In this document: one piece after another, positions 1 through 64,000 of the stretch
Position numbering within the stretch: the first letter of the stretch is position 1
Layout: every line of letters begins with the position of its first letter
Assembly: GCA_022448315.1 (NCBI GenBank)
Contig: JAKVCA010000029.1
Location: forward strand, 1-64,000
Direction: 5' to 3'
Origin: Pirellulaceae bacterium
GTDB lineage: Bacteria; Planctomycetota; Planctomycetia; Pirellulales; Pirellulaceae
DNA: 64,000 nt
Translations under genes and position numbers: made by a program
Notes under the pieces: model-generated
The model's database searches: none
The model's input: only the letters and a program-made list of their open reading frames with translations
Told to the model about the DNA's origin: nothing

Positions 1-2
1 TT

Positions 3-503
3 CCCGCGGAGGCGGTCAAGAAGTTGCAGACGATTGAGATTTGGATCGAGAAGTCCAACCCACGGTTAAGCTCGATGCAATATCACCCGAGTCGTGGCTG
101 GCTTGAACGAAATGGTCACGACACTCGACTTGCGAAAAAAGTTCACATCACGCGGGCCGACCAACTTCTTTCCCGTGAGCAGATGTTGAAGCACCCTGCG
201 GTCATTCTTCACGAATTAGCCCATGGTTATCACGATCAGATTCTGGGTTTCGAACACCCCGCAGTGATCGATGCGTTTGAGGCGGCCAAAAGCGCTGGTA
301 CCTACGAGAAGGTCATGCTCTACACGGGGCGACAGGTGAGGCACTATGGTTTAAGCAATCACAAGGAGTACTTCGCGGAGGGGACCGAGGCGTATTTTTA
401 TCGGAATGACTTCTTCCCGTTCGTGCGAGGCGAACTGATTGAACATGACCCGAAATTGTATGAGGTCCTCAAAGAGGTTTGGCTAGATGATGGTGGGGAA
501 TAA
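3..503 (+). CDS. Lethal-factor-like zinc metallopeptidase, 5' partial
   Basis: The reading frame is open from the first bases of the window, so the true start lies upstream; a TTG at 24 is only an internal start candidate. Counting from that TTG, an HExxH zinc-binding motif (HELAH) lies at residues 63-67. A second conserved block about 50 residues later (around residues 113-124, containing EYFAEGTEAYF) would supply the third zinc ligand (Glu) and a nearby Tyr. This arrangement resembles the anthrax lethal-factor C-terminal-like peptidase fold that recurs in planctomycete proteins of unknown role. Only about 166 residues are visible, so signal peptide and N-terminal domains cannot be judged. 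The downstream sulfatase follows closely, which may mean co-transcription. The zinc peptidase-like nature is well supported by the motif; the substrate is unknown. Confidence 0.7.
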   Translation, partial: PAEAVKKLQTIEIWIEKSNPRLSSMQYHPSRGWLERNGHDTRLAKKVHITRADQLLSREQMLKHPAVILHELAHGYHDQILGFEHPAVIDAFEAAKSAGTYEKVMLYTGRQVRHYGLSNHKEYFAEGTEAYFYRNDFFPFVRGELIEHDPKLYEVLKEVWLDDGGE

Positions 504-582
504 AATCGCAGGGAATAAATCTGAGAAGGGCGACGGTCAAGATGGATCATGGAATCCGGAGCATCGTCTTCCAGACACCGTC

Positions 583-2193
583 ATGTTTTCAAAGCGATTC
601 CCGAGCGGAAACGTTTTGGTCGGCGGTAAAATTCGAGCGAGCTTGTGTTTGTTCTTCTTGCCCGGTTTATGGTTGGTGGGCGTGTGCGTCGGTGGAGACG
701 GCGTCGAGAAGAAATACCCCAATGTGGTTCTCATTCTGGCGGACGACCTCGGTTACGGAGATGTGAAGTGCTACAACGCCGAATCCAAGGTTGAGACGCC
801 CCATCTGGATCAATTGGCTCGCGAAGGTCTACGCATGACCGACGCGCATAGTCCGTGCACGGTTTGCACGCCCACACGTTACAGCTTGATGACCGGCCAA
901 TTTGCCTTTCGAGTTCCCCGAGGAGGTACGGTGTTCACAGGGGCTGGAGGGCCATCGTTGATTTCTCCCGATCGTCTGACACTTCCAGAAATGTTGTTAC
1001 AGCGAGGGTACACGACCGCATGTATTGGAAAATGGCATATTGGAATGACCTTCTTTGATTCGGAAGGCAAGGCGATTCATCAGGGCGGTTTGGATGCCGT
1101 CAAAAGGATCGATTACCAGCGTGCCATCCAAGGCGGTCCTCTCGATCATGGATTTGAGAAATTTTTCGGCACCGCCTGTTGTCCAACCACGGATTGGCTT
1201 TACGCCTACATCGAAGGCGATCGGATCAACCATCCCCCCACGCAAATTCTGGATCGAGGTCCCTTACCTGATCACCCCTATGCGAACGATAATCGCCCCG
1301 GAGTGGTGGCTGATAATTTTGATCTCGAGGAAGTCGATGTTCGCTTTCTCGACGAAAGTCAGACCTTTATTCGGGAGCATGTTGCTGAAAATCCTGACCA
1401 ACCCTTTTTCCTCTATCACTGCACCCAGGCGGTGCATCTGCCGTCATTTCCCGGAAGGAAGTTCAAGGGAAAAACAGATGCGGGGCCCCACGGGGATTTT
1501 ATTTTCGAGCTGGATTGGGTGGTGGGCGAATTGATGCAAACGCTTGAAGACGAAGGGATCGCGGATGAAACCCTGGTGATCTTTACGAGTGACAACGGCC
1601 CCGAAGTCTCAAGCGTCTATCACATGCGGGAGGACCATCAGCATGATGGAGCGCGACCGTGGAGAGGCGTCAAGCGGGACAACTGGGAGGGGGGGCATCG
1701 TGTTCCTTTTCTCGTTCGGTGGCCCGGTGAGATCCCAGCGGGGACCGAAAGTTCGGCGCTCACTTGCTTGACAGACGTGCTCGCGACTCTCGCGGAGATT
1801 GTCGATTTTGACCTGCCGGATTCGTCCGCGGAAGATGGTCAGTCCATGCTGCCGGTGTGGCGTGGCGAGCAAGTTCAAGGAAGGTCCTACGTTATTCATC
1901 AGGGATTTGGAGGAACTCGCTACCTGGCGATTCGGCGAGGTGATTGGAAGCTTTTGGCCCATCAAGGGTCGGGTGGTAACCGTTATGCGGGGCACCGACT
2001 CCTCGAGAAGTACCGGCTCCCGGATCAGGATCCAAACTTACCCGCCCAACTTTATGATCTCCGAAGCGATTCCGGTGAGACAAAAAATCTTTACCGGGAA
2101 AAAACGGCCAAGGCGAAGGAACTCGAGCAGCTTCTGCGGCGTTCGATGGAAGAGGGACGCAGCGTCCCGCGACGCGAGGTTCCGAGTCCTTGA
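583..2193 (+). CDS. Secreted Cys-type sulfatase (arylsulfatase family S1)
   Basis: This encodes a sulfatase of the alkaline-phosphatase-like superfamily, about 536 residues. An N-terminal hydrophobic signal segment (about residues 16-34) is followed by the metal-binding start of the domain (LADDLGYGD). The CTPTR core at residues 95-99 (Cys codon at 865-867) is the site where Cys is normally converted to formylglycine. The second family motif GKWHIG and the late TSDNGPE metal-site motif are present. Such enzymes hydrolyse sulfate esters, in planctomycetes often on algal polysaccharides; the exact substrate cannot be read from sequence. The frame is open back to an ATG at 487 inside the preceding gene, but the ATG at 583 places a signal peptide at the N-terminus and is preferred. 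No formylglycine-generating enzyme is encoded nearby. Confidence 0.93.
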   Translation: MFSKRFPSGNVLVGGKIRASLCLFFLPGLWLVGVCVGGDGVEKKYPNVVLILADDLGYGDVKCYNAESKVETPHLDQLAREGLRMTDAHSPCTVCTPTRYSLMTGQFAFRVPRGGTVFTGAGGPSLISPDRLTLPEMLLQRGYTTACIGKWHIGMTFFDSEGKAIHQGGLDAVKRIDYQRAIQGGPLDHGFEKFFGTACCPTTDWLYAYIEGDRINHPPTQILDRGPLPDHPYANDNRPGVVADNFDLEEVDVRFLDESQTFIREHVAENPDQPFFLYHCTQAVHLPSFPGRKFKGKTDAGPHGDFIFELDWVVGELMQTLEDEGIADETLVIFTSDNGPEVSSVYHMREDHQHDGARPWRGVKRDNWEGGHRVPFLVRWPGEIPAGTESSALTCLTDVLATLAEIVDFDLPDSSAEDGQSMLPVWRGEQVQGRSYVIHQGFGGTRYLAIRRGDWKLLAHQGSGGNRYAGHRLLEKYRLPDQDPNLPAQLYDLRSDSGETKNLYREKTAKAKELEQLLRRSMEEGRSVPRREVPSP

Positions 2194-2295
2194 TTACGAT
2201 TGGGGCGTCAGTGTCAGATGCTTGACAATCGCTTTACGGGACTCGGACGAGGAACCCATTGCCTGTCACGGCCTGGGTCTCCGCTGAGTTGCTTA

Positions 2296-2312
2296 CCTTG
2301 AGTGACTCAAGG
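2296..2312. repeat. Perfect 8-bp inverted repeat with 1-nt centre
   Basis: CCTTGAGT and ACTCAAGG flank a single G, about 235 bases upstream of the isocitrate dehydrogenase start and about 100 bases after the sulfatase stop. There is no T-tract on either side, so an operator-like protein-binding site is as likely as a terminator stem. The rest of 2194-2547 holds no supported gene. Confidence 0.4.
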
Positions 2313-2526
2313 GCGAAGTGATTTCTTCTGGTTCCGTTTGGCTTGGACGAACCGTCAAGTTCGGGGGCCACCCATTGAATGGAAGGGCGGAAACTGCTGC
2401 AATAGTCACCGTCGTTCGGTCAACCTCCATGGGTGGGTAGAGAGCGGTTAGGCAGGCGGCGCGATAAAGGCGAGCGATCCCGAAACCCAAGACGGGACGA
2501 TGCGATATCTGGGTAAAGTTTTCTGA

Positions 2527-4797
<2,271 letters not shown>

Positions 4798-5351
4798 CTC
4801 GATCGACTCTTTCGTTTTGTCAAACCCCTGTTTTCCCAAGATACGATCGGGGGCCGTGTGCTTGGATGCCTACGGCATGGAGATCGGCTTCTTGAGTTAT
4901 TCTCAACAACTCGATCGACCTCCAATTGAAATTGTTCGAGACAGATTGCGGCAGTTTTTATTGCAGAAAGCCGCAGGCGACGGAGTGAGCTGTCGAGCGT
5001 TAGCCGAGGGGGGGTGAAACTTCGGACTGACCGGATTCATCTTGCCCACGCAACGCCGACTTTGTTAGGGTCGTGTCATGGGTCGCACTGCTAAGGCCTC
5101 TGTGTTGTTTTGTATGGACTTCATAGAAAACGGCGGGCGGGTGGTTTACCATAAAACGCGGTGCGGTCAAAGCCTCGCAGAAGGGTCGCTTTGGTCCGAA
5201 ACGTGGTTCGTTATCCGGTAGAGATCTGTCCGGGTATCGATAGGCACCAAGGGTGCAACGTTTGAATGTTTTCTTGAACTTTGAATAACTTGCCGAACGA
5301 TCGGTCGTCCGTGCTTCGTCAAAAAACGATCGGCTTGTTAAGGAAGATTTT
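4798..5351. other. Intergenic region, no supported gene
   Basis: About 550 bases between icd and the first cytochrome gene. One short open frame (4817-5017, TTG start) has no recognisable similarity or ribosome site and is not called. An AAGGA sits about 8 bases before the ATG at 5352. No convincing terminator hairpin with a T-tract was seen. Confidence 0.5.
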
Positions 5352-8252
5352 ATGTGGGTTGTTGGTCAACGGCAGACGAGACTTTCGTTTGCGTTCTATT
5401 TTGGTCTGTCTTTTCTGCTTGTCGTGTCGTCGGAGGGCAAGGCCCAAGAGGCCTACGACGTCAGTGAATTTACTCAGAAAGTCCAGCCGGTTTTAGCGAA
5501 ACGCTGTTTCGCGTGCCATGGCCCCAACGAGGCGGAAGGAGGCTTGAGGCTCAGTTCTCGCGAGAGCGTTTTGGCTGAACTCGAATCGGGGGCCCGCGCT
5601 GTCGTCCCGGGTATGGCAGCCGACAGTGTGCTGCTTCATCGGATTCGAGGTGAAGGAGATGGTGACCGAATGCCGCCCGAGGGCAAGCCCTTGACCGAGG
5701 AAGAGGTCGAGGCGATCGAAGCGTGGATCGCGGCAGGTGCGCCCTGGTCCGAGCACTGGGCCTTCTCGAAACCCGCATCGACCGTCGTTCCAGAAGTTCA
5801 TGATCGTTCGTGGGTGAAAAATCCGATTGACGCTTTCGTGCTCGCGAAACTCGAAGCGGTCAATTTGCAGCCAGCCGCAAGGGCCGACAAAATTGCTTTG
5901 ATCCGTCGAGCGACGTACGACCTGACCGGTCTGCCTCCGACGACGCAGCAGGTGGATGAATTTTTGGCCGACACTCGCGAGGACGCTTATGAGCGGATGA
6001 TCGATCGTTTGCTCGATACAAAGCAATACGGGGAGAAATGGGCGAGTCACTGGCTGGATGTTGTCCGATACGCAGAGACCAATGGTTATGAGAGAGACAG
6101 TCGCAAGGAACTGATCTGGAAGTATCGAGACTATGTGATTCGGTCGCTGAACGAAGACAAACCTTATGATCGATTCATCGAAGAGCAGATCGCGGGCGAC
6201 GAGTTGCCCGATGGGACTGAAGATAGCATGATTGCGACTGGCTATTATCGCCTCGGCATCTGGGATGATGAACCCGCGGACCGGGAACTCGCACGTTACG
6301 ACTATCTTGACGACATACTGCGGACGACCGGAGAGACATTTTTGGGCCTGACCATCGGGTGTGCTCGATGCCACGACCATAAAATTGATCCCATCTCTCA
6401 AGAAGACTACTACTCGATGTTGGATTTCTTCTCCAACATTTCTCCTCATGGTGCAGGCAAGACGAATCATGTCGCGATCTCGTCGATGAAGGATCGTGAA
6501 GACTATGAATCGCAAATGAACGCCAAACAGCGACTAGAGTCGCGCTTGACGAGGGAGGTCAAGGGTATCGAAGAACGTCTGATCGCGGCGGTGAAAAAAA
6601 TGGCCCCGGACGAGGAGTTTGAGATCACGGAATTGGCAGAGTCGGACGGAAAGGTCCTGCCTGACGCGCGGACGGCCAAGATGCCTTGGCAATACACGAT
6701 CGGTAAACCCAAGGGCAACTGGTTTGAAATCGGCTTCGATGATTCCAAGTGGAAAACTGGGGATGGGGGATTTGGAACACCGGGAACACCTGGTGCGGTG
6801 ATCGGTACGAATTGGTCTTCAAGGGAGATCTGGATTCGACGTTCATTCCGGCTCGAGGCGATCCCCAGCAAAGTGACGCTGAGTATCCATCACGATGAGG
6901 ATGCGGAAGTTTACCTGAACGGTGGTCTGGTCGCTGAATTCAAGGGCTACATTGGCGACTACAAGGAAGTCGATATCACCGAACAAGTGGCCGCACTGAC
7001 GCAGACGGGGCGAAATACCCTGGCGATTCACTGCAGACAAACCGGTGGTGGCCAGTTTATTGATGCAGGCATTCAAGTCGATGGCGTTGATCTTGTTTCA
7101 CGCCTCATCGCCGAATACGGCGAGGAAATTCTGGGCGACGAGGGCTTGCAGTCCTATCAGGCTTTAAGGCAGGAACTCGCCGAGAGTCTTTCGAACGTTC
7201 CGGAGCTGCCAGTGGACTTTGCCATGGCAGTCGCCGAGCGGGGCGAACAGGCGACCTTCATCTTGGGGCGAGGTTTGCCAACGATGAAGGGCAAAGAAGT
7301 GTCCCCCCGGTTCCCACAGGTTTTAAATCCCCCAGAACCTGCAATTGATGATGAGAACTCTGCCGAATCTTCCGGTAAAAGATTGGCATTGGCGAAATGG
7401 ATGACGTCGCCGACGAACCCGATGACATCTAGAGTTATGGTCAATCGGGTGTGGCAGCATCACTTTGGCCGAGGGATTGTCCGCAGTAGCAGCGATTTTG
7501 GTTTTCAGGGAATGAGGCCGACGCATCCTGAACTTCTCGACTGGCTCTCGGGTCAATTTGTAGCAGAGGGTTGGAGTCTGAAGCGACTTCATAAACTCAT
7601 CATGATGTCGAACACGTATCAGATGTCCTCAACCGCAAACGCCAAGGCACTTGAGTTGGATCCCAACAATGACTCACTGTGGCGTTACAATCTGCGACGC
7701 TTGACGGCGGAGGAGATTCGGGACTCCATATTGATGGCCAGCGGCAAGTTGAATCTCGACATGTTTGGCCCTAGCATTTACCCGCCATTGTCACCGGAAG
7801 TGTTGGCAACTGCGTCCCGACCGAATGCCGCTTGGGGGCGATCTCCTGAGGATCAGGCGAATCGCAGGACGGTTTATGTGCACGTCAAACGATCACTTCG
7901 TCCACCCATGCTGTCGAATTTTGATGCCCCCGAAACGGATACCACTTGTGCGGTTCGAGTAACGACAACGGTTCCGACCCAAGCACTGGGCATGCTCAAT
8001 AGCCAGTTCATGAACGAGCAGGCGAGGTGGTTTTCAGAGCGGGTAAGAAGTGAGGTGCCCGATTCGCTGAGCGATCAGATTGTTGATGCAACGCGGCGAA
8101 TCACCGGGCGATCTCCTTCCAAAGAAATGGTTACCAAGGATTTGGAGTTTATCGAAGAACTTCAGGAGAAAGAGGGCCTCGCTGAGGAAGAAGCCTTTCG
8201 GCTTTACGCATTGACCCTTCTGAATACGAACGAGTTTGTTTACCTCGATTAG
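5352..8252 (+). CDS. Planctomycete cytochrome protein PSCyt1-DUF1549-DUF1553
   Basis: A secreted 966-residue multi-domain protein of the planctomycete cytochrome family. A signal peptide covers residues 1-31. The PSCyt1 heme motif CFACH lies at residues 52-56, followed by the DUF1549 (PSCyt2) region starting near residue 155, with a second CARCH motif at 337-341 embedded in the typical CARCHDHKIDP block. A beta-rich insertion at about residues 430-590 looks like a carbohydrate-binding or galactose-binding-like jelly roll. The C-terminal DUF1553 (PSD1) part starts around residue 670 with the characteristic WMTSPTNPMTSRVMVNRVWQHHFGRG-type block. AAGGA precedes the ATG. It is followed 129 bases later by a DUF1501 gene, the usual partner. 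Biochemical activity of this family is not established; an extracytoplasmic redox role is inferred from the heme motifs. Confidence 0.92.
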   Translation: MWVVGQRQTRLSFAFYFGLSFLLVVSSEGKAQEAYDVSEFTQKVQPVLAKRCFACHGPNEAEGGLRLSSRESVLAELESGARAVVPGMAADSVLLHRIRGEGDGDRMPPEGKPLTEEEVEAIEAWIAAGAPWSEHWAFSKPASTVVPEVHDRSWVKNPIDAFVLAKLEAVNLQPAARADKIALIRRATYDLTGLPPTTQQVDEFLADTREDAYERMIDRLLDTKQYGEKWASHWLDVVRYAETNGYERDSRKELIWKYRDYVIRSLNEDKPYDRFIEEQIAGDELPDGTEDSMIATGYYRLGIWDDEPADRELARYDYLDDILRTTGETFLGLTIGCARCHDHKIDPISQEDYYSMLDFFSNISPHGAGKTNHVAISSMKDREDYESQMNAKQRLESRLTREVKGIEERLIAAVKKMAPDEEFEITELAESDGKVLPDARTAKMPWQYTIGKPKGNWFEIGFDDSKWKTGDGGFGTPGTPGAVIGTNWSSREIWIRRSFRLEAIPSKVTLSIHHDEDAEVYLNGGLVAEFKGYIGDYKEVDITEQVAALTQTGRNTLAIHCRQTGGGQFIDAGIQVDGVDLVSRLIAEYGEEILGDEGLQSYQALRQELAESLSNVPELPVDFAMAVAERGEQATFILGRGLPTMKGKEVSPRFPQVLNPPEPAIDDENSAESSGKRLALAKWMTSPTNPMTSRVMVNRVWQHHFGRGIVRSSSDFGFQGMRPTHPELLDWLSGQFVAEGWSLKRLHKLIMMSNTYQMSSTANAKALELDPNNDSLWRYNLRRLTAEEIRDSILMASGKLNLDMFGPSIYPPLSPEVLATASRPNAAWGRSPEDQANRRTVYVHVKRSLRPPMLSNFDAPETDTTCAVRVTTTVPTQALGMLNSQFMNEQARWFSERVRSEVPDSLSDQIVDATRRITGRSPSKEMVTKDLEFIEELQEKEGLAEEEAFRLYALTLLNTNEFVYLD

Positions 8253-8381
8253 GAATGCGAGAGATCAGACGAACTTGGGTTCAGTACCGTGACTTTTAAG
8301 CCAAAAACCGAGTCAAGGTGGATTGATCTCCGCGGTTAAGCCGACGGAGGTGGCCACCCCATAAGATAAGGAAAAAACAAG

Positions 8382-9851
8382 ATGACACATCGACCAAGAG
8401 GGCAATTTTGCGGTCGGACTCGACGCGAGTTCCTATGGCAGGCGGGCGGTGGTTTTGGCGCCTTACCCTTGGTGTCATTGTTGGCGAACGACGGTCAGTT
8501 ATCCGGTCAGGCATCTGGCGACGATAAGATCGCCAGTTCTTTAAATCCGCTTTCGCCGAAGCCGCCACACTTTGCTCCGAAGGCGAAGAGTGTGATCTTT
8601 CTTTTCATGTACGGTGGGCCGAGTCACATCGACACGTTCGATTACAAGCCAGACATGTACGGAATGGATGGGAAGACGATGGACGTCAAGACGTTCGGTC
8701 GAGGCGGAAAGAGAAATCAGGGAAGGATTGTCGAGCCCAAATGGAAGTTCAAGCAATACGGTGAATGTGGGAAATGGGTCAGCGACCTGTTTCCCAACGT
8801 CGCAAGTTGCGTCGATGACATCACATTTTTGCACTCCATGACGGCGGATTCCCCCATTCATGGTTCAGCTATGCTCATGATGAATTCGGGCAAGGTGTTG
8901 AGCGGTGCGCCAGCACTCGGGTCTTGGGTGACCTATGGTTTGGGCAGTGAAAACGAAAATCTGCCTGGATTTGTGGTCATGTTGGATCAGAAAGGAGGAC
9001 CGATTAGCGGCGCGAAGAACTGGTCCAGTGGGTACATGCCCGCTGCCTACCAGGGCGTGGTGATGCGATCCAAAGGATCGGCCATTCTTGATCTTGCACC
9101 TCCCGAGGGGATGAGTCGGTCGACCCAGCGACGCCTGCTCGACCGTCTTCTGGATAAAAACCGGCAGCATGAGGCCACACGAGGCGGAAACTCCGAGTTG
9201 GCTGCCCGAATCGCCAGTTACGAACTTGCCTACAAGATGCAAGAATATGCTCCTGAAGCAGTGGATCTTTCGCAAGAGACCGAAGAAACTCACCGTCTCT
9301 ACGGGGTTGATCAACCGCAAACCGATGACTTTGCGCGAAAATGCATCTTGGCACGGCGACTTGTCGAACGAGGTGTGCGGTTTGTCCAGGTGTACTCTGG
9401 TGGCGCGCACAACGACGACAACTGGGATGCTCACGGTGATTTGGAGAGGAACCACAACTACCATGCAGGCAACACGGATCAGCCGATTGCGGCCTTGCTC
9501 AAGGATTTGAAACGCCGCAATCTGCTTGATGAAACGCTGGTGGTGTGGGGTGGAGAATTTGGCCGTCAACCGACGGCGGAATACGCTCAGGGAACGGGCC
9601 GTGACCACAACTCCTACGGATTCACGATGTGGATGGCCGGCGGTGGGATAAAGGGCGGTATGAGCTATGGATCAACCGATGAGTTGGGTTCCACCGCCGT
9701 TGAAAATCCACTTCATGTCAAACGTCTCCACGCCACAATCCTGAATCAGTTAGGCCTCGATCCGAATCATCTGAGCTACTTTTTTGGTGGATTGGATCAA
9801 AGATTGGTTGGAGTTGAGGACGTGGAACCGATTCACGAAATCATCGCTTAG
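8382..9851 (+). CDS. Tat-exported DUF1501 protein
   Basis: A 489-residue DUF1501 family protein, related to the alkaline phosphatase/sulfatase fold. The N-terminus carries a twin-arginine signal (TRREFL at about residues 13-18, followed by a glycine/alanine-rich hydrophobic stretch). Family landmarks are the FLFMYGGPSHIDTFDYKP block near residue 70, the ARRLVERGVRFVQVYSGG block, the VWGGEFGRQP motif and the late GRDHNSYGFTMWMAGGG histidine block. AAGGA lies ahead of the ATG. It follows the PSCyt1/DUF1553 gene with a 129-base gap, so the two are probably one transcript and act together outside the cytoplasm. Substrate unknown; the fold suggests a metal-dependent hydrolase. Confidence 0.92.
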   Translation: MTHRPRGQFCGRTRREFLWQAGGGFGALPLVSLLANDGQLSGQASGDDKIASSLNPLSPKPPHFAPKAKSVIFLFMYGGPSHIDTFDYKPDMYGMDGKTMDVKTFGRGGKRNQGRIVEPKWKFKQYGECGKWVSDLFPNVASCVDDITFLHSMTADSPIHGSAMLMMNSGKVLSGAPALGSWVTYGLGSENENLPGFVVMLDQKGGPISGAKNWSSGYMPAAYQGVVMRSKGSAILDLAPPEGMSRSTQRRLLDRLLDKNRQHEATRGGNSELAARIASYELAYKMQEYAPEAVDLSQETEETHRLYGVDQPQTDDFARKCILARRLVERGVRFVQVYSGGAHNDDNWDAHGDLERNHNYHAGNTDQPIAALLKDLKRRNLLDETLVVWGGEFGRQPTAEYAQGTGRDHNSYGFTMWMAGGGIKGGMSYGSTDELGSTAVENPLHVKRLHATILNQLGLDPNHLSYFFGGLDQRLVGVEDVEPIHEIIA

Positions 9852-10086
9852 CGAATTCCGCCCGTCGTGGATTCCGACCCTCAAGGCTTTTACCAGCCAT
9901 TTCCCGCTTTGCAGATCGCTATGGCTTCTGACGCGGTAAAGGGGTGGGGCGGTTTGTCTGGACAAAGTTGAACTTCGAGGAAGTTGCGGGTTTCATCGCG
10001 GCGCGGTCGTGATGTTTCAAGTGGTGAACGCGACACTTCGTGAACTCACGTTGCTCGTTGTGTCTTTCTCTTCGGCGTGCCGGACG

Positions 10087-10120
10087 GCGATGCCGATTGC
10101 GATGCTGATTGCGAATTCGC
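10087..10120. repeat. Short tandem repeat, 12-bp unit, 2.8 copies
   Basis: GCGATGCCGATT, GCGATGCTGATT and GCGAATTCGC lie head to tail in the roughly 300-base gap between the convergent DUF1501 and DJ-1 genes. No function is apparent, and the rest of the gap (9852-10156) holds no supported gene. Confidence 0.45.
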
Positions 10121-10156
10121 AGTGAGCCATCCGGAGTCATTGAAAGCGGAGCTTAT

Positions 10157-10729
10157 TCAGCCAGTTTCTGCTCTCGCTTCCTCCAGCATCTTGATCCACG
10201 GTCCCACGTAAAGACCGTTGTCATGAAACGTGCGGCCACTCACCAGGTTGCCATCGACCACGCAGGCCTCATCGACGAACGTACCACCGCAGACCTCAAG
10301 ATCAAACTTGCATTTTGGTACCGTGGCCATGCGACGACCTCGAACGCAATCCGCGTAGGCCGGGATCTCGACGCCGTGACAGACGCTGGCGACCGGCTTG
10401 TTGGTTTCGAAAAAATAACGCGTGACGCGGACCAGATCTTCATCGTAGCGAATGTACTCTGGAGCTCGTCCTCCGGAAAATAGAATCCCAGCATATTCCT
10501 CGGGGCGAATGTCCGAAAATGCGATCTGGGCTTCAATCGTGTAACCTTCCCATTCTTTGGTGATCGTCCAGCCTGGCTTCACTTCATGCATCACCATCTG
10601 GTAACGACGCTTTTCGGGGGCGGCCACGACCGGTTCGAACCCGGCTTCCTGAAGCCGATAGTAAGGATACATGGTGTCCAGAGTTTCAGAGGCATCACCG
10701 ACGATGATCAAGACTTTCGAGAGCGCCAT
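10157..10729 (-). CDS. DJ-1/PfpI family protein
   Basis: A 190-residue cytosolic protein of the DJ-1/PfpI superfamily (class I glutamine amidotransferase-like fold). The nucleophile elbow Cys is at residue 117 in ASVCHG, with the adjacent His, and an FSGGRAPEY stretch (about residues 84-92) supplies the upstream Glu region. Members include proteases, deglycases and chaperones, so the specific activity cannot be named. The ATG at 10729 is preferred over an in-frame upstream ATG at 10753 because AAGGA lies just before it. It is the last gene of a minus-strand run behind a sugar epimerase (84-base gap) and a MocA oxidoreductase, suggesting a role linked to that sugar pathway or to carbonyl stress. 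Confidence 0.88.
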   Translation of the reverse strand: MALSKVLIIVGDASETLDTMYPYYRLQEAGFEPVVAAPEKRRYQMVMHEVKPGWTITKEWEGYTIEAQIAFSDIRPEEYAGILFSGGRAPEYIRYDEDLVRVTRYFFETNKPVASVCHGVEIPAYADCVRGRRMATVPKCKFDLEVCGGTFVDEACVVDGNLVSGRTFHDNGLYVGPWIKMLEEARAETG

Positions 10730-10813
10730 CAAGTTTCCTTCGGTTACGAACAATGCTTGGGAAGAGAGTGGCCAAATGGAACCGATTCCAAGATCGCCGG
10801 AGCGAGCTTTAAT

Positions 10814-11740
10814 TTAACCACCGCGAAGCTGTGTTTCGAGATAATCGCGTGCAGCATTGATTTCTCGCGTTACTTCGGCGGCCGTTTCGTGAATCGGAAT
10901 CCCACGGGGAACCGGGTGCATGAAGATCTCTGTCCAACCCTGGTAGTTGATTTCTTTCAGCGCGGCAAGCAAGGGTGCGAAATCAAGCGTCCCCTTCCCT
11001 GGCATCTGCAAGAGTTCCTGTTCTTTAGGAAGCCGTGTCATGCAGCCCATTCCGTGCTGCCAGGCATAAAACACCTTGATGCTGGGGCCGAGGGCGCGAA
11101 TCAGGTCGGCGAGGAGTTCTGGTTCCTGCGGGAGATGGTAGGGCGCGAGTGCAATACCTAAATGGTCCGGACCCATTTCTGCCAGCCATTTCAGTGAATC
11201 GGGCGATTGAATCAGGTTGCTTCCATGGTTCTCGATGGCGATGGACACTCCGGTTTCGGCAGCTACCTGGAGGTGAGGCTTCATTGCTTCAACGAATTTT
11301 CCGACTTCTTTTTTCAGTTCCTGACCCTTGAGGCCTTTGGGGCCGCGACCTCCGGTGACCATCGTGCTGCATCCAAAACGACTCGCCAGCTTCATCTCGT
11401 TTTGAAGGCCGAAGGGTCCGAGTTTGTATTGCGTGATGCAGCCCAACGCAATATCGTGGGCCTTCAGCATCTCAGCAAATTTCTCTTCGCCAAGACCATC
11501 AAGTTGTTCTCTCTGGTTGCCGTGGACTTTGGGCCAGATGTCGATCGCCGAAGAGCCGGTCTTTCTGACCTCAGGGAAAATCTCGCCAACGTAGAGGTAG
11601 CCGTACATGCAGGAGCCGAGGAGGTAGTTGAGGGCAAATGCGTCGGTGCCAGCCTCACTCGATTTGGGCAGCAGACCCGAACCGAGGGAAGCGGCGATCA
11701 TGGAAGCCTGAAACGTGCGTCGGTTTGGAGAAAGATTCAT
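10814..11740 (-). CDS. Sugar phosphate isomerase/epimerase-like TIM barrel protein, exported
   Basis: A 308-residue protein of the AP endonuclease 2/xylose isomerase-like TIM barrel family. After an N-terminal twin-arginine-like signal (NRRTFQASMIAASLGSGL, about residues 6-23), the barrel carries the AIENHG motif (metal-ligand Glu and neighbouring His) and later the GYWTEIFMHP-like strand, read here as GWTEIFMHP. The ATG at 11740 puts the signal at the N-terminus; the longer frame to 11842 would overlap the upstream gene and is rejected. It sits 59 bases after the MocA oxidoreductase. This pairing is common in planctomycetes and is thought to act on oxidised sugars or inositols; the substrate here is unknown. 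Confidence 0.88.
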   Translation of the reverse strand: MNLSPNRRTFQASMIAASLGSGLLPKSSEAGTDAFALNYLLGSCMYGYLYVGEIFPEVRKTGSSAIDIWPKVHGNQREQLDGLGEEKFAEMLKAHDIALGCITQYKLGPFGLQNEMKLASRFGCSTMVTGGRGPKGLKGQELKKEVGKFVEAMKPHLQVAAETGVSIAIENHGSNLIQSPDSLKWLAEMGPDHLGIALAPYHLPQEPELLADLIRALGPSIKVFYAWQHGMGCMTRLPKEQELLQMPGKGTLDFAPLLAALKEINYQGWTEIFMHPVPRGIPIHETAAEVTREINAARDYLETQLRGG

Positions 11741-11799
11741 TGTGGGTGACTCGAGAGGTGGGATTGATAAAGAAAGACGCCAAGATTGGGGGATTTGGA

Positions 11800-13122
11800 T
11801 TAGGGGATCTGGAATCCAGATCGCTGCTCCCGAGCCAGCCATCGGTTGGCGTTTTCATCTTCCGGAAAAATTTCCAACTCGGGGTCCCACGTCAGAACTC
11901 GGTCTTCCTTCATGGCAATGTTTCCAAGGTGGCATGTGCTCACGCTTCGATGCTGGCTTTCGACGTCAGAAATGGGGGTCTTTCTGGCCTCAATACAATC
12001 GAAGAAGTTCCCCATGTGGTTGATGATCGCATCGAGTTTGCCTGCCCGCTCAGGACGTTCCTGATTGTCGAAGTCGTAAAGTTTCATGTCTTCGCGGTTC
12101 AGCGGGTTCTGCTTGAGTTCCTCGACGGGCTTTCCTGAAATCGTGCCTCTGTTGACGAACAATCGACCTTGATCTCCAGTAAACATGATTCCATTTCTTC
12201 CCGTGTCGGCCACGGTCATCACAACGCCGTTGGCGTATCGGTACTTGGCATGAAAATCGACGGCAACATTAAATCCATCGTTGACCGTAGGGTATTCGGC
12301 TTTCCCTTCGATTTCGACGGGCAATGAGTCGATCGCCCATTGCGCGATGTCGAGGTGGTGGGCCCCCCAGTCGGTCATCTGTCCGCCGGAATACTCATAC
12401 CACCATCGGAAGGTGTAGTGGGAACGTTCTTCGAGGTAGGGAACGTCGGGTGTTTGCCCCTGCCAAAGGTCCCAATTGAGGTTGCCCGGTACCGTTTTGG
12501 CAGGGAAAGGTCCCCCCGTCTTGTTTTTTCCCAAGACCACATCGACCTGCTGCAGTTTTCCAATTCTTCCAGCTCGGACCATCTCGGCAGCGAGGCGAAA
12601 TCTTTGGTCACTTCGTTGCCAAGATCCAACCTGAACCACCCGTCCTGTTTCTCGAACGGCTTTGACAAGGTGTTTCCCTTCGTCCACCGTTAGCGTCAGC
12701 GGTTTTTCGCAGTAGACGTCTTTCCCCGCGCGACAAGCATCGATCACCATTTTGGTATGCCAGTGATCCGGAGTGCCAATGGTCACTGCGTCGATATCGT
12801 CGCGCGCGAGTAGATCGCGATAGTCTTCGAAATCTCTGGGGGTACTTCCGAACGCGGACTTGGCGGTGTCGCGAACGTTTTTGTCCACGTCGCACACCGC
12901 GACGACATCGCCATACATTTGCGCCTTATGGGCGATCACGCTGCCCTGATATCGGAGACCAATTGCGCCCACGCGAACGCGTTCCATTTTTGACCGACTT
13001 TTGATCAGGGTGGGCGAGGCAGATAGGCGATGGCCGGTCGCCACGGCTCCGCCGAGAGCCGCCGCCGCGGTTAGGAATTCTCTTCGTTGTGTCTGGCGAT
13101 GTTGTGTTTGACGATGTCTCAT
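11800..13122 (-). CDS. Gfo/Idh/MocA family oxidoreductase, Tat-exported
   Basis: A 440-residue NAD(P)-dependent sugar dehydrogenase-like protein. A duplicated HRQTQ element precedes the twin-arginine signal QRREFLTAAAALGGA (about residues 12-26). The Rossmann nucleotide-binding segment VRVGAIGLRYQG starts near residue 49. The EKPL motif (CEKPLTLTVDEGKHL) carries the family's conserved Lys, and WGAHHLDIAQWA holds the catalytic His region. The ATG at 13122 is chosen because the export signal then starts the protein. It leads a minus-strand run with an epimerase and a DJ-1 protein. Exported MocA proteins are a planctomycete speciality; the oxidised sugar is not identifiable. Confidence 0.93.
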   Translation of the reverse strand: MRHRQTQHRQTQRREFLTAAAALGGAVATGHRLSASPTLIKSRSKMERVRVGAIGLRYQGSVIAHKAQMYGDVVAVCDVDKNVRDTAKSAFGSTPRDFEDYRDLLARDDIDAVTIGTPDHWHTKMVIDACRAGKDVYCEKPLTLTVDEGKHLVKAVRETGRVVQVGSWQRSDQRFRLAAEMVRAGRIGKLQQVDVVLGKNKTGGPFPAKTVPGNLNWDLWQGQTPDVPYLEERSHYTFRWWYEYSGGQMTDWGAHHLDIAQWAIDSLPVEIEGKAEYPTVNDGFNVAVDFHAKYRYANGVVMTVADTGRNGIMFTGDQGRLFVNRGTISGKPVEELKQNPLNREDMKLYDFDNQERPERAGKLDAIINHMGNFFDCIEARKTPISDVESQHRSVSTCHLGNIAMKEDRVLTWDPELEIFPEDENANRWLAREQRSGFQIP

Positions 13123-13549
13123 GAGCACATGCCTCGATCCGCGAAGGAAATAAACGGCTTGTCGGCGGAGGAATCCCGGCGGCGACCAACCCATACCACC
13201 GCGCCGGGACTCCATGTTTCGCTCCAAGCGTCCCGCCCAGACGGGAGACACGAGTTTAGCGTAAATGAATTCAAGATTCCTCAACTCGGCATAACGATTC
13301 GCTGAGAAAAACCAAGGTCGATTGGAATTACTGAAGTCCGTTGACTTGAGGGTGGAACTGGAGAAGCGACTGGCCCGGCAAGGTTCGAATACTTTCCGAC
13401 CTCAATGCCGTTGATGGAGTGCTTGTGCACCATTGAAAAACTGTCTGGAACCCCTGAATACAGCGTGTTTTCACGTACTGGAGTTGTTAAAATACGCGAT
13501 CTCTCCGCCGGGTTTCGAGGCACCCACCCACTCGTTTTTTGAGGGACCC
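13123..13549. other. Divergent intergenic/promoter region
   Basis: About 430 bases separate the minus-strand MocA run from the plus-strand giant cytochrome gene, so promoters for both are expected here. An AT-rich TTGTTAAAATA segment near 13485-13495 is the most -10-like element for the plus strand. GAGGGA at 13541-13546 is the ribosome site of the downstream gene. No gene is supported. Confidence 0.4.
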
Positions 13550-16500
13550 ATGATGATCTCAGTTCCTTCGAATTTTGAACGACTCTGTCTTTTCGGCCGA
13601 ATCAGTTTTGTTGTTTGCATTCTGGCGGGTGGAAACGATTCGAGGGCTCAGGAAACCGAATCAGAGGCCTCGTTGCAGCGTCAATTGACCTCCCATGTCC
13701 TGCCCGTGTTGCGTGAGTTTTGTTTTGATTGCCACTCAGACGATCTGATTGAGGCGGAGCTTGATCTTTCGACTCTGGAAAGTCTCGCGGATGCTCGCCG
13801 TCAAGCGGAGAAACTTCGGAAGGTGGCACAAGTGGTTGAATCTCGGCAGATGCCTCCTCAGGATTCGCCGGAGGTTCCAGAAAAACAACTTGATGCCGTG
13901 GTGGGTTGGTTAAATCGGTTTCTAACCATCGAGGCTCAAACTCGCGCGGGGGATCCGGGGCCGGTGGTGTTACGGAGGCTTAGTCATGCCGAATACACCT
14001 ATTCGATTCGAGATCTGACGGGGGTGCCTTCTTTGGATCCAGCCAAGGAATTTCCGGTGGATGGTGCGGCGGGCGAGGGATTTACGAATACGGGAAATGC
14101 CTTGGTCATGTCGCCCGCTTTGGTCACCAAATATTTGGATGCTTCCAAGGCCGTCGCGAACCACATGATCCTGCTGCCGGATGGGATACGGTTCTCAAAA
14201 CATGCTTCCCGACGGGATTGGACGGATGAACAGCTTGGAAAAATCAGGCGATTTTATGCACGTTACAGCGATCAGCGGGGAGGCACTGCCGTCAATTTGC
14301 AGGGAATCCAATTCGATACCAATCAGGGTGGACGCCTCGCCGTAGGCACTTACCTTGCTGCTCTGCTTGAGACGCGTGATCGACTGAGAAGTGGTGAGGA
14401 GCTGATTTCAGATTTGGCGAGCGCACGGGGGATCCATGTGGAGTATCTCCGGAAGCTTTGGAGTTTGCTGGAAAACCATGAAAAAACTGAAGGCTCTCTT
14501 CTTGTTAATGAATTGCAGCAACGATGGGCGCGTGCTGAAGTCGAAGATCTGGCCGGACTGGTCTTATGGATCGAGCAATGGCAATCGGCCCTCTGGAGAT
14601 TCAACGCCATCGGTCAGATTGGTCGAGAGGGCGGTCCCCCAAGTTGGCAGGAGGCGCGGACGCCATTGGTGGCGAAACAGGAATTTCGGGTCCCTTTGCC
14701 CAAGCTCCAGCAAGAACAGCCGTTACGAGTGGTGTTGCAGGCACGCGGATTGGAATCGGGTGATGAAAACGGCGTCGTCGTGTGGCGAAATCCTCGGCTT
14801 GAACGCGAGGGAAGCCCTTCGGTTTCGTTGCGAGATGTTGTGGGATTGCAGCGGAAAATAGACCGGCGACGAGCCGAGGGATTAAGTCGTACCTCGGACT
14901 ATTTGCGTATCGCGAACGAAGTTACTCCAGAATCCGACCTTCAAAAGATGGCCCTCGACGCAGGTCTTGAACTTGCCCTTCTGCGTCAATGGCTGCGTTT
15001 GCTTGATGTCACCTCGGGGGGGCCGGTGCAAGTGACGGGCCACTTTGTTGAGAAGATCGAGTCGAGCGGAGATTATGACTTCATCAAGGGTTGGGGGACA
15101 ACGGCCACCCCAAGTCTGATTGCGAATTCATCGGATCAACAGGTGCGGATTCCCGGAATCGCTCGGCCGCATAGTGTCTTTGTTCATCCTTCGCCCACGT
15201 TGTTTGCTGCTGCGGGTTGGCAGAGTCCTGTATCCGGAGTCGTCAAAGTCGAAGCGGAAATTCAGGATGCCCATCCGGAATGTGGGAATGGTGTCGAATG
15301 GTGGGTTCTACATCGCACCTTCGACGGTTCGCGGATACTCAAGACGGCCCGCCTGGACGGGGCTGGGCAAGGCTCAATGGAATCTCGAGCCATTGCGGTG
15401 AAGAAGGGCGAAGTGATTGCTTTGGTTGTCGGCCCCAAAGATGGAAGTCACGCCTGTGATCTCACCCGAGTTGATTTTCGCCTTGCAGAGACTGGGGCAG
15501 AGCAACGTTCTTGGGATCTCGCATCCGACGTCTCGGATGATATTTTGTCAAGCAATCCTCAAGACGATCGTTACGGCCATCATGCGGTTTGGCATTTCTA
15601 CCGGGGTGAAATGTCGAAGTTGAAAGAAATCGAAAAGGGATCGGCAGGCGTTCCGGCAGAGTCGGTGCTTGCCGAATGGCAGCAGGAAACGAATCCTGAT
15701 CGAAAGGTGGATTGGGGACAAAAGGTGCAGTCGTTGGTGACCGGAGAGATGCCCCAAAAATCCGACTCTCCTGATGGCCTCCTGTATTCAACGATTCACG
15801 CGTTTTTCTCACCGGTCTTTGACGAGGCGCTTCTGGCCGATGTCGATCGAGATTCACGCTTTGGCCCCAGATTTGGTTTGTCAGCAGGGGGGGCGGATGC
15901 AGTGACACGCGGTCGTGGAATCCTGGAATTTCGACTACCGGGTGAACTTGCGTCCGAGGCTGAATTGGTGGTGTCTGCAGAAGTCGCGGCGGCTACGGGC
16001 GCTGTGGACCAGGAAGCAGCTGCCGTGCAATTTCAGGTGCTTGTGGATCAGGACGCAGCTCCTGAACTGAAACCGACACTTCCCGTGGTGGTTCCAGTAT
16101 CCACGGAAAGGGACCGCCAGCTCCGCTTGGCTTTTGATCATTTTCGACAATATTTTCCGGTCGCTCTTTGCTACACGAAAATCGTACCGGTGGACGAGGT
16201 GGTCACGCTGCGACTTTTCTATCGTGAAGATGAGTGGTTGAAACGCTTGATGCTCGATGCCGAAGAGGTGGCAGAGATTGACCGCATGTGGGACGAGCTG
16301 TATTACATCAGTCAAGAGCCGCTCGAACTGACGGTGGCTTTCGAGCAACTTTCTGAATTTGCGACTCAGGATCGGCCCGACATTGTGGTGGCGTTGGAAC
16401 CTCTGCGTCAGCCGATTCTTGACCGAGCAGACCAATTCAAGAAGAGAATGCAGGCCGATGAAGAGACACAGTTGCATGCAGTACTTGATCTCGCCGGCCA

Positions 16501-17698
16501 GGCGTGGCGGCAATCGGTGACGGAGTCGGACAGGAATCGTCTTCAGAATCTCTATGAGGATTTGAGAGTCTCGGAGTTAGCCCACGAAGATGCCCTCCGT
16601 TTGATGTTGGCTCGCATTCTTACATCGCCCGCATTTCTCTACCGGTTGGAGGTACCACCGTCGGGTGAGCAACCGTCGAGGGTCAGCGATGTCGAACTTG
16701 CGAATCGCTTGAGCTATTTTCTATGGTCTTCCATGCCCGATCGGGAGTTGATGGATTTAGCCCTAAAGGGTCGTCTTCAAGAGTCAGAAGTGCTTTGGAA
16801 GCAGGCTCAACGCATGATGGCAGACCGCAAGTCACGGCGTATGGCGATTCACTTTGCATGCCAGTGGCTCGGGATTCGCAACTTCGATCAACATGACGAA
16901 AAGAATGAAGGCCTCTACCCCAATTTTGTATCGCTCAGGGCCGACATGTATGAGGAGTCCATTCGTTTCTTTGAGGACATGATCCGAAACAACGGCACCA
17001 TTCTCGACCTGCTTTCTGCGGATCATGTGTTCGTCAATGATCGGTTGGCTCAATACTATGGTCTCCCGCCGGTGGATGCAGGTCAGTGGCTTCGGGTCGA
17101 GGGGGTTCAAAATCAGGGCCGTGGGGGAGTCCTCGGAATGGCCTCGGTTCTGTCGAAACAGTCAGGGGCCTCCCGAACGAGTCCGATTTTAAGGGGCAAC
17201 TGGATCTACGAAACTCTTCTGGGGCAGCAATTGCCAAGGCCGCCTGCCGATGTTCCCCAATTGCCCGAGGGGTTGCCTCAAGGTTTGTCGGCTCGCCAAA
17301 TGATCGAAGCACACAGCGCGATGCCGGCTTGTGCGAAGTGCCATGAGCGAATCGATCCGCTCGGTTTTGCGTTGGAGAACTTCGATGCCGTAGGTCGATT
17401 GAGGGAGCAGCAGGTTGATACTCGGTCCGTGTTACCGGATGGCAACAAAGTCGAGGGAATCGCTGGGCTTAGAGACTATCTTATGACTCAGAGGCGAGAA
17501 GAGGTGGTCGAACAGTTCAACCGCAAGTTATTGGGGTACGCGTTGGGACGTAGCACTCAGCTTTCTGACCAACCTTTGCTCGATACCATTTCTGCATCGC
17601 TCGAACGTTCCGGGTACCATTGGAACGATGCGATGAAACTCATTGTTTTGAGTCCCCAGTTCCGGGAAATTCGTGGGCGTGATGCTAAGGCAGAATGA
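13550..17698 (+). CDS. Giant planctomycete cytochrome protein (DUF1587/1592/1588/1585)
   Basis: A 1382-residue secreted protein. A signal peptide covers about residues 1-34 and a PSCyt1-like CFDCH heme motif lies at 58-62. A DUF1587-type block follows (RRLSHAEYTYSIRDLTG, near 145). A long central part (about 250-850) includes a WHFYRG-containing, beta-rich region. DUF1595/DUF1592 start around residue 990 (the SPAFLYRLE and ANRLSYFLWSSMPD motifs), followed by DUF1588 with a second CAKCH at residues 1261-1265 (CHERIDPLGFALENFDAVGR) and DUF1585 at the C-terminus (QFNRKLLGYALGRS). The ATG at 13550 with GAGGGA upstream is preferred over an in-frame codon at 13433. The protein is much longer than typical members (about 800-1000) because of the central insertion. 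The DUF1552 gene follows 48 bases later. An extracytoplasmic redox role is inferred only from the heme motifs. Confidence 0.9.
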   Translation: MMISVPSNFERLCLFGRISFVVCILAGGNDSRAQETESEASLQRQLTSHVLPVLREFCFDCHSDDLIEAELDLSTLESLADARRQAEKLRKVAQVVESRQMPPQDSPEVPEKQLDAVVGWLNRFLTIEAQTRAGDPGPVVLRRLSHAEYTYSIRDLTGVPSLDPAKEFPVDGAAGEGFTNTGNALVMSPALVTKYLDASKAVANHMILLPDGIRFSKHASRRDWTDEQLGKIRRFYARYSDQRGGTAVNLQGIQFDTNQGGRLAVGTYLAALLETRDRLRSGEELISDLASARGIHVEYLRKLWSLLENHEKTEGSLLVNELQQRWARAEVEDLAGLVLWIEQWQSALWRFNAIGQIGREGGPPSWQEARTPLVAKQEFRVPLPKLQQEQPLRVVLQARGLESGDENGVVVWRNPRLEREGSPSVSLRDVVGLQRKIDRRRAEGLSRTSDYLRIANEVTPESDLQKMALDAGLELALLRQWLRLLDVTSGGPVQVTGHFVEKIESSGDYDFIKGWGTTATPSLIANSSDQQVRIPGIARPHSVFVHPSPTLFAAAGWQSPVSGVVKVEAEIQDAHPECGNGVEWWVLHRTFDGSRILKTARLDGAGQGSMESRAIAVKKGEVIALVVGPKDGSHACDLTRVDFRLAETGAEQRSWDLASDVSDDILSSNPQDDRYGHHAVWHFYRGEMSKLKEIEKGSAGVPAESVLAEWQQETNPDRKVDWGQKVQSLVTGEMPQKSDSPDGLLYSTIHAFFSPVFDEALLADVDRDSRFGPRFGLSAGGADAVTRGRGILEFRLPGELASEAELVVSAEVAAATGAVDQEAAAVQFQVLVDQDAAPELKPTLPVVVPVSTERDRQLRLAFDHFRQYFPVALCYTKIVPVDEVVTLRLFYREDEWLKRLMLDAEEVAEIDRMWDELYYISQEPLELTVAFEQLSEFATQDRPDIVVALEPLRQPILDRADQFKKRMQADEETQLHAVLDLAGQAWRQSVTESDRNRLQNLYEDLRVSELAHEDALRLMLARILTSPAFLYRLEVPPSGEQPSRVSDVELANRLSYFLWSSMPDRELMDLALKGRLQESEVLWKQAQRMMADRKSRRMAIHFACQWLGIRNFDQHDEKNEGLYPNFVSLRADMYEESIRFFEDMIRNNGTILDLLSADHVFVNDRLAQYYGLPPVDAGQWLRVEGVQNQGRGGVLGMASVLSKQSGASRTSPILRGNWIYETLLGQQLPRPPADVPQLPEGLPQGLSARQMIEAHSAMPACAKCHERIDPLGFALENFDAVGRLREQQVDTRSVLPDGNKVEGIAGLRDYLMTQRREEVVEQFNRKLLGYALGRSTQLSDQPLLDTISASLERSGYHWNDAMKLIVLSPQFREIRGRDAKAE

Positions 17699-17746
17699 GA
17701 TGCCAATGTTGAATGGCTTGCCAGTTAAAAAATTGGAGGAACCAAG

Positions 17747-19051
17747 ATGAAACGTTACCAGATGTCGCGGCGTGCCTTGTTGCGTGGTTTGGGAGTTTCC
17801 ATGGCGTTACCCTGGATGGAATCCATTCGGGTATGGGGTGACGAGATTGGTGGCAGTGGCGTCTCCAGTTCCGCGCCGACGAGGATGGCTGTCCTATTCT
17901 CAGGTTGTGGATTTCATTCGAAGGAATGGTGGGCTCGAGGCCAAGGTAAGGCGATGGAACTTGGAAAGGTCCTTCAACCGCTCGAGAATTTCAAGGAACA
18001 GATGGTTTTTATTCGGGGACTCTACAACGCCGAGGCCTTGAAGGGGAATATCCACAGTTCCCAGACCGGAAACCTGCTCTCTGGCGCACCGCTGGCCAGT
18101 GGTGGTGACATCCGCTCGGGCACGAGTGTCGATCAGTTTGTGGCTCAAAGCCTGGGGACCCAAACCAAACTCCCGAGCCTGGTGCTTGGTTGTGAGAAAT
18201 CCAATCCCTCGGTCCATAAAAATTACTCAATGCTTTACAGTTCCCACATTTCGTGGAGCAGTCCGACAACTCCGACGCCTTTGGAGGTTTACCCGGCGCT
18301 TGCCTTTGATCAGCTGTTCAAGGATTCCGCTCAAAAGGGAGACCAAAGTGTCTTGGACGCAGTCTTGGAAGATGCCGGAGATGTGCGACGAAAAATTAGC
18401 CGACTGGATCAACGCAAACTTGACGAGTATTTGAATTCGGTTAGGGAAGTGGAGCAGCGGATCGAACGAGCGGGCAACCGGGGAGAATTGCAAGGGTGGC
18501 GACCCACCCTGACGAAACCGGACATGGCTCGCCCAGCAGATGGGTATCCGCAAGACATTGTGGAGCACATGCGGTTGATGAGTGATATTCTTGTCCTGGC
18601 GTTCCAAACGGACACCACACGGGTATGCACTTTGAAACTCAACAATGATCATGGAACGTTGCGATTTCCTCATTTGGGTGTCGACTACATGATTCATCAT
18701 CTGCTTTCGCACAGCGATTCGGATGACTGGTTGAAAGTGAATCAGTTTTTCCTTGAACAAGTGGCCTATATCGTGGGTCGGTTGGATCGTATTCAAGAGG
18801 GTGAGCGAACGGCCTTGGAAAACTCAATGGTGGTGCTTTGCTCGAGTATGTTGAACGGCCATCATGACGCTTCACAACTGCCCGTCGTGCTGCTTGGGGG
18901 AGGGGGTGGTAGAATTCAGGGCGGTCAAAATCTCGACTATCTCGGCAAGGATGACCGGCAGATGTGCCGCCTGTTTTTGAGCATGATGGACAAGATGGAG
19001 ATTCACGTCGACCAATTCGGTGATGCCAAAGAACCATTGCTGGAGGTCTAG
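17747..19051 (+). CDS. Tat-exported DUF1552 protein
   Basis: A 434-residue DUF1552 family protein. A twin-arginine signal (MSRRALLRGLGVSMALPWM, residues 6-24) directs export. Family features are the FSGCGFHSKEWWARG-type start, the LLSGAPLASGGDIRSGTSVDQFVA segment (about residues 108-132), the LPSLVLGCE stretch and the HHLLSHSDSDDWLKVNQFF histidine block. GGAGGA ends about 8 bases before the ATG. It lies 48 bases behind the giant DUF1592 cytochrome, the standard partner arrangement, so both are likely co-transcribed. The family has no established activity; relation to DUF1501 by context suggests an extracytoplasmic hydrolase-like or accessory role. Confidence 0.92.
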   Translation: MKRYQMSRRALLRGLGVSMALPWMESIRVWGDEIGGSGVSSSAPTRMAVLFSGCGFHSKEWWARGQGKAMELGKVLQPLENFKEQMVFIRGLYNAEALKGNIHSSQTGNLLSGAPLASGGDIRSGTSVDQFVAQSLGTQTKLPSLVLGCEKSNPSVHKNYSMLYSSHISWSSPTTPTPLEVYPALAFDQLFKDSAQKGDQSVLDAVLEDAGDVRRKISRLDQRKLDEYLNSVREVEQRIERAGNRGELQGWRPTLTKPDMARPADGYPQDIVEHMRLMSDILVLAFQTDTTRVCTLKLNNDHGTLRFPHLGVDYMIHHLLSHSDSDDWLKVNQFFLEQVAYIVGRLDRIQEGERTALENSMVVLCSSMLNGHHDASQLPVVLLGGGGGRIQGGQNLDYLGKDDRQMCRLFLSMMDKMEIHVDQFGDAKEPLLEV

Positions 19052-19281
19052 ACGTGTGGAACATCGGTCGTCGGCGAAAGAGGCCGTCGCCATGGATGAG
19101 TTTAATCAACCGTCCTTCATCTTCTTGGGCTGGTTAACTGGGGACTGAACTGTGGTCAAACCGGAAGGGATTCCCGATAGGCAGAAGTTCATGGACGTGC
19201 GATCAAGCCGAACCTTACATGAATCTCGCCTGAAAAATGAGAGGTTTTTTGTGTGCGGCTGGGTTAAACTGGGTGCGCCAC

Positions 19282-22035
19282 ATGAACGCCCTCGACACAA
19301 TTACTGGAAATGCGATGGCCGAAGCAGCACAGTATTGGTGTTACAAAAAGATTGTCGTCACGATCAAGACGGGACAGAAGACGGTTCAACGTGTTTTTCC
19401 CCGTCCGTACGTCGTGATTGGGCGTGATCCCAAGTGCGATCTGGTTCTAGAGGATCCTGATCTCCGAGGCCACTTGCTCTATCTCAACGCGAACGAGTAC
19501 GGCCTCTACTGTACACCTCTCAATCCGGAATCGAGTGCCCTTCCCCAAGGTTGGCTCGCCGCGGACGATTGGATCACGCTGGGGCGATTTAACATTCGCG
19601 CCTGTCTGCAAGATCAGGAAAATGAAACCTCGGTGCCTTCACCAAGCTGGCCTCGCCTGGCGGAGTATGGAAGTACCATGGCTCCGCTTCCCGAGGTGGC
19701 GATTTACAGAAAATCTAAGTTGTTGGTGCGACGTAAAATCCGTGCGTTGCTGACATTGGTGGGGCGGAATGAACCGAGTCTCATTCGTATTCCGTCTCGA
19801 AATTTGTCCCGATGCCACTGCGCGCTTCTCTGGGATTCCGGGGCACTGTGGTTTATCGACCTGAAAAGCAGGAGTCACTGCTATGTCGATGGATTAAAGC
19901 GAAAGGTTGGACGACTGGATCCTGGGGTTCGACTGCAAATTGGTCAGTACGAACTTGAGTTTGTGGGTCAGGAAGGGCGGTACGTCACGGAGACGGCGGA
20001 AGAAGAGCACGAAATTGTTGCTGCGCCATCGCTTGAGGCAGAGGCGAAGCCCAACCCTGAACTCGTCGAAGAGCTTGAACTCAGGACTAAGGCGTTTGAA
20101 GCCGCAGTGAAATCCTGCGACGCATTGAAAATCGATTTGGAGCAACACCGCGCGCGGTCCAAGGAGAGTAAGGCTCTCTTGGAGGAAAAGGTTGATGAGC
20201 TTAACGAAGAACTGCGAAGGGCGCGGGAATCTTCGGCCGAAAATGGGGTTATCAAAGAGCAGGAGCGGGAAAAACGGAAGGAGCTCGAGGAGACACTGAA
20301 ACAACAACAGTCGATCGTTCACCAGATGCGAGAGCAACTGGCGACCGGAGCTGAAGAACAATCGGATCTTCGAAATCAACTGAATAAGACAGCAAATGAC
20401 CTGAAGAATGCCACATCCGATTCTCAACGGCTGTTGAATGAAAACAAAAGCCTTTCCACCGCGAATGAAGCGCTCGAGCTCAAAGCGTCCGATTTACGGA
20501 CTCAGATTGAGAATTTAAATGAGGAAAGAAGGGAACTCGCGTCGGCCTATTCCCGGATCGAAACACAGTCTGAAACCTCGAACAGCGAGCGGGATTCTCT
20601 GGAATCGCAAAATCACGAGCTGGTGCAGGAGGTTCAGTTGCTGCGGGAACGCTTATCCTGTATCGACGAACAGACGGCACAAAAGAGTGAGCTGGAAACC
20701 GAATTAGGGACCCTTCACCAGCAGAACGCCGCTCTGCGAGAGCGGCACGCATCTCTGGGCGATGAGCTGAATCAGCAACTGGAAGATGCTAGGCGACAGG
20801 TCACGGAACTTACCGAGCATATCGAGTTAGAGAAAGCAGAGAGTGCGAGACGTCTGGAAGATTTTGAGAAACAACGTTCCGAGATGGATACACACCGAAA
20901 AGCGTTGTTCGCGGAGGTTGAGGATCGTCGTAACTCAGAGGCAAAACTTCAAGAGGCCTTGTCGGAGTTGCGCGAAAAAAACACGGCAGAATTGAGTAAA
21001 TCGGAGCAGCGGCACTCTGACCTGGCGGCGCAACTGGGTGGTTTAAAAGAGGAGTTGAAGTTTTATCAAGGAGAGTCTGAAAAGCTACAAGAGACGCTGA
21101 AGGAAGAACAAGCGAAGTCTCGGGTTGCCATCCAAGAGTCCGAGAGTGGCCGCAGTCGTTTCGAAAAGGAATGCAGTCGTTTCGAAAAGGAATATGGTGA
21201 ACTTGAAAAGAGAATGGACAAGATTCTCAGTGATGCTTCCGAGAAACAGAAGCAAGATTCGGAATCTTACGCAAAACTTCGCCGTCGTTTTGACGCCGCG
21301 GAAAAAGGCCATCGGAATCAGTTGAAAAAAGCCAAGTCGCTTGAGCGGGATCACGATCGTATCAAGGCAGAATGCCAGAGAATGGAGACCGCGTTGGCGA
21401 AACAGCAAACGCTTGTCCAAGCGGGCGAACAGGCGAATAAGGAGATGAAGGGCTTGGAACGCCAGTTTGACCAAACCAAGCGGCTTAACGCGGAGTTGGT
21501 AGAGCGGGATCGTCTTGCCATGGAGGACCGTCGCAAGCTTTCCGAGAAAGTGGAAAATCAGGAGGACGAGTTGGCGAGAATGGACTTGAACCTCAAAAAG
21601 GAGAGGCACGAGCATGCCTCCGCCCTCGTCGACCTCAAACGTCAGCTAAAAGATCTTCGGTCAAATCAAAAGTCCAATCAAACACCGTCGAAGACTGTCC
21701 TGACGCCGGAAAGTCGCAGAGATCTTCCGACGCCCGTGGCGGAGTCGGGGCTGTCAGATCGCCGTGTGGCAGAAGATCTTGAACGCGAAACTATGAATGA
21801 GGCGAATGCGTCGCCGCGGGAGTCGCGGCCCATGCCGATCGAGGGAGACGATTACCCCATCGCAGAACTGACTTCCAGGTTGACCGCCTTCGGTTCCGTC
21901 AAGAAGGGCCTCCGACCCCTCATGCAGCGTGTTCTGGTTTCGCTTATTTGGCTAGTTGCTTTGGGGCTGACCGCCGGGTTGACATGGACGATTTGCACCC
22001 AGGTCTGGCAATTGAGCGCCTGGCCGGTCAAGTAG
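19282..22035 (+). CDS. FHA-domain, long coiled-coil, C-terminally membrane-anchored protein
   Basis: A protein of about 917 residues. The N-terminus holds two FHA-like modules: the first around VVIGRDPKCDLVLEDPDL (about residues 38-75), the second around LVGRNEPSLIRIPSRNLSRCHCALL (about 160-190) with the RSHCYVDG strand. The second matches the phosphothreonine-binding pattern of conserved Arg, Ser and His better. From about residue 250 to 800 it is a nearly uninterrupted Glu/Lys/Gln-rich coiled coil, and the last 34 residues contain one transmembrane helix (VLVSLIWLVALGLTAGLTW). Topology would leave the FHA and coiled coil in the cytoplasm. Starts at 19237 and 19315 are also possible; no ribosome site decides between them. 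FHA domains usually read Ser/Thr kinase output, and the kinase at 44358-46205 is a possible but unproven partner. Cellular role unknown. Confidence 0.82.
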   Translation: MNALDTITGNAMAEAAQYWCYKKIVVTIKTGQKTVQRVFPRPYVVIGRDPKCDLVLEDPDLRGHLLYLNANEYGLYCTPLNPESSALPQGWLAADDWITLGRFNIRACLQDQENETSVPSPSWPRLAEYGSTMAPLPEVAIYRKSKLLVRRKIRALLTLVGRNEPSLIRIPSRNLSRCHCALLWDSGALWFIDLKSRSHCYVDGLKRKVGRLDPGVRLQIGQYELEFVGQEGRYVTETAEEEHEIVAAPSLEAEAKPNPELVEELELRTKAFEAAVKSCDALKIDLEQHRARSKESKALLEEKVDELNEELRRARESSAENGVIKEQEREKRKELEETLKQQQSIVHQMREQLATGAEEQSDLRNQLNKTANDLKNATSDSQRLLNENKSLSTANEALELKASDLRTQIENLNEERRELASAYSRIETQSETSNSERDSLESQNHELVQEVQLLRERLSCIDEQTAQKSELETELGTLHQQNAALRERHASLGDELNQQLEDARRQVTELTEHIELEKAESARRLEDFEKQRSEMDTHRKALFAEVEDRRNSEAKLQEALSELREKNTAELSKSEQRHSDLAAQLGGLKEELKFYQGESEKLQETLKEEQAKSRVAIQESESGRSRFEKECSRFEKEYGELEKRMDKILSDASEKQKQDSESYAKLRRRFDAAEKGHRNQLKKAKSLERDHDRIKAECQRMETALAKQQTLVQAGEQANKEMKGLERQFDQTKRLNAELVERDRLAMEDRRKLSEKVENQEDELARMDLNLKKERHEHASALVDLKRQLKDLRSNQKSNQTPSKTVLTPESRRDLPTPVAESGLSDRRVAEDLERETMNEANASPRESRPMPIEGDDYPIAELTSRLTAFGSVKKGLRPLMQRVLVSLIWLVALGLTAGLTWTICTQVWQLSAWPVK
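21152..21193 (+). repeat. Perfect 21-bp tandem duplication inside the coiled coil
   Basis: Two identical 21-base copies (21152-21172 and 21173-21193) each encode seven residues around SRFEKE, exactly one coiled-coil heptad. The duplication keeps both reading frame and heptad register. Confidence 0.85.
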
Positions 22036-22057
22036 ACGCAAGAAGTTTTGCGTTGGT

Positions 22058-23386
22058 TCAGGGGCTTGTTTCTTCAGTTGGCGTGCCGAGGCAATAAAGT
22101 TTCTCTTGTCGTCCTTCGGAAGTATCAACGACCCGGGCGAAGATTTTCGAGTCGGACACCGCGAGACTGGCGTACGCTTCATCCCCCAGAGGGTTTGCCG
22201 CGATTTGTTGATAGGATTCTCCAACCGCTTTGAAGACAAAGGTGACTCCGTCATTATTTGGAACGTAGATGTTTTCGTTGCAGTGGATCGGGGATGCGCT
22301 GAACGTTCCCTGCAGGCGAGTCTTCCACAACTCCTTTCCATCGGAGGCTGACCAGCAGTACGCGATTCCCTTGTCGGTAATTCCGAACAATAAACCGTCT
22401 TTCAGCAAGAGCGAGGGTTCGTAGACCTTCACCCGTCGACTCCATACCACATCCCGAGAGCCATCGGCGGTGATACAGACCGTTTGAGATTCGGGAAATC
22501 CGCCGCTGGCAAAGATATGCGTCTTGTCCGCAACCACGGTACCGCAAGTCGCATTGGCGGTTCCATCGGTTGTCCATTTTTGGAGGCCGGTCATCGGGTC
22601 ATAACTGGATACGGTGCCGCAGCCGCTGATGACGAGTTGATCCTCGCCCGCCACGGTCACGACTCGGGCGGTCGAATAGCTACTTTTGGCAGGCCTCGGT
22701 ATACGCCACGCGATCTGCCCGGTTTTTCGATCCAACGCCGCGAGATAGCCTCCGCCAAGATGATCCGCTGAGACGAGGACCGCAGACCGATAAATTTGTA
22801 CGGAAGGCGCGTAACCAAACTTGGAAGAAAAATCTCCAACCTCCTTTTCCCAGACTTTTTTCCCCTCGAGGTCCAGTGCGTAGGCGGTGATGACATTGTT
22901 ACCCAGAAACGCTACAAAAAGGTGTTCTCCATCGCATGCAACGGTACCGTTGGCATGGGTACTTTTGGGGTGCATCTGTCGAGTCGTTGGGAAACCACCC
23001 TGTCGCACCATCGTGGACCATTTTGCTTCACCCGTTTTCGCGTCGTATGCCAGAACCCACTGTTCCTCTTTATCGTCGTCGGCTGTCGCGAGATAGACGG
23101 TGTCGCCCACGATGATGGGTGACGAATTGCCACGCCCCGGAATATCGATTGACCACAAAACGTTTTCGGTTACCGACCAGTTCGTGATCAGCTTTTGTCC
23201 GGAGGGAACCATGCCGTCATTGGTCCTGCCTCGCCAACTCGGCCAGTCAATCTCATTGAACTTTGGGGTCTCACCACGGATTTCAACTCCGGACGCCTCG
23301 ACCGAAACTTCCGAGACACGGTTCCCAGAACAACCGGAGAAAAAAAGAAGCCCGATGGTAAGCAGGAAAGTCCATTGAAAAGGCAT
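22058..23386 (-). CDS. PQQ-type beta-propeller lipoprotein
   Basis: A 442-residue exported protein with a lipoprotein signal: hydrophobic residues 5-17 then the lipobox FSGC. The remainder is an eight-bladed-type quinoprotein/BamB-like propeller. It opens with WPSWRGRTNDG and contains repeated blades such as VLWSIDIPGRGNSSPIIVGDTVYL, WVLAYDAKTGEAKWS, YLAALDRKTGQIAWR and GKELWKTRL. The ATG at 23386, with GAGGA ahead of it, is preferred to the in-frame 23461 start because it puts the lipobox in place. It ends 22 bases from the stop of the convergent FHA gene. Planctomycetes carry many such propellers; binding of a quinone cofactor or a scaffold role cannot be told from the sequence. Confidence 0.88.
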   Translation of the reverse strand: MPFQWTFLLTIGLLFFSGCSGNRVSEVSVEASGVEIRGETPKFNEIDWPSWRGRTNDGMVPSGQKLITNWSVTENVLWSIDIPGRGNSSPIIVGDTVYLATADDDKEEQWVLAYDAKTGEAKWSTMVRQGGFPTTRQMHPKSTHANGTVACDGEHLFVAFLGNNVITAYALDLEGKKVWEKEVGDFSSKFGYAPSVQIYRSAVLVSADHLGGGYLAALDRKTGQIAWRIPRPAKSSYSTARVVTVAGEDQLVISGCGTVSSYDPMTGLQKWTTDGTANATCGTVVADKTHIFASGGFPESQTVCITADGSRDVVWSRRVKVYEPSLLLKDGLLFGITDKGIAYCWSASDGKELWKTRLQGTFSASPIHCNENIYVPNNDGVTFVFKAVGESYQQIAANPLGDEAYASLAVSDSKIFARVVDTSEGRQEKLYCLGTPTEETSP

Positions 23387-23475
23387 GTGATTCCTCAAGA
23401 GGTTTTTGGGGTGAATCTGAGACGAAAGCTCGGCGGCCTTACGTTGATGGTCGGACATCATTCAGACACTCCCGA

Positions 23476-23835
23476 TCAGGACGGTGTTCGTCCAAAGTAA
23501 ATCATTGCGGGCACCAGGATCAACAGGAACAGGTGCAACAAAATGGAAAACCAGTATGGCCCCGGTAGCTTGCGGCGGCTGGCGAGCATCATACGACCGC
23601 TCCATCCCACGACCGCGTGTCCGGTGATGAGCTCCACGATGACCATCGTGACCCCTCCAAAGAACAGAAAGCTATACATGCCTTCCATGATCAGTTCTGG
23701 CAAGCTACTCACCCTTGAAATTCTCCGAGGATCGTGTCCCACGCGGGGCTCGTAAAGCTTACAGCGGTCTACGTCTCCATCGATTTGCAGGACGCTATCC
23801 CGTTGAGTGACCCTGCCCGAGACACTAAAGTACAT
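23476..23835 (-). CDS. Small membrane protein, unknown function
   Basis: A 119-residue protein with two predicted transmembrane helices, around residues 52-72 (MYSFLFFGGVTMVIVELITG) and 96-114 (FSILLHLFLLILVPAMIYFG), separated by a short basic loop (SRRKLPGPYW). I do not recognise a family. The ATG at 23835 is preceded by GGAAG; a longer frame to 23922 would run into the divergent peptidase gene. It sits 90 bases upstream of the PQQ-propeller lipoprotein on the same strand, so the two may be co-transcribed. Its divergence from the peptidase at 23874 leaves only 38 bases for promoters. Confidence 0.6.
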   Translation of the reverse strand: MYFSVSGRVTQRDSVLQIDGDVDRCKLYEPRVGHDPRRISRVSSLPELIMEGMYSFLFFGGVTMVIVELITGHAVVGWSGRMMLASRRKLPGPYWFSILLHLFLLILVPAMIYFGRTPS

Positions 23836-23873
23836 CTTCCGAATTCTTACTTGATCAACAATAGGGTAACCTG

Positions 23874-25751
23874 ATGAATCTCCAAGCCGTTGCCTCACAT
23901 AAGCCGCTACAGGCGATCTCATTTTCTGTCATGGCACTGTTGCTGAGTTGGGGAAGTTTCTCCCTGGCTCAAGAATCTTCCAACGAGTCTGATAAAGCAG
24001 TCCCTCGTTTTGAGGACGGCCAGGCACAGGTCGTCGAGGCGTTTAAGGATCCAACGCAATGGATTCGTGAGGATTTGTGGGTCGAGACAGAATTTGACAC
24101 CGACGGAGACGGCGAGCTCGATCGGATGCATGTCTCGGTATGCCGACAAAAACAGACCGAGTCCGAGGGACTCAAAGTCGCTGCCGTTTACGTATCAAGC
24201 CCCTATTTTACTGGCACCGGCTCGAATGATCGGCAATTTTTTTGGGACCCGAAGAATGAAGTTGGGGAATCGCCCAAAGAGCGACCTATTCCGCCTCCGA
24301 TCAAGGCTCGGATCCGACGTCCATTAATCTCCATGTCGCACATCATGGACTGGGTGCCGCGTGGTTTTGCTGTGGTCCACTCTTGCTCCCCTGGGACGGG
24401 CTTATCGCAGGGTTGTCCGACCGTCGGTGGGATTAACGAGTCGCTGGCTCCCAAAGCGGTCGTCGACTGGTTGAATGGACGGGCGACTGGATTCAAGACG
24501 CCAGATGGCGACGAGCAGGTGAAAGCCGATTGGTGCACGGGCAAGGTTGGCATGACGGGCACTTCCTATAACGGAACGATTCCTCTTGCCGCTGCGACCA
24601 CAGGAGTGGAAGGGCTGGAGGCCATCATCCCGATCGCACCCAATACCTCCTACTACCATTACTACCGATCGAATGGCCTCATCAGGCATCCGGGTGGATA
24701 CATGGGTGAGGATATCGATGTACTTTACGATTTCATCAACAGTGGAGACCCGAAGAAACGTGACTACTGCGACTGCAACGTCCGTGATAAGGAAATGGCC
24801 GAAGGTCACGATCGCGTGACTGGGGACTACAACGAGTTTTGGGCGGGGCGGGATTATCTTAATCAGCTGGAAAAAGTGAAAGCGGCTGTACTGATGGCCC
24901 ATGCGTTCAACGATTGGAACGTCATGCCTGAACACAGTGTGCGAATTTACAGTGCCTTGAAGGAGAAGGGTGTTCCTGTTCAGGCCTTCTTTCATCAAGG
25001 TGGACACGGCGGACCGCCCCCGATGGAGCTGATGAATCGTTGGTTCACCCGCTACCTCTATGATGTTGATAATGGGGTTGAAGACGATCCCAAGTCTTGG
25101 ATTGTGCGGGAGGGCAAGCGTCGTACGGAGCCGACTCCCTACCCCGACTACCCTCATCCGGGGGCCGAATTGGTACCCATGTATCTGAATCAAGGCGGAC
25201 AAAATGCGGGACTGCTGACGCTCGAACCCTCCGCCGATCAAGGCACAGAAGTTTTGGTCGATGACGTTGCAAAGACCGGAGCGGACCTCGCGGCTGCGGA
25301 CAGTTCTGAGCACCGTTTGCTTTATGTGACGCCCGAACTGCAAGAGGACTTGCATCTTTCAGGCACGTCAAAACTGTCGATCCGTCTTGCCAGCAGCAAG
25401 CCCGCTGCCAACCTGTCGGTCTGGGTCGTGTCTTTGCCGTGGCAGGAAGGTGCGAAAATCACGGACAACATCATCACTCGGGGGTGGGCTGACCCTCAGA
25501 ACTATCGTTCCCTGACGGAGAGTGAGCCCTTGAAACCCGGTAAGTTCTATAAATTGAGTTTCGACCTTCAACCTGATGATCAGGTGATCCCGAAAGGCCA
25601 AAAGATCGGCGTGATGATTTTTTCGAGCGACCGTGATTTCACATTATGGCCGAAAGCTGGGACTCAACTGACGGTTGATCTCGATCAAACCGTGATCGAG
25701 ATGCCGGTACTTGGCGGGGGAATGGCAGCCAAAAAGGCGTTTGGCGAATGA
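23874..25751 (+). CDS. Secreted Xaa-Pro dipeptidyl-peptidase-like S15 hydrolase
   Basis: A 625-residue protein with an N-terminal signal peptide (about residues 14-32) and an alpha/beta hydrolase of the S15/CocE family. The nucleophile elbow GTSYNG is at 229-234 (Ser231), the acid is probably Asp347 in AFNDWNV, and the catalytic His is in HQGGHGG (about 378). The C-terminal part (from about 480) is the beta-rich domain typical of PepX/CocE proteins (LSIRLASSKPAANLSVWVVSLPW). Members cleave Xaa-Pro dipeptides or acyl esters; the sequence is closest in layout to Xaa-Pro dipeptidyl-peptidase, but substrate is inferred. A polytopic membrane protein follows 70 bases downstream. Confidence 0.9.
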   Translation: MNLQAVASHKPLQAISFSVMALLLSWGSFSLAQESSNESDKAVPRFEDGQAQVVEAFKDPTQWIREDLWVETEFDTDGDGELDRMHVSVCRQKQTESEGLKVAAVYVSSPYFTGTGSNDRQFFWDPKNEVGESPKERPIPPPIKARIRRPLISMSHIMDWVPRGFAVVHSCSPGTGLSQGCPTVGGINESLAPKAVVDWLNGRATGFKTPDGDEQVKADWCTGKVGMTGTSYNGTIPLAAATTGVEGLEAIIPIAPNTSYYHYYRSNGLIRHPGGYMGEDIDVLYDFINSGDPKKRDYCDCNVRDKEMAEGHDRVTGDYNEFWAGRDYLNQLEKVKAAVLMAHAFNDWNVMPEHSVRIYSALKEKGVPVQAFFHQGGHGGPPPMELMNRWFTRYLYDVDNGVEDDPKSWIVREGKRRTEPTPYPDYPHPGAELVPMYLNQGGQNAGLLTLEPSADQGTEVLVDDVAKTGADLAAADSSEHRLLYVTPELQEDLHLSGTSKLSIRLASSKPAANLSVWVVSLPWQEGAKITDNIITRGWADPQNYRSLTESEPLKPGKFYKLSFDLQPDDQVIPKGQKIGVMIFSSDRDFTLWPKAGTQLTVDLDQTVIEMPVLGGGMAAKKAFGE

Positions 25752-25821
25752 GTCATTTGAGGCGTGGAGGGGGGCGATCGACGCCCCTCGATGACGACGC
25801 ATCATTTTGGGCTGAAAAAGG

Positions 25822-27138
25822 ATGATGAATTTTGGTCAATGCTGTTCTTGGTTGGATGATCAGGATGTAAGCTTTCGAGCCCGCGCCGGTTTGATTCGAG
25901 CCTGGGTAGTACTTGCCGTTGCGTTATTCGTCTTTTCGTGGAGACTCTGGCTCTCTCAGTCTGACTTCCCTCAGGTTCCGTTCTTCCGGATCACGGCACA
26001 AGTTCCTGCGGCCATCGAATTGCTGCTGTTCTCCGGAGTTCTGGTTTGTCTGGTGGGCAGTTTCATCTGGGTTTCGAAGCGGGCTGGGCGATACTTTCTG
26101 GGGATTTTCGCCGTTCTCCTTGCAGTTCTCATTCTGCTCGACCAGCATCGTTTACAACCTTGGGCCTACCAGTTCTTGATCCTTTCGGTAATTTTTGCCG
26201 CGACGACACCCAGGCAGACTTGGTTCATGGCTCGAGTGTTGACCATCAGTATCTACCTGTACTCCGCCTTGAGTAAGTTTGATTTCCAGTTTTTCACGAC
26301 CCTAGGACCGGACTTCTTTCGGCCCTTTTTGGATCTTTTTGGAGCGGTGGGACGCCAGTTCGGTTCGGCTCAATTGTGGAGATGGACCTGGATCTTTCCG
26401 TTCGGCGAACTCCTGGTCGGACTCGCGTTGATTTTTCCTAAAGGGCGTTCGGTAGGATTGTGGGGCGCGGTTTTGCTGCATGCCGGATTGCTATGGATCC
26501 TTGGCCCTATGGGTTTGAATCACCAACCCGGCGTGCTTCTCTGGAATCTTTTTTTCATCGTGCAGGCCGTTTTTCTGTTCGGAGATTGTAGCTTTCTCTG
26601 CAGGATGGAAACCCGAAGCGATTCAACAACGTCGGGAAATGAAGTGACGGTGTCGACACTGGGGGCGGGTGGCCAGCGACTTGCGTTTGGGGTTTGGTTC
26701 GCCGCCCTACTCTTACCATTTGCATCTGCATGCAATCTCTATGACCACTGGCCAGGTTGGGAGTTATACGCGCCTCGTACCAGTCGGGTCAAAATGGAAC
26801 TTCGGCCTGACCTGAAGGAGACCTTACCTCAACCCTGGTTGAAATTCTGGAAAGAGCCCGAGGGGGATGCCGAGTATCGTCCATGGTGTGAATTTGATTT
26901 GGCCCAATGGTCATTGACTGAACTGGGCGTGCCCATTTACCCGCAGGATCGCTTTCAAGCTGGCGTCGCGCTGGCACTGGCTCGCCGTCTCGACAACGAA
27001 CGAGGGATTCGAATCACCTGGGAGGGTCCTTCAGATCGCTGGACGGGCGAAAGGGCGACTGAGCAGTGGTTGGGACGCCAAGCCTTGGAGTTGGCCGTCG
27101 GGCGATTCCGAGTGAACGCAGAGCCTCGACCATTCTAG
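25822..27138 (+). CDS. Polytopic membrane protein, possibly DoxX/MauE- or HTTM-like
   Basis: A 438-residue integral membrane protein with roughly six to eight hydrophobic segments between residues 25 and 250 (for example AWVVLAVALFVFSW, LLLFSGVLVCLVGSF, FLGIFAVLLAVLILL, ELLVGLALIFP, GVLLWNLFFIVQAVF) and another around 285-300. It then has a soluble, probably periplasmic C-terminal domain of about 135 residues rich in Trp and Pro. The SALSKFDFQFFTTLGPDFF region recalls DoxX/MauE or HTTM-type membrane proteins, but I cannot assign the family firmly. An AAAAAGG sequence precedes the ATG. It may be in one transcript with the S15 peptidase. Confidence 0.7.
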   Translation: MMNFGQCCSWLDDQDVSFRARAGLIRAWVVLAVALFVFSWRLWLSQSDFPQVPFFRITAQVPAAIELLLFSGVLVCLVGSFIWVSKRAGRYFLGIFAVLLAVLILLDQHRLQPWAYQFLILSVIFAATTPRQTWFMARVLTISIYLYSALSKFDFQFFTTLGPDFFRPFLDLFGAVGRQFGSAQLWRWTWIFPFGELLVGLALIFPKGRSVGLWGAVLLHAGLLWILGPMGLNHQPGVLLWNLFFIVQAVFLFGDCSFLCRMETRSDSTTSGNEVTVSTLGAGGQRLAFGVWFAALLLPFASACNLYDHWPGWELYAPRTSRVKMELRPDLKETLPQPWLKFWKEPEGDAEYRPWCEFDLAQWSLTELGVPIYPQDRFQAGVALALARRLDNERGIRITWEGPSDRWTGERATEQWLGRQALELAVGRFRVNAEPRPF

Positions 27139-27330
27139 TCTTGCGAGAGCGACTTCCTCGAGGGGTTTTTGTCGCCACTGTGGAAAGCGCTTTCCTATCG
27201 AGGTCCGGCTTCCTTGTCGCTGTTGGATGAGACAGGTTTTTGGATCAAGGGGCCGCTTTCGGTGGTGGATGCAGAAGCCGCTGACGTTCCTGAGGTCCCT
27301 GCGGTCCGCCGCTCTGATTCACGCCACGTT

Positions 27331-28350
27331 TCAGTTAACGCTTTCCGCCATAGCGGGAACAGCGTTTGCGAAGGCTTGCATTTCCACCTGGCTTCCAACG
27401 ACGAGCGGAGTCCTTTGGTGAATCGTTGTGGGTTGAATATCGAGAATTCTCTGATTCCCATCCGTTGCAATTCCACCCGCTTGTTCTGCAATAAACGCGA
27501 TGGGGTTGGCTTCGTACAACAGCCGAAGTTTCCCAGAGCTTTGGGCCTCCGTCGGTGGGTAGAGAAAGATCCCACCCTTAAGCAGCGTCCGATGGAAATC
27601 CGCAACCATGGAACCAATGTACCTTGCCGAATAAGGCCTTCCTAATTTCCCCTGACGAAGATCCTGAATGAACTCCGGGTAGGGAGCGGGCATCTGGTTA
27701 ACGTAACCTTCATTGGTGCTGTAATAGGTTCCCTGGCTGGGCATCTTGATGGACTCGTGACTGAGAAGAAAGGCACCGACACCCGGTTCCAACGTAAAGC
27801 CATGAACACCGTTGCCTACCGAATACACAAGGATGGTCGAAGAGCCGTAGACGACGTATCCTGCGGCCACTTGAGTGGCTCCGGGCTGCAAAACCCATTT
27901 CTCCACGTCTGTGGAGTCCTCGCCTTCCGGCCGCCGCAAGATGGAAAAGGTTGTTCCAACGCTGACGTTGACGTCAATATTTGAGGAGCCATCCAGCGGA
28001 TCGAAAATGACGGCGTACTTGGCACTTGGGGATTTGAAATTGACGGTGATTGGCCGTTCGTTCTCTTCCGACGCCAAGATGCCAATGCTCTGGCGGAGAC
28101 TCAGGCAGTGCATCAACGCCTCATTGGAATAGACGTCCAACTTTTGTTGAACTTCGCCCTGAACGTTGGTTTGATCCATGCTGCCCAGCAGGTCGGTCAG
28201 GCCGGCCCGTCGAACTTTGGACTGGATCATTTTTGCGGCGAGGGTGATGCCGGATAATAACCACGAAAACTCGCCCGTCGCCCCGGGAAATCGAGTCTGT
28301 TCTTGAAGAATATGCTGTTGTACCGTCCGAAGTTGTTGGCCTTCATACAT
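27331..28350 (-). CDS. fbp: Fructose-1,6-bisphosphatase class 1
   Basis: This encodes class I fructose-1,6-bisphosphatase (339 residues, usual length), which hydrolyses fructose 1,6-bisphosphate to fructose 6-phosphate in gluconeogenesis. The metal-binding loop DPLDGSSN lies at residues 117-124. The upstream EEN motif (95-97), the NEGY substrate segment (YSTNEGYVN), the SARYIGSMVADFHRTL block and the late LLYEANPIAFIAEQAGG block are all characteristic. The ATG at 28350 is chosen because AGGAGG lies about 8 bases ahead; the open frame extends further to 28542 without family similarity. It appears monocistronic, with the C-terminus converging on the membrane protein gene 192 bases away. Confidence 0.97.
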   Translation of the reverse strand: MYEGQQLRTVQQHILQEQTRFPGATGEFSWLLSGITLAAKMIQSKVRRAGLTDLLGSMDQTNVQGEVQQKLDVYSNEALMHCLSLRQSIGILASEENERPITVNFKSPSAKYAVIFDPLDGSSNIDVNVSVGTTFSILRRPEGEDSTDVEKWVLQPGATQVAAGYVVYGSSTILVYSVGNGVHGFTLEPGVGAFLLSHESIKMPSQGTYYSTNEGYVNQMPAPYPEFIQDLRQGKLGRPYSARYIGSMVADFHRTLLKGGIFLYPPTEAQSSGKLRLLYEANPIAFIAEQAGGIATDGNQRILDIQPTTIHQRTPLVVGSQVEMQAFANAVPAMAESVN

Positions 28351-28610
28351 GACGGAGCCTCCTGCGAATGATGGTTGTAAGGCAATATCGCGCGAGGAGA
28401 TTGTGCGATGGAGGTGTCCGGTAGGCGGGTGTGCGGACTCGCCTAAGCGTATCGGACAGTCTTCAAAGTAGCAGACTTTGAATTCTCTAAAAGGGGGGCG
28501 AAAAAATTCGTCCGTGTCACGCCAAACCGAGAAATTCAACAAGCCTCAGTTAGGTTTGTTGTGGCGGATCAGTACAGAGAATCGAGTTGTCCGATAATTA
28601 TGGCAGACAA

Positions 28611-29519
28611 TTATTCTGTGGCTTGAAATGGCTCACCGTCGACTTTGATCCGAGGTGTTGCTGCCGATTGGATGGTCGGCGCGGCAGGGTCATCGACAAG
28701 GTCGCATTGGTCAATCGTCACACGGCAGTAGTCGCTGCAGTGAACCTGAGCTTTGCCGTTGTTTCCAATCAGGCATGCTTCAATTTTGACCCGAGAAGCA
28801 CCACCAATGTGCATGCCGCTACGGCCATTTCCCCGAAGCGTGCAACCCAGCACCGTGGCATCGAAGACGTTGTCATGGGCATTGATGCCGTCGAGTTGGA
28901 AGCCCTGTATCGTGAGGTCTTCAATCACGACGCCTCGAACATTGTAGAGCGTCATGCCGACGGGTTGGCCACAGTACGTCAGATCGTAGTACTGGGGCAG
29001 GCGATCTTCCTCAGCACAAAAATAGATACGTCCATCAAGCAGAGTCCATTCCATCGGTTGAAGCTCGTCCAACTGCTCCATCTCGTCGCATACCACTCGA
29101 GCAAGTGGTTTTCCTTGATGATACAGTTGCTGATACGTCAACAGGTGGGGCTTGAAGGAGAACACCGTTTTCGTGGCATGTTCCCAGGCCCCGTCATCGA
29201 TGAGGCTGGTGCCATCAATCATGGCATTGTTGCCTTGAATCCGGAATGGGGTGATCCCGTTGCTGCTGTGTTTTGAGCCCTGCAATGTCAGGCTTTCTCG
29301 GTAAGGTTCATTCGTGTTGGCGACCACGATGGTGTCGCCGGCGGTCGCCGCCTTCAACGCTCGCGTGATGGATCGCATCGGACCCACCCTGGGACCTCTT
29401 TGTTCGGCAGTCAAACCATTGTTCGTATCGCTTCCGGTCTTATTGTTGACATAGAGGTCGGTCGCGGATGCGGAGACCTGAAACAAGACCAATACCAACA
29501 GCGATGCAAAAAATCTCAT
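28611..29519 (-). CDS. Secreted right-handed beta-helix protein
   Basis: A 302-residue protein with a signal peptide (residues 1-19, SASA just before the mature part) followed by the DLYVNNKTGSDTNNGLT opening and the GPMRSITRALKAATAGDTIVV block typical of planctomycete pectate-lyase-like parallel beta-helix proteins. Short repeats at the C-terminal half (VVIEDLTIQGF, DATVLGCTLRGNG, RVKIEACLIGNNG, RVTIDQCDLV) are helix coils. It probably binds or cleaves a polysaccharide, in keeping with the sulfatase and epimerase genes of the window; no catalytic residues can be assigned. It is alone on its transcript as far as spacing shows. Confidence 0.85.
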   Translation of the reverse strand: MRFFASLLVLVLFQVSASATDLYVNNKTGSDTNNGLTAEQRGPRVGPMRSITRALKAATAGDTIVVANTNEPYRESLTLQGSKHSSNGITPFRIQGNNAMIDGTSLIDDGAWEHATKTVFSFKPHLLTYQQLYHQGKPLARVVCDEMEQLDELQPMEWTLLDGRIYFCAEEDRLPQYYDLTYCGQPVGMTLYNVRGVVIEDLTIQGFQLDGINAHDNVFDATVLGCTLRGNGRSGMHIGGASRVKIEACLIGNNGKAQVHCSDYCRVTIDQCDLVDDPAAPTIQSAATPRIKVDGEPFQATE

Positions 29520-30074
29520 GGTGAATTCCTCGTTGTCGCGTAAACCAAGCCATCTATCATACCATGCGACGCACGAAATGCCTTGAAAAATTGAATGACC
29601 CTCAGACGAGGTAAATTCGGTTTATTCGGTTCAAGCGGCCGCTTATGAGCCCTGTCACGCCTGCATGCGGCACTCCAGCCCCGGGCGTGATGCGGAGTTG
29701 CGGACCGTTCTTGCTGTGAGTCTAGGTCATGACGACGGGGTGCGGGGCAACTCACTGCCATAAATGCGGGAGAATCTACAAACTCAAGTTTGCGACTGGC
29801 GGAGTGGCGATGGTATCGGGGAAACGGGCCGAGTTGCGAAAAACTGACGTCATTGGTTAGACGCCGACGAAATTCGTGAATTGGGTGAGGAGGGCGTACT
29901 CGAAATTGTCGGAACACGGGCAAAATGCTAAAGAGATTGTGGACGTACCGCCGCCTACCCCTTCTCGATTCAAGTCGTTGGTCAAGGTAAATTGACTTGC
30001 TGAACAATGCTTGCTTTCGTCTTGATCTTTTCTAAACCCGCGCAAGTTGCTTGGTGTGCCAGGAGTAAACGCAA
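29520..30074. other. Intergenic region before the radical SAM pair
   Basis: About 555 bases between two divergent genes. Minus-strand open frames here show no protein-like composition and are not called. AGGAG at 30061-30065 is the ribosome site for the ATG at 30075. Promoters for both sides presumably lie here; no clear hairpin or tRNA-like element was seen. Confidence 0.45.
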
Positions 30075-31409
30075 ATGGATTACCGTCAGACACTGATCAA
30101 GCGGATGGTGAATCTGCTTCAGCCCGAGGCGAACCAAATTCTCAACATGTCTTACGATGAGGCGTTGGAGTGTGTGGGAAGTGGTGTGCCGGAAAAAGTG
30201 CGGGCGATTGACGGGCAGTTTGCGATTGTTCACAAACAGGGGACGGTCATCCGTATGGCAAGGTCGATTGGGCGTCCGATGCGGTTTTTCCTTGCGAAAA
30301 AGGCGGAAGGACCGTTGCTCGTCGTTGCCGAGCGGATGGAGGAGATTCGTGATTACCTTGAAACGGAGGGAATCGGGGAACAGTTCCATCCCTCCTATAC
30401 GCGAATGGTTCCCGCGCATTACATCATGGAACTGGCGCTAGTCGGTTGTCCTGACCCCAATCCGGTGTGTACCCGATTTTTAGAATCCCATCGCGACCAG
30501 CTTCCAACCGATCTCGACGTGATTGGGGAACGTTACATCTCGGCAGTTTCCAGGGAGTTGGATGGTTGGCTGGATACCGTGGATCCCAAGGAACCTTTAG
30601 GGGTCATGTTTTCAGGAGGCATTGATAGTGGGGCCATCCTCCTGCTGCTCTATGACCGATTGTTGAAGCGTGGAGAGTCGCCTCAGCGTCTGAAAGCGTT
30701 CACGCTTTGTGTGGAGGAGAGCGGCGAAGACTTGAGTCAGGCGAGCGACTTTCTGAAGGCCGTTGATCTCGATATGTTTCTCGAAGCCATCCACGTGAGC
30801 CGTGAGGATCTTGATATATCCGAAACCATTCGGGTGATCGAAGACTACAAACCCTTGGATGTTCAATCGGCCACCATGGGCCTCGCGCTCTGTCGCGGGA
30901 TTCGGAAACGTTATCCCGATTGGAAATATCTTCTCGATGGAGATGGTGGCGATGAAAACTTGCGTGACTATCCGATCGAAGAAAATCCAGAACTGACGAT
31001 TCGAAGCGTCTTGAGTAACCCGTTTTTCTACCATGAGGGCTGGGGGGTCGAGGCTGTCAAGCACTCGTTGACCTATTCGGGCGGTCAGAGTCGCGGGCAC
31101 GTCCGGACCTCGGCGCCTGCATCGACAGAAGGGTTTGCTGGGTTTAGCCCGTTTGCGACTCCGAACGTGATTGATGTTGCCGAGGGCATTCCCTTTGTGG
31201 CCCTCACGGACTGGGATCACCAGAAGCTTTATGACCTGAAGGGAGAGATTACGCGGCGGGGCGTGGAATCGTTGACGGGGATCACGATGCCGATTTTCGA
31301 GAAAAGACGGTTTCAACGTGGTGCCGTCGGGAACTCCGGTTTTGCGGAGATTTTCCCTGAGGACGAATCAGCCTATCGAGCTCTATTTTCCAAGGTCTTT
31401 TCAAACTGA
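30075..31409 (+). CDS. Asparagine-synthetase-like ATPase with degenerate amidotransferase half
   Basis: A 444-residue cytosolic protein. The C-terminal two thirds is an asparagine synthetase-type PP-loop (N-type ATP pyrophosphatase) domain with SGGIDSG at residues 180-186 and the LLDGDGGDEN block about 120 residues later. The N-terminal 110 residues look like the second half of a class II glutamine amidotransferase domain (DGQFAIVHKQG...GPLLVVAERMEEI), but the N-terminal Cys nucleophile is missing, so glutamine hydrolysis is unlikely. It would activate a carboxylate or amide with ATP. Strong AGGAG precedes the ATG. The TGA overlaps the ATG of the radical SAM gene by one base, so the two are translationally coupled and probably act on one substrate. 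A canonical asparagine synthetase role is unlikely given length (about 520-620 usual) and the lost glutaminase. Confidence 0.85.
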   Translation: MDYRQTLIKRMVNLLQPEANQILNMSYDEALECVGSGVPEKVRAIDGQFAIVHKQGTVIRMARSIGRPMRFFLAKKAEGPLLVVAERMEEIRDYLETEGIGEQFHPSYTRMVPAHYIMELALVGCPDPNPVCTRFLESHRDQLPTDLDVIGERYISAVSRELDGWLDTVDPKEPLGVMFSGGIDSGAILLLLYDRLLKRGESPQRLKAFTLCVEESGEDLSQASDFLKAVDLDMFLEAIHVSREDLDISETIRVIEDYKPLDVQSATMGLALCRGIRKRYPDWKYLLDGDGGDENLRDYPIEENPELTIRSVLSNPFFYHEGWGVEAVKHSLTYSGGQSRGHVRTSAPASTEGFAGFSPFATPNVIDVAEGIPFVALTDWDHQKLYDLKGEITRRGVESLTGITMPIFEKRRFQRGAVGNSGFAEIFPEDESAYRALFSKVFSN

Positions 31410-32371
31410 TGGATGTTCGTCGTGAGAGAGGCAGCACCTTTCATATCGATGATCAGTCTGTGCTCGACCTGAGAGGCCCAAAAAACACGGTTGACCCTTG
31501 GAAGCCTTACCACATCTTGGCTGAGGAGGAGTACAGCCGCCATCGCAAGTTGGAGACGGTGCTGACGGTCTTCCTGACGAATCAGGAATGCCCGCTTCGT
31601 TGCACGATGTGCGACCTTTGGAAAAACACGCTCGATTCGACCGTGCCTATTGGGGCCATCCCCGCCCAGATTGAATTAGCGCTCTCACAGCTTCCGAACG
31701 CGAAAAAGATCAAACTCTACAACAGTGGTAATTTCTTCGATCCGAAGGCAATCCCGACGGCAGATTACGATCCGATTTTGAGTCGGCTCGATGATTTTGA
31801 TACCCTCATTGTCGAAAATCATCCCAAGTTCTGCGGTACCCGCTGTATCGACTTTCAAGCGCGATCCGGCGGTCGACTCGAGGTCGCGATGGGACTCGAG
31901 ACTCATGAACCCGCGATCTTGAGAAAACTCAACAAGAAGATGGATCTTGATGACTTTGACGCAGCAGTCGAAAAGCTGCTGGATGCAGAGATCACGGTTC
32001 GAGCTTTTGTGCTGCTGCAGCCCCCCTTCATGGCACCCGAAGCGGCGGTCGATTCATGCTTGGCTACTTTGGAACACGCCTTCTCCATTGGGGTGGATTG
32101 TTGTGCCGTGATTCCGACTCGCGGCGGGAATGGCATGATGGAGAAGATCAAGGGTTCCGTCGGATTTGAGCCGCCGGAACTCTTCAAAGTCGAGGCGGTA
32201 GCGGATACGGCCTACCGTTGGAACCGAGGCCGTGTGCTCGTCGATCTATGGGATATCGAATCGGTTTCAAAGTGTGAAAGTTGTTGTCTGGCGCGCGTCG
32301 CGCGACTTCAGGCCATGAACGAAACTCAAAGGTGGCTGGAACCGATTGCATGTGACGAATGCGGTTCGTAG
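31409..32371 (+). CDS. Radical SAM protein of Elp3/RaSEA-like type, coupled to the ATPase
   Basis: A 320-residue radical SAM enzyme. The [4Fe-4S] cluster motif is C61-x3-C65-x2-C68 (CPLRCTMC) following the strand LTVFLTN. The next conserved stretch, IKLYNSGNFFD, resembles Elp3-like and archaeosine-type (RaSEA, TIGR01210) radical SAM proteins. AMGLETHEPAILRKLNK, the FVLLQPPF strand and PTRGGNG complete the barrel. The C-terminus has further cysteines, C289-x2-C292-C293 and C315-x2-C318, suggesting an extra zinc or iron-sulfur site. It overlaps the asparagine-synthetase-like gene. I infer a joint modification of an RNA base or small molecule; no tRNA-modification partner such as tgt or queC is in the window. 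Radical SAM identity is secure, function is not. Confidence 0.88.
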   Translation: MDVRRERGSTFHIDDQSVLDLRGPKNTVDPWKPYHILAEEEYSRHRKLETVLTVFLTNQECPLRCTMCDLWKNTLDSTVPIGAIPAQIELALSQLPNAKKIKLYNSGNFFDPKAIPTADYDPILSRLDDFDTLIVENHPKFCGTRCIDFQARSGGRLEVAMGLETHEPAILRKLNKKMDLDDFDAAVEKLLDAEITVRAFVLLQPPFMAPEAAVDSCLATLEHAFSIGVDCCAVIPTRGGNGMMEKIKGSVGFEPPELFKVEAVADTAYRWNRGRVLVDLWDIESVSKCESCCLARVARLQAMNETQRWLEPIACDECGS

Positions 32372-32509
32372 CGCAGCCAACGGTCCTCCTTCTCAAGCTT
32401 GGAGGTTGTGGATCGTTATCCGCCAGCTCCAGTACCTTTTGTATGACTTCCAAAAAACCCGTTGGGTTCTTAGTCACCCTATCAAAATCATTCAAAGTGG
32501 AAACTGGAC

Positions 32510-34558
32510 ATGATGCTGAAGCGTTTTTCCAAAAGCAGCAACCTGTTTGTTGCGTTGATCCTCATGGGGGGGCCCGTCGCTTCAGAACTTCCTGGAGAGA
32601 CACTGAAAGCCTTGCTCGAACCCTTGATTCGAAACCATCGTGGCGAAGTGTCGGTCATGGTTCAACACCCGGCGAGCGGCGAGGAATACAGCTGGCAGGC
32701 GGATACGCCTCGACCCGCGGCAAGCTTGATTAAGGTGGCGACCATGGTTACCGCGTACCAATTTGCCGACCGCGATAGACTCGATCTCGATCAAGCCGTG
32801 GTGCTAAACGATCAGGATAAAGTACCCGGGTCTGGGGTCCTCACCGAGAACTTTACGGCTGGGTTGCAGATTTCAGTGCGGGATCTGATCCGTTTGATGA
32901 TTCGCTACTCGGATAACACAGCGACGAACCTTGTCGTTGATCAAATCGGGCTGCCCAGCACAACGCAGGCGATGGATACGATTGGACTAACAAATACCAG
33001 GTTGCATTCCAAAGTTCATCGTGGCTCGGAGAGCATTGCTCCGGAACGAAGTCAAAGGTTCGGGCTTGGTAGTACAACGGCTCGTGAGACGGTTGCCTTG
33101 CTCAAGGCCGTGTTGAATGAGGAGGCAGCAAAAGCCGAGTCCTGCGCGGCGATGATCGAGCATCTGATGTGTTGCGAAGATGACACCATGTTGGCCCGAA
33201 AGCTTCCGCCAAGTTTCAAGTTTGCTCATAAAAGTGGGGCGATTAGCCACTCCAGATGTGATGCTGGGATCATGATGTTCAAGGATGGGCCCGTTTTGAT
33301 ATGTGTGCTGACGACGAACAACGAGGATAAAAGCTGGACAGATGACAACGAAGCCCAATTACTTTGCGCGGAGATCGGACGTCTTGTCTACGACCATTTT
33401 CAAACTGACAGCGGAGATGAGGGGGAAACGCAGACGGAAGTGCTACAACGCGGAGCAATCGGATCGTCCGTCGAAATGCTGCAGCGTACCCTGAACTCCC
33501 GTCTCGAACCTTCGCCCAACCTTTCCGTTGATGGAGACTTTGGGCCGGCGACCGAAGCGGCCGTAAAACAGTTTCAATTCGATGCTGGGGTGCCTGTGAC
33601 GGGGCGAGTGGATCGTGCGTTCTGGGCTCGGCTCGGTCCCGTCGTGCCGTCGGTTGAGGTCGAAAAACCTGACGTGGTCAATGGCCGCGTCTTGCCAAAA
33701 GCCGAACGTGATGCACTGAAGGGATTGCCATTCGTGACTTGCCCTTCCTGGATCATTTGCGACGGAGATACGGGGCGCCCGCTTTGGCAGGCAAACGCAA
33801 ATGATGCTCGCCATACTGCGAGTACCACAAAAATCATGACCGCATGGCTCGTGCTCAAGGCGGGCGAAGAAAATCCGGAGATCTTCGGAGAACAAATTTT
33901 ATTTTCAAGGAGGGCGGATGAAACTCCGGGTTCAACCTCCGGACTCAAGGAGGGGGAGAGTGTCAGTGTCAAAGAGGCGCTTTATGGCTTGCTCTTGCCT
34001 TCGGGCAACGACATGAGCGTCGCGTTGGCGGAACATTTTGGTAAAAGGTTCGTCATGTCGGAGCAATTGCAAAACGTCGATGAGTTGGATCCCGTTCAAG
34101 CGTTTGTCATGGCGATGAATCAGGAAGCGAAGCGTTTGGAGATGGACTCGACAACGTATACCAATCCTCATGGTCTGTCAGAAAAAGACCATCTCTCGAC
34201 GGCTGGGGATCTTGCGAAACTCGCCTTCACGGCCTTGGGAAACCCCATGTTTGCAGACTATGTATCGACGCGAGAGCGGGGCGTCGTGGTGCGGGGTAGC
34301 TCTGGCTACCAGAGAAATGTGATTTGGAAAAACACCAACCAGCTTCTCGCCATCCAAGGATATGAAGGGGTCAAAACGGGAACGACGTCCAAGGCGGGGG
34401 CTTGTCTTGCCTCGGTTTGCTTTCGAGAAGATCGGAAGTTGTTATTGGTGGTCCTCGGTTCCTCGTCGTCCTCGAGTCGGTATACCGATAGCCGAAATCT
34501 CTACCGCTGGGCATGGTTGAATCTGACGGGCTTCAATGACGAAATGGGAGACCATTGA
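32510..34558 (+). CDS. Beta-lactamase-like / PG-binding / DD-carboxypeptidase fusion
   Basis: A 682-residue exported protein with a signal peptide (about residues 1-25) and three modules. The first (about 30-300) is a class A beta-lactamase-like serine hydrolase with SLIK at 72-75, SDN at 134-136 and KSG at 241-243; the Glu166-type omega-loop motif is not clearly conserved. The second (about 310-380) is a peptidoglycan-binding PG_binding_1 repeat (VDGDFGPATEAAVKQFQ). The third (about 405-670) is an S11 D-alanyl-D-alanine carboxypeptidase with STTK at 438-441, SGN at 498-500 and KTG at 622-624. Each catalytic triad appears intact, so two penicilloyl-serine active sites may sit on one peptidoglycan-bound chain. 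S11 enzymes trim stem peptides. The N-terminal unit could be an esterase, transpeptidase or beta-lactamase. The gene stands alone between divergent and convergent neighbours. Confidence 0.88.
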   Translation: MMLKRFSKSSNLFVALILMGGPVASELPGETLKALLEPLIRNHRGEVSVMVQHPASGEEYSWQADTPRPAASLIKVATMVTAYQFADRDRLDLDQAVVLNDQDKVPGSGVLTENFTAGLQISVRDLIRLMIRYSDNTATNLVVDQIGLPSTTQAMDTIGLTNTRLHSKVHRGSESIAPERSQRFGLGSTTARETVALLKAVLNEEAAKAESCAAMIEHLMCCEDDTMLARKLPPSFKFAHKSGAISHSRCDAGIMMFKDGPVLICVLTTNNEDKSWTDDNEAQLLCAEIGRLVYDHFQTDSGDEGETQTEVLQRGAIGSSVEMLQRTLNSRLEPSPNLSVDGDFGPATEAAVKQFQFDAGVPVTGRVDRAFWARLGPVVPSVEVEKPDVVNGRVLPKAERDALKGLPFVTCPSWIICDGDTGRPLWQANANDARHTASTTKIMTAWLVLKAGEENPEIFGEQILFSRRADETPGSTSGLKEGESVSVKEALYGLLLPSGNDMSVALAEHFGKRFVMSEQLQNVDELDPVQAFVMAMNQEAKRLEMDSTTYTNPHGLSEKDHLSTAGDLAKLAFTALGNPMFADYVSTRERGVVVRGSSGYQRNVIWKNTNQLLAIQGYEGVKTGTTSKAGACLASVCFREDRKLLLVVLGSSSSSSRYTDSRNLYRWAWLNLTGFNDEMGDH

Positions 34559-34654
34559 AGCGTTCGCTTGCAACGCGGCACATGTAGACTTCCATCGGTT
34601 TCGAAGCGGGTCAGGGTAGCGATCCGAGGGGAATGAGTCGAGTTCGGGCGAGGG

Positions 34655-36181
34655 CTACTGGCGTTCAGCGGAGGCCTTCATCACCTGATCCAGGAATTCG
34701 AAGATTGGGCCGATACTTGCCTGAACCGAAGTCAGATGTTCCGCCGCTTGTGAGAGATGGAATTCCGAATCGCAACCCAGCTTTTGCAAGCTTTCGTGGA
34801 GTGCACGTCCTCCTGACCGGCCAAAGTCGGCCGTGCCTGCCGTCACAAACCAGGGAGCTCTGGGAATGGCACGCGAACTGGACGGACGAAAACTTCTTCC
34901 GCCACCCACCGCCACCGCGGCAATCGGTAACTCGGGAAACCGTTTCACCTGGTTCATGACTTGCATGGCGCCCATCGAATGTCCCACAAGCATGACGGCG
35001 TTGCGATCGCAAGGAATGAAACACTCGAGGGCGTCGAGCATTTCCTCGAGATTGAGTGCCAACCCCAGTAGTCCCTGTCCGGGACAAACCACAATCCATC
35101 CCCTCTGGGTTGCTTCGGCAACCACCTTGCCTGCGCCATAGGTTTGAAAAAACATGTTTTCACTGCCGCCTGCCCCATGGAACAGGAAGAGGACTGGCCG
35201 GGGAGAAGTCATCGTATTGGGGACCTGGATTCTTGTACGAACACTGCGATTTCCGGCGGCAAGATTCATCCAATATTGCTGTCCCTCGTCAAGTACCTTG
35301 GGAACAGGGTGCTGTTGATGATCCAGTTTCGCGAGCAATTCACAAAAGTTCAGACGAGCGTTCATGGGAAAGTCGGCTTCTTGAACTTTTCCAGTTTGCA
35401 TGTTTTCCACGAGCCGAACTTCATTGCGTAGTGTCGCGAGGATCGAGGAATTTGCTGAACTCGCGTCGACGTTCTTGGATAGTCCTTCTGGGGCTTTGGT
35501 TTCAGCCGGAGATTGCTTCTTGTTCTCGACGGACTTCAAGTGCTCTTTCAATGACATCAGTCTCGAGTCGAGGTTGGCAATTCGGCTGATCGTGATCGGA
35601 GGATATTTGAATCTGGCGTCTTCGCTTTGGAATTCGGCCGCGATTTGATAATCGCCCTCGGGCAATTCTCCAGTATTCCATATCCACGAGCCAGACTCTT
35701 GAGCCAAAGGAAAAGTGGTCGAGGCGACGACGCGGTCCGAGCCTTTGAAAAGTTGCAGGTGAAGCTGCGTGGCATCCGGGAGCTTCTTGGGTGATGGATA
35801 AAAATCAATGAGTTCGACTTTGAGTTCTTCGACAGCGCAGTCAGACAAAACGGGGTTCGCCACAACGGTCAAACCAATCACACTGAGATCGAGCGGAGTT
35901 TTCGATGATTTTTCCCGCAAGCCGTACCACGCCTCATCAATTTTTTTCCCGGCCGCCGAGAGTCTAAGACTGAAAAATGAGGTGACCGCGTTTTGCAGTG
36001 GCCTGAGCGACGCATCCCGTTGGGTAAGGTCCGCGTTTTCCCAAGCCATTTCGAGGCGTTGGACGCGTCGTCCCAATTCCAGTCGGCTACCCTGGCCAAG
36101 CGAGCTCCCGACCACAGAGAGGACGAAAATGACGGCCAAGGCCACACCACGGAAATTTATATCGCGCAGAGCAACGAACAT
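34655..36181 (-). CDS. Secreted alpha/beta hydrolase (PHB-depolymerase-like esterase)
   Basis: A 508-residue exported protein. The ATG at 36181 begins a signal peptide (hydrophobic GVALAVIFVLSVVGSSLG, about residues 12-29); the longer frame to 36274 adds no similarity. Residues 30-300 form an N-terminal region of unknown fold with a helical start (LELGRRVQRLEMAWENAD) and a beta-rich middle. The last 180 residues form an alpha/beta hydrolase: oxyanion strand LFLFHGAGGSENMFF, nucleophile elbow GHSMGA and a C-terminal His in AAEHLTS. The layout resembles PHB depolymerase or poly-ester/phenolic esterases. It is convergent with the DD-peptidase fusion. Confidence 0.85.
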   Translation of the reverse strand: MFVALRDINFRGVALAVIFVLSVVGSSLGQGSRLELGRRVQRLEMAWENADLTQRDASLRPLQNAVTSFFSLRLSAAGKKIDEAWYGLREKSSKTPLDLSVIGLTVVANPVLSDCAVEELKVELIDFYPSPKKLPDATQLHLQLFKGSDRVVASTTFPLAQESGSWIWNTGELPEGDYQIAAEFQSEDARFKYPPITISRIANLDSRLMSLKEHLKSVENKKQSPAETKAPEGLSKNVDASSANSSILATLRNEVRLVENMQTGKVQEADFPMNARLNFCELLAKLDHQQHPVPKVLDEGQQYWMNLAAGNRSVRTRIQVPNTMTSPRPVLFLFHGAGGSENMFFQTYGAGKVVAEATQRGWIVVCPGQGLLGLALNLEEMLDALECFIPCDRNAVMLVGHSMGAMQVMNQVKRFPELPIAAVAVGGGRSFRPSSSRAIPRAPWFVTAGTADFGRSGGRALHESLQKLGCDSEFHLSQAAEHLTSVQASIGPIFEFLDQVMKASAERQ

Positions 36182-36523
36182 GATATTTGTCCAGTATTTC
36201 TTCGAGATCGGGCTGGAAGGGATTGTTGATACGGCCTCGTTGCCGCCGATATGGTACCAAACTGAAGCCGTCAAATTGTTGCCGATGTGAAGTCACCACC
36301 GAATTGGCGGAGAGTTAATTAGGTGAACACGGCCGTTCTACATCGACCTGAGATTCAACGGCCATGACGCGATTTCACCTTTCAGTATTTTGGTGACCAA
36401 GCGGTGTCTGTTATTCTGGTAAAAGGCCGGAGTCGTTGAGGAGAGTGTCTGCTTGAGTCAAATAGCTGCAGGACGCTCGGAAATCGGCCACGATTAAATT
36501 GCCCCACGTCCAGAGGTTCAATC
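36182..36523. other. Divergent intergenic region, no gene seen
   Basis: About 340 bases between the esterase and the third cytochrome gene, expected to contain promoters for both. AGAGG near 36512 serves the TTG at 36524. Short open frames in all orientations lack support. Confidence 0.4.
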
Positions 36524-39403
36524 TTGTCGATACGCGTTGTTTTCGAATCTTGGTTGTGTTTGTTTTTTTGGATGGCTGTTGCCCTGCAAGCAACGGCACA
36601 GGATTCGTCTGAGAAACTCAAATTCTTTGAGACAAAAATTCGTCCGGTTTTGGTCGAGCACTGTTATGAATGTCATGACGCCTCGACCAACGAGTTTAAG
36701 GGTGGTCTCGCGTTAGATTCGCGCCATGGTCTTCTGAAGGGCGGGGACTCAGGTCCCGCGTTGGTTCCAGAGAGGCCGGAGGATAGCCTGCTTATTGAAG
36801 CGATGAAGTACGGCGACTTGGAGATGCCACCGAGCGGCCCACTTGCGGAGTCGGTTGTGGTGGATTTTGAGAAGTGGATTCGAGACGGAGCTTTTGATCC
36901 CCGAACGACCGACGATCCGGGCTCGAGGCCCGAACGGACGATTGATCTTGAGGCGGGCCGGGAGCACTGGGCTTACCAGCCGATCAGGTCACCCCCAATT
37001 CCGGATTTAAAGGAAAGCGGTTGGCCGGAAGGAAACATTGATCGTTTCATCTTGAAGGAACTGACATCGAGGGGCCTTGCCCCGGCTGTAGATGCTCCAA
37101 AAAGAGTCTTGATCCGCCGTCTCTATCTTGGGTTGATTGGTTTGCCACCCAGTCCTGCGGAGATCAAGGCGTTCATGGATGACAGTTCAAAATCGTCGTA
37201 CGCCAATATGGTTGATCGCCTTCTTGACTCGCCTCGTTTCGGGGAACGGTGGGGGAGGCACTGGTTGGATGTCGTTCGGTACGCCGAGTCAGTGACCTTA
37301 AGGGGATTTGTCCTCAAGGAAGCGTGGAGATACCGAGATTACGTGATCGAAACGTTCAATCAAGATCGCGCGATCGATCAGTTTTTTGTTGAGCAGATTG
37401 CTGGTGATCTTTTGCCTTACTCATCGATTGCGGAACGACAACGACAACTCATTGGCACGACGTTTCTCATGATGGGAAACGCCAATCTGGAGGATCAGAA
37501 CAAGGCTCAGTTGGAGATGGATTTCGTCGATGAACAACTGGATGTCATCGGTCGCGGAATGCTCGGTCAAACGGTGACTTGTGCGCGATGTCACGACCAC
37601 AAATTCGACCCTATTCCGACGCGAGATTATTATGCGCTGGCTGGTATTTTGAAGAACGCCACAACATTAAATCACGCGAATATATCAAAGTGGGTGGAGG
37701 TTCCGCTTCCGTTGGAACCGGAGGCGCAAAAAGCGTTGGACGCGCACAACGCTGAGGTGAAGGAACTCAACCAACACATCCAGGCGTTAAAAAAAGAGTT
37801 GAAGGCATTGGGCTCGGATGATCCTGATTTGAAGGACGAGATTGTTCAAGCCGCGGATCTCGAGGGCTGGATTGTTGATGACGAGGATGCGGAACGCGTG
37901 GGCGAATGGAAGCACTCGACATTTCATAAGCATTTTGTGAATCGGGGGTACGCCCACGATAAGAATGAAAGCAAAGGTGAAAAGACGCTCACGTTCTTTC
38001 CAAAACTCCCGGCGGCTGGCCTCTATGAAGTCCGGTTGTCCTATCAGTGGGGCTCGAGTCGCGCGAAGAATGTTCCCGTCACTGTGGTCAGTGCTGATGG
38101 GAATCGAGTGGTTGAGGTGGATGAGTCCAAACGCCCCAACATCAATAATCGATTCGTTTCGCTGGGAACTTTTCCTTTTAACTTGGATGAGCAGGAGTGT
38201 GTGATTGTCGGCACGGAAGGGACCAAAGGCTACGTGATTGCGGATGCCGTTCAGTTTGTCCTCGCCTCAGACGCCGACGCTGAGAGGAAGGAAAGGTCTG
38301 AGAACAATGAGCAAGTTTTGGCGGAGGAGGTGGCAGCGAAAACGCAGCTTACGGACGCATTGAAAACCGCCGAAAGTGAACTTGCGAAGTTGCGGAAGCG
38401 TGCACCCGAACAGCCCATGACCATGTCCCTGCTGGACCATGCGGAACCGAAAGATCTAGCGGTTCATATTCGCGGGAACGTTGGCAATCTCGGCGAGGTG
38501 GTTCCTCGTGGTTTTCTGAAAGTGATTTCTTCAAGCTCTGACTCCACCATGCCAGCTGATCAAAGTGGTCGGCTGCAGTTGGCCAGATGGCTGGTTAATG
38601 AGGAGAATCCCCTGACGGCTCGAGTCATGGCGAATCGGGTTTGGCATTGGTTGATGGGCGTCGGGCTTGTACGAACCGTGGACAACTTCGGGACGACAGG
38701 AGAGTCGCCATCGCATCCGGAGTTGTTGGATTACCTCGCGACGCAACTGGTCGAACAGAAGTGGTCGATGAAGAGTCTGATCCGGGAGATTGTACTCTCC
38801 CGTACTTACCAGTTGGTTTCGGAGGTTGATCCTGAAGTCTTGGCCTCGGATCCAGAAAATCGTTGGTATTCGCATATGAACCGCATCCGCCTGGATGCTG
38901 AGGTGATTCGCGATGCAATGCTGGTTTGTTCCGGAGAGTTGGACCTTGAAATGGGTGGGGCAACTTTTCCGGGTAACCTCGCGAACGATTATGATTTTGT
39001 TTATGAAGAACCACGCCGTAGTGTCTACGTTCCGGCCTTTCGCAACAGTCTGCCAGAGGTGTTCGAGTTGTTCGATTTCGCGAACGTCAGTATGGTGACG
39101 GGGCGTCGAGATGTCAGCACAGTAGCCCCACAGGCCCTGTTTTTCATGAATCACCCCCTGCCCCGTCGACTGGCACAGGCTTGCGGTAAGCGAATTCTGG
39201 AGCAACCCTTCGAAACACATGGGCAGCGGGTAGAACACGCCTTCCTTGTGACCTTGGGTCGGCTACCAAACGAGAAAGAGCGGGCGTTGAGTTTGGAGTT
39301 TCTTTCCTCAGCATCCGAGCCGAGTGATGCAGAATTGGCGGAAAACTGGACTCAGCTGATCCAATCTTTATTTTCGACAATCGATTTCCGATACGTACAA
39401 TAG
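36524..39403 (+). CDS. Planctomycete cytochrome protein PSCyt1-DUF1549-DUF1553 (second copy)
   Basis: A secreted 959-residue paralogue of the protein at 5352-8252, same domain order. The TTG start at 36524, preceded by AGAGG, begins a signal peptide (residues 1-26). The heme motif CYECH is at 47-51 and DUF1549 carries CARCH at 353-357 in the CARCHDHKFDP block. A coiled-coil then beta-sandwich insertion lies at about 400-600 (it contains the VVEVDESKRPNINNRFV stretch seen in xanthan lyase/golvesin-C-like domains). DUF1553 follows from about 680 (NPLTARVMANRVWHWLMGVG). A DUF1501 gene follows after 39 bases. The inserted sugar-binding-like domain differs from that of the first copy, suggesting different substrates. 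Activity not established. Confidence 0.92.
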   Translation: MSIRVVFESWLCLFFWMAVALQATAQDSSEKLKFFETKIRPVLVEHCYECHDASTNEFKGGLALDSRHGLLKGGDSGPALVPERPEDSLLIEAMKYGDLEMPPSGPLAESVVVDFEKWIRDGAFDPRTTDDPGSRPERTIDLEAGREHWAYQPIRSPPIPDLKESGWPEGNIDRFILKELTSRGLAPAVDAPKRVLIRRLYLGLIGLPPSPAEIKAFMDDSSKSSYANMVDRLLDSPRFGERWGRHWLDVVRYAESVTLRGFVLKEAWRYRDYVIETFNQDRAIDQFFVEQIAGDLLPYSSIAERQRQLIGTTFLMMGNANLEDQNKAQLEMDFVDEQLDVIGRGMLGQTVTCARCHDHKFDPIPTRDYYALAGILKNATTLNHANISKWVEVPLPLEPEAQKALDAHNAEVKELNQHIQALKKELKALGSDDPDLKDEIVQAADLEGWIVDDEDAERVGEWKHSTFHKHFVNRGYAHDKNESKGEKTLTFFPKLPAAGLYEVRLSYQWGSSRAKNVPVTVVSADGNRVVEVDESKRPNINNRFVSLGTFPFNLDEQECVIVGTEGTKGYVIADAVQFVLASDADAERKERSENNEQVLAEEVAAKTQLTDALKTAESELAKLRKRAPEQPMTMSLLDHAEPKDLAVHIRGNVGNLGEVVPRGFLKVISSSSDSTMPADQSGRLQLARWLVNEENPLTARVMANRVWHWLMGVGLVRTVDNFGTTGESPSHPELLDYLATQLVEQKWSMKSLIREIVLSRTYQLVSEVDPEVLASDPENRWYSHMNRIRLDAEVIRDAMLVCSGELDLEMGGATFPGNLANDYDFVYEEPRRSVYVPAFRNSLPEVFELFDFANVSMVTGRRDVSTVAPQALFFMNHPLPRRLAQACGKRILEQPFETHGQRVEHAFLVTLGRLPNEKERALSLEFLSSASEPSDAELAENWTQLIQSLFSTIDFRYVQ

Positions 39404-39442
39404 ATGGATGCCGTTTGATTGACCTGAAGTAAGGTAACTACC

Positions 39443-40870
39443 GTGGAATTTCCTCAACCTCAAGTCAGCCGCCGGTCAATCCTCAAAGGAAGCGCCTGCG
39501 GCTTTGGGTCACTGGCTTTGGCCGGTCTTTTGTCGAAGGAATCGACGGGGGCCAACGCCTCGACCGCCCATCAGCCCCATTTTCCGCCCAAGGCCAAACG
39601 AATCATCTTTCTTTTCATGCAGGGGGGCCCCAGTCAGGTAGATACCTTTGACTATAAGCCACTTCTGGAAAAGCAAGATGGACAGCAGGTGGCCTTCGAT
39701 GATGCGAGGACCATCGCGAACACGGGAAATCGCGGAACCAATCAGCGGGTGATGAAATCCCCATGGAAATTCAGGCAGTATGGCGAGGCAGGCTTATGGG
39801 GTTCTGATCTTTTTCCTAACGTCTCGGAACACCTCGATGACCTTTGCTTGATTCATTCCATGCACACCGAGGGGGTCGCTCACGGTCCGGCGACTCTGTT
39901 TCTGCATTGCGGTGCCACCAACTTCATTCGCCCGTCTTTCGGCTCTTGGGTCACTTACGGCTTAGGTTCCGAGAACGAAAATTTACCCGGATTCATTTCC
40001 ATCTGTCCGTCAGCGGGCAACGGCGGTGCCCGAAATTATGGAAACGCGTTTTTGCCATCAAGCTATCAGGGGACGACCATCGGCATGGCAGGACGCCCCC
40101 TGCGCGACGATTCCGTTCGCAATTTGAAAAACCCAAAACTTTCTTTGCCTCAACAGCAAAAGCAGCTGGAGTTTCTCCAGTCACTGAATGCGGAACAGGT
40201 TGCGGGCGTGAATGATCGTTCAGAACTGGAGGCGGTGATCAAGTCTTATGAACTCGCATGGCGGATGCAGAGCAATGTGCCCGATATTCTCGATCTCTCA
40301 CACGAGACGCAGTCCACTCTGAATCTTTATGGGATTGGAGAAGAGGAAACCGAGAGTTTTGGTCGGCAATGCCTGATGGCCCGCCGACTTTGTGAAGAGG
40401 GAGTGCGATTCATTCAGGTGACCTATGGTGATGGCACTGCGAACCCCGCGTGGGATCAGCATTCGGATCTGCCAAAGCACGCGAAACACGCCAAAGCGGT
40501 CGACAAGCCAATTGCCGGTTTGTTGGCGGATCTTGAGCAGCGAGGTTTACTCGAGGATACCATCGTCTGGTACAGTGGCGAGTTTGGTCGAACCCCTTAC
40601 GCTCAGAAGAATGGTACGGGGCGAGACCATAATCCAGCTGGATTCACATCATGGTTGGCCGGCAACTGCTTGCGTTCGGCGTTTACCTACGGTTCGACGG
40701 ATGAATTCGGGCACAAGGCGATTCGGGACAAGGTGCACATGCATGATATGCACGCAACCCTGCTGCACCTTCTGGGTATCGATCACACGAAGTTGACCTA
40801 TCGTTATGCCGGAAGAGATTTCCGACTCACCGATGTTCACGGCGAGGTGGTTCACCCCATTTTCAGCTGA
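39443..40870 (+). CDS. Tat-exported DUF1501 protein (second copy)
   Basis: A 475-residue DUF1501 protein with a twin-arginine signal (VSRRSILKGSACGFGSLALAGLL, about residues 8-30). Family blocks are FLFMQGGPSQVDTFDYKP, the GLGSENENLPGF stretch shared almost verbatim with the copy at 8382, ARRLCEEGVRFIQVTYGDG, and WYSGEFGRTP followed by GRDHNPAGFTSWLAGNC. Translation begins at GTG (39443). It follows the PSCyt1/DUF1553 gene with a 39-base gap and converges with the heme dehydrogenase, 35 bases away. Probably exported as a folded metal-dependent hydrolase-like protein; substrate unknown. Confidence 0.92.
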   Translation: MEFPQPQVSRRSILKGSACGFGSLALAGLLSKESTGANASTAHQPHFPPKAKRIIFLFMQGGPSQVDTFDYKPLLEKQDGQQVAFDDARTIANTGNRGTNQRVMKSPWKFRQYGEAGLWGSDLFPNVSEHLDDLCLIHSMHTEGVAHGPATLFLHCGATNFIRPSFGSWVTYGLGSENENLPGFISICPSAGNGGARNYGNAFLPSSYQGTTIGMAGRPLRDDSVRNLKNPKLSLPQQQKQLEFLQSLNAEQVAGVNDRSELEAVIKSYELAWRMQSNVPDILDLSHETQSTLNLYGIGEEETESFGRQCLMARRLCEEGVRFIQVTYGDGTANPAWDQHSDLPKHAKHAKAVDKPIAGLLADLEQRGLLEDTIVWYSGEFGRTPYAQKNGTGRDHNPAGFTSWLAGNCLRSAFTYGSTDEFGHKAIRDKVHMHDMHATLLHLLGIDHTKLTYRYAGRDFRLTDVHGEVVHPIFS

Positions 40871-40905
40871 GCGATATCGCTACCGCCGTCAGACGCTGCC
40901 AAAGA

Positions 40906-43900
40906 TCACTCGACTCGGCTTTTCTGTTGGGCGAGAAATTCGATCAGGTCACGCAACTCGCGGCGATTCAAGTGCTTGATCAAATCTTCCGGCATCGAAG
41001 ACTTGCCGGGAACGACATCGTCGATATCATCCTGCGGGACGCGGATCAGATTCCCCTCTGCTGTGACAAGCACCATCTCGTCGTCCGTTTCTGAACGAAG
41101 GATACCCGAGATGACGGAGCCATCGATGGTTTGCACCAGAACACTTTCGTACCCTTTCGCGATGCTTCTTGAAGGATGAATGATGGCCTCAAGAAGGTAT
41201 TCTCTTGTTTTGTCCTTGCCGATACCGCTGAGGTTCGGACCTACTTCGCCACCAGAGTCACCCACCTTATGGCATCGAACGCAGGAAAGGCTGGTTCGTT
41301 CGTAGAACAAAATCCGCCCGGATTCAGCGTTGCCTCCCTCCAGTGCCACTTTGTATTGCGTCATGGGTTCTGCGGGATCGATTGTTTGGCTGTAAAGGGA
41401 GAGTCGATTTTTGACCTGGTTATCGTCCGATGCTTCGGCCGCTTCCAGGACCTCAAGCTGCATGTCAGGTGAAAGTTGTCCCGACGCAAGTTGGTCGACC
41501 ATCTTGATCAGGAGTTTTCTGGAGTCCGGATGATCCATTCGTGCGAGCCCCTTCACGGCCATCTGCCTCTCGCTCATATCCTTTGCCGAAATACGCCTCT
41601 CCAGCATCGGACGCGCGATTTCCGGGCTTTGCTCGATCATTAGATCCAAAGCGGTCATGCGGACGCTGGGGGAATCATGATCGAGGTATTGGGTCAGGAT
41701 TTCCTTGAGGCTGTCGGCTTTCAGGAGTCCCAGGGCACGGAGTCCACTCGCACGGGTTTGAGGTTCGATTTCATCGTTGCCAACGAGTTCAAGCAATGCG
41801 GGCGTAATTTCCTTAATCCCCAACTTTGAAGCAACGTCGATGGCCTCGTAGGCCACGTCACCGCCCGCCCCCAGAATCGATGGGAGTTGAAGATTCAGTG
41901 CTCGAGCTGCGTCTTCTGGATCGCGGGCTTCCAGTGGGTACCAGCTTCCGAGAACGCGATCACGACTTGCCGGTTTTTCCCATGAGCCTAGCATGTTCAA
42001 TGCCTCGATTCTCATGGCCTCTGGAGCCGTGCTTCGCGCTGCGAAGATGGCGAGTCGTTCGGCATGTGTCGCGGTGCCAAGACGGTAGTTCGCGTTCAAG
42101 ATTCTTCGTAGTAGAGGGTCGCTATCCGAAGGGATTTCGATCAGGTCGGCCAAGGCCTGCATCGCATCGTTAATGGGCAAGTCGTGGACGGCTCGTGCCG
42201 CCTCCAGGGCAACTTCCGGGGCGGGATCCATGAGAAAGCGACCAAGCTCGGCGGACTTCAGCTTTCTAAGAGCCACAACCGAAGCGAGTCGGATCGCCGA
42301 GCTCGGATGGGAGTGGAGGTCGACAATGGCTGAAGGATCTTGACTTCCGATACCTGCCAACGCCATGATTCCGCCGTGCCGTAGGATTGGATCTTGATTG
42401 TTGTTCTCCGCGAGGAGTTGACAAATCTCCTTCAAGGCAATTCCACTCGCATTCCGACCGAGTGCCATGGCAGCCATGTACCGCACTCGCGAAGAGGTAT
42501 CGGAGAGCCGTTGAATCAGCTGACGATCAAAAATGGAGTCTCGTAGTTCACCGAGCATTCGAGCCGCCTGGCTACGGATTTCCGCTTCGGGATCGCTCAG
42601 TAGTTCACCAAATGTTTCCACGGCGGCATCTCGCCTAACGTCTCGACGGGCAAGTTGTTCAAGGCCCCAGATGGCGTGTATTCGGGCCAATAAAGACTGG
42701 TGATGGCGGGCCATGCCATCCAGTGCTTCGAAGGCTTCCCGCCGGGCCAGTTCGAACTGGGCTTCTCGACGGACGCGTTGGTCCGGATGCTCCAGAAGTT
42801 GGGACAGGCGAAATTCGTCATGCTCGGACCATTTACCTCCCAGCAACTGCTGGGTCTCTCGAACAAGCTCGGAGTCCTGAAACCGAGCATCGGAAAAACG
42901 ATAGATTCGCCCTTTGCCCAGCCCTTCCCAGCCGTTCACCCAGTCCGATACGTAAAGGCCGCCGTCCGGGGCGAACTGAAGATCGGTGGCCAGAATCTTC
43001 CAGAACGGACGTTGACTGTCGGCGATTTCAAAAAACGCGCCCTTCGGCTCGACCTTTAGCGACCGGATCCCACTGTTCGATGCCTGTCCTCGAAAGTCGC
43101 ACAGGAAAAATCGACCCTTGAAATCATCCGAAAAGCCTGTCCCCGGATAGTAGGCCAGGCCAGACGGCCCGTCCGCAAAATTGGCAACGGGTGGGATGAT
43201 GTAGGCGGGGGTTTGTTCGTGAAAGGGGTGCCAGATCTTCTCGCGATTGAACGGCCCTCGGTCTCCGAGGTACTGGTAGTGCATTCGCCAGCCGGTATCT
43301 CCTCCTTGAACCACATAAACCCAGCGTGCTTTGTCACCGCTATCTGAGTTGTTGTCCCCCGTGAACAAGTTGCCAAAATCGTCGAACGCGAGTTCCTGTG
43401 GATTACGCAATCCCATCGCGAAGACTTCGAGGCGTGAACCGTCAAGTTCACACCGGAAAACCGCACCGGAGGCAGGATTGATGCCTTGACCATCTGCGGC
43501 CTGAACGTTGTAGCCACGGTCGCCAATGCTGAAGTAGAGCCTGCCGTCTGGCCCGAGGGTCAGTCCATGCAGGTCATGTCCGCGAAACGCGAACCGAACA
43601 CCATATCCGTATTGCAACGACTTTCGTTGATCGCTTCGGTAGTCGCCGTTGGTGTCTTCGAGCATCCACAGGTCTGGAATGCAGGTGTAGTAGACCTTAT
43701 CCCGGTAAGCAAGCACTCCTGCGCCCGTCCCTGCGACCACTTCATTGAAACGATCCGCAAAGACGGTGGCTTTGTCCGCGACGAAGTCGCCATCTTCATC
43801 CACCAGCAATCGAATTCGATCGTCTTGGCGGGTGTAGTCAACAGCCTTTTCACCGAGGTGCTTCGCAATGTACGCGTATCGATCTTCAACCGTTTGGGCG

Positions 43901-44229
43901 GCCAGATCGTCATCCAGCCAGTGATCATGCCCACGGTTGTCCTCGACGCCTTTGCTCTGGCGGAAGGTCTCGCAGGCGTAGAGTTTTCCCTGAGCGTCTA
44001 CGTGGAAGGCCACGACGTTGGCCACCATCGGTTCTGCGGCGAAGAGCGTCCCGCGGATATCTTTGGGTACCTTGAAGCCTGACAACGCGTTTGCCCCTTC
44101 GTCCGAAGCTGCTGCGATTTCCGGACTCAGGGGAGCCGAAGTCTTCCATTCTGGTCGGTCGTCGGCAGTGGATAAATCACCCGAAGTCCACGTTGCCAAA
44201 ACGATAAGTACCAGTATCAATATTCGCAT
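40906..44229 (-). CDS. PVC-type membrane-bound dehydrogenase with HEAT repeats and heme site
   Basis: A 1107-residue exported protein with a signal peptide (residues 1-22). The N-terminal half (about 45-430) is a beta-propeller of the glucose/sorbosone dehydrogenase or PVC membrane-bound dehydrogenase type, with blades such as LTLGPDGRLYFSIGDRG, VFAMGLRNPQELAFDDFGNLFTGDNNSD and LQFAPDGGLYVSDWVNGWEG. A long array of HEAT repeats follows (about 460-940). A C-terminal cytochrome c-like domain has CVRCH at 983-987 and the heme-ligand region VGPNLSGIG. The protein probably moves electrons from a sugar to a c-type heme outside the cytoplasm; the substrate is unknown. It converges with the DUF1501 gene, so this heme system and the PSCyt1 pair sit back to back. 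Confidence 0.9.
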   Translation of the reverse strand: MRILILVLIVLATWTSGDLSTADDRPEWKTSAPLSPEIAAASDEGANALSGFKVPKDIRGTLFAAEPMVANVVAFHVDAQGKLYACETFRQSKGVEDNRGHDHWLDDDLAAQTVEDRYAYIAKHLGEKAVDYTRQDDRIRLLVDEDGDFVADKATVFADRFNEVVAGTGAGVLAYRDKVYYTCIPDLWMLEDTNGDYRSDQRKSLQYGYGVRFAFRGHDLHGLTLGPDGRLYFSIGDRGYNVQAADGQGINPASGAVFRCELDGSRLEVFAMGLRNPQELAFDDFGNLFTGDNNSDSGDKARWVYVVQGGDTGWRMHYQYLGDRGPFNREKIWHPFHEQTPAYIIPPVANFADGPSGLAYYPGTGFSDDFKGRFFLCDFRGQASNSGIRSLKVEPKGAFFEIADSQRPFWKILATDLQFAPDGGLYVSDWVNGWEGLGKGRIYRFSDARFQDSELVRETQQLLGGKWSEHDEFRLSQLLEHPDQRVRREAQFELARREAFEALDGMARHHQSLLARIHAIWGLEQLARRDVRRDAAVETFGELLSDPEAEIRSQAARMLGELRDSIFDRQLIQRLSDTSSRVRYMAAMALGRNASGIALKEICQLLAENNNQDPILRHGGIMALAGIGSQDPSAIVDLHSHPSSAIRLASVVALRKLKSAELGRFLMDPAPEVALEAARAVHDLPINDAMQALADLIEIPSDSDPLLRRILNANYRLGTATHAERLAIFAARSTAPEAMRIEALNMLGSWEKPASRDRVLGSWYPLEARDPEDAARALNLQLPSILGAGGDVAYEAIDVASKLGIKEITPALLELVGNDEIEPQTRASGLRALGLLKADSLKEILTQYLDHDSPSVRMTALDLMIEQSPEIARPMLERRISAKDMSERQMAVKGLARMDHPDSRKLLIKMVDQLASGQLSPDMQLEVLEAAEASDDNQVKNRLSLYSQTIDPAEPMTQYKVALEGGNAESGRILFYERTSLSCVRCHKVGDSGGEVGPNLSGIGKDKTREYLLEAIIHPSRSIAKGYESVLVQTIDGSVISGILRSETDDEMVLVTAEGNLIRVPQDDIDDVVPGKSSMPEDLIKHLNRRELRDLIEFLAQQKSRVE

Positions 44230-44357
44230 AATGTCAAACCTTAATCGCTAAAAATGCGTGGGTGCCTTTCGAACATGAAAACGACTATCGTAGCCATCCT
44301 TGCAACTTTTGGAAGCCATCAGGGAGGTACCCGGGATCCATTGCCTCGACCTTTCTC

Positions 44358-46205
44358 TCAGTTTTCGCTGCCTGATGGCGATGCAGACTCCCCAGATTCG
44401 AGCGTCTCGAGTTTCTCGCGAATGGGCTCCATGGCGGCTCGAACCGTAGGGTCGTTACCGTAGAGCACGATCAAACTTTCACACATGTCGCGAATCGTTG
44501 TCGAGGATGGGGCAGGTTGTTGTTCAAATCTCGCCAAGGCTTCGGCAATCACCGCTTTCCTATCCTCCGTTTGCTTGGCAACCACTTCCATCAACCATGT
44601 GATCTGTTGTTCGGCCGATTCCACACACGCAAGGGTCTCAGGATCGACGGAGTCGCCGTAGACACCCACCAAAGCCTCCATGAAACGCAACCCGTTTTGC
44701 GGATCGGTTTCACTGACCCGAAGCGCCCCGAGAAACTCGCGTTGTGCATCGTTCAATTGCCCTGTCCCGCCAAACTGCAGGATTCGACTCAACTTCCTCG
44801 GTAATCGCTTGGCTGCGATCGCATCCAATTGTCGCTCGACCGTTACCACTCGCTCGTCATCCGGATATTGCTGGAGAAACAGATTCATTTCATCTTCGAC
44901 GATCGTCGGATTATTTCCCGATTCGATTGACTGCGTGATCTGTTCGTAGAGTTGGTCGGCGGTGGGTTGACGCGTCAACGCCCAGAAAAGTGCGCCCATC
45001 AACAAGACGAGGATGGAGGAGAGGCCAATCACGTAAGGCCATACCGGGCCGGTCGATTCGGTGGGGAGGTCCCAACTCCGTTTCGGCGGGTCATCAGGAG
45101 AGACGTTCGAAAAATAGTCCTTTTTGGGTGCCGCTCCCCATGCATCTTCATGAGCGGTGGCGGTGGGGCGAGCCAGCAGAGTCGCATCATCTTTTCCCGG
45201 TTGATCAGCGACTGAGGGTTGGCCTCCGGTTGCCAACGTTGTTTGACCACCGTCCTTGGGGTGGGTGATCTCAGTTTTTTGCACGTGCAAGTCAGGTTCC
45301 TCTTGCAGCGCGTACTCATTGTCGTCATCGTCAAGGACTTCCAATGTTTCCTCGACTCTCATCTTCAAACTCTGTTCCTCCATAAACTCGTTGAGACGTT
45401 TGCTGATGGCCAACGCCGTCCCGTGTCGCTTGGCAGGATCCGCTTCGAGCATTCTCATGATGATTCGAGCCAATGGGGCTGGTAATTGGGGGACGAGCAG
45501 ACTGATGCTGGTCGGGTCGGTCTGGCCGATCGTTTTTTGAGCTTCCCCGACCGATCGGAATGCAAAGGGTGGCCGGCCCGCAAGGAGGGCGTAAAATACG
45601 CAGCCGAGGCTATAGATATCGCTCCGCACGGTCGCCGTTTGACCATTGACCTGTTCCGGTGACATGTAATCCAAAGTGCCGACGATACCTCCAGGGGAAG
45701 TCACTTGCTCTTCGAAATGGTGGCCGAGTACGGTGGAGTCTCGGGCGATTCCGAAATCCGTGATCAGCACCCTTCCTTTTTTATCCAACAGCAAGTTGCT
45801 CGGCTTGAGATCTCGGTGAATGAACCCACGGTCGTGGGCGTGCCTCAGGCCTTCGCAGATGTCCTGAGCGTAAGCGACGGTTTCTGCCCACGAGAGCGCC
45901 CCAAGTTTCTTGAGGCGATCGTAAAGACTTTCACCTTCAACAAGTTGCATGGCAAAGTAGAGGTGCCCCTGATCTTGTCCATGGCTCAGGATTCTCACAA
46001 TATTCGGATGATTGAGTTCGATGAGGGTGTTGATTTCTGATTCAAACCGTTTCCGAAACTTGGCGTCGGAGGATCGGACGGTCGCCAGAGACTTGACCGC
46101 CACCACCTCGTCGGTCTCAGTGTGGACCGCTTCGAAAACGGTGCCCATTCCGCCCTGTCCGATCCGCCGTTTCAACTTATAGGGCCCAAGCTGTTTAAAA
46201 TCCAT
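44358..46205 (-). CDS. Membrane-anchored Ser/Thr protein kinase
   Basis: A 615-residue Hanks-type kinase. The glycine loop GQGGMG is at 16-21, catalytic Lys38 in AVKSL, HRDLKPSN at 130-137, DFG at 150-152 and the YMSPEQ activation segment near 180. A juxtamembrane linker of about 100 acidic or polar residues leads to one transmembrane helix (389-410), then an extracytoplasmic domain of about 200 residues with helical repeats resembling TPR-like pairs. Such kinases phosphorylate Ser/Thr and are typical planctomycete regulators; the FHA protein at 19282 is a candidate downstream reader by domain logic only. A 128-base gap separates its stop from the start of the dehydrogenase ahead on the same strand. 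Confidence 0.95.
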   Translation of the reverse strand: MDFKQLGPYKLKRRIGQGGMGTVFEAVHTETDEVVAVKSLATVRSSDAKFRKRFESEINTLIELNHPNIVRILSHGQDQGHLYFAMQLVEGESLYDRLKKLGALSWAETVAYAQDICEGLRHAHDRGFIHRDLKPSNLLLDKKGRVLITDFGIARDSTVLGHHFEEQVTSPGGIVGTLDYMSPEQVNGQTATVRSDIYSLGCVFYALLAGRPPFAFRSVGEAQKTIGQTDPTSISLLVPQLPAPLARIIMRMLEADPAKRHGTALAISKRLNEFMEEQSLKMRVEETLEVLDDDDNEYALQEEPDLHVQKTEITHPKDGGQTTLATGGQPSVADQPGKDDATLLARPTATAHEDAWGAAPKKDYFSNVSPDDPPKRSWDLPTESTGPVWPYVIGLSSILVLLMGALFWALTRQPTADQLYEQITQSIESGNNPTIVEDEMNLFLQQYPDDERVVTVERQLDAIAAKRLPRKLSRILQFGGTGQLNDAQREFLGALRVSETDPQNGLRFMEALVGVYGDSVDPETLACVESAEQQITWLMEVVAKQTEDRKAVIAEALARFEQQPAPSSTTIRDMCESLIVLYGNDPTVRAAMEPIREKLETLESGESASPSGSEN

Positions 46206-46458
46206 GATTTACTTTCGCGTCGATGAACGGCGGGAGAAACGTCTTGATGCATGAAAACTCGGGTCGAGATCTCGGTCTCCACAGGCGGCAACTCATTTGC
46301 CGACCGGCCGCGGTTAGTCTGGAGCGATTAGAATATTTGAGTTCCACTTGCGATCGGGGAGCAGACTCGGTCAGCATGGCACGATCAGAAGACCGAGCAA
46401 CCTGTGTGGTCCCCTCGATTTTCCTGATGACGGGTCTCGTTCAGATGACCTGAACGCT

Positions 46459-46995
46459 ATGGATTACTTTAACTTTGGTGCAAGTTTCGTGTCGACTGTT
46501 TGGCATCCCGCCCAAAAAAATGCAGAAGATCTAGAGAAGGAATCTCAGTTTTTGGCGACTCGTCGATCGGGACCCGGTGGACAACATCGAAACAAGGTTG
46601 AAACGGCGGTCATTGTAACTCATCGCGAGACGGGTGTGCGTGCAGAGGCGTCTGAAAGACGAAGTCAGGCAGCCAATCGTCAGGTCGCCTATCAAAGGCT
46701 TCGATTACAGCTCGCCGTCCATATCCGACGAACGCCCCCGTCGACGCCATCGGAACTCTGGCGTCGCAGAGTCCGCAATGGCAAGGTATCGGTGAGCAAG
46801 GCTCACGCGGACTTCCCAAGTTTGATTGCGGAACTGCTGGATCAGTGGCGAGCGCATGAGGATCAAATTGCTGAGGCGGCTCACGTTCTTGAGATTACGA
46901 CGAGCCAGGCAGTCAAGCTTTTGAAATTGGAGCCAGCGGCACTCGAGCAGGTCAATCGCGGTCGCCAAGCCAGAGGCCTCAGGCCCTTGAAGTGA
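46459..46995 (+). CDS. Peptide chain release factor-like GGQ protein
   Basis: A 178-residue protein carrying the RF-1 domain signature GPGGQHRNKVETAV with GGQ at residues 40-42, which in release factors and ArfB-type rescue factors catalyses peptidyl-tRNA hydrolysis. It is shorter than RF1/RF2 (about 360) and lacks their codon-recognition domain. It differs from ArfB in having a longer, non-basic helical C-terminal part (WRRRVRNGKVSVSKAHADFPSLIAELLD...). The ATG at 46459 is preferred; the frame is open back to 46348. Likely a stop-codon-independent ribosome rescue factor or one of the planctomycete release-factor homologues of unknown role. It converges with the oxidoreductase gene with only 6 bases between stops. 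Confidence 0.88.
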   Translation: MDYFNFGASFVSTVWHPAQKNAEDLEKESQFLATRRSGPGGQHRNKVETAVIVTHRETGVRAEASERRSQAANRQVAYQRLRLQLAVHIRRTPPSTPSELWRRRVRNGKVSVSKAHADFPSLIAELLDQWRAHEDQIAEAAHVLEITTSQAVKLLKLEPAALEQVNRGRQARGLRPLK

Positions 46996-47001
46996 ATTGC
47001 C

Positions 47002-49203
47002 TCAGGCCGAGGCGTTTGCGGCTTCAAGAGACCTCGAGAGCGAGATCGGGATGTTTTTGAAGGCCGGTGTTTTCGATTGAGGGTCCGCCTGACGAGGGAC
47101 AAGCACGTTGGCTTCCGGGTAGTACATCATGGCGTTACCCGGCCGAATCTCTTCGTAGCTTTTCACGATGATTTCATCCATCTGGCCGGCTGTGCTCGTA
47201 ACGGTGACCCGTTCGTCATTTTTGAGCCCCAACTGCTGAATGTCATCAGGATGGACGAGGATGACGTCACGGCGTTCCTGGCCGCGGTAAAGGTCCTCTT
47301 CCTCATAAACCACGGTGTTGAATTGACCCTCGCTGCGAATCGTCATCAACCTGAGTTGCCCCTCTTCCAACGGCAAATCGGGTATTTCATGAGTGTGAAG
47401 TTGAGCCTGTCCACTTTCCGTCGGAAACTGTGGGGTATGAAAGGTTCTTCCGGCGATTTGAAATTCTTTCCCCGTCTGATTCGTCGCTTCGAGCTGTTCG
47501 TAACCGGGCACCACTTTGGCGATCATTTCCCGAATTCGATCCGTGTTTTCCAGTTGCTTCCATTCAATGGGCCCGGATTGACCTAAGACTTTGTCGGCCA
47601 AGGTGGCGATCACCGAGACTTCGGAACGTGGACCCTCGTGTCTGGCCTTCCCGCCGTCACTCAATCGAACGAAATTGAACATGGACTCCTGGGTGGTCGA
47701 TTGGGGTTCTTCGTCGCGAGCCAGAACGGGCAAAATCAACGTTTCTTTCGCAAGGCCATGGGCATGACCGGTATTCAGGGTCGTATTGAGATAGACCATC
47801 AGATCGAGTTCGCGGAAGGCCTCGCCAGCAAACTTCGCGTCGGGATTCGACCCGTAGAGGTTGCCGCCCAAACAAAAGCCATTTTTCAGGGTGCCAGCTC
47901 GGGCTCCTTCCATGCAGCTAAGTGTGTCGAGGCCCGTTTGGGTTGGGAGTTCCAATCCGAATTCGGACTGAAGGCGATCAAAAATGACTTGTTTGAGTTT
48001 CGGCGTCACGCCCACGGAACCGATGCCCTGGACATTTGAATGCCCGCGTATAGGTAGCAGACCGGCATGAGGTTTCCCAACCATGCCTCGCGAAAGCGCA
48101 AGGTTGGCAATGGCTTGTACGTTCGCGACCCCGTTTGCATGGTGCGTAATACCCATCGTCCATGAGAAAACTGTATTTTTGGAGCGGAGGTAGATTTCAG
48201 CAATCTCCTCGATCTGTCGTTGGGCCACACCCGATTTTTGGACCAGATCGTCCCACGGATGTGCCTTGAGGGATGCTTCCCATGCGTCGACATCCTGACA
48301 GTGGGCGTTCAGAAAGTGTCGGTCTTCGCCCCCCAGTTCCAGAACCCTTTTTGCGATTCCGGTCAACAACGCCAAGTCACCTCCGATATTAGGTTGGACA
48401 TACGTGCTCGCGATTTTCGTGCCCCACAACAAGCTGCGTGGATCGCTTGGGACGCGAAAATTGACCAAACCCAATTCAATCGCCGGATTGATGACGACCA
48501 CCTGACCACCACGACGGCGAACCGCTTTTAAACTCGACATCAAACGGGGATGATTACTGGCCGGGTTGCCGCCAATCAGAAAAACAAGGTCCGCATGCTC
48601 AAGGTCCTCGAGCACGAGCGTTGCAGTTCCAGTGCCAAGCGAGGAATTGAGGCCGACACCGCTCGCCTGATGGCAGTAATAGGAGCAATTGTTGATGTTG
48701 TTGGTCCCGTAGAGGCGGGCAAAGAGTTGCAACAAAAATCCAGCTTCATTTGAACTTCGGCCACTGAAATACCAGAACGATTCATCAGGTTTCGACCCGC
48801 ACAGCTTGTCCGCGATCGTGGTCAAGGCCGTATCCCAATCGATGGTTTCGTAATATTGACTTCCCGCCTGATAACGCACGGGCAAAACAAGTCGGCCAGA
48901 ATGCTCCAGTTGACGGGGGGAAAACTTTTCCAATTGAGGGAGAGAGTAGGTTTTCCAAAACGCCTCAGGGATCCCTTTTTGCAAGTCCGCGGTCACGGCT
49001 TGCAGTGACTTTTTGCAGAATTCGGGAAAGCTGCCCGACTCGTTGACCATGCCGCCCTTCTGGCCACCCATTCCGACTGCGCATGTTTTGCACGTATTTT
49101 TGGAACGCATCGCCTGCCAAAAAGGAATCCAACCCGCCTCATTCGCTTTTTGGAGGGTATAGCCGATCGCTCTCCAACCTCCCCCGCTTCGTGGCTTTTT
49201 CAT
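47002..49203 (-). CDS. FdhF/YdeP-family molybdopterin oxidoreductase
   Basis: A 733-residue molybdopterin-binding oxidoreductase. The N-terminal CKTC motif (C38, C41) sits in NTCKTCAVGMGGQKGGM, followed by C63, giving a putative Fe-S cluster. The active-site region SYYCHQASGVGL places Cys177 where formate dehydrogenases have Cys or Sec. GSGN-like pterin segments (LIGGNPASNHPRLM) and the C-terminal molydopterin dinucleotide-binding domain (VHPDDIQQLGLKNDERVTVTSTAG) complete it. YdeP-type proteins are linked to acid resistance in enteric bacteria and are usually called formate dehydrogenase-like without proof. AAAGGA precedes the ATG. No Mo-cofactor or FdhD gene is in the window. Confidence 0.9.
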   Translation of the reverse strand: MKKPRSGGGWRAIGYTLQKANEAGWIPFWQAMRSKNTCKTCAVGMGGQKGGMVNESGSFPEFCKKSLQAVTADLQKGIPEAFWKTYSLPQLEKFSPRQLEHSGRLVLPVRYQAGSQYYETIDWDTALTTIADKLCGSKPDESFWYFSGRSSNEAGFLLQLFARLYGTNNINNCSYYCHQASGVGLNSSLGTGTATLVLEDLEHADLVFLIGGNPASNHPRLMSSLKAVRRRGGQVVVINPAIELGLVNFRVPSDPRSLLWGTKIASTYVQPNIGGDLALLTGIAKRVLELGGEDRHFLNAHCQDVDAWEASLKAHPWDDLVQKSGVAQRQIEEIAEIYLRSKNTVFSWTMGITHHANGVANVQAIANLALSRGMVGKPHAGLLPIRGHSNVQGIGSVGVTPKLKQVIFDRLQSEFGLELPTQTGLDTLSCMEGARAGTLKNGFCLGGNLYGSNPDAKFAGEAFRELDLMVYLNTTLNTGHAHGLAKETLILPVLARDEEPQSTTQESMFNFVRLSDGGKARHEGPRSEVSVIATLADKVLGQSGPIEWKQLENTDRIREMIAKVVPGYEQLEATNQTGKEFQIAGRTFHTPQFPTESGQAQLHTHEIPDLPLEEGQLRLMTIRSEGQFNTVVYEEEDLYRGQERRDVILVHPDDIQQLGLKNDERVTVTSTAGQMDEIIVKSYEEIRPGNAMMYYPEANVLVPRQADPQSKTPAFKNIPISLSRSLEAANASA

Positions 49204-49402
49204 CCGTCATCCTTTTTGTCGAAAGGGATGTTTTTCATAGACCGCAGGCCATGGCTCAGCGCGACATTATCTCCCCATTGCTTCACTTTAACTTCAGGAC
49301 CAGCATGAGGGAACGCGAATCTTTACCGAGTGTTTGCGGGAGACTGGACCGAGGATGTTCAGGGGCGTAACACACCTTGTTCGGCGTGGGGCGTGCACCC
49401 GG

Positions 49403-49427
49403 TTTGAGTGCGCACGCCGCACTCAAA
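49403..49427. repeat. Perfect 10-bp stem hairpin, 5-nt loop
   Basis: TTTGAGTGCG and CGCACTCAAA flank CACGC. It lies 56 bases beyond the stop of the minus-strand glucose dehydrogenase and about 200 bases before the molybdopterin oxidoreductase start. It could end the first transcript or act in the leader of the second; no T-tract follows it in either direction. Confidence 0.55.
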
Positions 49428-49482
49428 ATCAAAGCCAGAGACCGTTTATAAAGAGATTGAAAAGTGAAAGCGAACCGAGGAA

Positions 49483-50589
49483 TCAGTTTTCGTCGGCGAC
49501 GTTCACGTAAACCTTGAGGGCGGATTTGTCTTCAACCAGCAGCCGGATCATCTCTTGATAGTTGTCCAACCCATCGACGGGGGACGTCAGGATTTTTTCC
49601 ATCACCCCTGGATACATTACTTCCCCGAGCGCAAGGTCACGAATTCCCGACTCGAAGTGATCACGGTTGGCGTTGACGCTCCCCAAAAGAAGCTTGTTCC
49701 CCAATACCCATTCGATATTGATCTGGTCGGATGGCAGTTCCGTACTTCGATCCCCACCCGTGATACTGGTCCAGACAAGGACCCCATTGTGTCCCAGGTA
49801 CTTCATGGCATCGAAGGCGACATGGCTGGAGCCTGTCGCATCGACAATCAGATCCGCCTTTCCAACCTTGGCCGCATGTTCTTCGATCGTCGTGTTGGAA
49901 AGGCAAACGTATTCCGCTTCCATCCCTTCGATAATTTCAGAACTCAGCGTTGGGGGGTGTGATCGGGCCATCGTGTAAACTTCGAGCCCACGAAGACGCA
50001 AAATCAGGGTGGATAGCAGACCGATTTGCCCAGCGCCCATCACGTAGGCAACTTTAGGCTGCCAGACCTTCATGCGTCGCTGAACTTCAAAGGCTTGCTG
50101 GATGGCCTTCGCACCACAGCTCATCGGTTCCATCAAGACATGCAGATGTTTCAGCCCTTGAGGAACTCGGACCATATAGTCTTCATGGTCGACGAAGTAC
50201 TCCGTGAGGTAACCATGGAGAAGGTTGATTCCCCGCTCGTAGTACGTTTCTTCGCTCGTCATGTCGTAAGTGCCGATCTGATCGTAGATCGAACTTCCGG
50301 GCCGACGGACGGTAGCGGTCACGTAATCTCCAGGCTTCAGCCGTCGCACCTTGGGACCCACGGCCTCGACGACACCAAAGGATTCATGCCCTAAAACGAG
50401 AAAGTCATCGCCCGGAGGAGAGTTGCCATAGAGTGCGTCGTTGATTTCCTTGTCGGTGGCGTCGACGCCGACCTTCAAAACTTTGACCAATACGCCATGT
50501 CCGTCGGGAACCTGTTCAAGCGTCGGCTTCGGAATGTCTTCCAAGTGGACGCTGTTCGGTTGGCCAGGATAGACAGCAATCGCTTTCAT
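49483..50589 (-). CDS. Zinc-dependent glucose 1-dehydrogenase, archaeal type
   Basis: A 368-residue medium-chain dehydrogenase/reductase matching archaeal glucose 1-dehydrogenase, which oxidises glucose with NAD(P). The catalytic zinc ligands appear to be Asp43 ([10 protein letters not shown], where many relatives have Cys), His68 with Glu69 (GHESFG), and Glu154 (LMEPMSCGA). The lobe at residues 90-120 has no cysteines, so the structural zinc is absent. The same two changes are known from the Haloferax enzyme. The Rossmann motif is [11 protein letters not shown] (about 184-195). The ATG at 50589 is preferred to GTG 50595. Upstream lies the structured 50.7-50.9 kb segment; no other sugar-oxidation gene is adjacent. 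Confidence 0.88.
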
Positions 50590-50762
50590 CAACACGCCTC
50601 TTTATCGACCAGTCAGCAATGGGATTCGCTCACGAAGGTCCATAATTTACCCGCCGATCCTGGAAATTGCGAGGAGCCAATCCGATGAAAATCACCCGAC
50701 ACGTTGCGGGAATCGCTTGACTCAATCACGCCGCCCGAAGAAATGCCAGAGGAGGCGGAAAT

Positions 50763-50891
50763 CCTGAAAGAAGAGAGACCAATGCCTCTCTTCATCAGGG
50801 TTTGAGATGGGAAGAAAGCCGACGGGACTTGAAGAGCCATCCGGGTTCCGGTGAGGGCAGCCGAGGTTCGACCGCCGAGGCGGCTTTTTTT
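50763..50891 (+). ncRNA. Candidate small RNA segment with terminator-like end
   Basis: The gap between the glucose dehydrogenase start and the basic protein stop contains a 13-bp hairpin (CCTGA plus GAAGAGAG pairing with CTCTCTTC and TCAGG, positions 50763-50799). After a GC-rich tract with a CCGG/CCGG mini-stem it ends at 50872-50891 in a short CCGC/GCGG stem followed by seven Ts on the plus strand. Neither neighbouring gene is on the plus strand, so a terminator in this direction implies a separate plus-strand transcript, possibly starting anywhere from 50600 on. The terminal stem is only 4-5 bp, which makes this tentative. It could also act as the leader of the minus-strand dehydrogenase. 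No known RNA family is recognised. Confidence 0.3.
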
Positions 50892-51237
50892 ACGAAACCA
50901 AGTCCGCGTAGGCATCGAGGGCCGCCTTGGCTTTCGCGAGACTCCCTGTTGCCTGAATCAGTTGCTTGGCAGCGCGCAGATCATCCATGGCAAGTTGCTG
51001 TTTGTTGGTCGCTTTTGGTTGAGCGGACTTGGCCTTGGTTCGGCGAGTTCGCTTCGGTTTACCTGCCTTCTTGCGGTCGTTCGACAGAATCATGCTCACG
51101 TATTGAGGCGTCACGGCATAGCCGGATTTGGTCAGAGCCTCTGCGATCTCTTTGGGTTTGGCTGAGCCGTGGCTGCCGGAATATTCCCGGATTGCGGCGG
51201 ATTTGCTGAGTTTGGGTGCAGCCTTTTTGCGAGCCAT
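50890..51237 (-). CDS. Small basic HTH-like protein with Lys/Arg linker
   Basis: A 115-residue basic protein. Residues 1-52 have helices typical of a small DNA-binding or histone H1-like winged fold (KLSKSAAIREY, AKPKEIAEALTKSGYAVTPQYVSMILSN). A Lys/Arg-rich linker (about 54-75) and a C-terminal helix (LAMDDLRAAKQLIQATGSLAKAKAALDAYADL) follow. Proteins like this are common in planctomycetes, where they are thought to be nucleoid-associated; I infer the role, not a specific family. The stop codon overlaps the T-tract of the plus-strand terminator-like element. No clear ribosome site precedes the ATG. Confidence 0.75.
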   Translation of the reverse strand: MARKKAAPKLSKSAAIREYSGSHGSAKPKEIAEALTKSGYAVTPQYVSMILSNDRKKAGKPKRTRRTKAKSAQPKATNKQQLAMDDLRAAKQLIQATGSLAKAKAALDAYADLVS

Positions 51238-52161
51238 AAATGGACTTTCTATTAAACAAAGTTGAAAACCAGCGAAAACTTCTCGGGCAGGACCTATGGC
51301 CCAAGCTACTTCAAATCACAATCATCGGAGACGGAGAATACGAACTCCTTATTTCCTGACGTATGGGGGCAAGCCTTTCGGATGCTTGGGAAATCCTTGA
51401 CCGCGACTGCGGCCGAAAGCTGCCCTCGCAATATAAAACGACGACTCCAAAAATCAGCTCCGAGAACCCACTTTGACTTCGACAGCAATCTCGACTCGGG
51501 CCTATCGAAAGAGGCTCGCTCTTGTTGCAGGCGGAAAGCGTCGGTCTGAAACGCTTCCTCGGTTCGATGTGCGACCTGCCTTATATGGGAATTGGGGAAG
51601 TCTAGGGGGTGTGTTGCCTATAGGTTATATAGGTTCACTGGTGGTCGGCAAGGGTTCAGGGCGTTCTTTTACCAGATTTGTGAGGAGGGTAGGCAGCGAG
51701 CACGCCGCCGCATGGCTCAGGGGCAGAAAGCTAGCAAATTGGCCTCGCGGGTACTTGCCGTCGGTCTGCGGATTTCGTCTCTGGATGCGAAAGCAGGCCG
51801 AACCGTTGTTTTTCCATAGGCAGGGCCACATCCGCAGAGGTCTCAATGGTGAAGCTGACATTGACTTGACCTTGACATGGAATGCAGGGACACGTATCCA
51901 TCTCGATTGCGAACAACAAAAGCCCCCAATCTCGAAACTTAGGGTCGCCAAACAATGACCAGGCGAGCGTGTGGGCGGCTCCGCCGGACGTGCGAGTAAG
52001 CCGGTCAGAAAATGTCGCGAGGGTACTCACCTCACGGTAGAGGTACCGGCGTTGAAAAGATCGTTGAAAAGATCGCTGAAAAGATACAGCGATACTTTGG
52101 CTCGAAACCTTGAAATTAAAATACTGCCCATTAGTCCAAGGAATGGACTCTGGAGGATCGC
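51238..52161. other. Long intergenic stretch, no supported gene
   Basis: About 920 bases between the basic protein and the FlgI-like gene. Open frames on both strands (for example 51473-51958 plus and 51731-52330 minus) show no recognisable protein features, and I do not call them. A degenerate tRNA D-arm-like piece near 51711-51730 does not extend into a tRNA. Short direct repeats TATAGGTT occur near 51615-51632. The 12-bp tandem repeat at 52051-52086 and GGAGG before 52162 belong to the downstream leader. Confidence 0.45.
52051..52086. repeat. Three tandem 12-bp units with GAAAAGATC core
   Basis: Two identical copies of GTTGAAAAGATC (52051-52062 and 52063-52074) are followed by one variant GCTGAAAAGATA (52075-52086). 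They lie 75 bases before the FlgI-like gene start and outside any supported gene. A regulator binding array or simple slippage product are both possible. Confidence 0.7.
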
Positions 52162-54009
52162 ATGGATGCCAGCGGTGACGAACAAACCCTAAACAGGTTT
52201 TTAGACCGACGTCGATTCTTGATTGCCGGGACCGCCTCCCTGACTGGCTCGATCTCCGGGTGTGGTTATCTGATACGGGGTAAGGACTCCGATGCAGATC
52301 CGCTGTCAGTCGCTGAGGATCCTGATTCAACCCGGTTTATCGGCGAGATCGCAGGGACGTGGGGGACCCGATTTTCTCAGGTCCAATCGGTTGGCTTGGT
52401 GACGAATCTCAAGGAAACAGGTAGCGACCCACCGGCAGATGAGTTGCGAACCCGATTGATCAACGAGATGAAGATCAACAAGGTCATGAACCCCAATGAA
52501 ATCCTTGCTGATCCTTCCACGTCGTTGGTGGTGGTTCGCGGATGGCTTCCTCCCGGCATTCAAAAGGGTGATTCATATGATATCGAAGTCGTGGCCCCGC
52601 CGCGGTCAAAAACGGCCAGTCTTCGCGACGGAACATTGATGCCCACTCAGTTGCGTCGTACCGAGCGTCGGGGTGGAGAGTTGCATCAGGGCCACGTTTC
52701 CAGTTCGGCGGCGGGAGCAATCTTGGTGGATTCCATTTTTTCTGAGGAGAGCGACTCCAATGAATCCCGTGGGCGTATCTTGGGCGGTGGTGTTGCGGTG
52801 CAATCTCGTCCCATCGGTCTTTACATTCGCGATGAGTCCGGTTCCGTTTCTGCTTCGCTGCTCGTCGCCTCAGCCATCAATCGTCGGTTCGACACTTTCA
52901 AGGATGGCTCGAAGACGGGAGTTGCAACTCCTAAAGACAATCGAATCATCGAGCTGCTTGTACCGAGGGCTTATCGTTTGAATATCGGTCGCTATCTGGC
53001 CGTGATCCGCAATCTTCCGTTTCGGGAGTCCAATGGTTCGCGTCAGGTTCTGATGACGCAGTTGGAAAGCGAGTTGCGGGAACCTGTCGTCGCGGAACAG
53101 GCGGCCAAGAAACTCGAGGCTCTGGGGGAGGCTGCCGTGCCGATCCTGCTGCGGGGTCTCACCCTGGACAATTCGGAGATTCGTTTTTACGCCGCTGAAA
53201 GCTTGGCTTATATGGGGGAAGTGCAGGCGGCTTCGGTGTTAGGCGAGATTGCAGCGACCAGCCCTGCATTTCGTTGGCATGCGATCACGGCACTAGCGAG
53301 TATGGATGATGTCGAGGCCGGGGTTGCGCTTTCCAATTTGCTCCATCATCCCAATATTGAAACGCGTTACGGTTCTTTTCGAGCCATGTTTGCACGCTCA
53401 CCGCAGGATCCCACCATTGCTGGCAAACGCCTCAGCAGTTTTTATCTGCATAGCGTGGTTTCTGATTCTGAGCCCTTCGTTCATTTTTCTCGTGTTCGAC
53501 GACCTGAGATAGTTGTGTTTGGTCACGATCAGCGCGTCCGCTCAGGATTTCTCTACGTGGGGCAAGGCTTGACGGTCAAGGCGATCGGCGAAGGCCAGCT
53601 CGATATCACGCTTTATGGGGCCAGCGGCGGGGATCAAAAGGTCGTCTGTTCGGATCGCGTAAGCGACCTGATTGAAACACTTTCCGGGATGGGAGTCACG
53701 TACGGAAAAATGTTGGCCATGTTCCGAACGGCTGAGCGGGAGGGGCAACTGCAGGGCAAAGTTGCCGTGCATGCCGTCCCGAATCCCAAGCGTCGATACG
53801 ACCGCGAGTCGACCGAGGGGCAGGAAGCGGCCATGCATCAAGGTCCCCTACCCGACCTCTTCAATGATTCGCAGCGGGAACGCGAGTGGCAGACCTCCTC
53901 TGGGACAGGCCTTAGTGAAGCCGATCTCGAGATGGTGGATGGGGAAGAGAAGGTGTCCAAGCTGCAGCAGATGGGCGATTTTTTCAAAATCAAGAAACGC
54001 ACGGATTGA
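52162..54009 (+). CDS. Lipoprotein with FlgI/P-ring-like domain and HEAT repeats
   Basis: A 615-residue protein. RRRFLIAGTASLTGSISGC (about residues 16-34) is a signal with twin-arginine-like start and lipobox SGC. Residues 50-300 resemble the flagellar P-ring protein FlgI (VGLVTNLKETGSDPP, KVMNPNEILADPSTSLVVVRGWLPPGIQKGD, and SASLLVASAINRRF). Residues 300-430 are HEAT repeats (LEALGEAAVPILLRGLTLDNSEIRFYAAESLAYMG). The remainder is a non-repetitive tail with a further FlgI-like strand block and a Lys-rich end. GGAGG ends 6-7 bases before the ATG. No flagellar gene is present, so the P-ring-like fold has probably been reused in an envelope structure. Architecture is clear; the role is unknown. 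Confidence 0.8.
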   Translation: MDASGDEQTLNRFLDRRRFLIAGTASLTGSISGCGYLIRGKDSDADPLSVAEDPDSTRFIGEIAGTWGTRFSQVQSVGLVTNLKETGSDPPADELRTRLINEMKINKVMNPNEILADPSTSLVVVRGWLPPGIQKGDSYDIEVVAPPRSKTASLRDGTLMPTQLRRTERRGGELHQGHVSSSAAGAILVDSIFSEESDSNESRGRILGGGVAVQSRPIGLYIRDESGSVSASLLVASAINRRFDTFKDGSKTGVATPKDNRIIELLVPRAYRLNIGRYLAVIRNLPFRESNGSRQVLMTQLESELREPVVAEQAAKKLEALGEAAVPILLRGLTLDNSEIRFYAAESLAYMGEVQAASVLGEIAATSPAFRWHAITALASMDDVEAGVALSNLLHHPNIETRYGSFRAMFARSPQDPTIAGKRLSSFYLHSVVSDSEPFVHFSRVRRPEIVVFGHDQRVRSGFLYVGQGLTVKAIGEGQLDITLYGASGGDQKVVCSDRVSDLIETLSGMGVTYGKMLAMFRTAEREGQLQGKVAVHAVPNPKRRYDRESTEGQEAAMHQGPLPDLFNDSQREREWQTSSGTGLSEADLEMVDGEEKVSKLQQMGDFFKIKKRTD

Positions 54010-54354
54010 TCCGTGTGAAATCGAATCAAACCTGGTGACTTAGGGTTCAAGTGCGGGTTTTTTGGTAAAAAAAGGTTTTTTTGCATCGGCGCGGACTTCG
54101 CGAGAATGCCCAATTGGGGTCCGCGTACACTCGCCTTATCGTCACGTATTTTACCTCGGCTTGCTCTTTTGAGCATTTGCTGAGTTTTGCCGCCCCCTCC
54201 CCTGCCTCCTCCTTCGAACACGTCTCTCTTGGCGAACGACGCTGCCGTGGTTATTGTGGACGATCGCGCAGGGCCCCGCACTGCGTGTTGCTCCGCCATT
54301 TTGTTCCCTACCTCGCGATTTTCTTCCTCACGGACCTAGTCATCGGAACCCAGC
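54010..54354. other. Intergenic region before smc
   Basis: About 345 bases upstream of smc with an A/T-rich run near 54054-54082 (several G-T/A homopolymer tracts) that may be promoter-like. No gene or clean hairpin is supported. The smc start has only a weak GGA about 9 bases ahead. Confidence 0.4.
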
Positions 54355-57300
54355 ATGCTCAAGGCCCTCGAACTTTACGGCTTCAAGAGCTTCGCCGATA
54401 AAACTCGGTTTGAGTTTCCGCAGGGGATTACCGTCGTGGTGGGTCCTAATGGCTCCGGCAAATCGAACATCGTCGACGCCATGAAGTGGGTGCTTGGGGA
54501 ACAGAGCGCCAAGGGCCTTCGCGGAAAGGACATGGCAGATGTCATCTTCAAAGGCTCTGGTGGGCCATCAGGACGGAAGCCGCTGAACAGTGCTGAGGCG
54601 ACTTTGGTCCTCGATAACGAGGATGGGCGATTCGAACTGGATGCGACCGAGATCCATGTCACGCGTCGTGTTTATCGAAGTGGCGAAGGTGAGTATCTCA
54701 TCAACGGTGATGCTTGCCGATTGAAAGACATTCGAAACCTTTTTCGTGGAACCGGCGCGGGGACAGATGCCTACAGCTTGATCGAGCAGGGAAAAGTCGA
54801 TCGATTGCTGCAGGCCTCACCGAAGGACCGACGGGCGATCTTTGAAGAAGCCGCAGGCGTGAGTCGTTTCAAAGCCAAGAAGGTCGAGACTCAGCGTCGC
54901 CTCGCTCGAGTCGACCAGAACATGCTCCGACTCTCCGATATCGTGGAGGAGGTTGAGAGTCGGCTTCGAGCAGTTCGGGCGCAAGCTTCTAAAGCCGTCC
55001 GATACCGCGAGTATACGGAACGGCTCCAAGAGCTCCGAACCTACGTAGGCATGACTGATTGGCGACGTCTGAGTGAGCGTCTTGACACGCTGGAAGGCGA
55101 GCAGGCCGAATTCACTGAGGCTTTGGGAACATCGACCGAACAGGTCGAACAAGTCGAGCGTTCACTCAAAACTTTGGACGAGCAACTCGCTGAACTGGCC
55201 GAACGAGCCGTCAAAGACGATTCCATCCTCAGTTCCTTCCGATTGGGGATTGCTGAGCAGGACTCCAAGCTTCAGCTTCATCGGACTCGTGCTCAAGAGT
55301 TGAGTGAGCAGGTAGCGCCACTGCAACGACAATTGATCCAGCAGAGAGTCCGCCTCGGAGAAATTCAAAATCAACTGGCCGAACAAGATCAAAAGTTGGT
55401 GGATGCGGAACTCATTTTCCGGGAGTCGGCGGATGAGGTCGCTCAACTGGAAAGCCGATTGAAGTCGGCCTCAGACGAACTGTCCGCATCGAGGCAGCAA
55501 CGTGAAAGTGAGACAGCCCGACTTGCGGCGATGCAGAGGGAGTTGAATGCAACCGAATCTCGAGGGGAAGTGCTCAGGCATGAGTCTCGCCAGTTGAATG
55601 TGAGGTTGGAAAAGCTGCTGGAAAAAATTGAGACATGGACTCTCGATGAAGCGGAAGTTTCCGAACAGCACCGCGAGATGCTGGCTGAGCGACAGCGTCT
55701 ACAGGATGAAATGGAGGGACGGAACACGGAGTTGGCCCAATCGCGACAAGCAAGAGACCGGGTTGGTGAACGTCATGAATCGCTGACCCAGAAAATTGCT
55801 CAGCAACAAAGCGACTACAACGGTCTCCAGCAACGTGCCGCGGTGATTGAAGAGTTGGAAGAAAAACTCGAAGGACTTAATTCCGGGGTCAAGCAGGCAC
55901 TCCGTGAATCTCAACGAGATCGGCAAGGACCTTTCGGCGGGGTTGTGGGGCTGGTTGCCGATCTGGTTCAGGTCAATGTTCAGCATGCCAATATTGTGGA
56001 TACGGCATTGGGCGATATGGCACAGCATCTGGTTGTCGAAGACACTCAACTGGTGGATGAGTTGGTCCGAGGCGAGTTGTCGCTGGAAGGGCGAGTCGGC
56101 ATTATTCGACTTGGACATTTTCGCATGGCGGCCGTGCATCGATTTGATTTGAATGGCTTGGAGGGCGTGATCGGCAGGGCGGATCAGATGGTGCAGACGA
56201 ATCCCCGATTTGAGCAATTGGCGACGCAGCTTCTGGGCGGAACCTGGCTCGTCAAGACATTGGGTGATGCTCTGAGGTTGCGACGGGAACGTGCGCAAGA
56301 CGTTCGCTTCATTACCCTTGACGGCCAGATCGTCGACGTGGATGGTACGCTTGTCCTTGGCCCAAAAGCCCACGGACTCGGGCTGGTGTCTCGTCGGAGT
56401 GAATTGAGGGCCCTGAAAAGGGAAATTCAAGAGTTGGAAGAGGGGCTCGAACTTCTGCAGAGCCAGGCGATCGATGCGCGAGACGAATTGCAACGACGCA
56501 CCTCAGAGGTGGAGCAGCTTCAGAACCAACAGGCTGAACTCTCAAGATCGCTCAATGATCAACAGCTGATGTGCCAGTCGGCTGACCAGAAACTCGTTCA
56601 GGTCCGACGTGATTTGAAAGAACAAACCGAACAGCGAGACCAGTGTCAGCAACAGTTGGAATCTGTCCGAGATGAATTGGCACTGACCGATCGCGCTGCA
56701 TCGGAGGGGAGGGACGAACTCGAGCAGATCGAAGCCTCCCTGAATGAAGCCACCGGGCAGGTGCAGACGCTTGAAAAATCGATGGAGAGCGACGCGAAAA
56801 ACCTGACGCTCTGTAAAGTCGAGCTGGCAAAACGCGAACAGCAACTTTCATATGCGGAGGGACGAGCGGCGGAAGGACGCCGTGATTTTGGAGAGCGAGA
56901 AATGGCCGTTGATGATTTGAAGGATCAACTTGGCCGACTGAAAAATGGACTGCGTCAGGCTGACCTTGGTCAACTTGAAGCGACGTCGACTCTGTCCGGT
57001 CTTTACCTGCAACTGGAACAGCGTACCCGTCAAACAAAAACCCGCGAGATTGAGAGGCGAGGTTGCCAGAGTGAGCGACGCGAAGCGAGCAAGCAGGTCG
57101 AAGAATGTCGCAGCCGCCAGCATCAGCTTGAGAGCGAATTGCATCGGATCGAGTTGGAGTTGTCTCAACTGAATCTTGAACGTTCCACCATGGCGGAACG
57201 ACTCAGTGATGATTACGGCATCGACATCTCCACGGTCGATGTGGAATTGTCTGAGGAGGAGGCTGGTGAACGTGAGCAGATCGATACGGAGATCGAGTCC

Positions 57301-58002
57301 CTCCGGCGGAAGGTCAATTCGATCGGTGCGGTCAACCTTGACGCATTGAACGAATTGGAAGAACTGGAGGTGAGATTTGGCAGCCTCGATGCCCAATATC
57401 AGGATCTGCTTCAATCCAAAGAGATGCTTGAGAAGATCATTGACAAGATCAACCTTGACAGTCGGAGGCTTTTCGCAGAGACGTTGGAAGCGATACGGGT
57501 GAATTTCCAGTCCCTGTACCGGAGGTCTTTTGGTGGAGGCAAGGCGGATCTTGTTGTGGAGGAAGGTGTCGATATCCTTGAGTCCGGGATCGATATCGTG
57601 GCAACACCTCCGGGTAAACCTGAGTTCAGCAATTCACTGCTGAGCGGCGGTGAGAAGGCATTGACCGCGGTCAGTCTGTTGATGGCCATCTTCCAGCATC
57701 GGCCAAGTCCATTCTGTGTACTGGACGAAGTGGATGCGCCTTTCGATGAAGCAAACATTAGCCGCTTTATTGAGGTGCTTGGCGGATTCCTTGATTCGAC
57801 CAAATTCATCATCGTCACACACTCCAAAAAAACGATGACCGCGGCCGATACACTCTACGGGATCACGATGCAGGAGTCCGGTATATCACGGCAGGTGTCG
57901 GTACGCTTTGAAGATGTCAGTGAGGATGGTGAGATTTCAAGAGAGGCGGTCGACCGTGAGGTCCGACCCGAAAGTGGTCGGGATGAGACCGACGCAGCCT
58001 GA
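54355..58002 (+). CDS. smc: Chromosome segregation protein SMC
   Basis: A 1215-residue SMC ATPase of the condensin type, which organises and segregates the chromosome. The N-terminal head has Walker A GPNGSGKS at 30-37, followed by the family block KWVLGEQSAKGLRGKDMADVIFKGS. Two long coiled coils (about 170-500 and 680-1010) flank a hinge around 510-660 (PFGGVVGLVADLVQV...). The C-terminal head has the signature LLSGGEKALTAVSLLMA and the Walker B FCVLDEVDAPFDEAN. The length matches bacterial SMC. Its kleisin partners scpA/scpB are not in the window. Function is secure. Confidence 0.98.
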   Translation: MLKALELYGFKSFADKTRFEFPQGITVVVGPNGSGKSNIVDAMKWVLGEQSAKGLRGKDMADVIFKGSGGPSGRKPLNSAEATLVLDNEDGRFELDATEIHVTRRVYRSGEGEYLINGDACRLKDIRNLFRGTGAGTDAYSLIEQGKVDRLLQASPKDRRAIFEEAAGVSRFKAKKVETQRRLARVDQNMLRLSDIVEEVESRLRAVRAQASKAVRYREYTERLQELRTYVGMTDWRRLSERLDTLEGEQAEFTEALGTSTEQVEQVERSLKTLDEQLAELAERAVKDDSILSSFRLGIAEQDSKLQLHRTRAQELSEQVAPLQRQLIQQRVRLGEIQNQLAEQDQKLVDAELIFRESADEVAQLESRLKSASDELSASRQQRESETARLAAMQRELNATESRGEVLRHESRQLNVRLEKLLEKIETWTLDEAEVSEQHREMLAERQRLQDEMEGRNTELAQSRQARDRVGERHESLTQKIAQQQSDYNGLQQRAAVIEELEEKLEGLNSGVKQALRESQRDRQGPFGGVVGLVADLVQVNVQHANIVDTALGDMAQHLVVEDTQLVDELVRGELSLEGRVGIIRLGHFRMAAVHRFDLNGLEGVIGRADQMVQTNPRFEQLATQLLGGTWLVKTLGDALRLRRERAQDVRFITLDGQIVDVDGTLVLGPKAHGLGLVSRRSELRALKREIQELEEGLELLQSQAIDARDELQRRTSEVEQLQNQQAELSRSLNDQQLMCQSADQKLVQVRRDLKEQTEQRDQCQQQLESVRDELALTDRAASEGRDELEQIEASLNEATGQVQTLEKSMESDAKNLTLCKVELAKREQQLSYAEGRAAEGRRDFGEREMAVDDLKDQLGRLKNGLRQADLGQLEATSTLSGLYLQLEQRTRQTKTREIERRGCQSERREASKQVEECRSRQHQLESELHRIELELSQLNLERSTMAERLSDDYGIDISTVDVELSEEEAGEREQIDTEIESLRRKVNSIGAVNLDALNELEELEVRFGSLDAQYQDLLQSKEMLEKIIDKINLDSRRLFAETLEAIRVNFQSLYRRSFGGGKADLVVEEGVDILESGIDIVATPPGKPEFSNSLLSGGEKALTAVSLLMAIFQHRPSPFCVLDEVDAPFDEANISRFIEVLGGFLDSTKFIIVTHSKKTMTAADTLYGITMQESGISRQVSVRFEDVSEDGEISREAVDREVRPESGRDETDAA

Positions 58003-58077
58003 TCGGTTCACCCGCTGCGTCATCGTGTACGGGGTTTTCGACTCGTAAAATTCTCCGCGGTTGTGGAGATTCGGAAA

Positions 58078-58473
58078 TCAGCTTTCCGGACCGAGCCAGA
58101 TGGATGCCAATCCAGCACCGAGCCCCACGAGCAGTAAACCTCCTGTCACGTTGGCCAACAACGTGGCAATCGCGAGAGGCCAATCCTCACTGTTGATTCG
58201 AATCCAGATTTCGGCGCTGAAGCTCGAAAACGTGGTTAGGCCGCCCAGCAGTCCCACGCCAATGGCCAGGCGGATATTCTCGGAGACGTAAGGGGCGCCG
58301 AGGCGAATCACGAAGCCGAGTAGGAAGCAGCCAATCAGGTTGACGATCAGTGTGCCCCACGGGAAGCGTTCACCCCAGAGATAAACCGTGAGCTGGTTCG
58401 CGCAGAGTCTGAGCATGGCGCCCACCGCGCCGCCGCAGCCGACGAGTATCAGTTGCCAGAGCGTTGGAATCAT
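58078..58473 (-). CDS. crcB: Fluoride channel Fluc/CrcB
   Basis: A 131-residue four-helix membrane protein of the CrcB/Fluc fluoride export channel family. It opens with GGAVGAMLRLCANQL, contains the WGTLIVNLIGCFLLGF helix, and the GGLTTFSSFSAE block (Phe and Ser residues lining the fluoride path) and a final GLLLVGLGAG helix. Fluoride channels work as antiparallel dimers; only one copy is seen here. The ATG at 58473 begins the family; the frame is open to 58524. No clear fluoride-riboswitch motif was recognised in the leader. It is convergent with smc. Confidence 0.93.
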   Translation of the reverse strand: MIPTLWQLILVGCGGAVGAMLRLCANQLTVYLWGERFPWGTLIVNLIGCFLLGFVIRLGAPYVSENIRLAIGVGLLGGLTTFSSFSAEIWIRINSEDWPLAIATLLANVTGGLLLVGLGAGLASIWLGPES

Positions 58474-58647
58474 GTTGATTGGATTCGTATCAAAGTGGCT
58501 AAAAAAGTGGGTTCCTGAAGTCACCCCAATTCAATCGTTGCAAGCGTTAGTGATCGCCAAAAGCCGGCTCGCGGTCCGAGTGTTTCCAAACCGCGCGTGC
58601 TTGTCTCGAAGTACAAGCCACTGACTCGGGCACCTCAACGCAATCAT

Positions 58648-59991
58648 TCAATCGGACGCCTCCAGACAATACAGGGCCTTCAATCCGCGGACAAACAACT
58701 GCTTCCCTACCAGAGCTGGAGAGGCGTCCACGCGATCGTCAAGACGATTTTCCGAAACCACCTCGAAGGTCCCTCCTGCTTTGATCACGGTCGCTTGGCC
58801 ATCCCGCCCAAAAAGATAGATGTAACCGTTGGCGGCGACCGGAGACGCATACATGGCTCGTACATTGGGAAGGCGAGTCGCCTCGAGTATGATTTGCCCA
58901 TTTTCGGTAGAAACCGAACTTACAATTCCATTTAAGCTTTTGGTGAAATAAACATGTCCGCGGTAGAGGAGTAACGAGGGAATATACGGCGTGTCTTTGT
59001 TCAAGCTCCATGCGACTTGGTCCGTATCCGTGATGTCGCCTTTGGAATCCACCTCGATGGCCTGGAGTGCGCTGCCCCGATATCCACTCGCACAAAAGAC
59101 CGTTCCGCCTAAATGAACGGGTGACGGCGTGACATTGGAGACCTGCCCCCCGCACTCCCAGATCAGATCGCCCGTGTCCAGGTCATAGGTGCGGATTCGA
59201 TTGGAAGCGTTGGTGACAACATATTGAGAGTTACCTTGGCGGATGACCAGAGGCGTTGCCCAGGCACTTGGCTCATCGCGGTCTCGCCGCCAGAGCGTTG
59301 TTCCATCCGTCGTATTGAGAACCTCAATGTAAGATTGGTTTTCGTTGTCTCGGACGATAATCAATTTTTTGCCAGCGATGGTCAGCGAAGCTCCCTCACC
59401 GAAACTCAGCCGGGTTTCAACGTTCCCCAAATCTCTTTCCCAGATAAGCTTGCCGTCCAGGTCATAGCAGTAGTAGCCTTGGGACCCAAAAGGAACGTAT
59501 AGGTATCTGCCGTCGGTGGTGGGGGTTCCTGACGCGAAGTTGTTGTCCGGGTGCGTCCCTTGGAATGGGACACAGCGTCGAGCCACTTGGCGCCAAATTT
59601 CCTCGCCGGTTTCGCGATCCAAACAGAGCACGATAAACTCGAAAATACGATTCTCGAATTTGATACCAAATGGGCGATTCGGCTGATCCTCTGGAGTGGG
59701 AATCGATTCATCAATGTCTTCTGTGGGGCGTGTGGCAAGAACAAAGATGCGATTTTTCCAGACGATTGGCGTGGACGAACCCGGTCCCGGCAGTTCTGTC
59801 TTCCACTTCACGTTCTTTTTTTCCGACCACTCGGTGGGGGGCGTGGCATGAGGCGCCTCGCCTGTTGCAAGAGGGCCCCGAAACTGGTGCCATTGGTCAG
59901 CTGCGGTTTCCTGAAACGTCTGGGCCCGGGTGCTCGCGTGGGTGAAGAGGGGCAAGGCCAGTAACATGACGCAGTTGAGGAAGCTCTTCAT
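58648..59991 (-). CDS. Secreted PQQ-type beta-propeller protein
   Basis: A 447-residue exported propeller with a signal peptide (residues 1-24, cleaved near THASTRAQ). Blades such as WKTELPGPGSSTPIVWKNRIFVLATR, FIVLCLDRETGEEIWRQ, YYCYDLDGKLIWERDLG and IRTYDLDTGDLIWECGGQ show the BamB/quinoprotein repeat. It is related in type to the lipoprotein at 22058 but lacks the lipobox. The ATG at 59991 gives the signal peptide; the frame is open to 60132. A quinone-linked alcohol oxidation activity is possible but not supported by specific residues. Confidence 0.88.
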   Translation of the reverse strand: MKSFLNCVMLLALPLFTHASTRAQTFQETAADQWHQFRGPLATGEAPHATPPTEWSEKKNVKWKTELPGPGSSTPIVWKNRIFVLATRPTEDIDESIPTPEDQPNRPFGIKFENRIFEFIVLCLDRETGEEIWRQVARRCVPFQGTHPDNNFASGTPTTDGRYLYVPFGSQGYYCYDLDGKLIWERDLGNVETRLSFGEGASLTIAGKKLIIVRDNENQSYIEVLNTTDGTTLWRRDRDEPSAWATPLVIRQGNSQYVVTNASNRIRTYDLDTGDLIWECGGQVSNVTPSPVHLGGTVFCASGYRGSALQAIEVDSKGDITDTDQVAWSLNKDTPYIPSLLLYRGHVYFTKSLNGIVSSVSTENGQIILEATRLPNVRAMYASPVAANGYIYLFGRDGQATVIKAGGTFEVVSENRLDDRVDASPALVGKQLFVRGLKALYCLEASD

Positions 59992-60244
59992 TGCAGAAAC
60001 CCTTTGGAAACAGTGGTAGGAACGCCCTGCCCCACCCAACCGGAGAACGGGTGTTTCGCGCGTTGAAAAAAGACTACGGAAACCCGAAACGACGCTCACG
60101 GGGACATCGCCTGATTGTACGGGACCGGTCACCTTCGAACCACCAGCGTTTCCGTTACAATCGACGCGAACGCGGCGGGGATTTTCAGGAATTGTCCCAC
60201 GAGATTCTGATGATCTTCAGCCTTGCAAAAAAATGGAGCCAGCC

Positions 60245-60760
60245 ATGAAACCATCGGAGTGCCGACTTCGCCCCGTGACCAACGATGACGCCGACCTTGT
60301 GATCCAATTGATTGACAACGTTTATCGGGAGTACGGTGAAACAATGCACTTGGAACAGGCGGATCGCGATCTTCAAAACCTCCAGGGCGCTTACATGGAG
60401 CGGGGCGGCAGTTTCGTAGTTCTGGAGCAAGACCACGAAATTGTCGGATGCCATGCGACGCTGCCGGTTGATCCAGCGGCGAAACTCGGGACGCTGCGCC
60501 GCCTCTACCTTGCCCCAAAACTTCGAGGTCAGGGGTGGGGAGACGTCTTGATGAACTGGGCGCTGGACTGGGCCTTACAGGCAGGATGGGACCGCATCGA
60601 ATTTTGGTCAGATACTCGCTTCACCAGAGCCCATCAATTTTTTCGGCGGTTTCAATTTGTGAAAACCGGCGTCATTAGAGAGATGCAGGACAGTTACGAA
60701 CCCTACTCAGAATACCAATACGTTTGGAGCCGATCCTATGACGAAACCCAACCTCAATAG
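60245..60760 (+). CDS. GNAT family N-acetyltransferase
   Basis: A 171-residue GNAT acetyltransferase, which transfers acetyl from acetyl-CoA to an amine. The acetyl-CoA-binding motif A is visible in LGTLRRLYLAPKLRGQGWGDVLMNWALDWAL (about residues 80-110), followed by the FWSDTRFTRAHQFFRRFQFVKTG block of motif B (about 120-143). The ATG at 60245 with GGAG upstream is chosen over an in-frame ATG at 60233. Substrate unknown. Confidence 0.92.
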   Translation: MKPSECRLRPVTNDDADLVIQLIDNVYREYGETMHLEQADRDLQNLQGAYMERGGSFVVLEQDHEIVGCHATLPVDPAAKLGTLRRLYLAPKLRGQGWGDVLMNWALDWALQAGWDRIEFWSDTRFTRAHQFFRRFQFVKTGVIREMQDSYEPYSEYQYVWSRSYDETQPQ

Positions 60761-60774
60761 GCATGGGAACCGCG

Positions 60775-60870
60775 GGATAGAATCGCGGAAGGATGCCCGC
60801 GAAGAGTGTGCCTGCAAAAGTTTGCCCGCGAAAGGTTGAGAGTGTAGGAGTTTGCCGAGGAGAGGGTGCA
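60775..60870. repeat. Degenerate short direct repeats between two genes
   Basis: The 118-base gap carries imperfect copies of a roughly 14-base unit beginning TGCC, TGCCT or TGCAA (near 60793, 60808, 60822, 60851 and 60867), each followed by a G/A-rich stretch. AAGGA at the end is the ribosome site of the next gene. Confidence 0.35.
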
Positions 60871-60877
60871 AGGAACG

Positions 60878-61432
60878 ATGAGAGAGATCACTCGGAAATA
60901 TCAAGACCCATTCGATCTCGTATGGCTCAACGCGGCGAGGCAGGCGGGAATTATGGTGGAGCGGTCCACCGAAGTTTTCGCCTCCTGGAACGGAAAAGGG
61001 GTCTTGTACGTTGGAACTCCCTCCACGCTCGATGCTGACGATTCCCTCGCCCAGCTGATCTTCCACGAGATGTGCCATTTCCTTGTCGAGGGTTCTGAGG
61101 CTTGGAACCGACCTGATTGGGGACTGACCCACGCGGGTGTCATTCACGAATACGCCTGCTTGCGTTTACAGGCGACACTTGCTGGGGAGTATGGCATGCG
61201 TGACATTCTGGCTGCCACAACCGAATTCCGATCCTACTTCGATCGGTTGCCGGAAGATCCGTTATCCGGGGCAGGTAAGGCGGCGGTCATGGCGGAGCGA
61301 GGTTATCAACGAGCCAAAGAACGGCCCTGGTCAGAGATACTGGCAAACGCCCTCGAACGATCGCAGCAAATCGCTCGTCTCATTCATCCCTTTGCGCCCC
61401 CGGACTCAATTTGGGCCGACCTTCATGCCTGA
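60878..61432 (+). CDS. Small HExxH metallopeptidase-like protein
   Basis: A 184-residue protein with HEMCH at residues 63-67 preceded by the LAQLIFHEM helix, and a second histidine-rich spot (LTHAGVIHEYACL, about 86-98) that could provide the third ligand. I do not recognise a family. It lacks a signal peptide and transmembrane helices, so it would be cytosolic. The ATG at 60878, preceded by AAGGA, fits better than a TTG at 60866. The gene follows the acetyltransferase on the same strand after 118 bases. The metal-dependent nature is inferred from the motif alone. Confidence 0.72.
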   Translation: MREITRKYQDPFDLVWLNAARQAGIMVERSTEVFASWNGKGVLYVGTPSTLDADDSLAQLIFHEMCHFLVEGSEAWNRPDWGLTHAGVIHEYACLRLQATLAGEYGMRDILAATTEFRSYFDRLPEDPLSGAGKAAVMAERGYQRAKERPWSEILANALERSQQIARLIHPFAPPDSIWADLHA

Positions 61433-61521
61433 ATCATGCCTGCCCGAAGCAGAGTGTCCAAGGCATGGCCAATGTGGAAAAATGGGTTTCGTTGATGGAA
61501 CGAACGCGTGAGAAGCGGTCA

Positions 61522-61560
61522 CAAGAAGAAAGCCCGCAGGAAAACGAGTTTCCCGCGGGC
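61522..61560 (-). terminator. Intrinsic terminator of the FKBP gene
   Basis: Read on the minus strand, a 12-bp stem (GCCCGCGGGAAA pairing with TTTCCTGCGGGC, one mismatch) with a 5-base loop is followed by a T-rich TTTCTTCTTG run, 45 bases beyond the stop of the FKBP gene. On the plus strand, the metallopeptidase-like gene ends about 90 bases before it. Confidence 0.7.
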
Positions 61561-61605
61561 GTTGAATTGAGATGTCCCAATACGGGACGACCGGGCAACC
61601 CCCCG

Positions 61606-62331
61606 CTATTTGTCCCCGGGGGCATCTTTCGAAACGATTTCGAGAAGTTCTACCTCGAAAATCAGAGTTCGATTCGGACCGATGCCCGGAGGGCCCTGAG
61701 GACCGTAGGCGAGATCGCCGGGAACGTATAGTTCCCACTTGCTACCGACCTTCATCAGTTGCAAGGCTTCCACCCAACCTTTGATGACGGCGCCGACCGG
61801 AATTTCGATGGGCTGCCCCTCTTGGCTCTGGTCAAAGACTTCTCCGTTGATGAAGGTTCCTTTGTAGTTGGCCTTGATGGTATCTTCTGCCGCGGGGCTG
61901 GGACCCTCGCCCGCCTTGATGACTTTGTACTGCAGACCACTTTCGGTCGTTACGACGCCTTCTTTGGCCTTGTTGGCTTTCAGAAATGCGGCGCCTTCCG
62001 TCTGGTTCGCGGTAGCTTGTTCTTCCGATTTTTTCTGGGCCATTGCCAGAGCTTGCTGCTGGAAGGCCTGCATGACTTCCGCGACTTCGGCGTCCGTCAT
62101 TCCAAGTTCCTCACCCGCCATTGCCGCGGAGATACCCTTGATCAGTAGGTCAACATTCAGACCCAAGTCTTGACTCTTGATATTATTACCAATGTCAAAA
62201 CCAATGATGTAACTGGCTTTTTCGTTCAGTGACTTGGCGTCTGTCGGCGCGGGAACCTGTTCTTCTTGTGCCATGGTAATTTGGCAACACGCAATAGCGA
62301 CCACGGCGAAAGCGGTCCATCGAGTCAACAT
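61606..62331 (-). CDS. Secreted FKBP-type peptidyl-prolyl isomerase
   Basis: A 241-residue exported prolyl isomerase of the Mip/FkpA type, which speeds cis-trans isomerisation of Xaa-Pro bonds in periplasmic folding. After a signal peptide (residues 1-20), a helical dimerisation region (about 30-115) has the SYIIGFDIGNNIKSQDLGLNVDLLIKGI layout. The FKBP domain follows (about 125-235), with VKANYKGT-like ANYKGTFINGEVFDQS, IPVGAVIKGWVEALQLMKVGSKWELYVPGDLAYG and the closing IFEVELLEI. AGGAG lies about 8 bases before the ATG. A good intrinsic terminator follows. Confidence 0.95.
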   Translation of the reverse strand: MLTRWTAFAVVAIACCQITMAQEEQVPAPTDAKSLNEKASYIIGFDIGNNIKSQDLGLNVDLLIKGISAAMAGEELGMTDAEVAEVMQAFQQQALAMAQKKSEEQATANQTEGAAFLKANKAKEGVVTTESGLQYKVIKAGEGPSPAAEDTIKANYKGTFINGEVFDQSQEGQPIEIPVGAVIKGWVEALQLMKVGSKWELYVPGDLAYGPQGPPGIGPNRTLIFEVELLEIVSKDAPGDK

Positions 62332-62846
62332 GAAACAACTCCTGATTTAAAATGCGGCGTACTCTGAAGCGAGAACGCCGGCGAAGTGAAGTGTTGGTTG
62401 AGAGTGCCGATACCCCAAGGCGAATTCCGCACGTGTTGGGGCGAAGGAAAGATGGGACTCGGCCAACCTTCGCCTCCCCTTTTCGAGAGGCGCTCAGCTT
62501 AAACCGATACGGACAGCGACCCGTGTGATCGACTCGGCACGCCCGGGAGTATATCAGGTTTGACCCATTCCAAGGATCGGGCCCCGGCGATTTTCTGGCG
62601 GATAGGAACAGTTTTTTGACGAAAGAAGAGTCCAAGTTCTCCACTTTCACAAGACCCGCTCGGCCGATTGGGATAAACGGGTAGAACTTTGACTGAGTCA
62701 AAAGTGTGGTCTTGCGGGAAGGTATTTTTGAAGTGTGCCCTGACGACCCGTTTGGTCTTGAATGGTTTCGTCCCGAGTACCGATCTGCAACGCCTCGAGC
62801 CGCGATTGTGGATGCGAGCGTTGCGAAACACACGTTTTGTGAACGA
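62332..62846. other. Intergenic region, no gene supported
   Basis: About 515 bases upstream of the FKBP start and downstream of the RluA stop. It contains a small GCGCCTC/GAGGCG hairpin (near 62472-62496) without a T-tract. Open frames on either strand are not protein-like and overlap real genes at their ends, so none is called. Confidence 0.4.
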
Positions 62847-63635
62847 CTAAAGCGTCGTACTGGGTGGAAGAATTGCCTCCTGAAGCGCGTGTTGAACTTC
62901 GGGACACCCTGCATCAATCTGGTCTGCGAGGGGTCGCCAAGCCTCGTAAAGTGGCGCTTCGATCGTCAGTCGCTTGTTCAGTGTTGGGTGATCAAAAGTG
63001 AGGGACCTTGCGTGCAAGGCGATCCATCGCGTCCTAAGGTCAGCCAGTTCTGGTCCAAAAGGGACGGTGGAGTCATACAGATGATCTCCAAGTATCGGCC
63101 AACCTCTTGAGGATGCCTGAACGCGGATTTGGTGAGTCCGGCCTGTCTCCAATCGAATTTTAAGCCAGCTCAAGTCCTGGTTTTGCGTCAGCACTTGGTA
63201 TTTCAGTCTTGCCAGTTGAGCATCAGGGTGCTGTTCATTGCAGGTTTCGCTTTTTGCCTGATCTGGCAGTTTCCTCATGAAATCAGTCCAGGTGCCGGAG
63301 ACGGGATTGACCTCGCCCTTGACCACCGCCCAGTAAACCTTTTCGACTGATCGATGTTGAAATTGCCCGGAAATGTGCCGCGTTCCCTCCGGATTGCGGC
63401 AGAATACCATAGCTCCGCTAACAGGCCGGTCCAGGCGGTGTGGGACACCACAGTAAATTTTTTTCGCTCCCGGGTTTTGCTGGCGAAACCAATGTTTCAG
63501 TCGATATTCCACACTGTCGACGTCAGGGGGACCCTGAGTCAGCAAACCGCCCTGTTTATTTAACACCAGGCTGAGTCCATCATCGTGAAGAATCTCGAGG
63601 CCTTGGGGTTTCGGGAGACTCATGGGAGGGACCAT
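62847..63635 (-). CDS. RluA-family pseudouridine synthase
   Basis: A 262-residue pseudouridine synthase that isomerises uridine in RNA. The catalytic Asp is at residue 69 in HRLDRPVSG. The opening LVLNKQGGLLTQ (about 23-34), the VEKVYWAVVKG block, RLETGRTHQIRVQ with the Arg/His pair, and GDHLYD are characteristic. No S4 domain is present. Starts at 63635 or 63623 both begin just before the family region; the open frame extends to 63761. The target (23S rRNA or tRNA) cannot be told from sequence. It reads toward the FKBP gene on the same strand. Confidence 0.93.
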   Translation of the reverse strand: MVPPMSLPKPQGLEILHDDGLSLVLNKQGGLLTQGPPDVDSVEYRLKHWFRQQNPGAKKIYCGVPHRLDRPVSGAMVFCRNPEGTRHISGQFQHRSVEKVYWAVVKGEVNPVSGTWTDFMRKLPDQAKSETCNEQHPDAQLARLKYQVLTQNQDLSWLKIRLETGRTHQIRVQASSRGWPILGDHLYDSTVPFGPELADLRTRWIALHARSLTFDHPTLNKRLTIEAPLYEAWRPLADQIDAGCPEVQHALQEAILPPSTTL

Positions 63636-63903
63636 TTTGGAGAGGAAAACTTCGCCGTTGATGCGAAATTTGTAGCGACACTTCAGGTTACATGAATTTG
63701 GAGCGGGAGAAAGCTGGGGGCAATCCAGATAGGTCGGTCCTAGGGCAAGAGAATCGGACAATGGGTCGCGTAGAATTGAAGGAAGCGATTAGAATGGAAT
63801 AGGTCTGAGATCTTGGGCGGCGAGGGATTTTGCGTATCCCCGATGACCTAGGGTTTCGGTCCGCGTACAGACACGAAAACTCCAATGGACAGTTAGCGTT
63901 CCC

Positions 63904-64000
63904 ATGTTGCGATTTGGTCCTTTGATGTGGCTCGTCATCTTGTTCACCGTGCTGCCGACGTCCTTCGTTCGGAGTCAGGAGACACTGGCTCCCCAAGTCG
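63904..64000 (+). CDS. Start of a secreted protein, 3' partial
   Basis: An ATG at 63904 opens a frame to the window edge. The first 25 residues form a typical signal peptide: MLRFGP, then the hydrophobic LMWLVILFTVLPTSF, then a cleavage-like VRSQ. Only 32 residues are visible, so the family cannot be named. It is divergent from the RluA gene. Confidence 0.6.
   Translation, partial: MLRFGPLMWLVILFTVLPTSFVRSQETLAPQV

Follow-up and report, generated by a model that had tools for sequence, protein, structure and literature searches.

RaSEA and queuine lyase are radical enzymes acting on deazaguanine derivatives, with the reaction taken to occur at a C-N bond, and flavin-dependent halogenases carry a GWxWxIP motif. 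In the ArcS/RaSEA system, a transfer enzyme is described as working together with a radical SAM enzyme (PMC11298593). Asparagine-synthetase-like (AS-like) enzymes are described as acting on peptides, with C-terminal amidation, nitrilation or lasso closure as the outcome (PMC13060819). In the phenolic halogenase PltM, the K87A variant is reported to be inactive (PMC6424973).

The window analyzed here, a stretch of 64,000 nucleotides from a Pirellulaceae bacterium, contains a gene pair, termed ASN and RSAM, with the following features:

30075..31409, + strand: ASN, asparagine-synthetase/beta-lactam-synthetase-like ATPase of 444 aa, whose N-terminal amidotransferase domain is degenerate and lacks the catalytic Cys
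30612..30632, + strand: PP-loop SGGIDSG of ASN, residues 180-186 (sequence and family conservation)
31409..32371, + strand: RSAM, RaSEA/queuine-lyase-like radical SAM protein of 320 aa
31589..31612, + strand: CxxxCxxC [4Fe-4S] motif of RSAM, C61, C65 and C68 (family conservation)
31718..31741, + strand: YNSGNFFD motif of RSAM, residues 104-111, aligning with NSGSFFE of queuine lyase
32273..32362, + strand: C-terminal cysteine region of RSAM, C289, C292, C293, C315 and C318 (translation; Zn-ribbon-like spacing)

The TGA stop codon of ASN (31407-31409) and the ATG start codon of RSAM (31409-31411) overlap at base 31409. The original prediction for this DNA had described a one-base overlap, an intact PP-loop in the first product, and a CxxxCxxC cluster plus five C-terminal cysteines in the second. 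The open reading frame coordinates (30075-31409 and 31409-32371), the SGGIDSG sequence at residues 180-186 and the translation of RSAM, respectively, bear this out.

When identical-core, short or stop-containing sequences were removed (146 reduced to 129), the PP-loop read SGG[IV]DSG in all 129 non-redundant ASN family members, and a FxKxRFQ-type pattern was not found in 16 of them. ASN was 57-74% identical to 21 aligned relatives. The match to Pfam Asn_synthase (PF00733; E 4.4e-14, 53.3 bits, cut-off 21) places it in this superfamily, and its TIGR01536 score was 38.8 against a cut-off of 267.1. The AlphaFold model of ASN gave Z 22.8 with beta-lactam synthetase, 22.6 with ASNS and 22.2 with AsnB; the stretch modeled with low confidence (residues 295-339) lies within the most conserved ASN block. 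As modeled, ASN shares a nearly whole-length fold (Z 19-23) and the PP-loop with the beta-lactam and carbapenam synthetases and AsnB. Unlike them, it lacks roughly the first 30-40 amidotransferase residues, its identity to them is 11-19%, and it has a family-specific conserved block around GDGGDENLxDYPIEENPELTIRSVL. No ASN match was found on plasmids among 72,556 records.

The structural alignment of the ASN model to AsnB, human ASNS and beta-lactam synthetase starts at residues 5-9 of ASN, which pair with residues 37-44 of these proteins, and continues from there. We take the segment absent from the ASN N-terminus to be the place of the nucleophilic Cys of class II amidotransferases, and the Met-Cys of glutamine-hydrolyzing asparagine synthetases was found near the N-terminus in 0 of the 129 members. 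The earlier description of a half-sized amidotransferase domain without Cys is therefore apt, and, the nucleophile being absent, the nitrogen used by ASN would not come from a glutaminase site of its own. By fold and PP-loop, ASN is predicted to be asparagine-synthetase/beta-lactam-synthetase-like, and the GAT-QueC fusions to which it had been linked are not its closest relatives. An asparagine-synthetase-like enzyme appears to have been recruited to a modification pathway here, as in PesC nitrile synthetase and in other AS-like enzymes acting on peptides; PesC has a peptide precursor as its substrate, and glutamine-derived ammonia is its proposed nitrogen source (PMC13060819), whereas ASN has no glutaminase Cys and no precursor was found in the small-ORF search described below.

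The RSAM motif counts were obtained with 90 sequences (reduced from 108 by the same filter). The CxxxCxxC and YN-type motifs were kept in 90 of 90, E[NT]H in 82, GLE in 78 and a C-terminal C-x2-C...C-x1-3-C pattern in 73; the CxxxCxxC motif was also invariant in 25 aligned members, and the divergent members L062, L068 and L070 lacked the C-terminal cysteine region. The RaSEA model of NCBIfam, TIGR01210, matched 25 of 25 RSAM members. With RSAM itself it gave E 3.1e-26 and 92.3 bits, below the curated cut-off of 212.15. The structure model of RSAM (pLDDT 94) had queuine lyase QueL (PDB 6p78) as its best VIA-align match (Z 18.0, with other radical SAM folds less than 2 Z units away), and Elp3 at the top rank in Foldseek. 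Queuine lyase was also the sole PDB match below 0.01 for the RSAM sequence profile (E 8.5e-5), a weak sequence similarity confined to profile positions 45-180, with NSGxFF, ExH and G[LI]ET motifs lining up between the two proteins in that alignment. RSAM differs from QueL in its extra C-terminal cysteine region and in its partners, ASN and a third protein, FAD. RSAM is thus distantly related to RaSEA and probably to queuine lyase, and it is also similar to the protein-modifying enzymes MgmA and Mmp10.

Presence of the genes was surveyed in 117 related genomes from 105 genera, counting strong scores and ignoring relatedness among the genomes. Weak ASN (G003, G009, G024 and G038), weak RSAM (G024) and FAD matches weaker than 1e-40 were not scored as present. 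Strong matches to ASN, RSAM and FAD were found in 43, 41 and 43 relatives, respectively; all three genes were present in 38 genomes, none in 71, and 8 were mixed, G036 having ASN without RSAM and FAD. ASN and RSAM occurred together in 40 relatives. They were neighbors in 31 of these, where RSAM follows ASN on the same strand at a distance of up to about 0.9 kb (150 bases or less in 28), and apart in 9. The adjacency is hence conserved among relatives, and the pair matched no characterized pathway. FAD was found in 26 of 39 neighborhoods (L032-L070), directly downstream of RSAM in 25, so that the proposed two-enzyme system comprises three genes instead. The pair had also been called isolated: in its own genome FAD indeed lies on a different contig (C64, 37528-39036, minus strand), but in most relatives it belongs with the pair. 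In the distant class of Roseithermus, ASN was found in 25 of 117 genomes, and 23 of these 25 loci, among them one on the complete chromosome of Roseithermus sacchariphilus, carry ASN, RSAM and FAD in this order on one strand. ASN, RSAM and FAD therefore form a compact trio of genes found repeatedly in unrelated bacteria, of which no description turned up in the openly licensed literature searched.

The best solved relatives of the FAD profile in the PDB were PltM (E 2.8e-73) and tetracycline 7-halogenase (E 5.5e-71), to which it is homologous over about 400 residues. The column of PltM Lys87 was Lys in 63 of 63 aligned FAD sequences (70 before identical-core sequences were dropped) and, by motif, in 71 of 71 (82 before identical-core, short or stop-containing sequences were removed). 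A narrow motif pattern missed the FAD sequences L084 and L100, despite Lys in all 63 rows of the alignment. GWxW is kept and IP is replaced, as in GWMWQLRF of the A3 consensus (14 sequences), so FAD lacks the full GWxWxIP motif; unlike for the two halogenases, no conserved polyketide-type neighbors were seen. All NCBIfam matches of FAD were sub-threshold, namely QhpG (67 bits, cut-off 240), CmlS (60 bits, cut-off 900), GoxB and LodB, of which CmlS is a halogenase and the others are hydroxylases or maturases. Since only half of the motif is kept and hydroxylase/maturase models are among these matches, FAD may hydroxylate rather than halogenate.

No fourth neighbor was generally conserved in the clusters examined, and no neighbor family occurred in more than 5 of the 25 loci of the Roseithermus class. 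At L069, L081, L094, L097, L167, L171 and L178, ASN has a divergently oriented neighbor encoding a fatty-acyl-AMP-ligase/ACP/aminotransferase protein; this neighbor was rejected as a component because it is not specific, with a match, sometimes partial, in 117 of 117 relatives. A Zn-ribbon/ACP-like open reading frame between ASN and RSAM in L069 was also rejected: 110 of the 117 genomes had a match, mostly to the ACP half alone, and roughly a dozen, some carrying the trio and some not, had a match across both halves. ASN-containing frames of at least 900 codons (L131, L143 and L168) read as upstream read-through and not as fusions, and a gene of about 500 codons that separates ASN from RSAM in inverted orientation at four loci (L216, L217, L220 and L221) was placed outside the unit. 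With the PADLOC anti-phage defence models, ASN, RSAM and FAD matched 0 families at E 0.01.

From the gene content, conservation, co-occurrence, predicted folds and motifs, we infer the substrate, each reaction and the order of the steps. At about an even chance, the three genes form a stand-alone cassette that makes or modifies one compound by halogenating (or hydroxylating) an aromatic, joining a carboxylate to an amine, and radically cleaving or rearranging the product. FAD would use FADH2 and O2 to form hypohalite, which the conserved Lys would deliver to an electron-rich aromatic ring. ASN would adenylate a carboxylate with ATP at the PP-loop and then join it to ammonia or an amine. RSAM, with SAM and its [4Fe-4S] cluster, would form a radical and thereby cleave or rearrange the product, with a C-N bond as the most likely site. 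The halogenase-like character of FAD suggests an aromatic substrate, and of the carboxylate or nucleobase proposed earlier, a tRNA nucleobase is thereby disfavored. 'Activate, then radical-modify' is a reasonable reading, because the unit is conserved and usually adjacent and RSAM is distantly related to RaSEA and probably to queuine lyase.

One rival to such a cassette is deazaguanine or tRNA modification by an ArcS/QueC-like ASN and a RaSEA-like RSAM, and the TIGR01210 matches and the rank of queuine lyase in the structure and profile comparisons speak for it. RSAM matches the RaSEA profile, and the logic resembles that described for RaSEA with ArcS (PMC11298593); however, the partner of RSAM is an asparagine-synthetase-like ATPase and not a TGT-like ArcS, FAD is halogenase-like, and the set is bacterial. 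The RaSEA cut-off of 212.15 bits was reached by 0 of 5 genomes (best 112.2) and by 3 of 14 control genomes. A single TGT locus was found in 7 of 7 genomes with the three genes (the two matches in G406 are adjacent pieces), with no second TGT-like paralog by PF01702, a model that possibly does not catch every ArcS. We know of no role in tRNA for a halogenase-like partner. Membership in the RaSEA/archaeosine system was therefore rejected: of the earlier analogy with an ATP-dependent step plus RaSEA, the distant kinship of RSAM stands and archaeosine formation does not. QueC matches exceeded the cut-off in 116 of the 117 genomes, and such near-universal presence is uninformative; in G005 (E 2.6e-4), G070 (2.2e-4) and G043 (4.8e-10), all with the three genes, QueC was weak, which salvage or assembly gaps could explain and which counts weakly against de novo deazaguanine coupling. 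We consider this modification quite improbable.

Peptide or protein maturation is somewhat more probable, if still unlikely: FAD would hydroxylate or halogenate an aromatic residue, RSAM would cross-link or cleave, and ASN would amidate or cyclize the C-terminus, as in RiPPs. The similarity of RSAM to MgmA and Mmp10 is consistent with it, as are the peptide substrates described for AS-like enzymes (PMC13060819) and the sub-threshold FAD matches to QhpG, GoxB and LodB, described as acting on protein-bound Trp (PMC7876137). FAD is nevertheless far closer in the PDB to PltM and CtcP (250 and 243 bits) than to QhpG (34 bits). Among the 12 largest small-ORF clusters lying up to 900 bases from the genes, none was a RiPP precursor candidate: the top cluster is the start of ASN, and the rest read as frames that overlap known genes or run antisense to them. 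No protease, transporter or substrate-protein neighbor was generally conserved in the clusters examined. Separate routine jobs, with a merely historical linkage and with ASN serving, for instance, as a plain asparagine synthetase that depends on ammonia, are very improbable. ASN was alone locally at 46 of 156 loci, which are redundant and in part end at contig ends, with partners possibly elsewhere; together with G036 this makes an independent role of ASN possible, and the 9 relatives with ASN and RSAM apart agree. Against this stand the 38 complete sets versus 8 mixed genomes, the gene order kept in the class of Roseithermus, and the TIGR01536 score far below its cut-off.

On a speculative and rather unlikely reading, the set may be a bacterial non-tRNA counterpart of the ArcS/RaSEA logic. 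ASN would couple a halogenated-aromatic carboxylate to a carbon-bearing amine, a donor suggested by the missing glutaminase site, and RSAM would cleave the C-N bond on the donor side to leave a primary amide. If so, a widespread three-gene cassette would use radical amidation, in two steps and without a glutaminase, to make a halogenated molecule not yet described.

These data (i) define a compact, testable three-enzyme set in planctomycetes and the distant class of Roseithermus; (ii) add, with RSAM, a bacterial protein to the relatives of RaSEA and, probably, of queuine lyase; and (iii) predict for planctomycetes, from which, to our knowledge, few natural products are known, an amide-type metabolite that is halogenated (or hydroxylated).

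The original prediction had placed two translationally coupled genes, ASN and RSAM, at window positions 30075-31409 and 31409-32371, and an ORF and sequence check found them at exactly these coordinates. ORFs from 39 neighbourhoods of related genomes (loci L032-L070) and from the window were then clustered into families. Beside the pair there was one further non-generic family, FAD, a flavoprotein of ~500 residues. FAD was present in 26 of the 39 neighbourhoods, directly downstream of RSAM in 25 and divergent beside ASN in L045. The other recurrent ORF families, c5 (15 loci) and c7 (12 loci), are presumably generic planctomycete proteins, and clusters c3, c4 and c6 resemble frames antisense to ASN, RSAM and FAD. 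The pair had looked isolated because FAD sits on another contig in the window's genome (G000). The three genes are:

ASN, window 30075-31409, plus strand, asparagine-synthetase/beta-lactam-synthetase-like ATPase
RSAM, window 31409-32371, plus strand, RaSEA/queuine-lyase-like radical SAM protein
FAD, G000:C64:37528-39036, minus strand, flavin-dependent-halogenase-like protein on a contig separate from the pair

The 117 related genomes, drawn from 105 genera, included 47 with ASN (43 strong matches) and 42 with RSAM (41 strong); 40 had strong matches to both. ASN then RSAM were same-strand neighbours in 31 of these 40 (29 of the 39 neighbourhoods, the window and, judged by match positions, genome G071) and were separated in 9. 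Spacing was ≤150 bases in 28 of the 31 adjacent pairs and 0.3-0.9 kb in L049, L069 and L037. Sequence identity was unusually high for ASN (57-74%, 21 relatives) and lower for RSAM (31-52%, 24 relatives).

The presence of ASN, RSAM and FAD is strongly tied. All three occurred in 38 of the 117 relatives, none in 71 and a mixture in 8, namely FAD alone (G009, G064), ASN alone (G036), ASN and FAD (G056, G109), ASN and RSAM (G063, G075) and RSAM and FAD (G014). Pairwise Fisher p values, which ignore the relatedness of the genomes, were 5e-24 to 1e-26. Protein distances correlated pairwise across loci holding the three together (r 0.76 to 0.80), as expected of genes inherited or transferred together.

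The ASN alignment was scanned against named genomes, and spread is described from the 80 best loci among more matches. Most came from planctomycetes, such as Rhodopirellula rubra and bins carrying the names Gimesia, Fuerstiella and Schlesneria. Others lay on the complete Roseithermus sacchariphilus chromosome and in metagenome bins whose labels, perhaps wrong, were Acidobacteria, Pyrinomonadaceae, Bacteroidetes and Rhodothermales. In a 294-genome sample of the window's phylum, ASN was found in 13, which all belong to the same class. In the Roseithermus class it was found in 25 of 117 sampled genomes, and at 23 of these 25 loci ASN, RSAM and FAD followed in this order on one strand. At L221 the contig ends after RSAM, and at L235 FAD was not detected within the remaining 1.7 kb of contig. 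No other neighbour family occurred in more than 5 of the 25 loci. At 46 of the 156 loci fetched, no partner genes were visible with ASN. Short contigs account for some of these loci and scattering of the genes for others, and some ASN copies perhaps stand alone. Divergent copies without an adjoining RSAM (G028:C1:5381676-5382977, G412:C1:7155722-7157035 and G036:C5:476673-477971) hint at a second ASN role.

Pfam places ASN (444 residues) in the asparagine synthetase superfamily (53.3 bits vs. cut-off 21), and the protein scored far below the cut-off of the asparagine synthetase model TIGR01536 (38.8 vs. 267.1 bits). Its structure model has a mean pLDDT of 81; confidence is low at residues 295-339, which are among the most conserved parts. 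The model aligned with beta-lactam synthetase at Z 22.8 (357 residues, rmsd 3.3), with human asparagine synthetase at Z 22.6 and with AsnB at Z 22.2. Because these alignments begin at ASN residue 5-9, equivalent to residue 37-44 of the known enzymes, the part bearing the glutaminase cysteine is missing; Met-Cys near the N-terminal start was found in none of 129 ASN relatives. The PP-loop was intact in all 129 and the DG[DE]GGDE block in 128. By analogy with the superfamily, ASN would be expected to adenylate a carboxylate, followed by attack by ammonia or an amine.

RSAM (320 residues) is a radical SAM protein whose top named model was RaSEA TIGR01210 (E 3.1e-26, 92 bits vs. cut-off 212). A confident structure model (pLDDT 94) ranked Elp3 first with Foldseek and queuine lyase first with VIA-align (Z 18.0, rmsd 3.2, 218 residues), followed by biotin synthase, Elp3, MqnE, NifB and HydE at Z ~16. 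The sequence profile had a single PDB match below 0.01, queuine lyase (E 8.5e-5); the motifs NSG-FF, E-H and G-[LI]-E-T are common to this enzyme and the family. RaSEA converts preQ0-Lys in tRNA to archaeosine (PMC11298593), and QueL recovers preQ1 from queuine (PMC11570991). By inference, RSAM would likewise act as a C-N lyase. Its C-terminal cysteines are more likely structural than catalytic, since the pattern is present in only 73 of 90 members and is lost in divergent ones.

The original prediction had likened the pair to archaeosine formation, and our data argue against this. No locus in 5 genomes reached the RaSEA cut-off, which 3 of 14 control genomes did, and a single TGT locus was found in 7 of 7 genomes, so that an ArcTGT/ArcS pair of TGT-like genes was not seen. 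Matches to QueC occurred in 116 of the 117 relatives and were weak in the triad-bearing G005, G070 and G043. None of the defence-system models was matched by ASN, RSAM or FAD.

Whether FAD halogenates or hydroxylates was judged from a 14-member profile and from motifs. PltM, a phenolic halogenase, and tetracycline 7-halogenase led the PDB matches (E 2.8e-73 and 5.5e-71), whereas the peptidyl-tryptophan dihydroxylase QhpG scored E 1.1e-7. Against halogenation, the IP of GWxWxIP, a halogenase motif, is replaced in FAD, and sub-threshold NCBIfam matches included QhpG, GoxB and LodB as well as CmlS. PltM Lys87, however, lies in CGIKLGFSF (chain index 107) and aligns with GxKRGFSY of the FAD family, where the Lys is kept in 63 of 63 aligned members and 71 of 71 by motif. 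The Lys87 to Ala variant of PltM is inactive, and a mutagenesis primer given in the same paper encodes the CGIKLGFSF motif (PMC6424973). FAD is probably a halogenase; hydroxylation of an aromatic substrate is a less likely alternative.

Other genes were observed near the cassette. When seven window proteins were compared with 40 loci, only ASN, RSAM and a beta-helix protein had matches. The beta-helix gene lies upstream of the pair (window 28611-29519, minus strand), and a 58% identical copy lies just past RSAM in G017 (L048:7196-8023). Next downstream of RSAM (window 32510-34558, plus strand), a 682-residue protein carries an unusual-looking fusion of class A beta-lactamase, peptidoglycan-binding and S11 D-Ala-D-Ala carboxypeptidase domains. 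A fatty-acyl-AMP-ligase/ACP/oxoamine-synthase-like protein of ~1150 residues, matched fully or partially in 117 of 117 relatives, is encoded divergently beside ASN at L069:12908-16363, L081, L094, L097, L167, L171 and L178; at L097 (G028) it adjoins a second ASN copy. Between ASN and RSAM, L069:10682-11041 (minus strand) holds a 120-codon ORF that appears to fuse a zinc ribbon to an acyl-carrier-like segment, both halves being matched in about a dozen relatives. In the Roseithermus class, an inverted gene of ~500 codons between ASN and RSAM (L216, L217, L220, L221) resembles, we assume, an outer-membrane capsule-assembly protein, and two families that we take to be a sugar kinase and a sugar isomerase recur in 5 of 25 loci (L215, L218, L220, L221, L224).

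The three genes are inherited together, and their products have the predicted folds and the motifs described above. Their enzyme families are already known, and we found neither a description of the conserved combination nor a precedent for it in the open-licence literature searched. Judged from homology, FAD would most likely halogenate an aromatic compound, ASN would activate a carboxylate and join it to an amine, and RSAM would catalyze a radical cleavage or rearrangement, perhaps stripping the carbon part of the amine. We read the triad as a small biosynthetic or modification cassette that, since it stands alone, probably starts from a metabolite common in cells.
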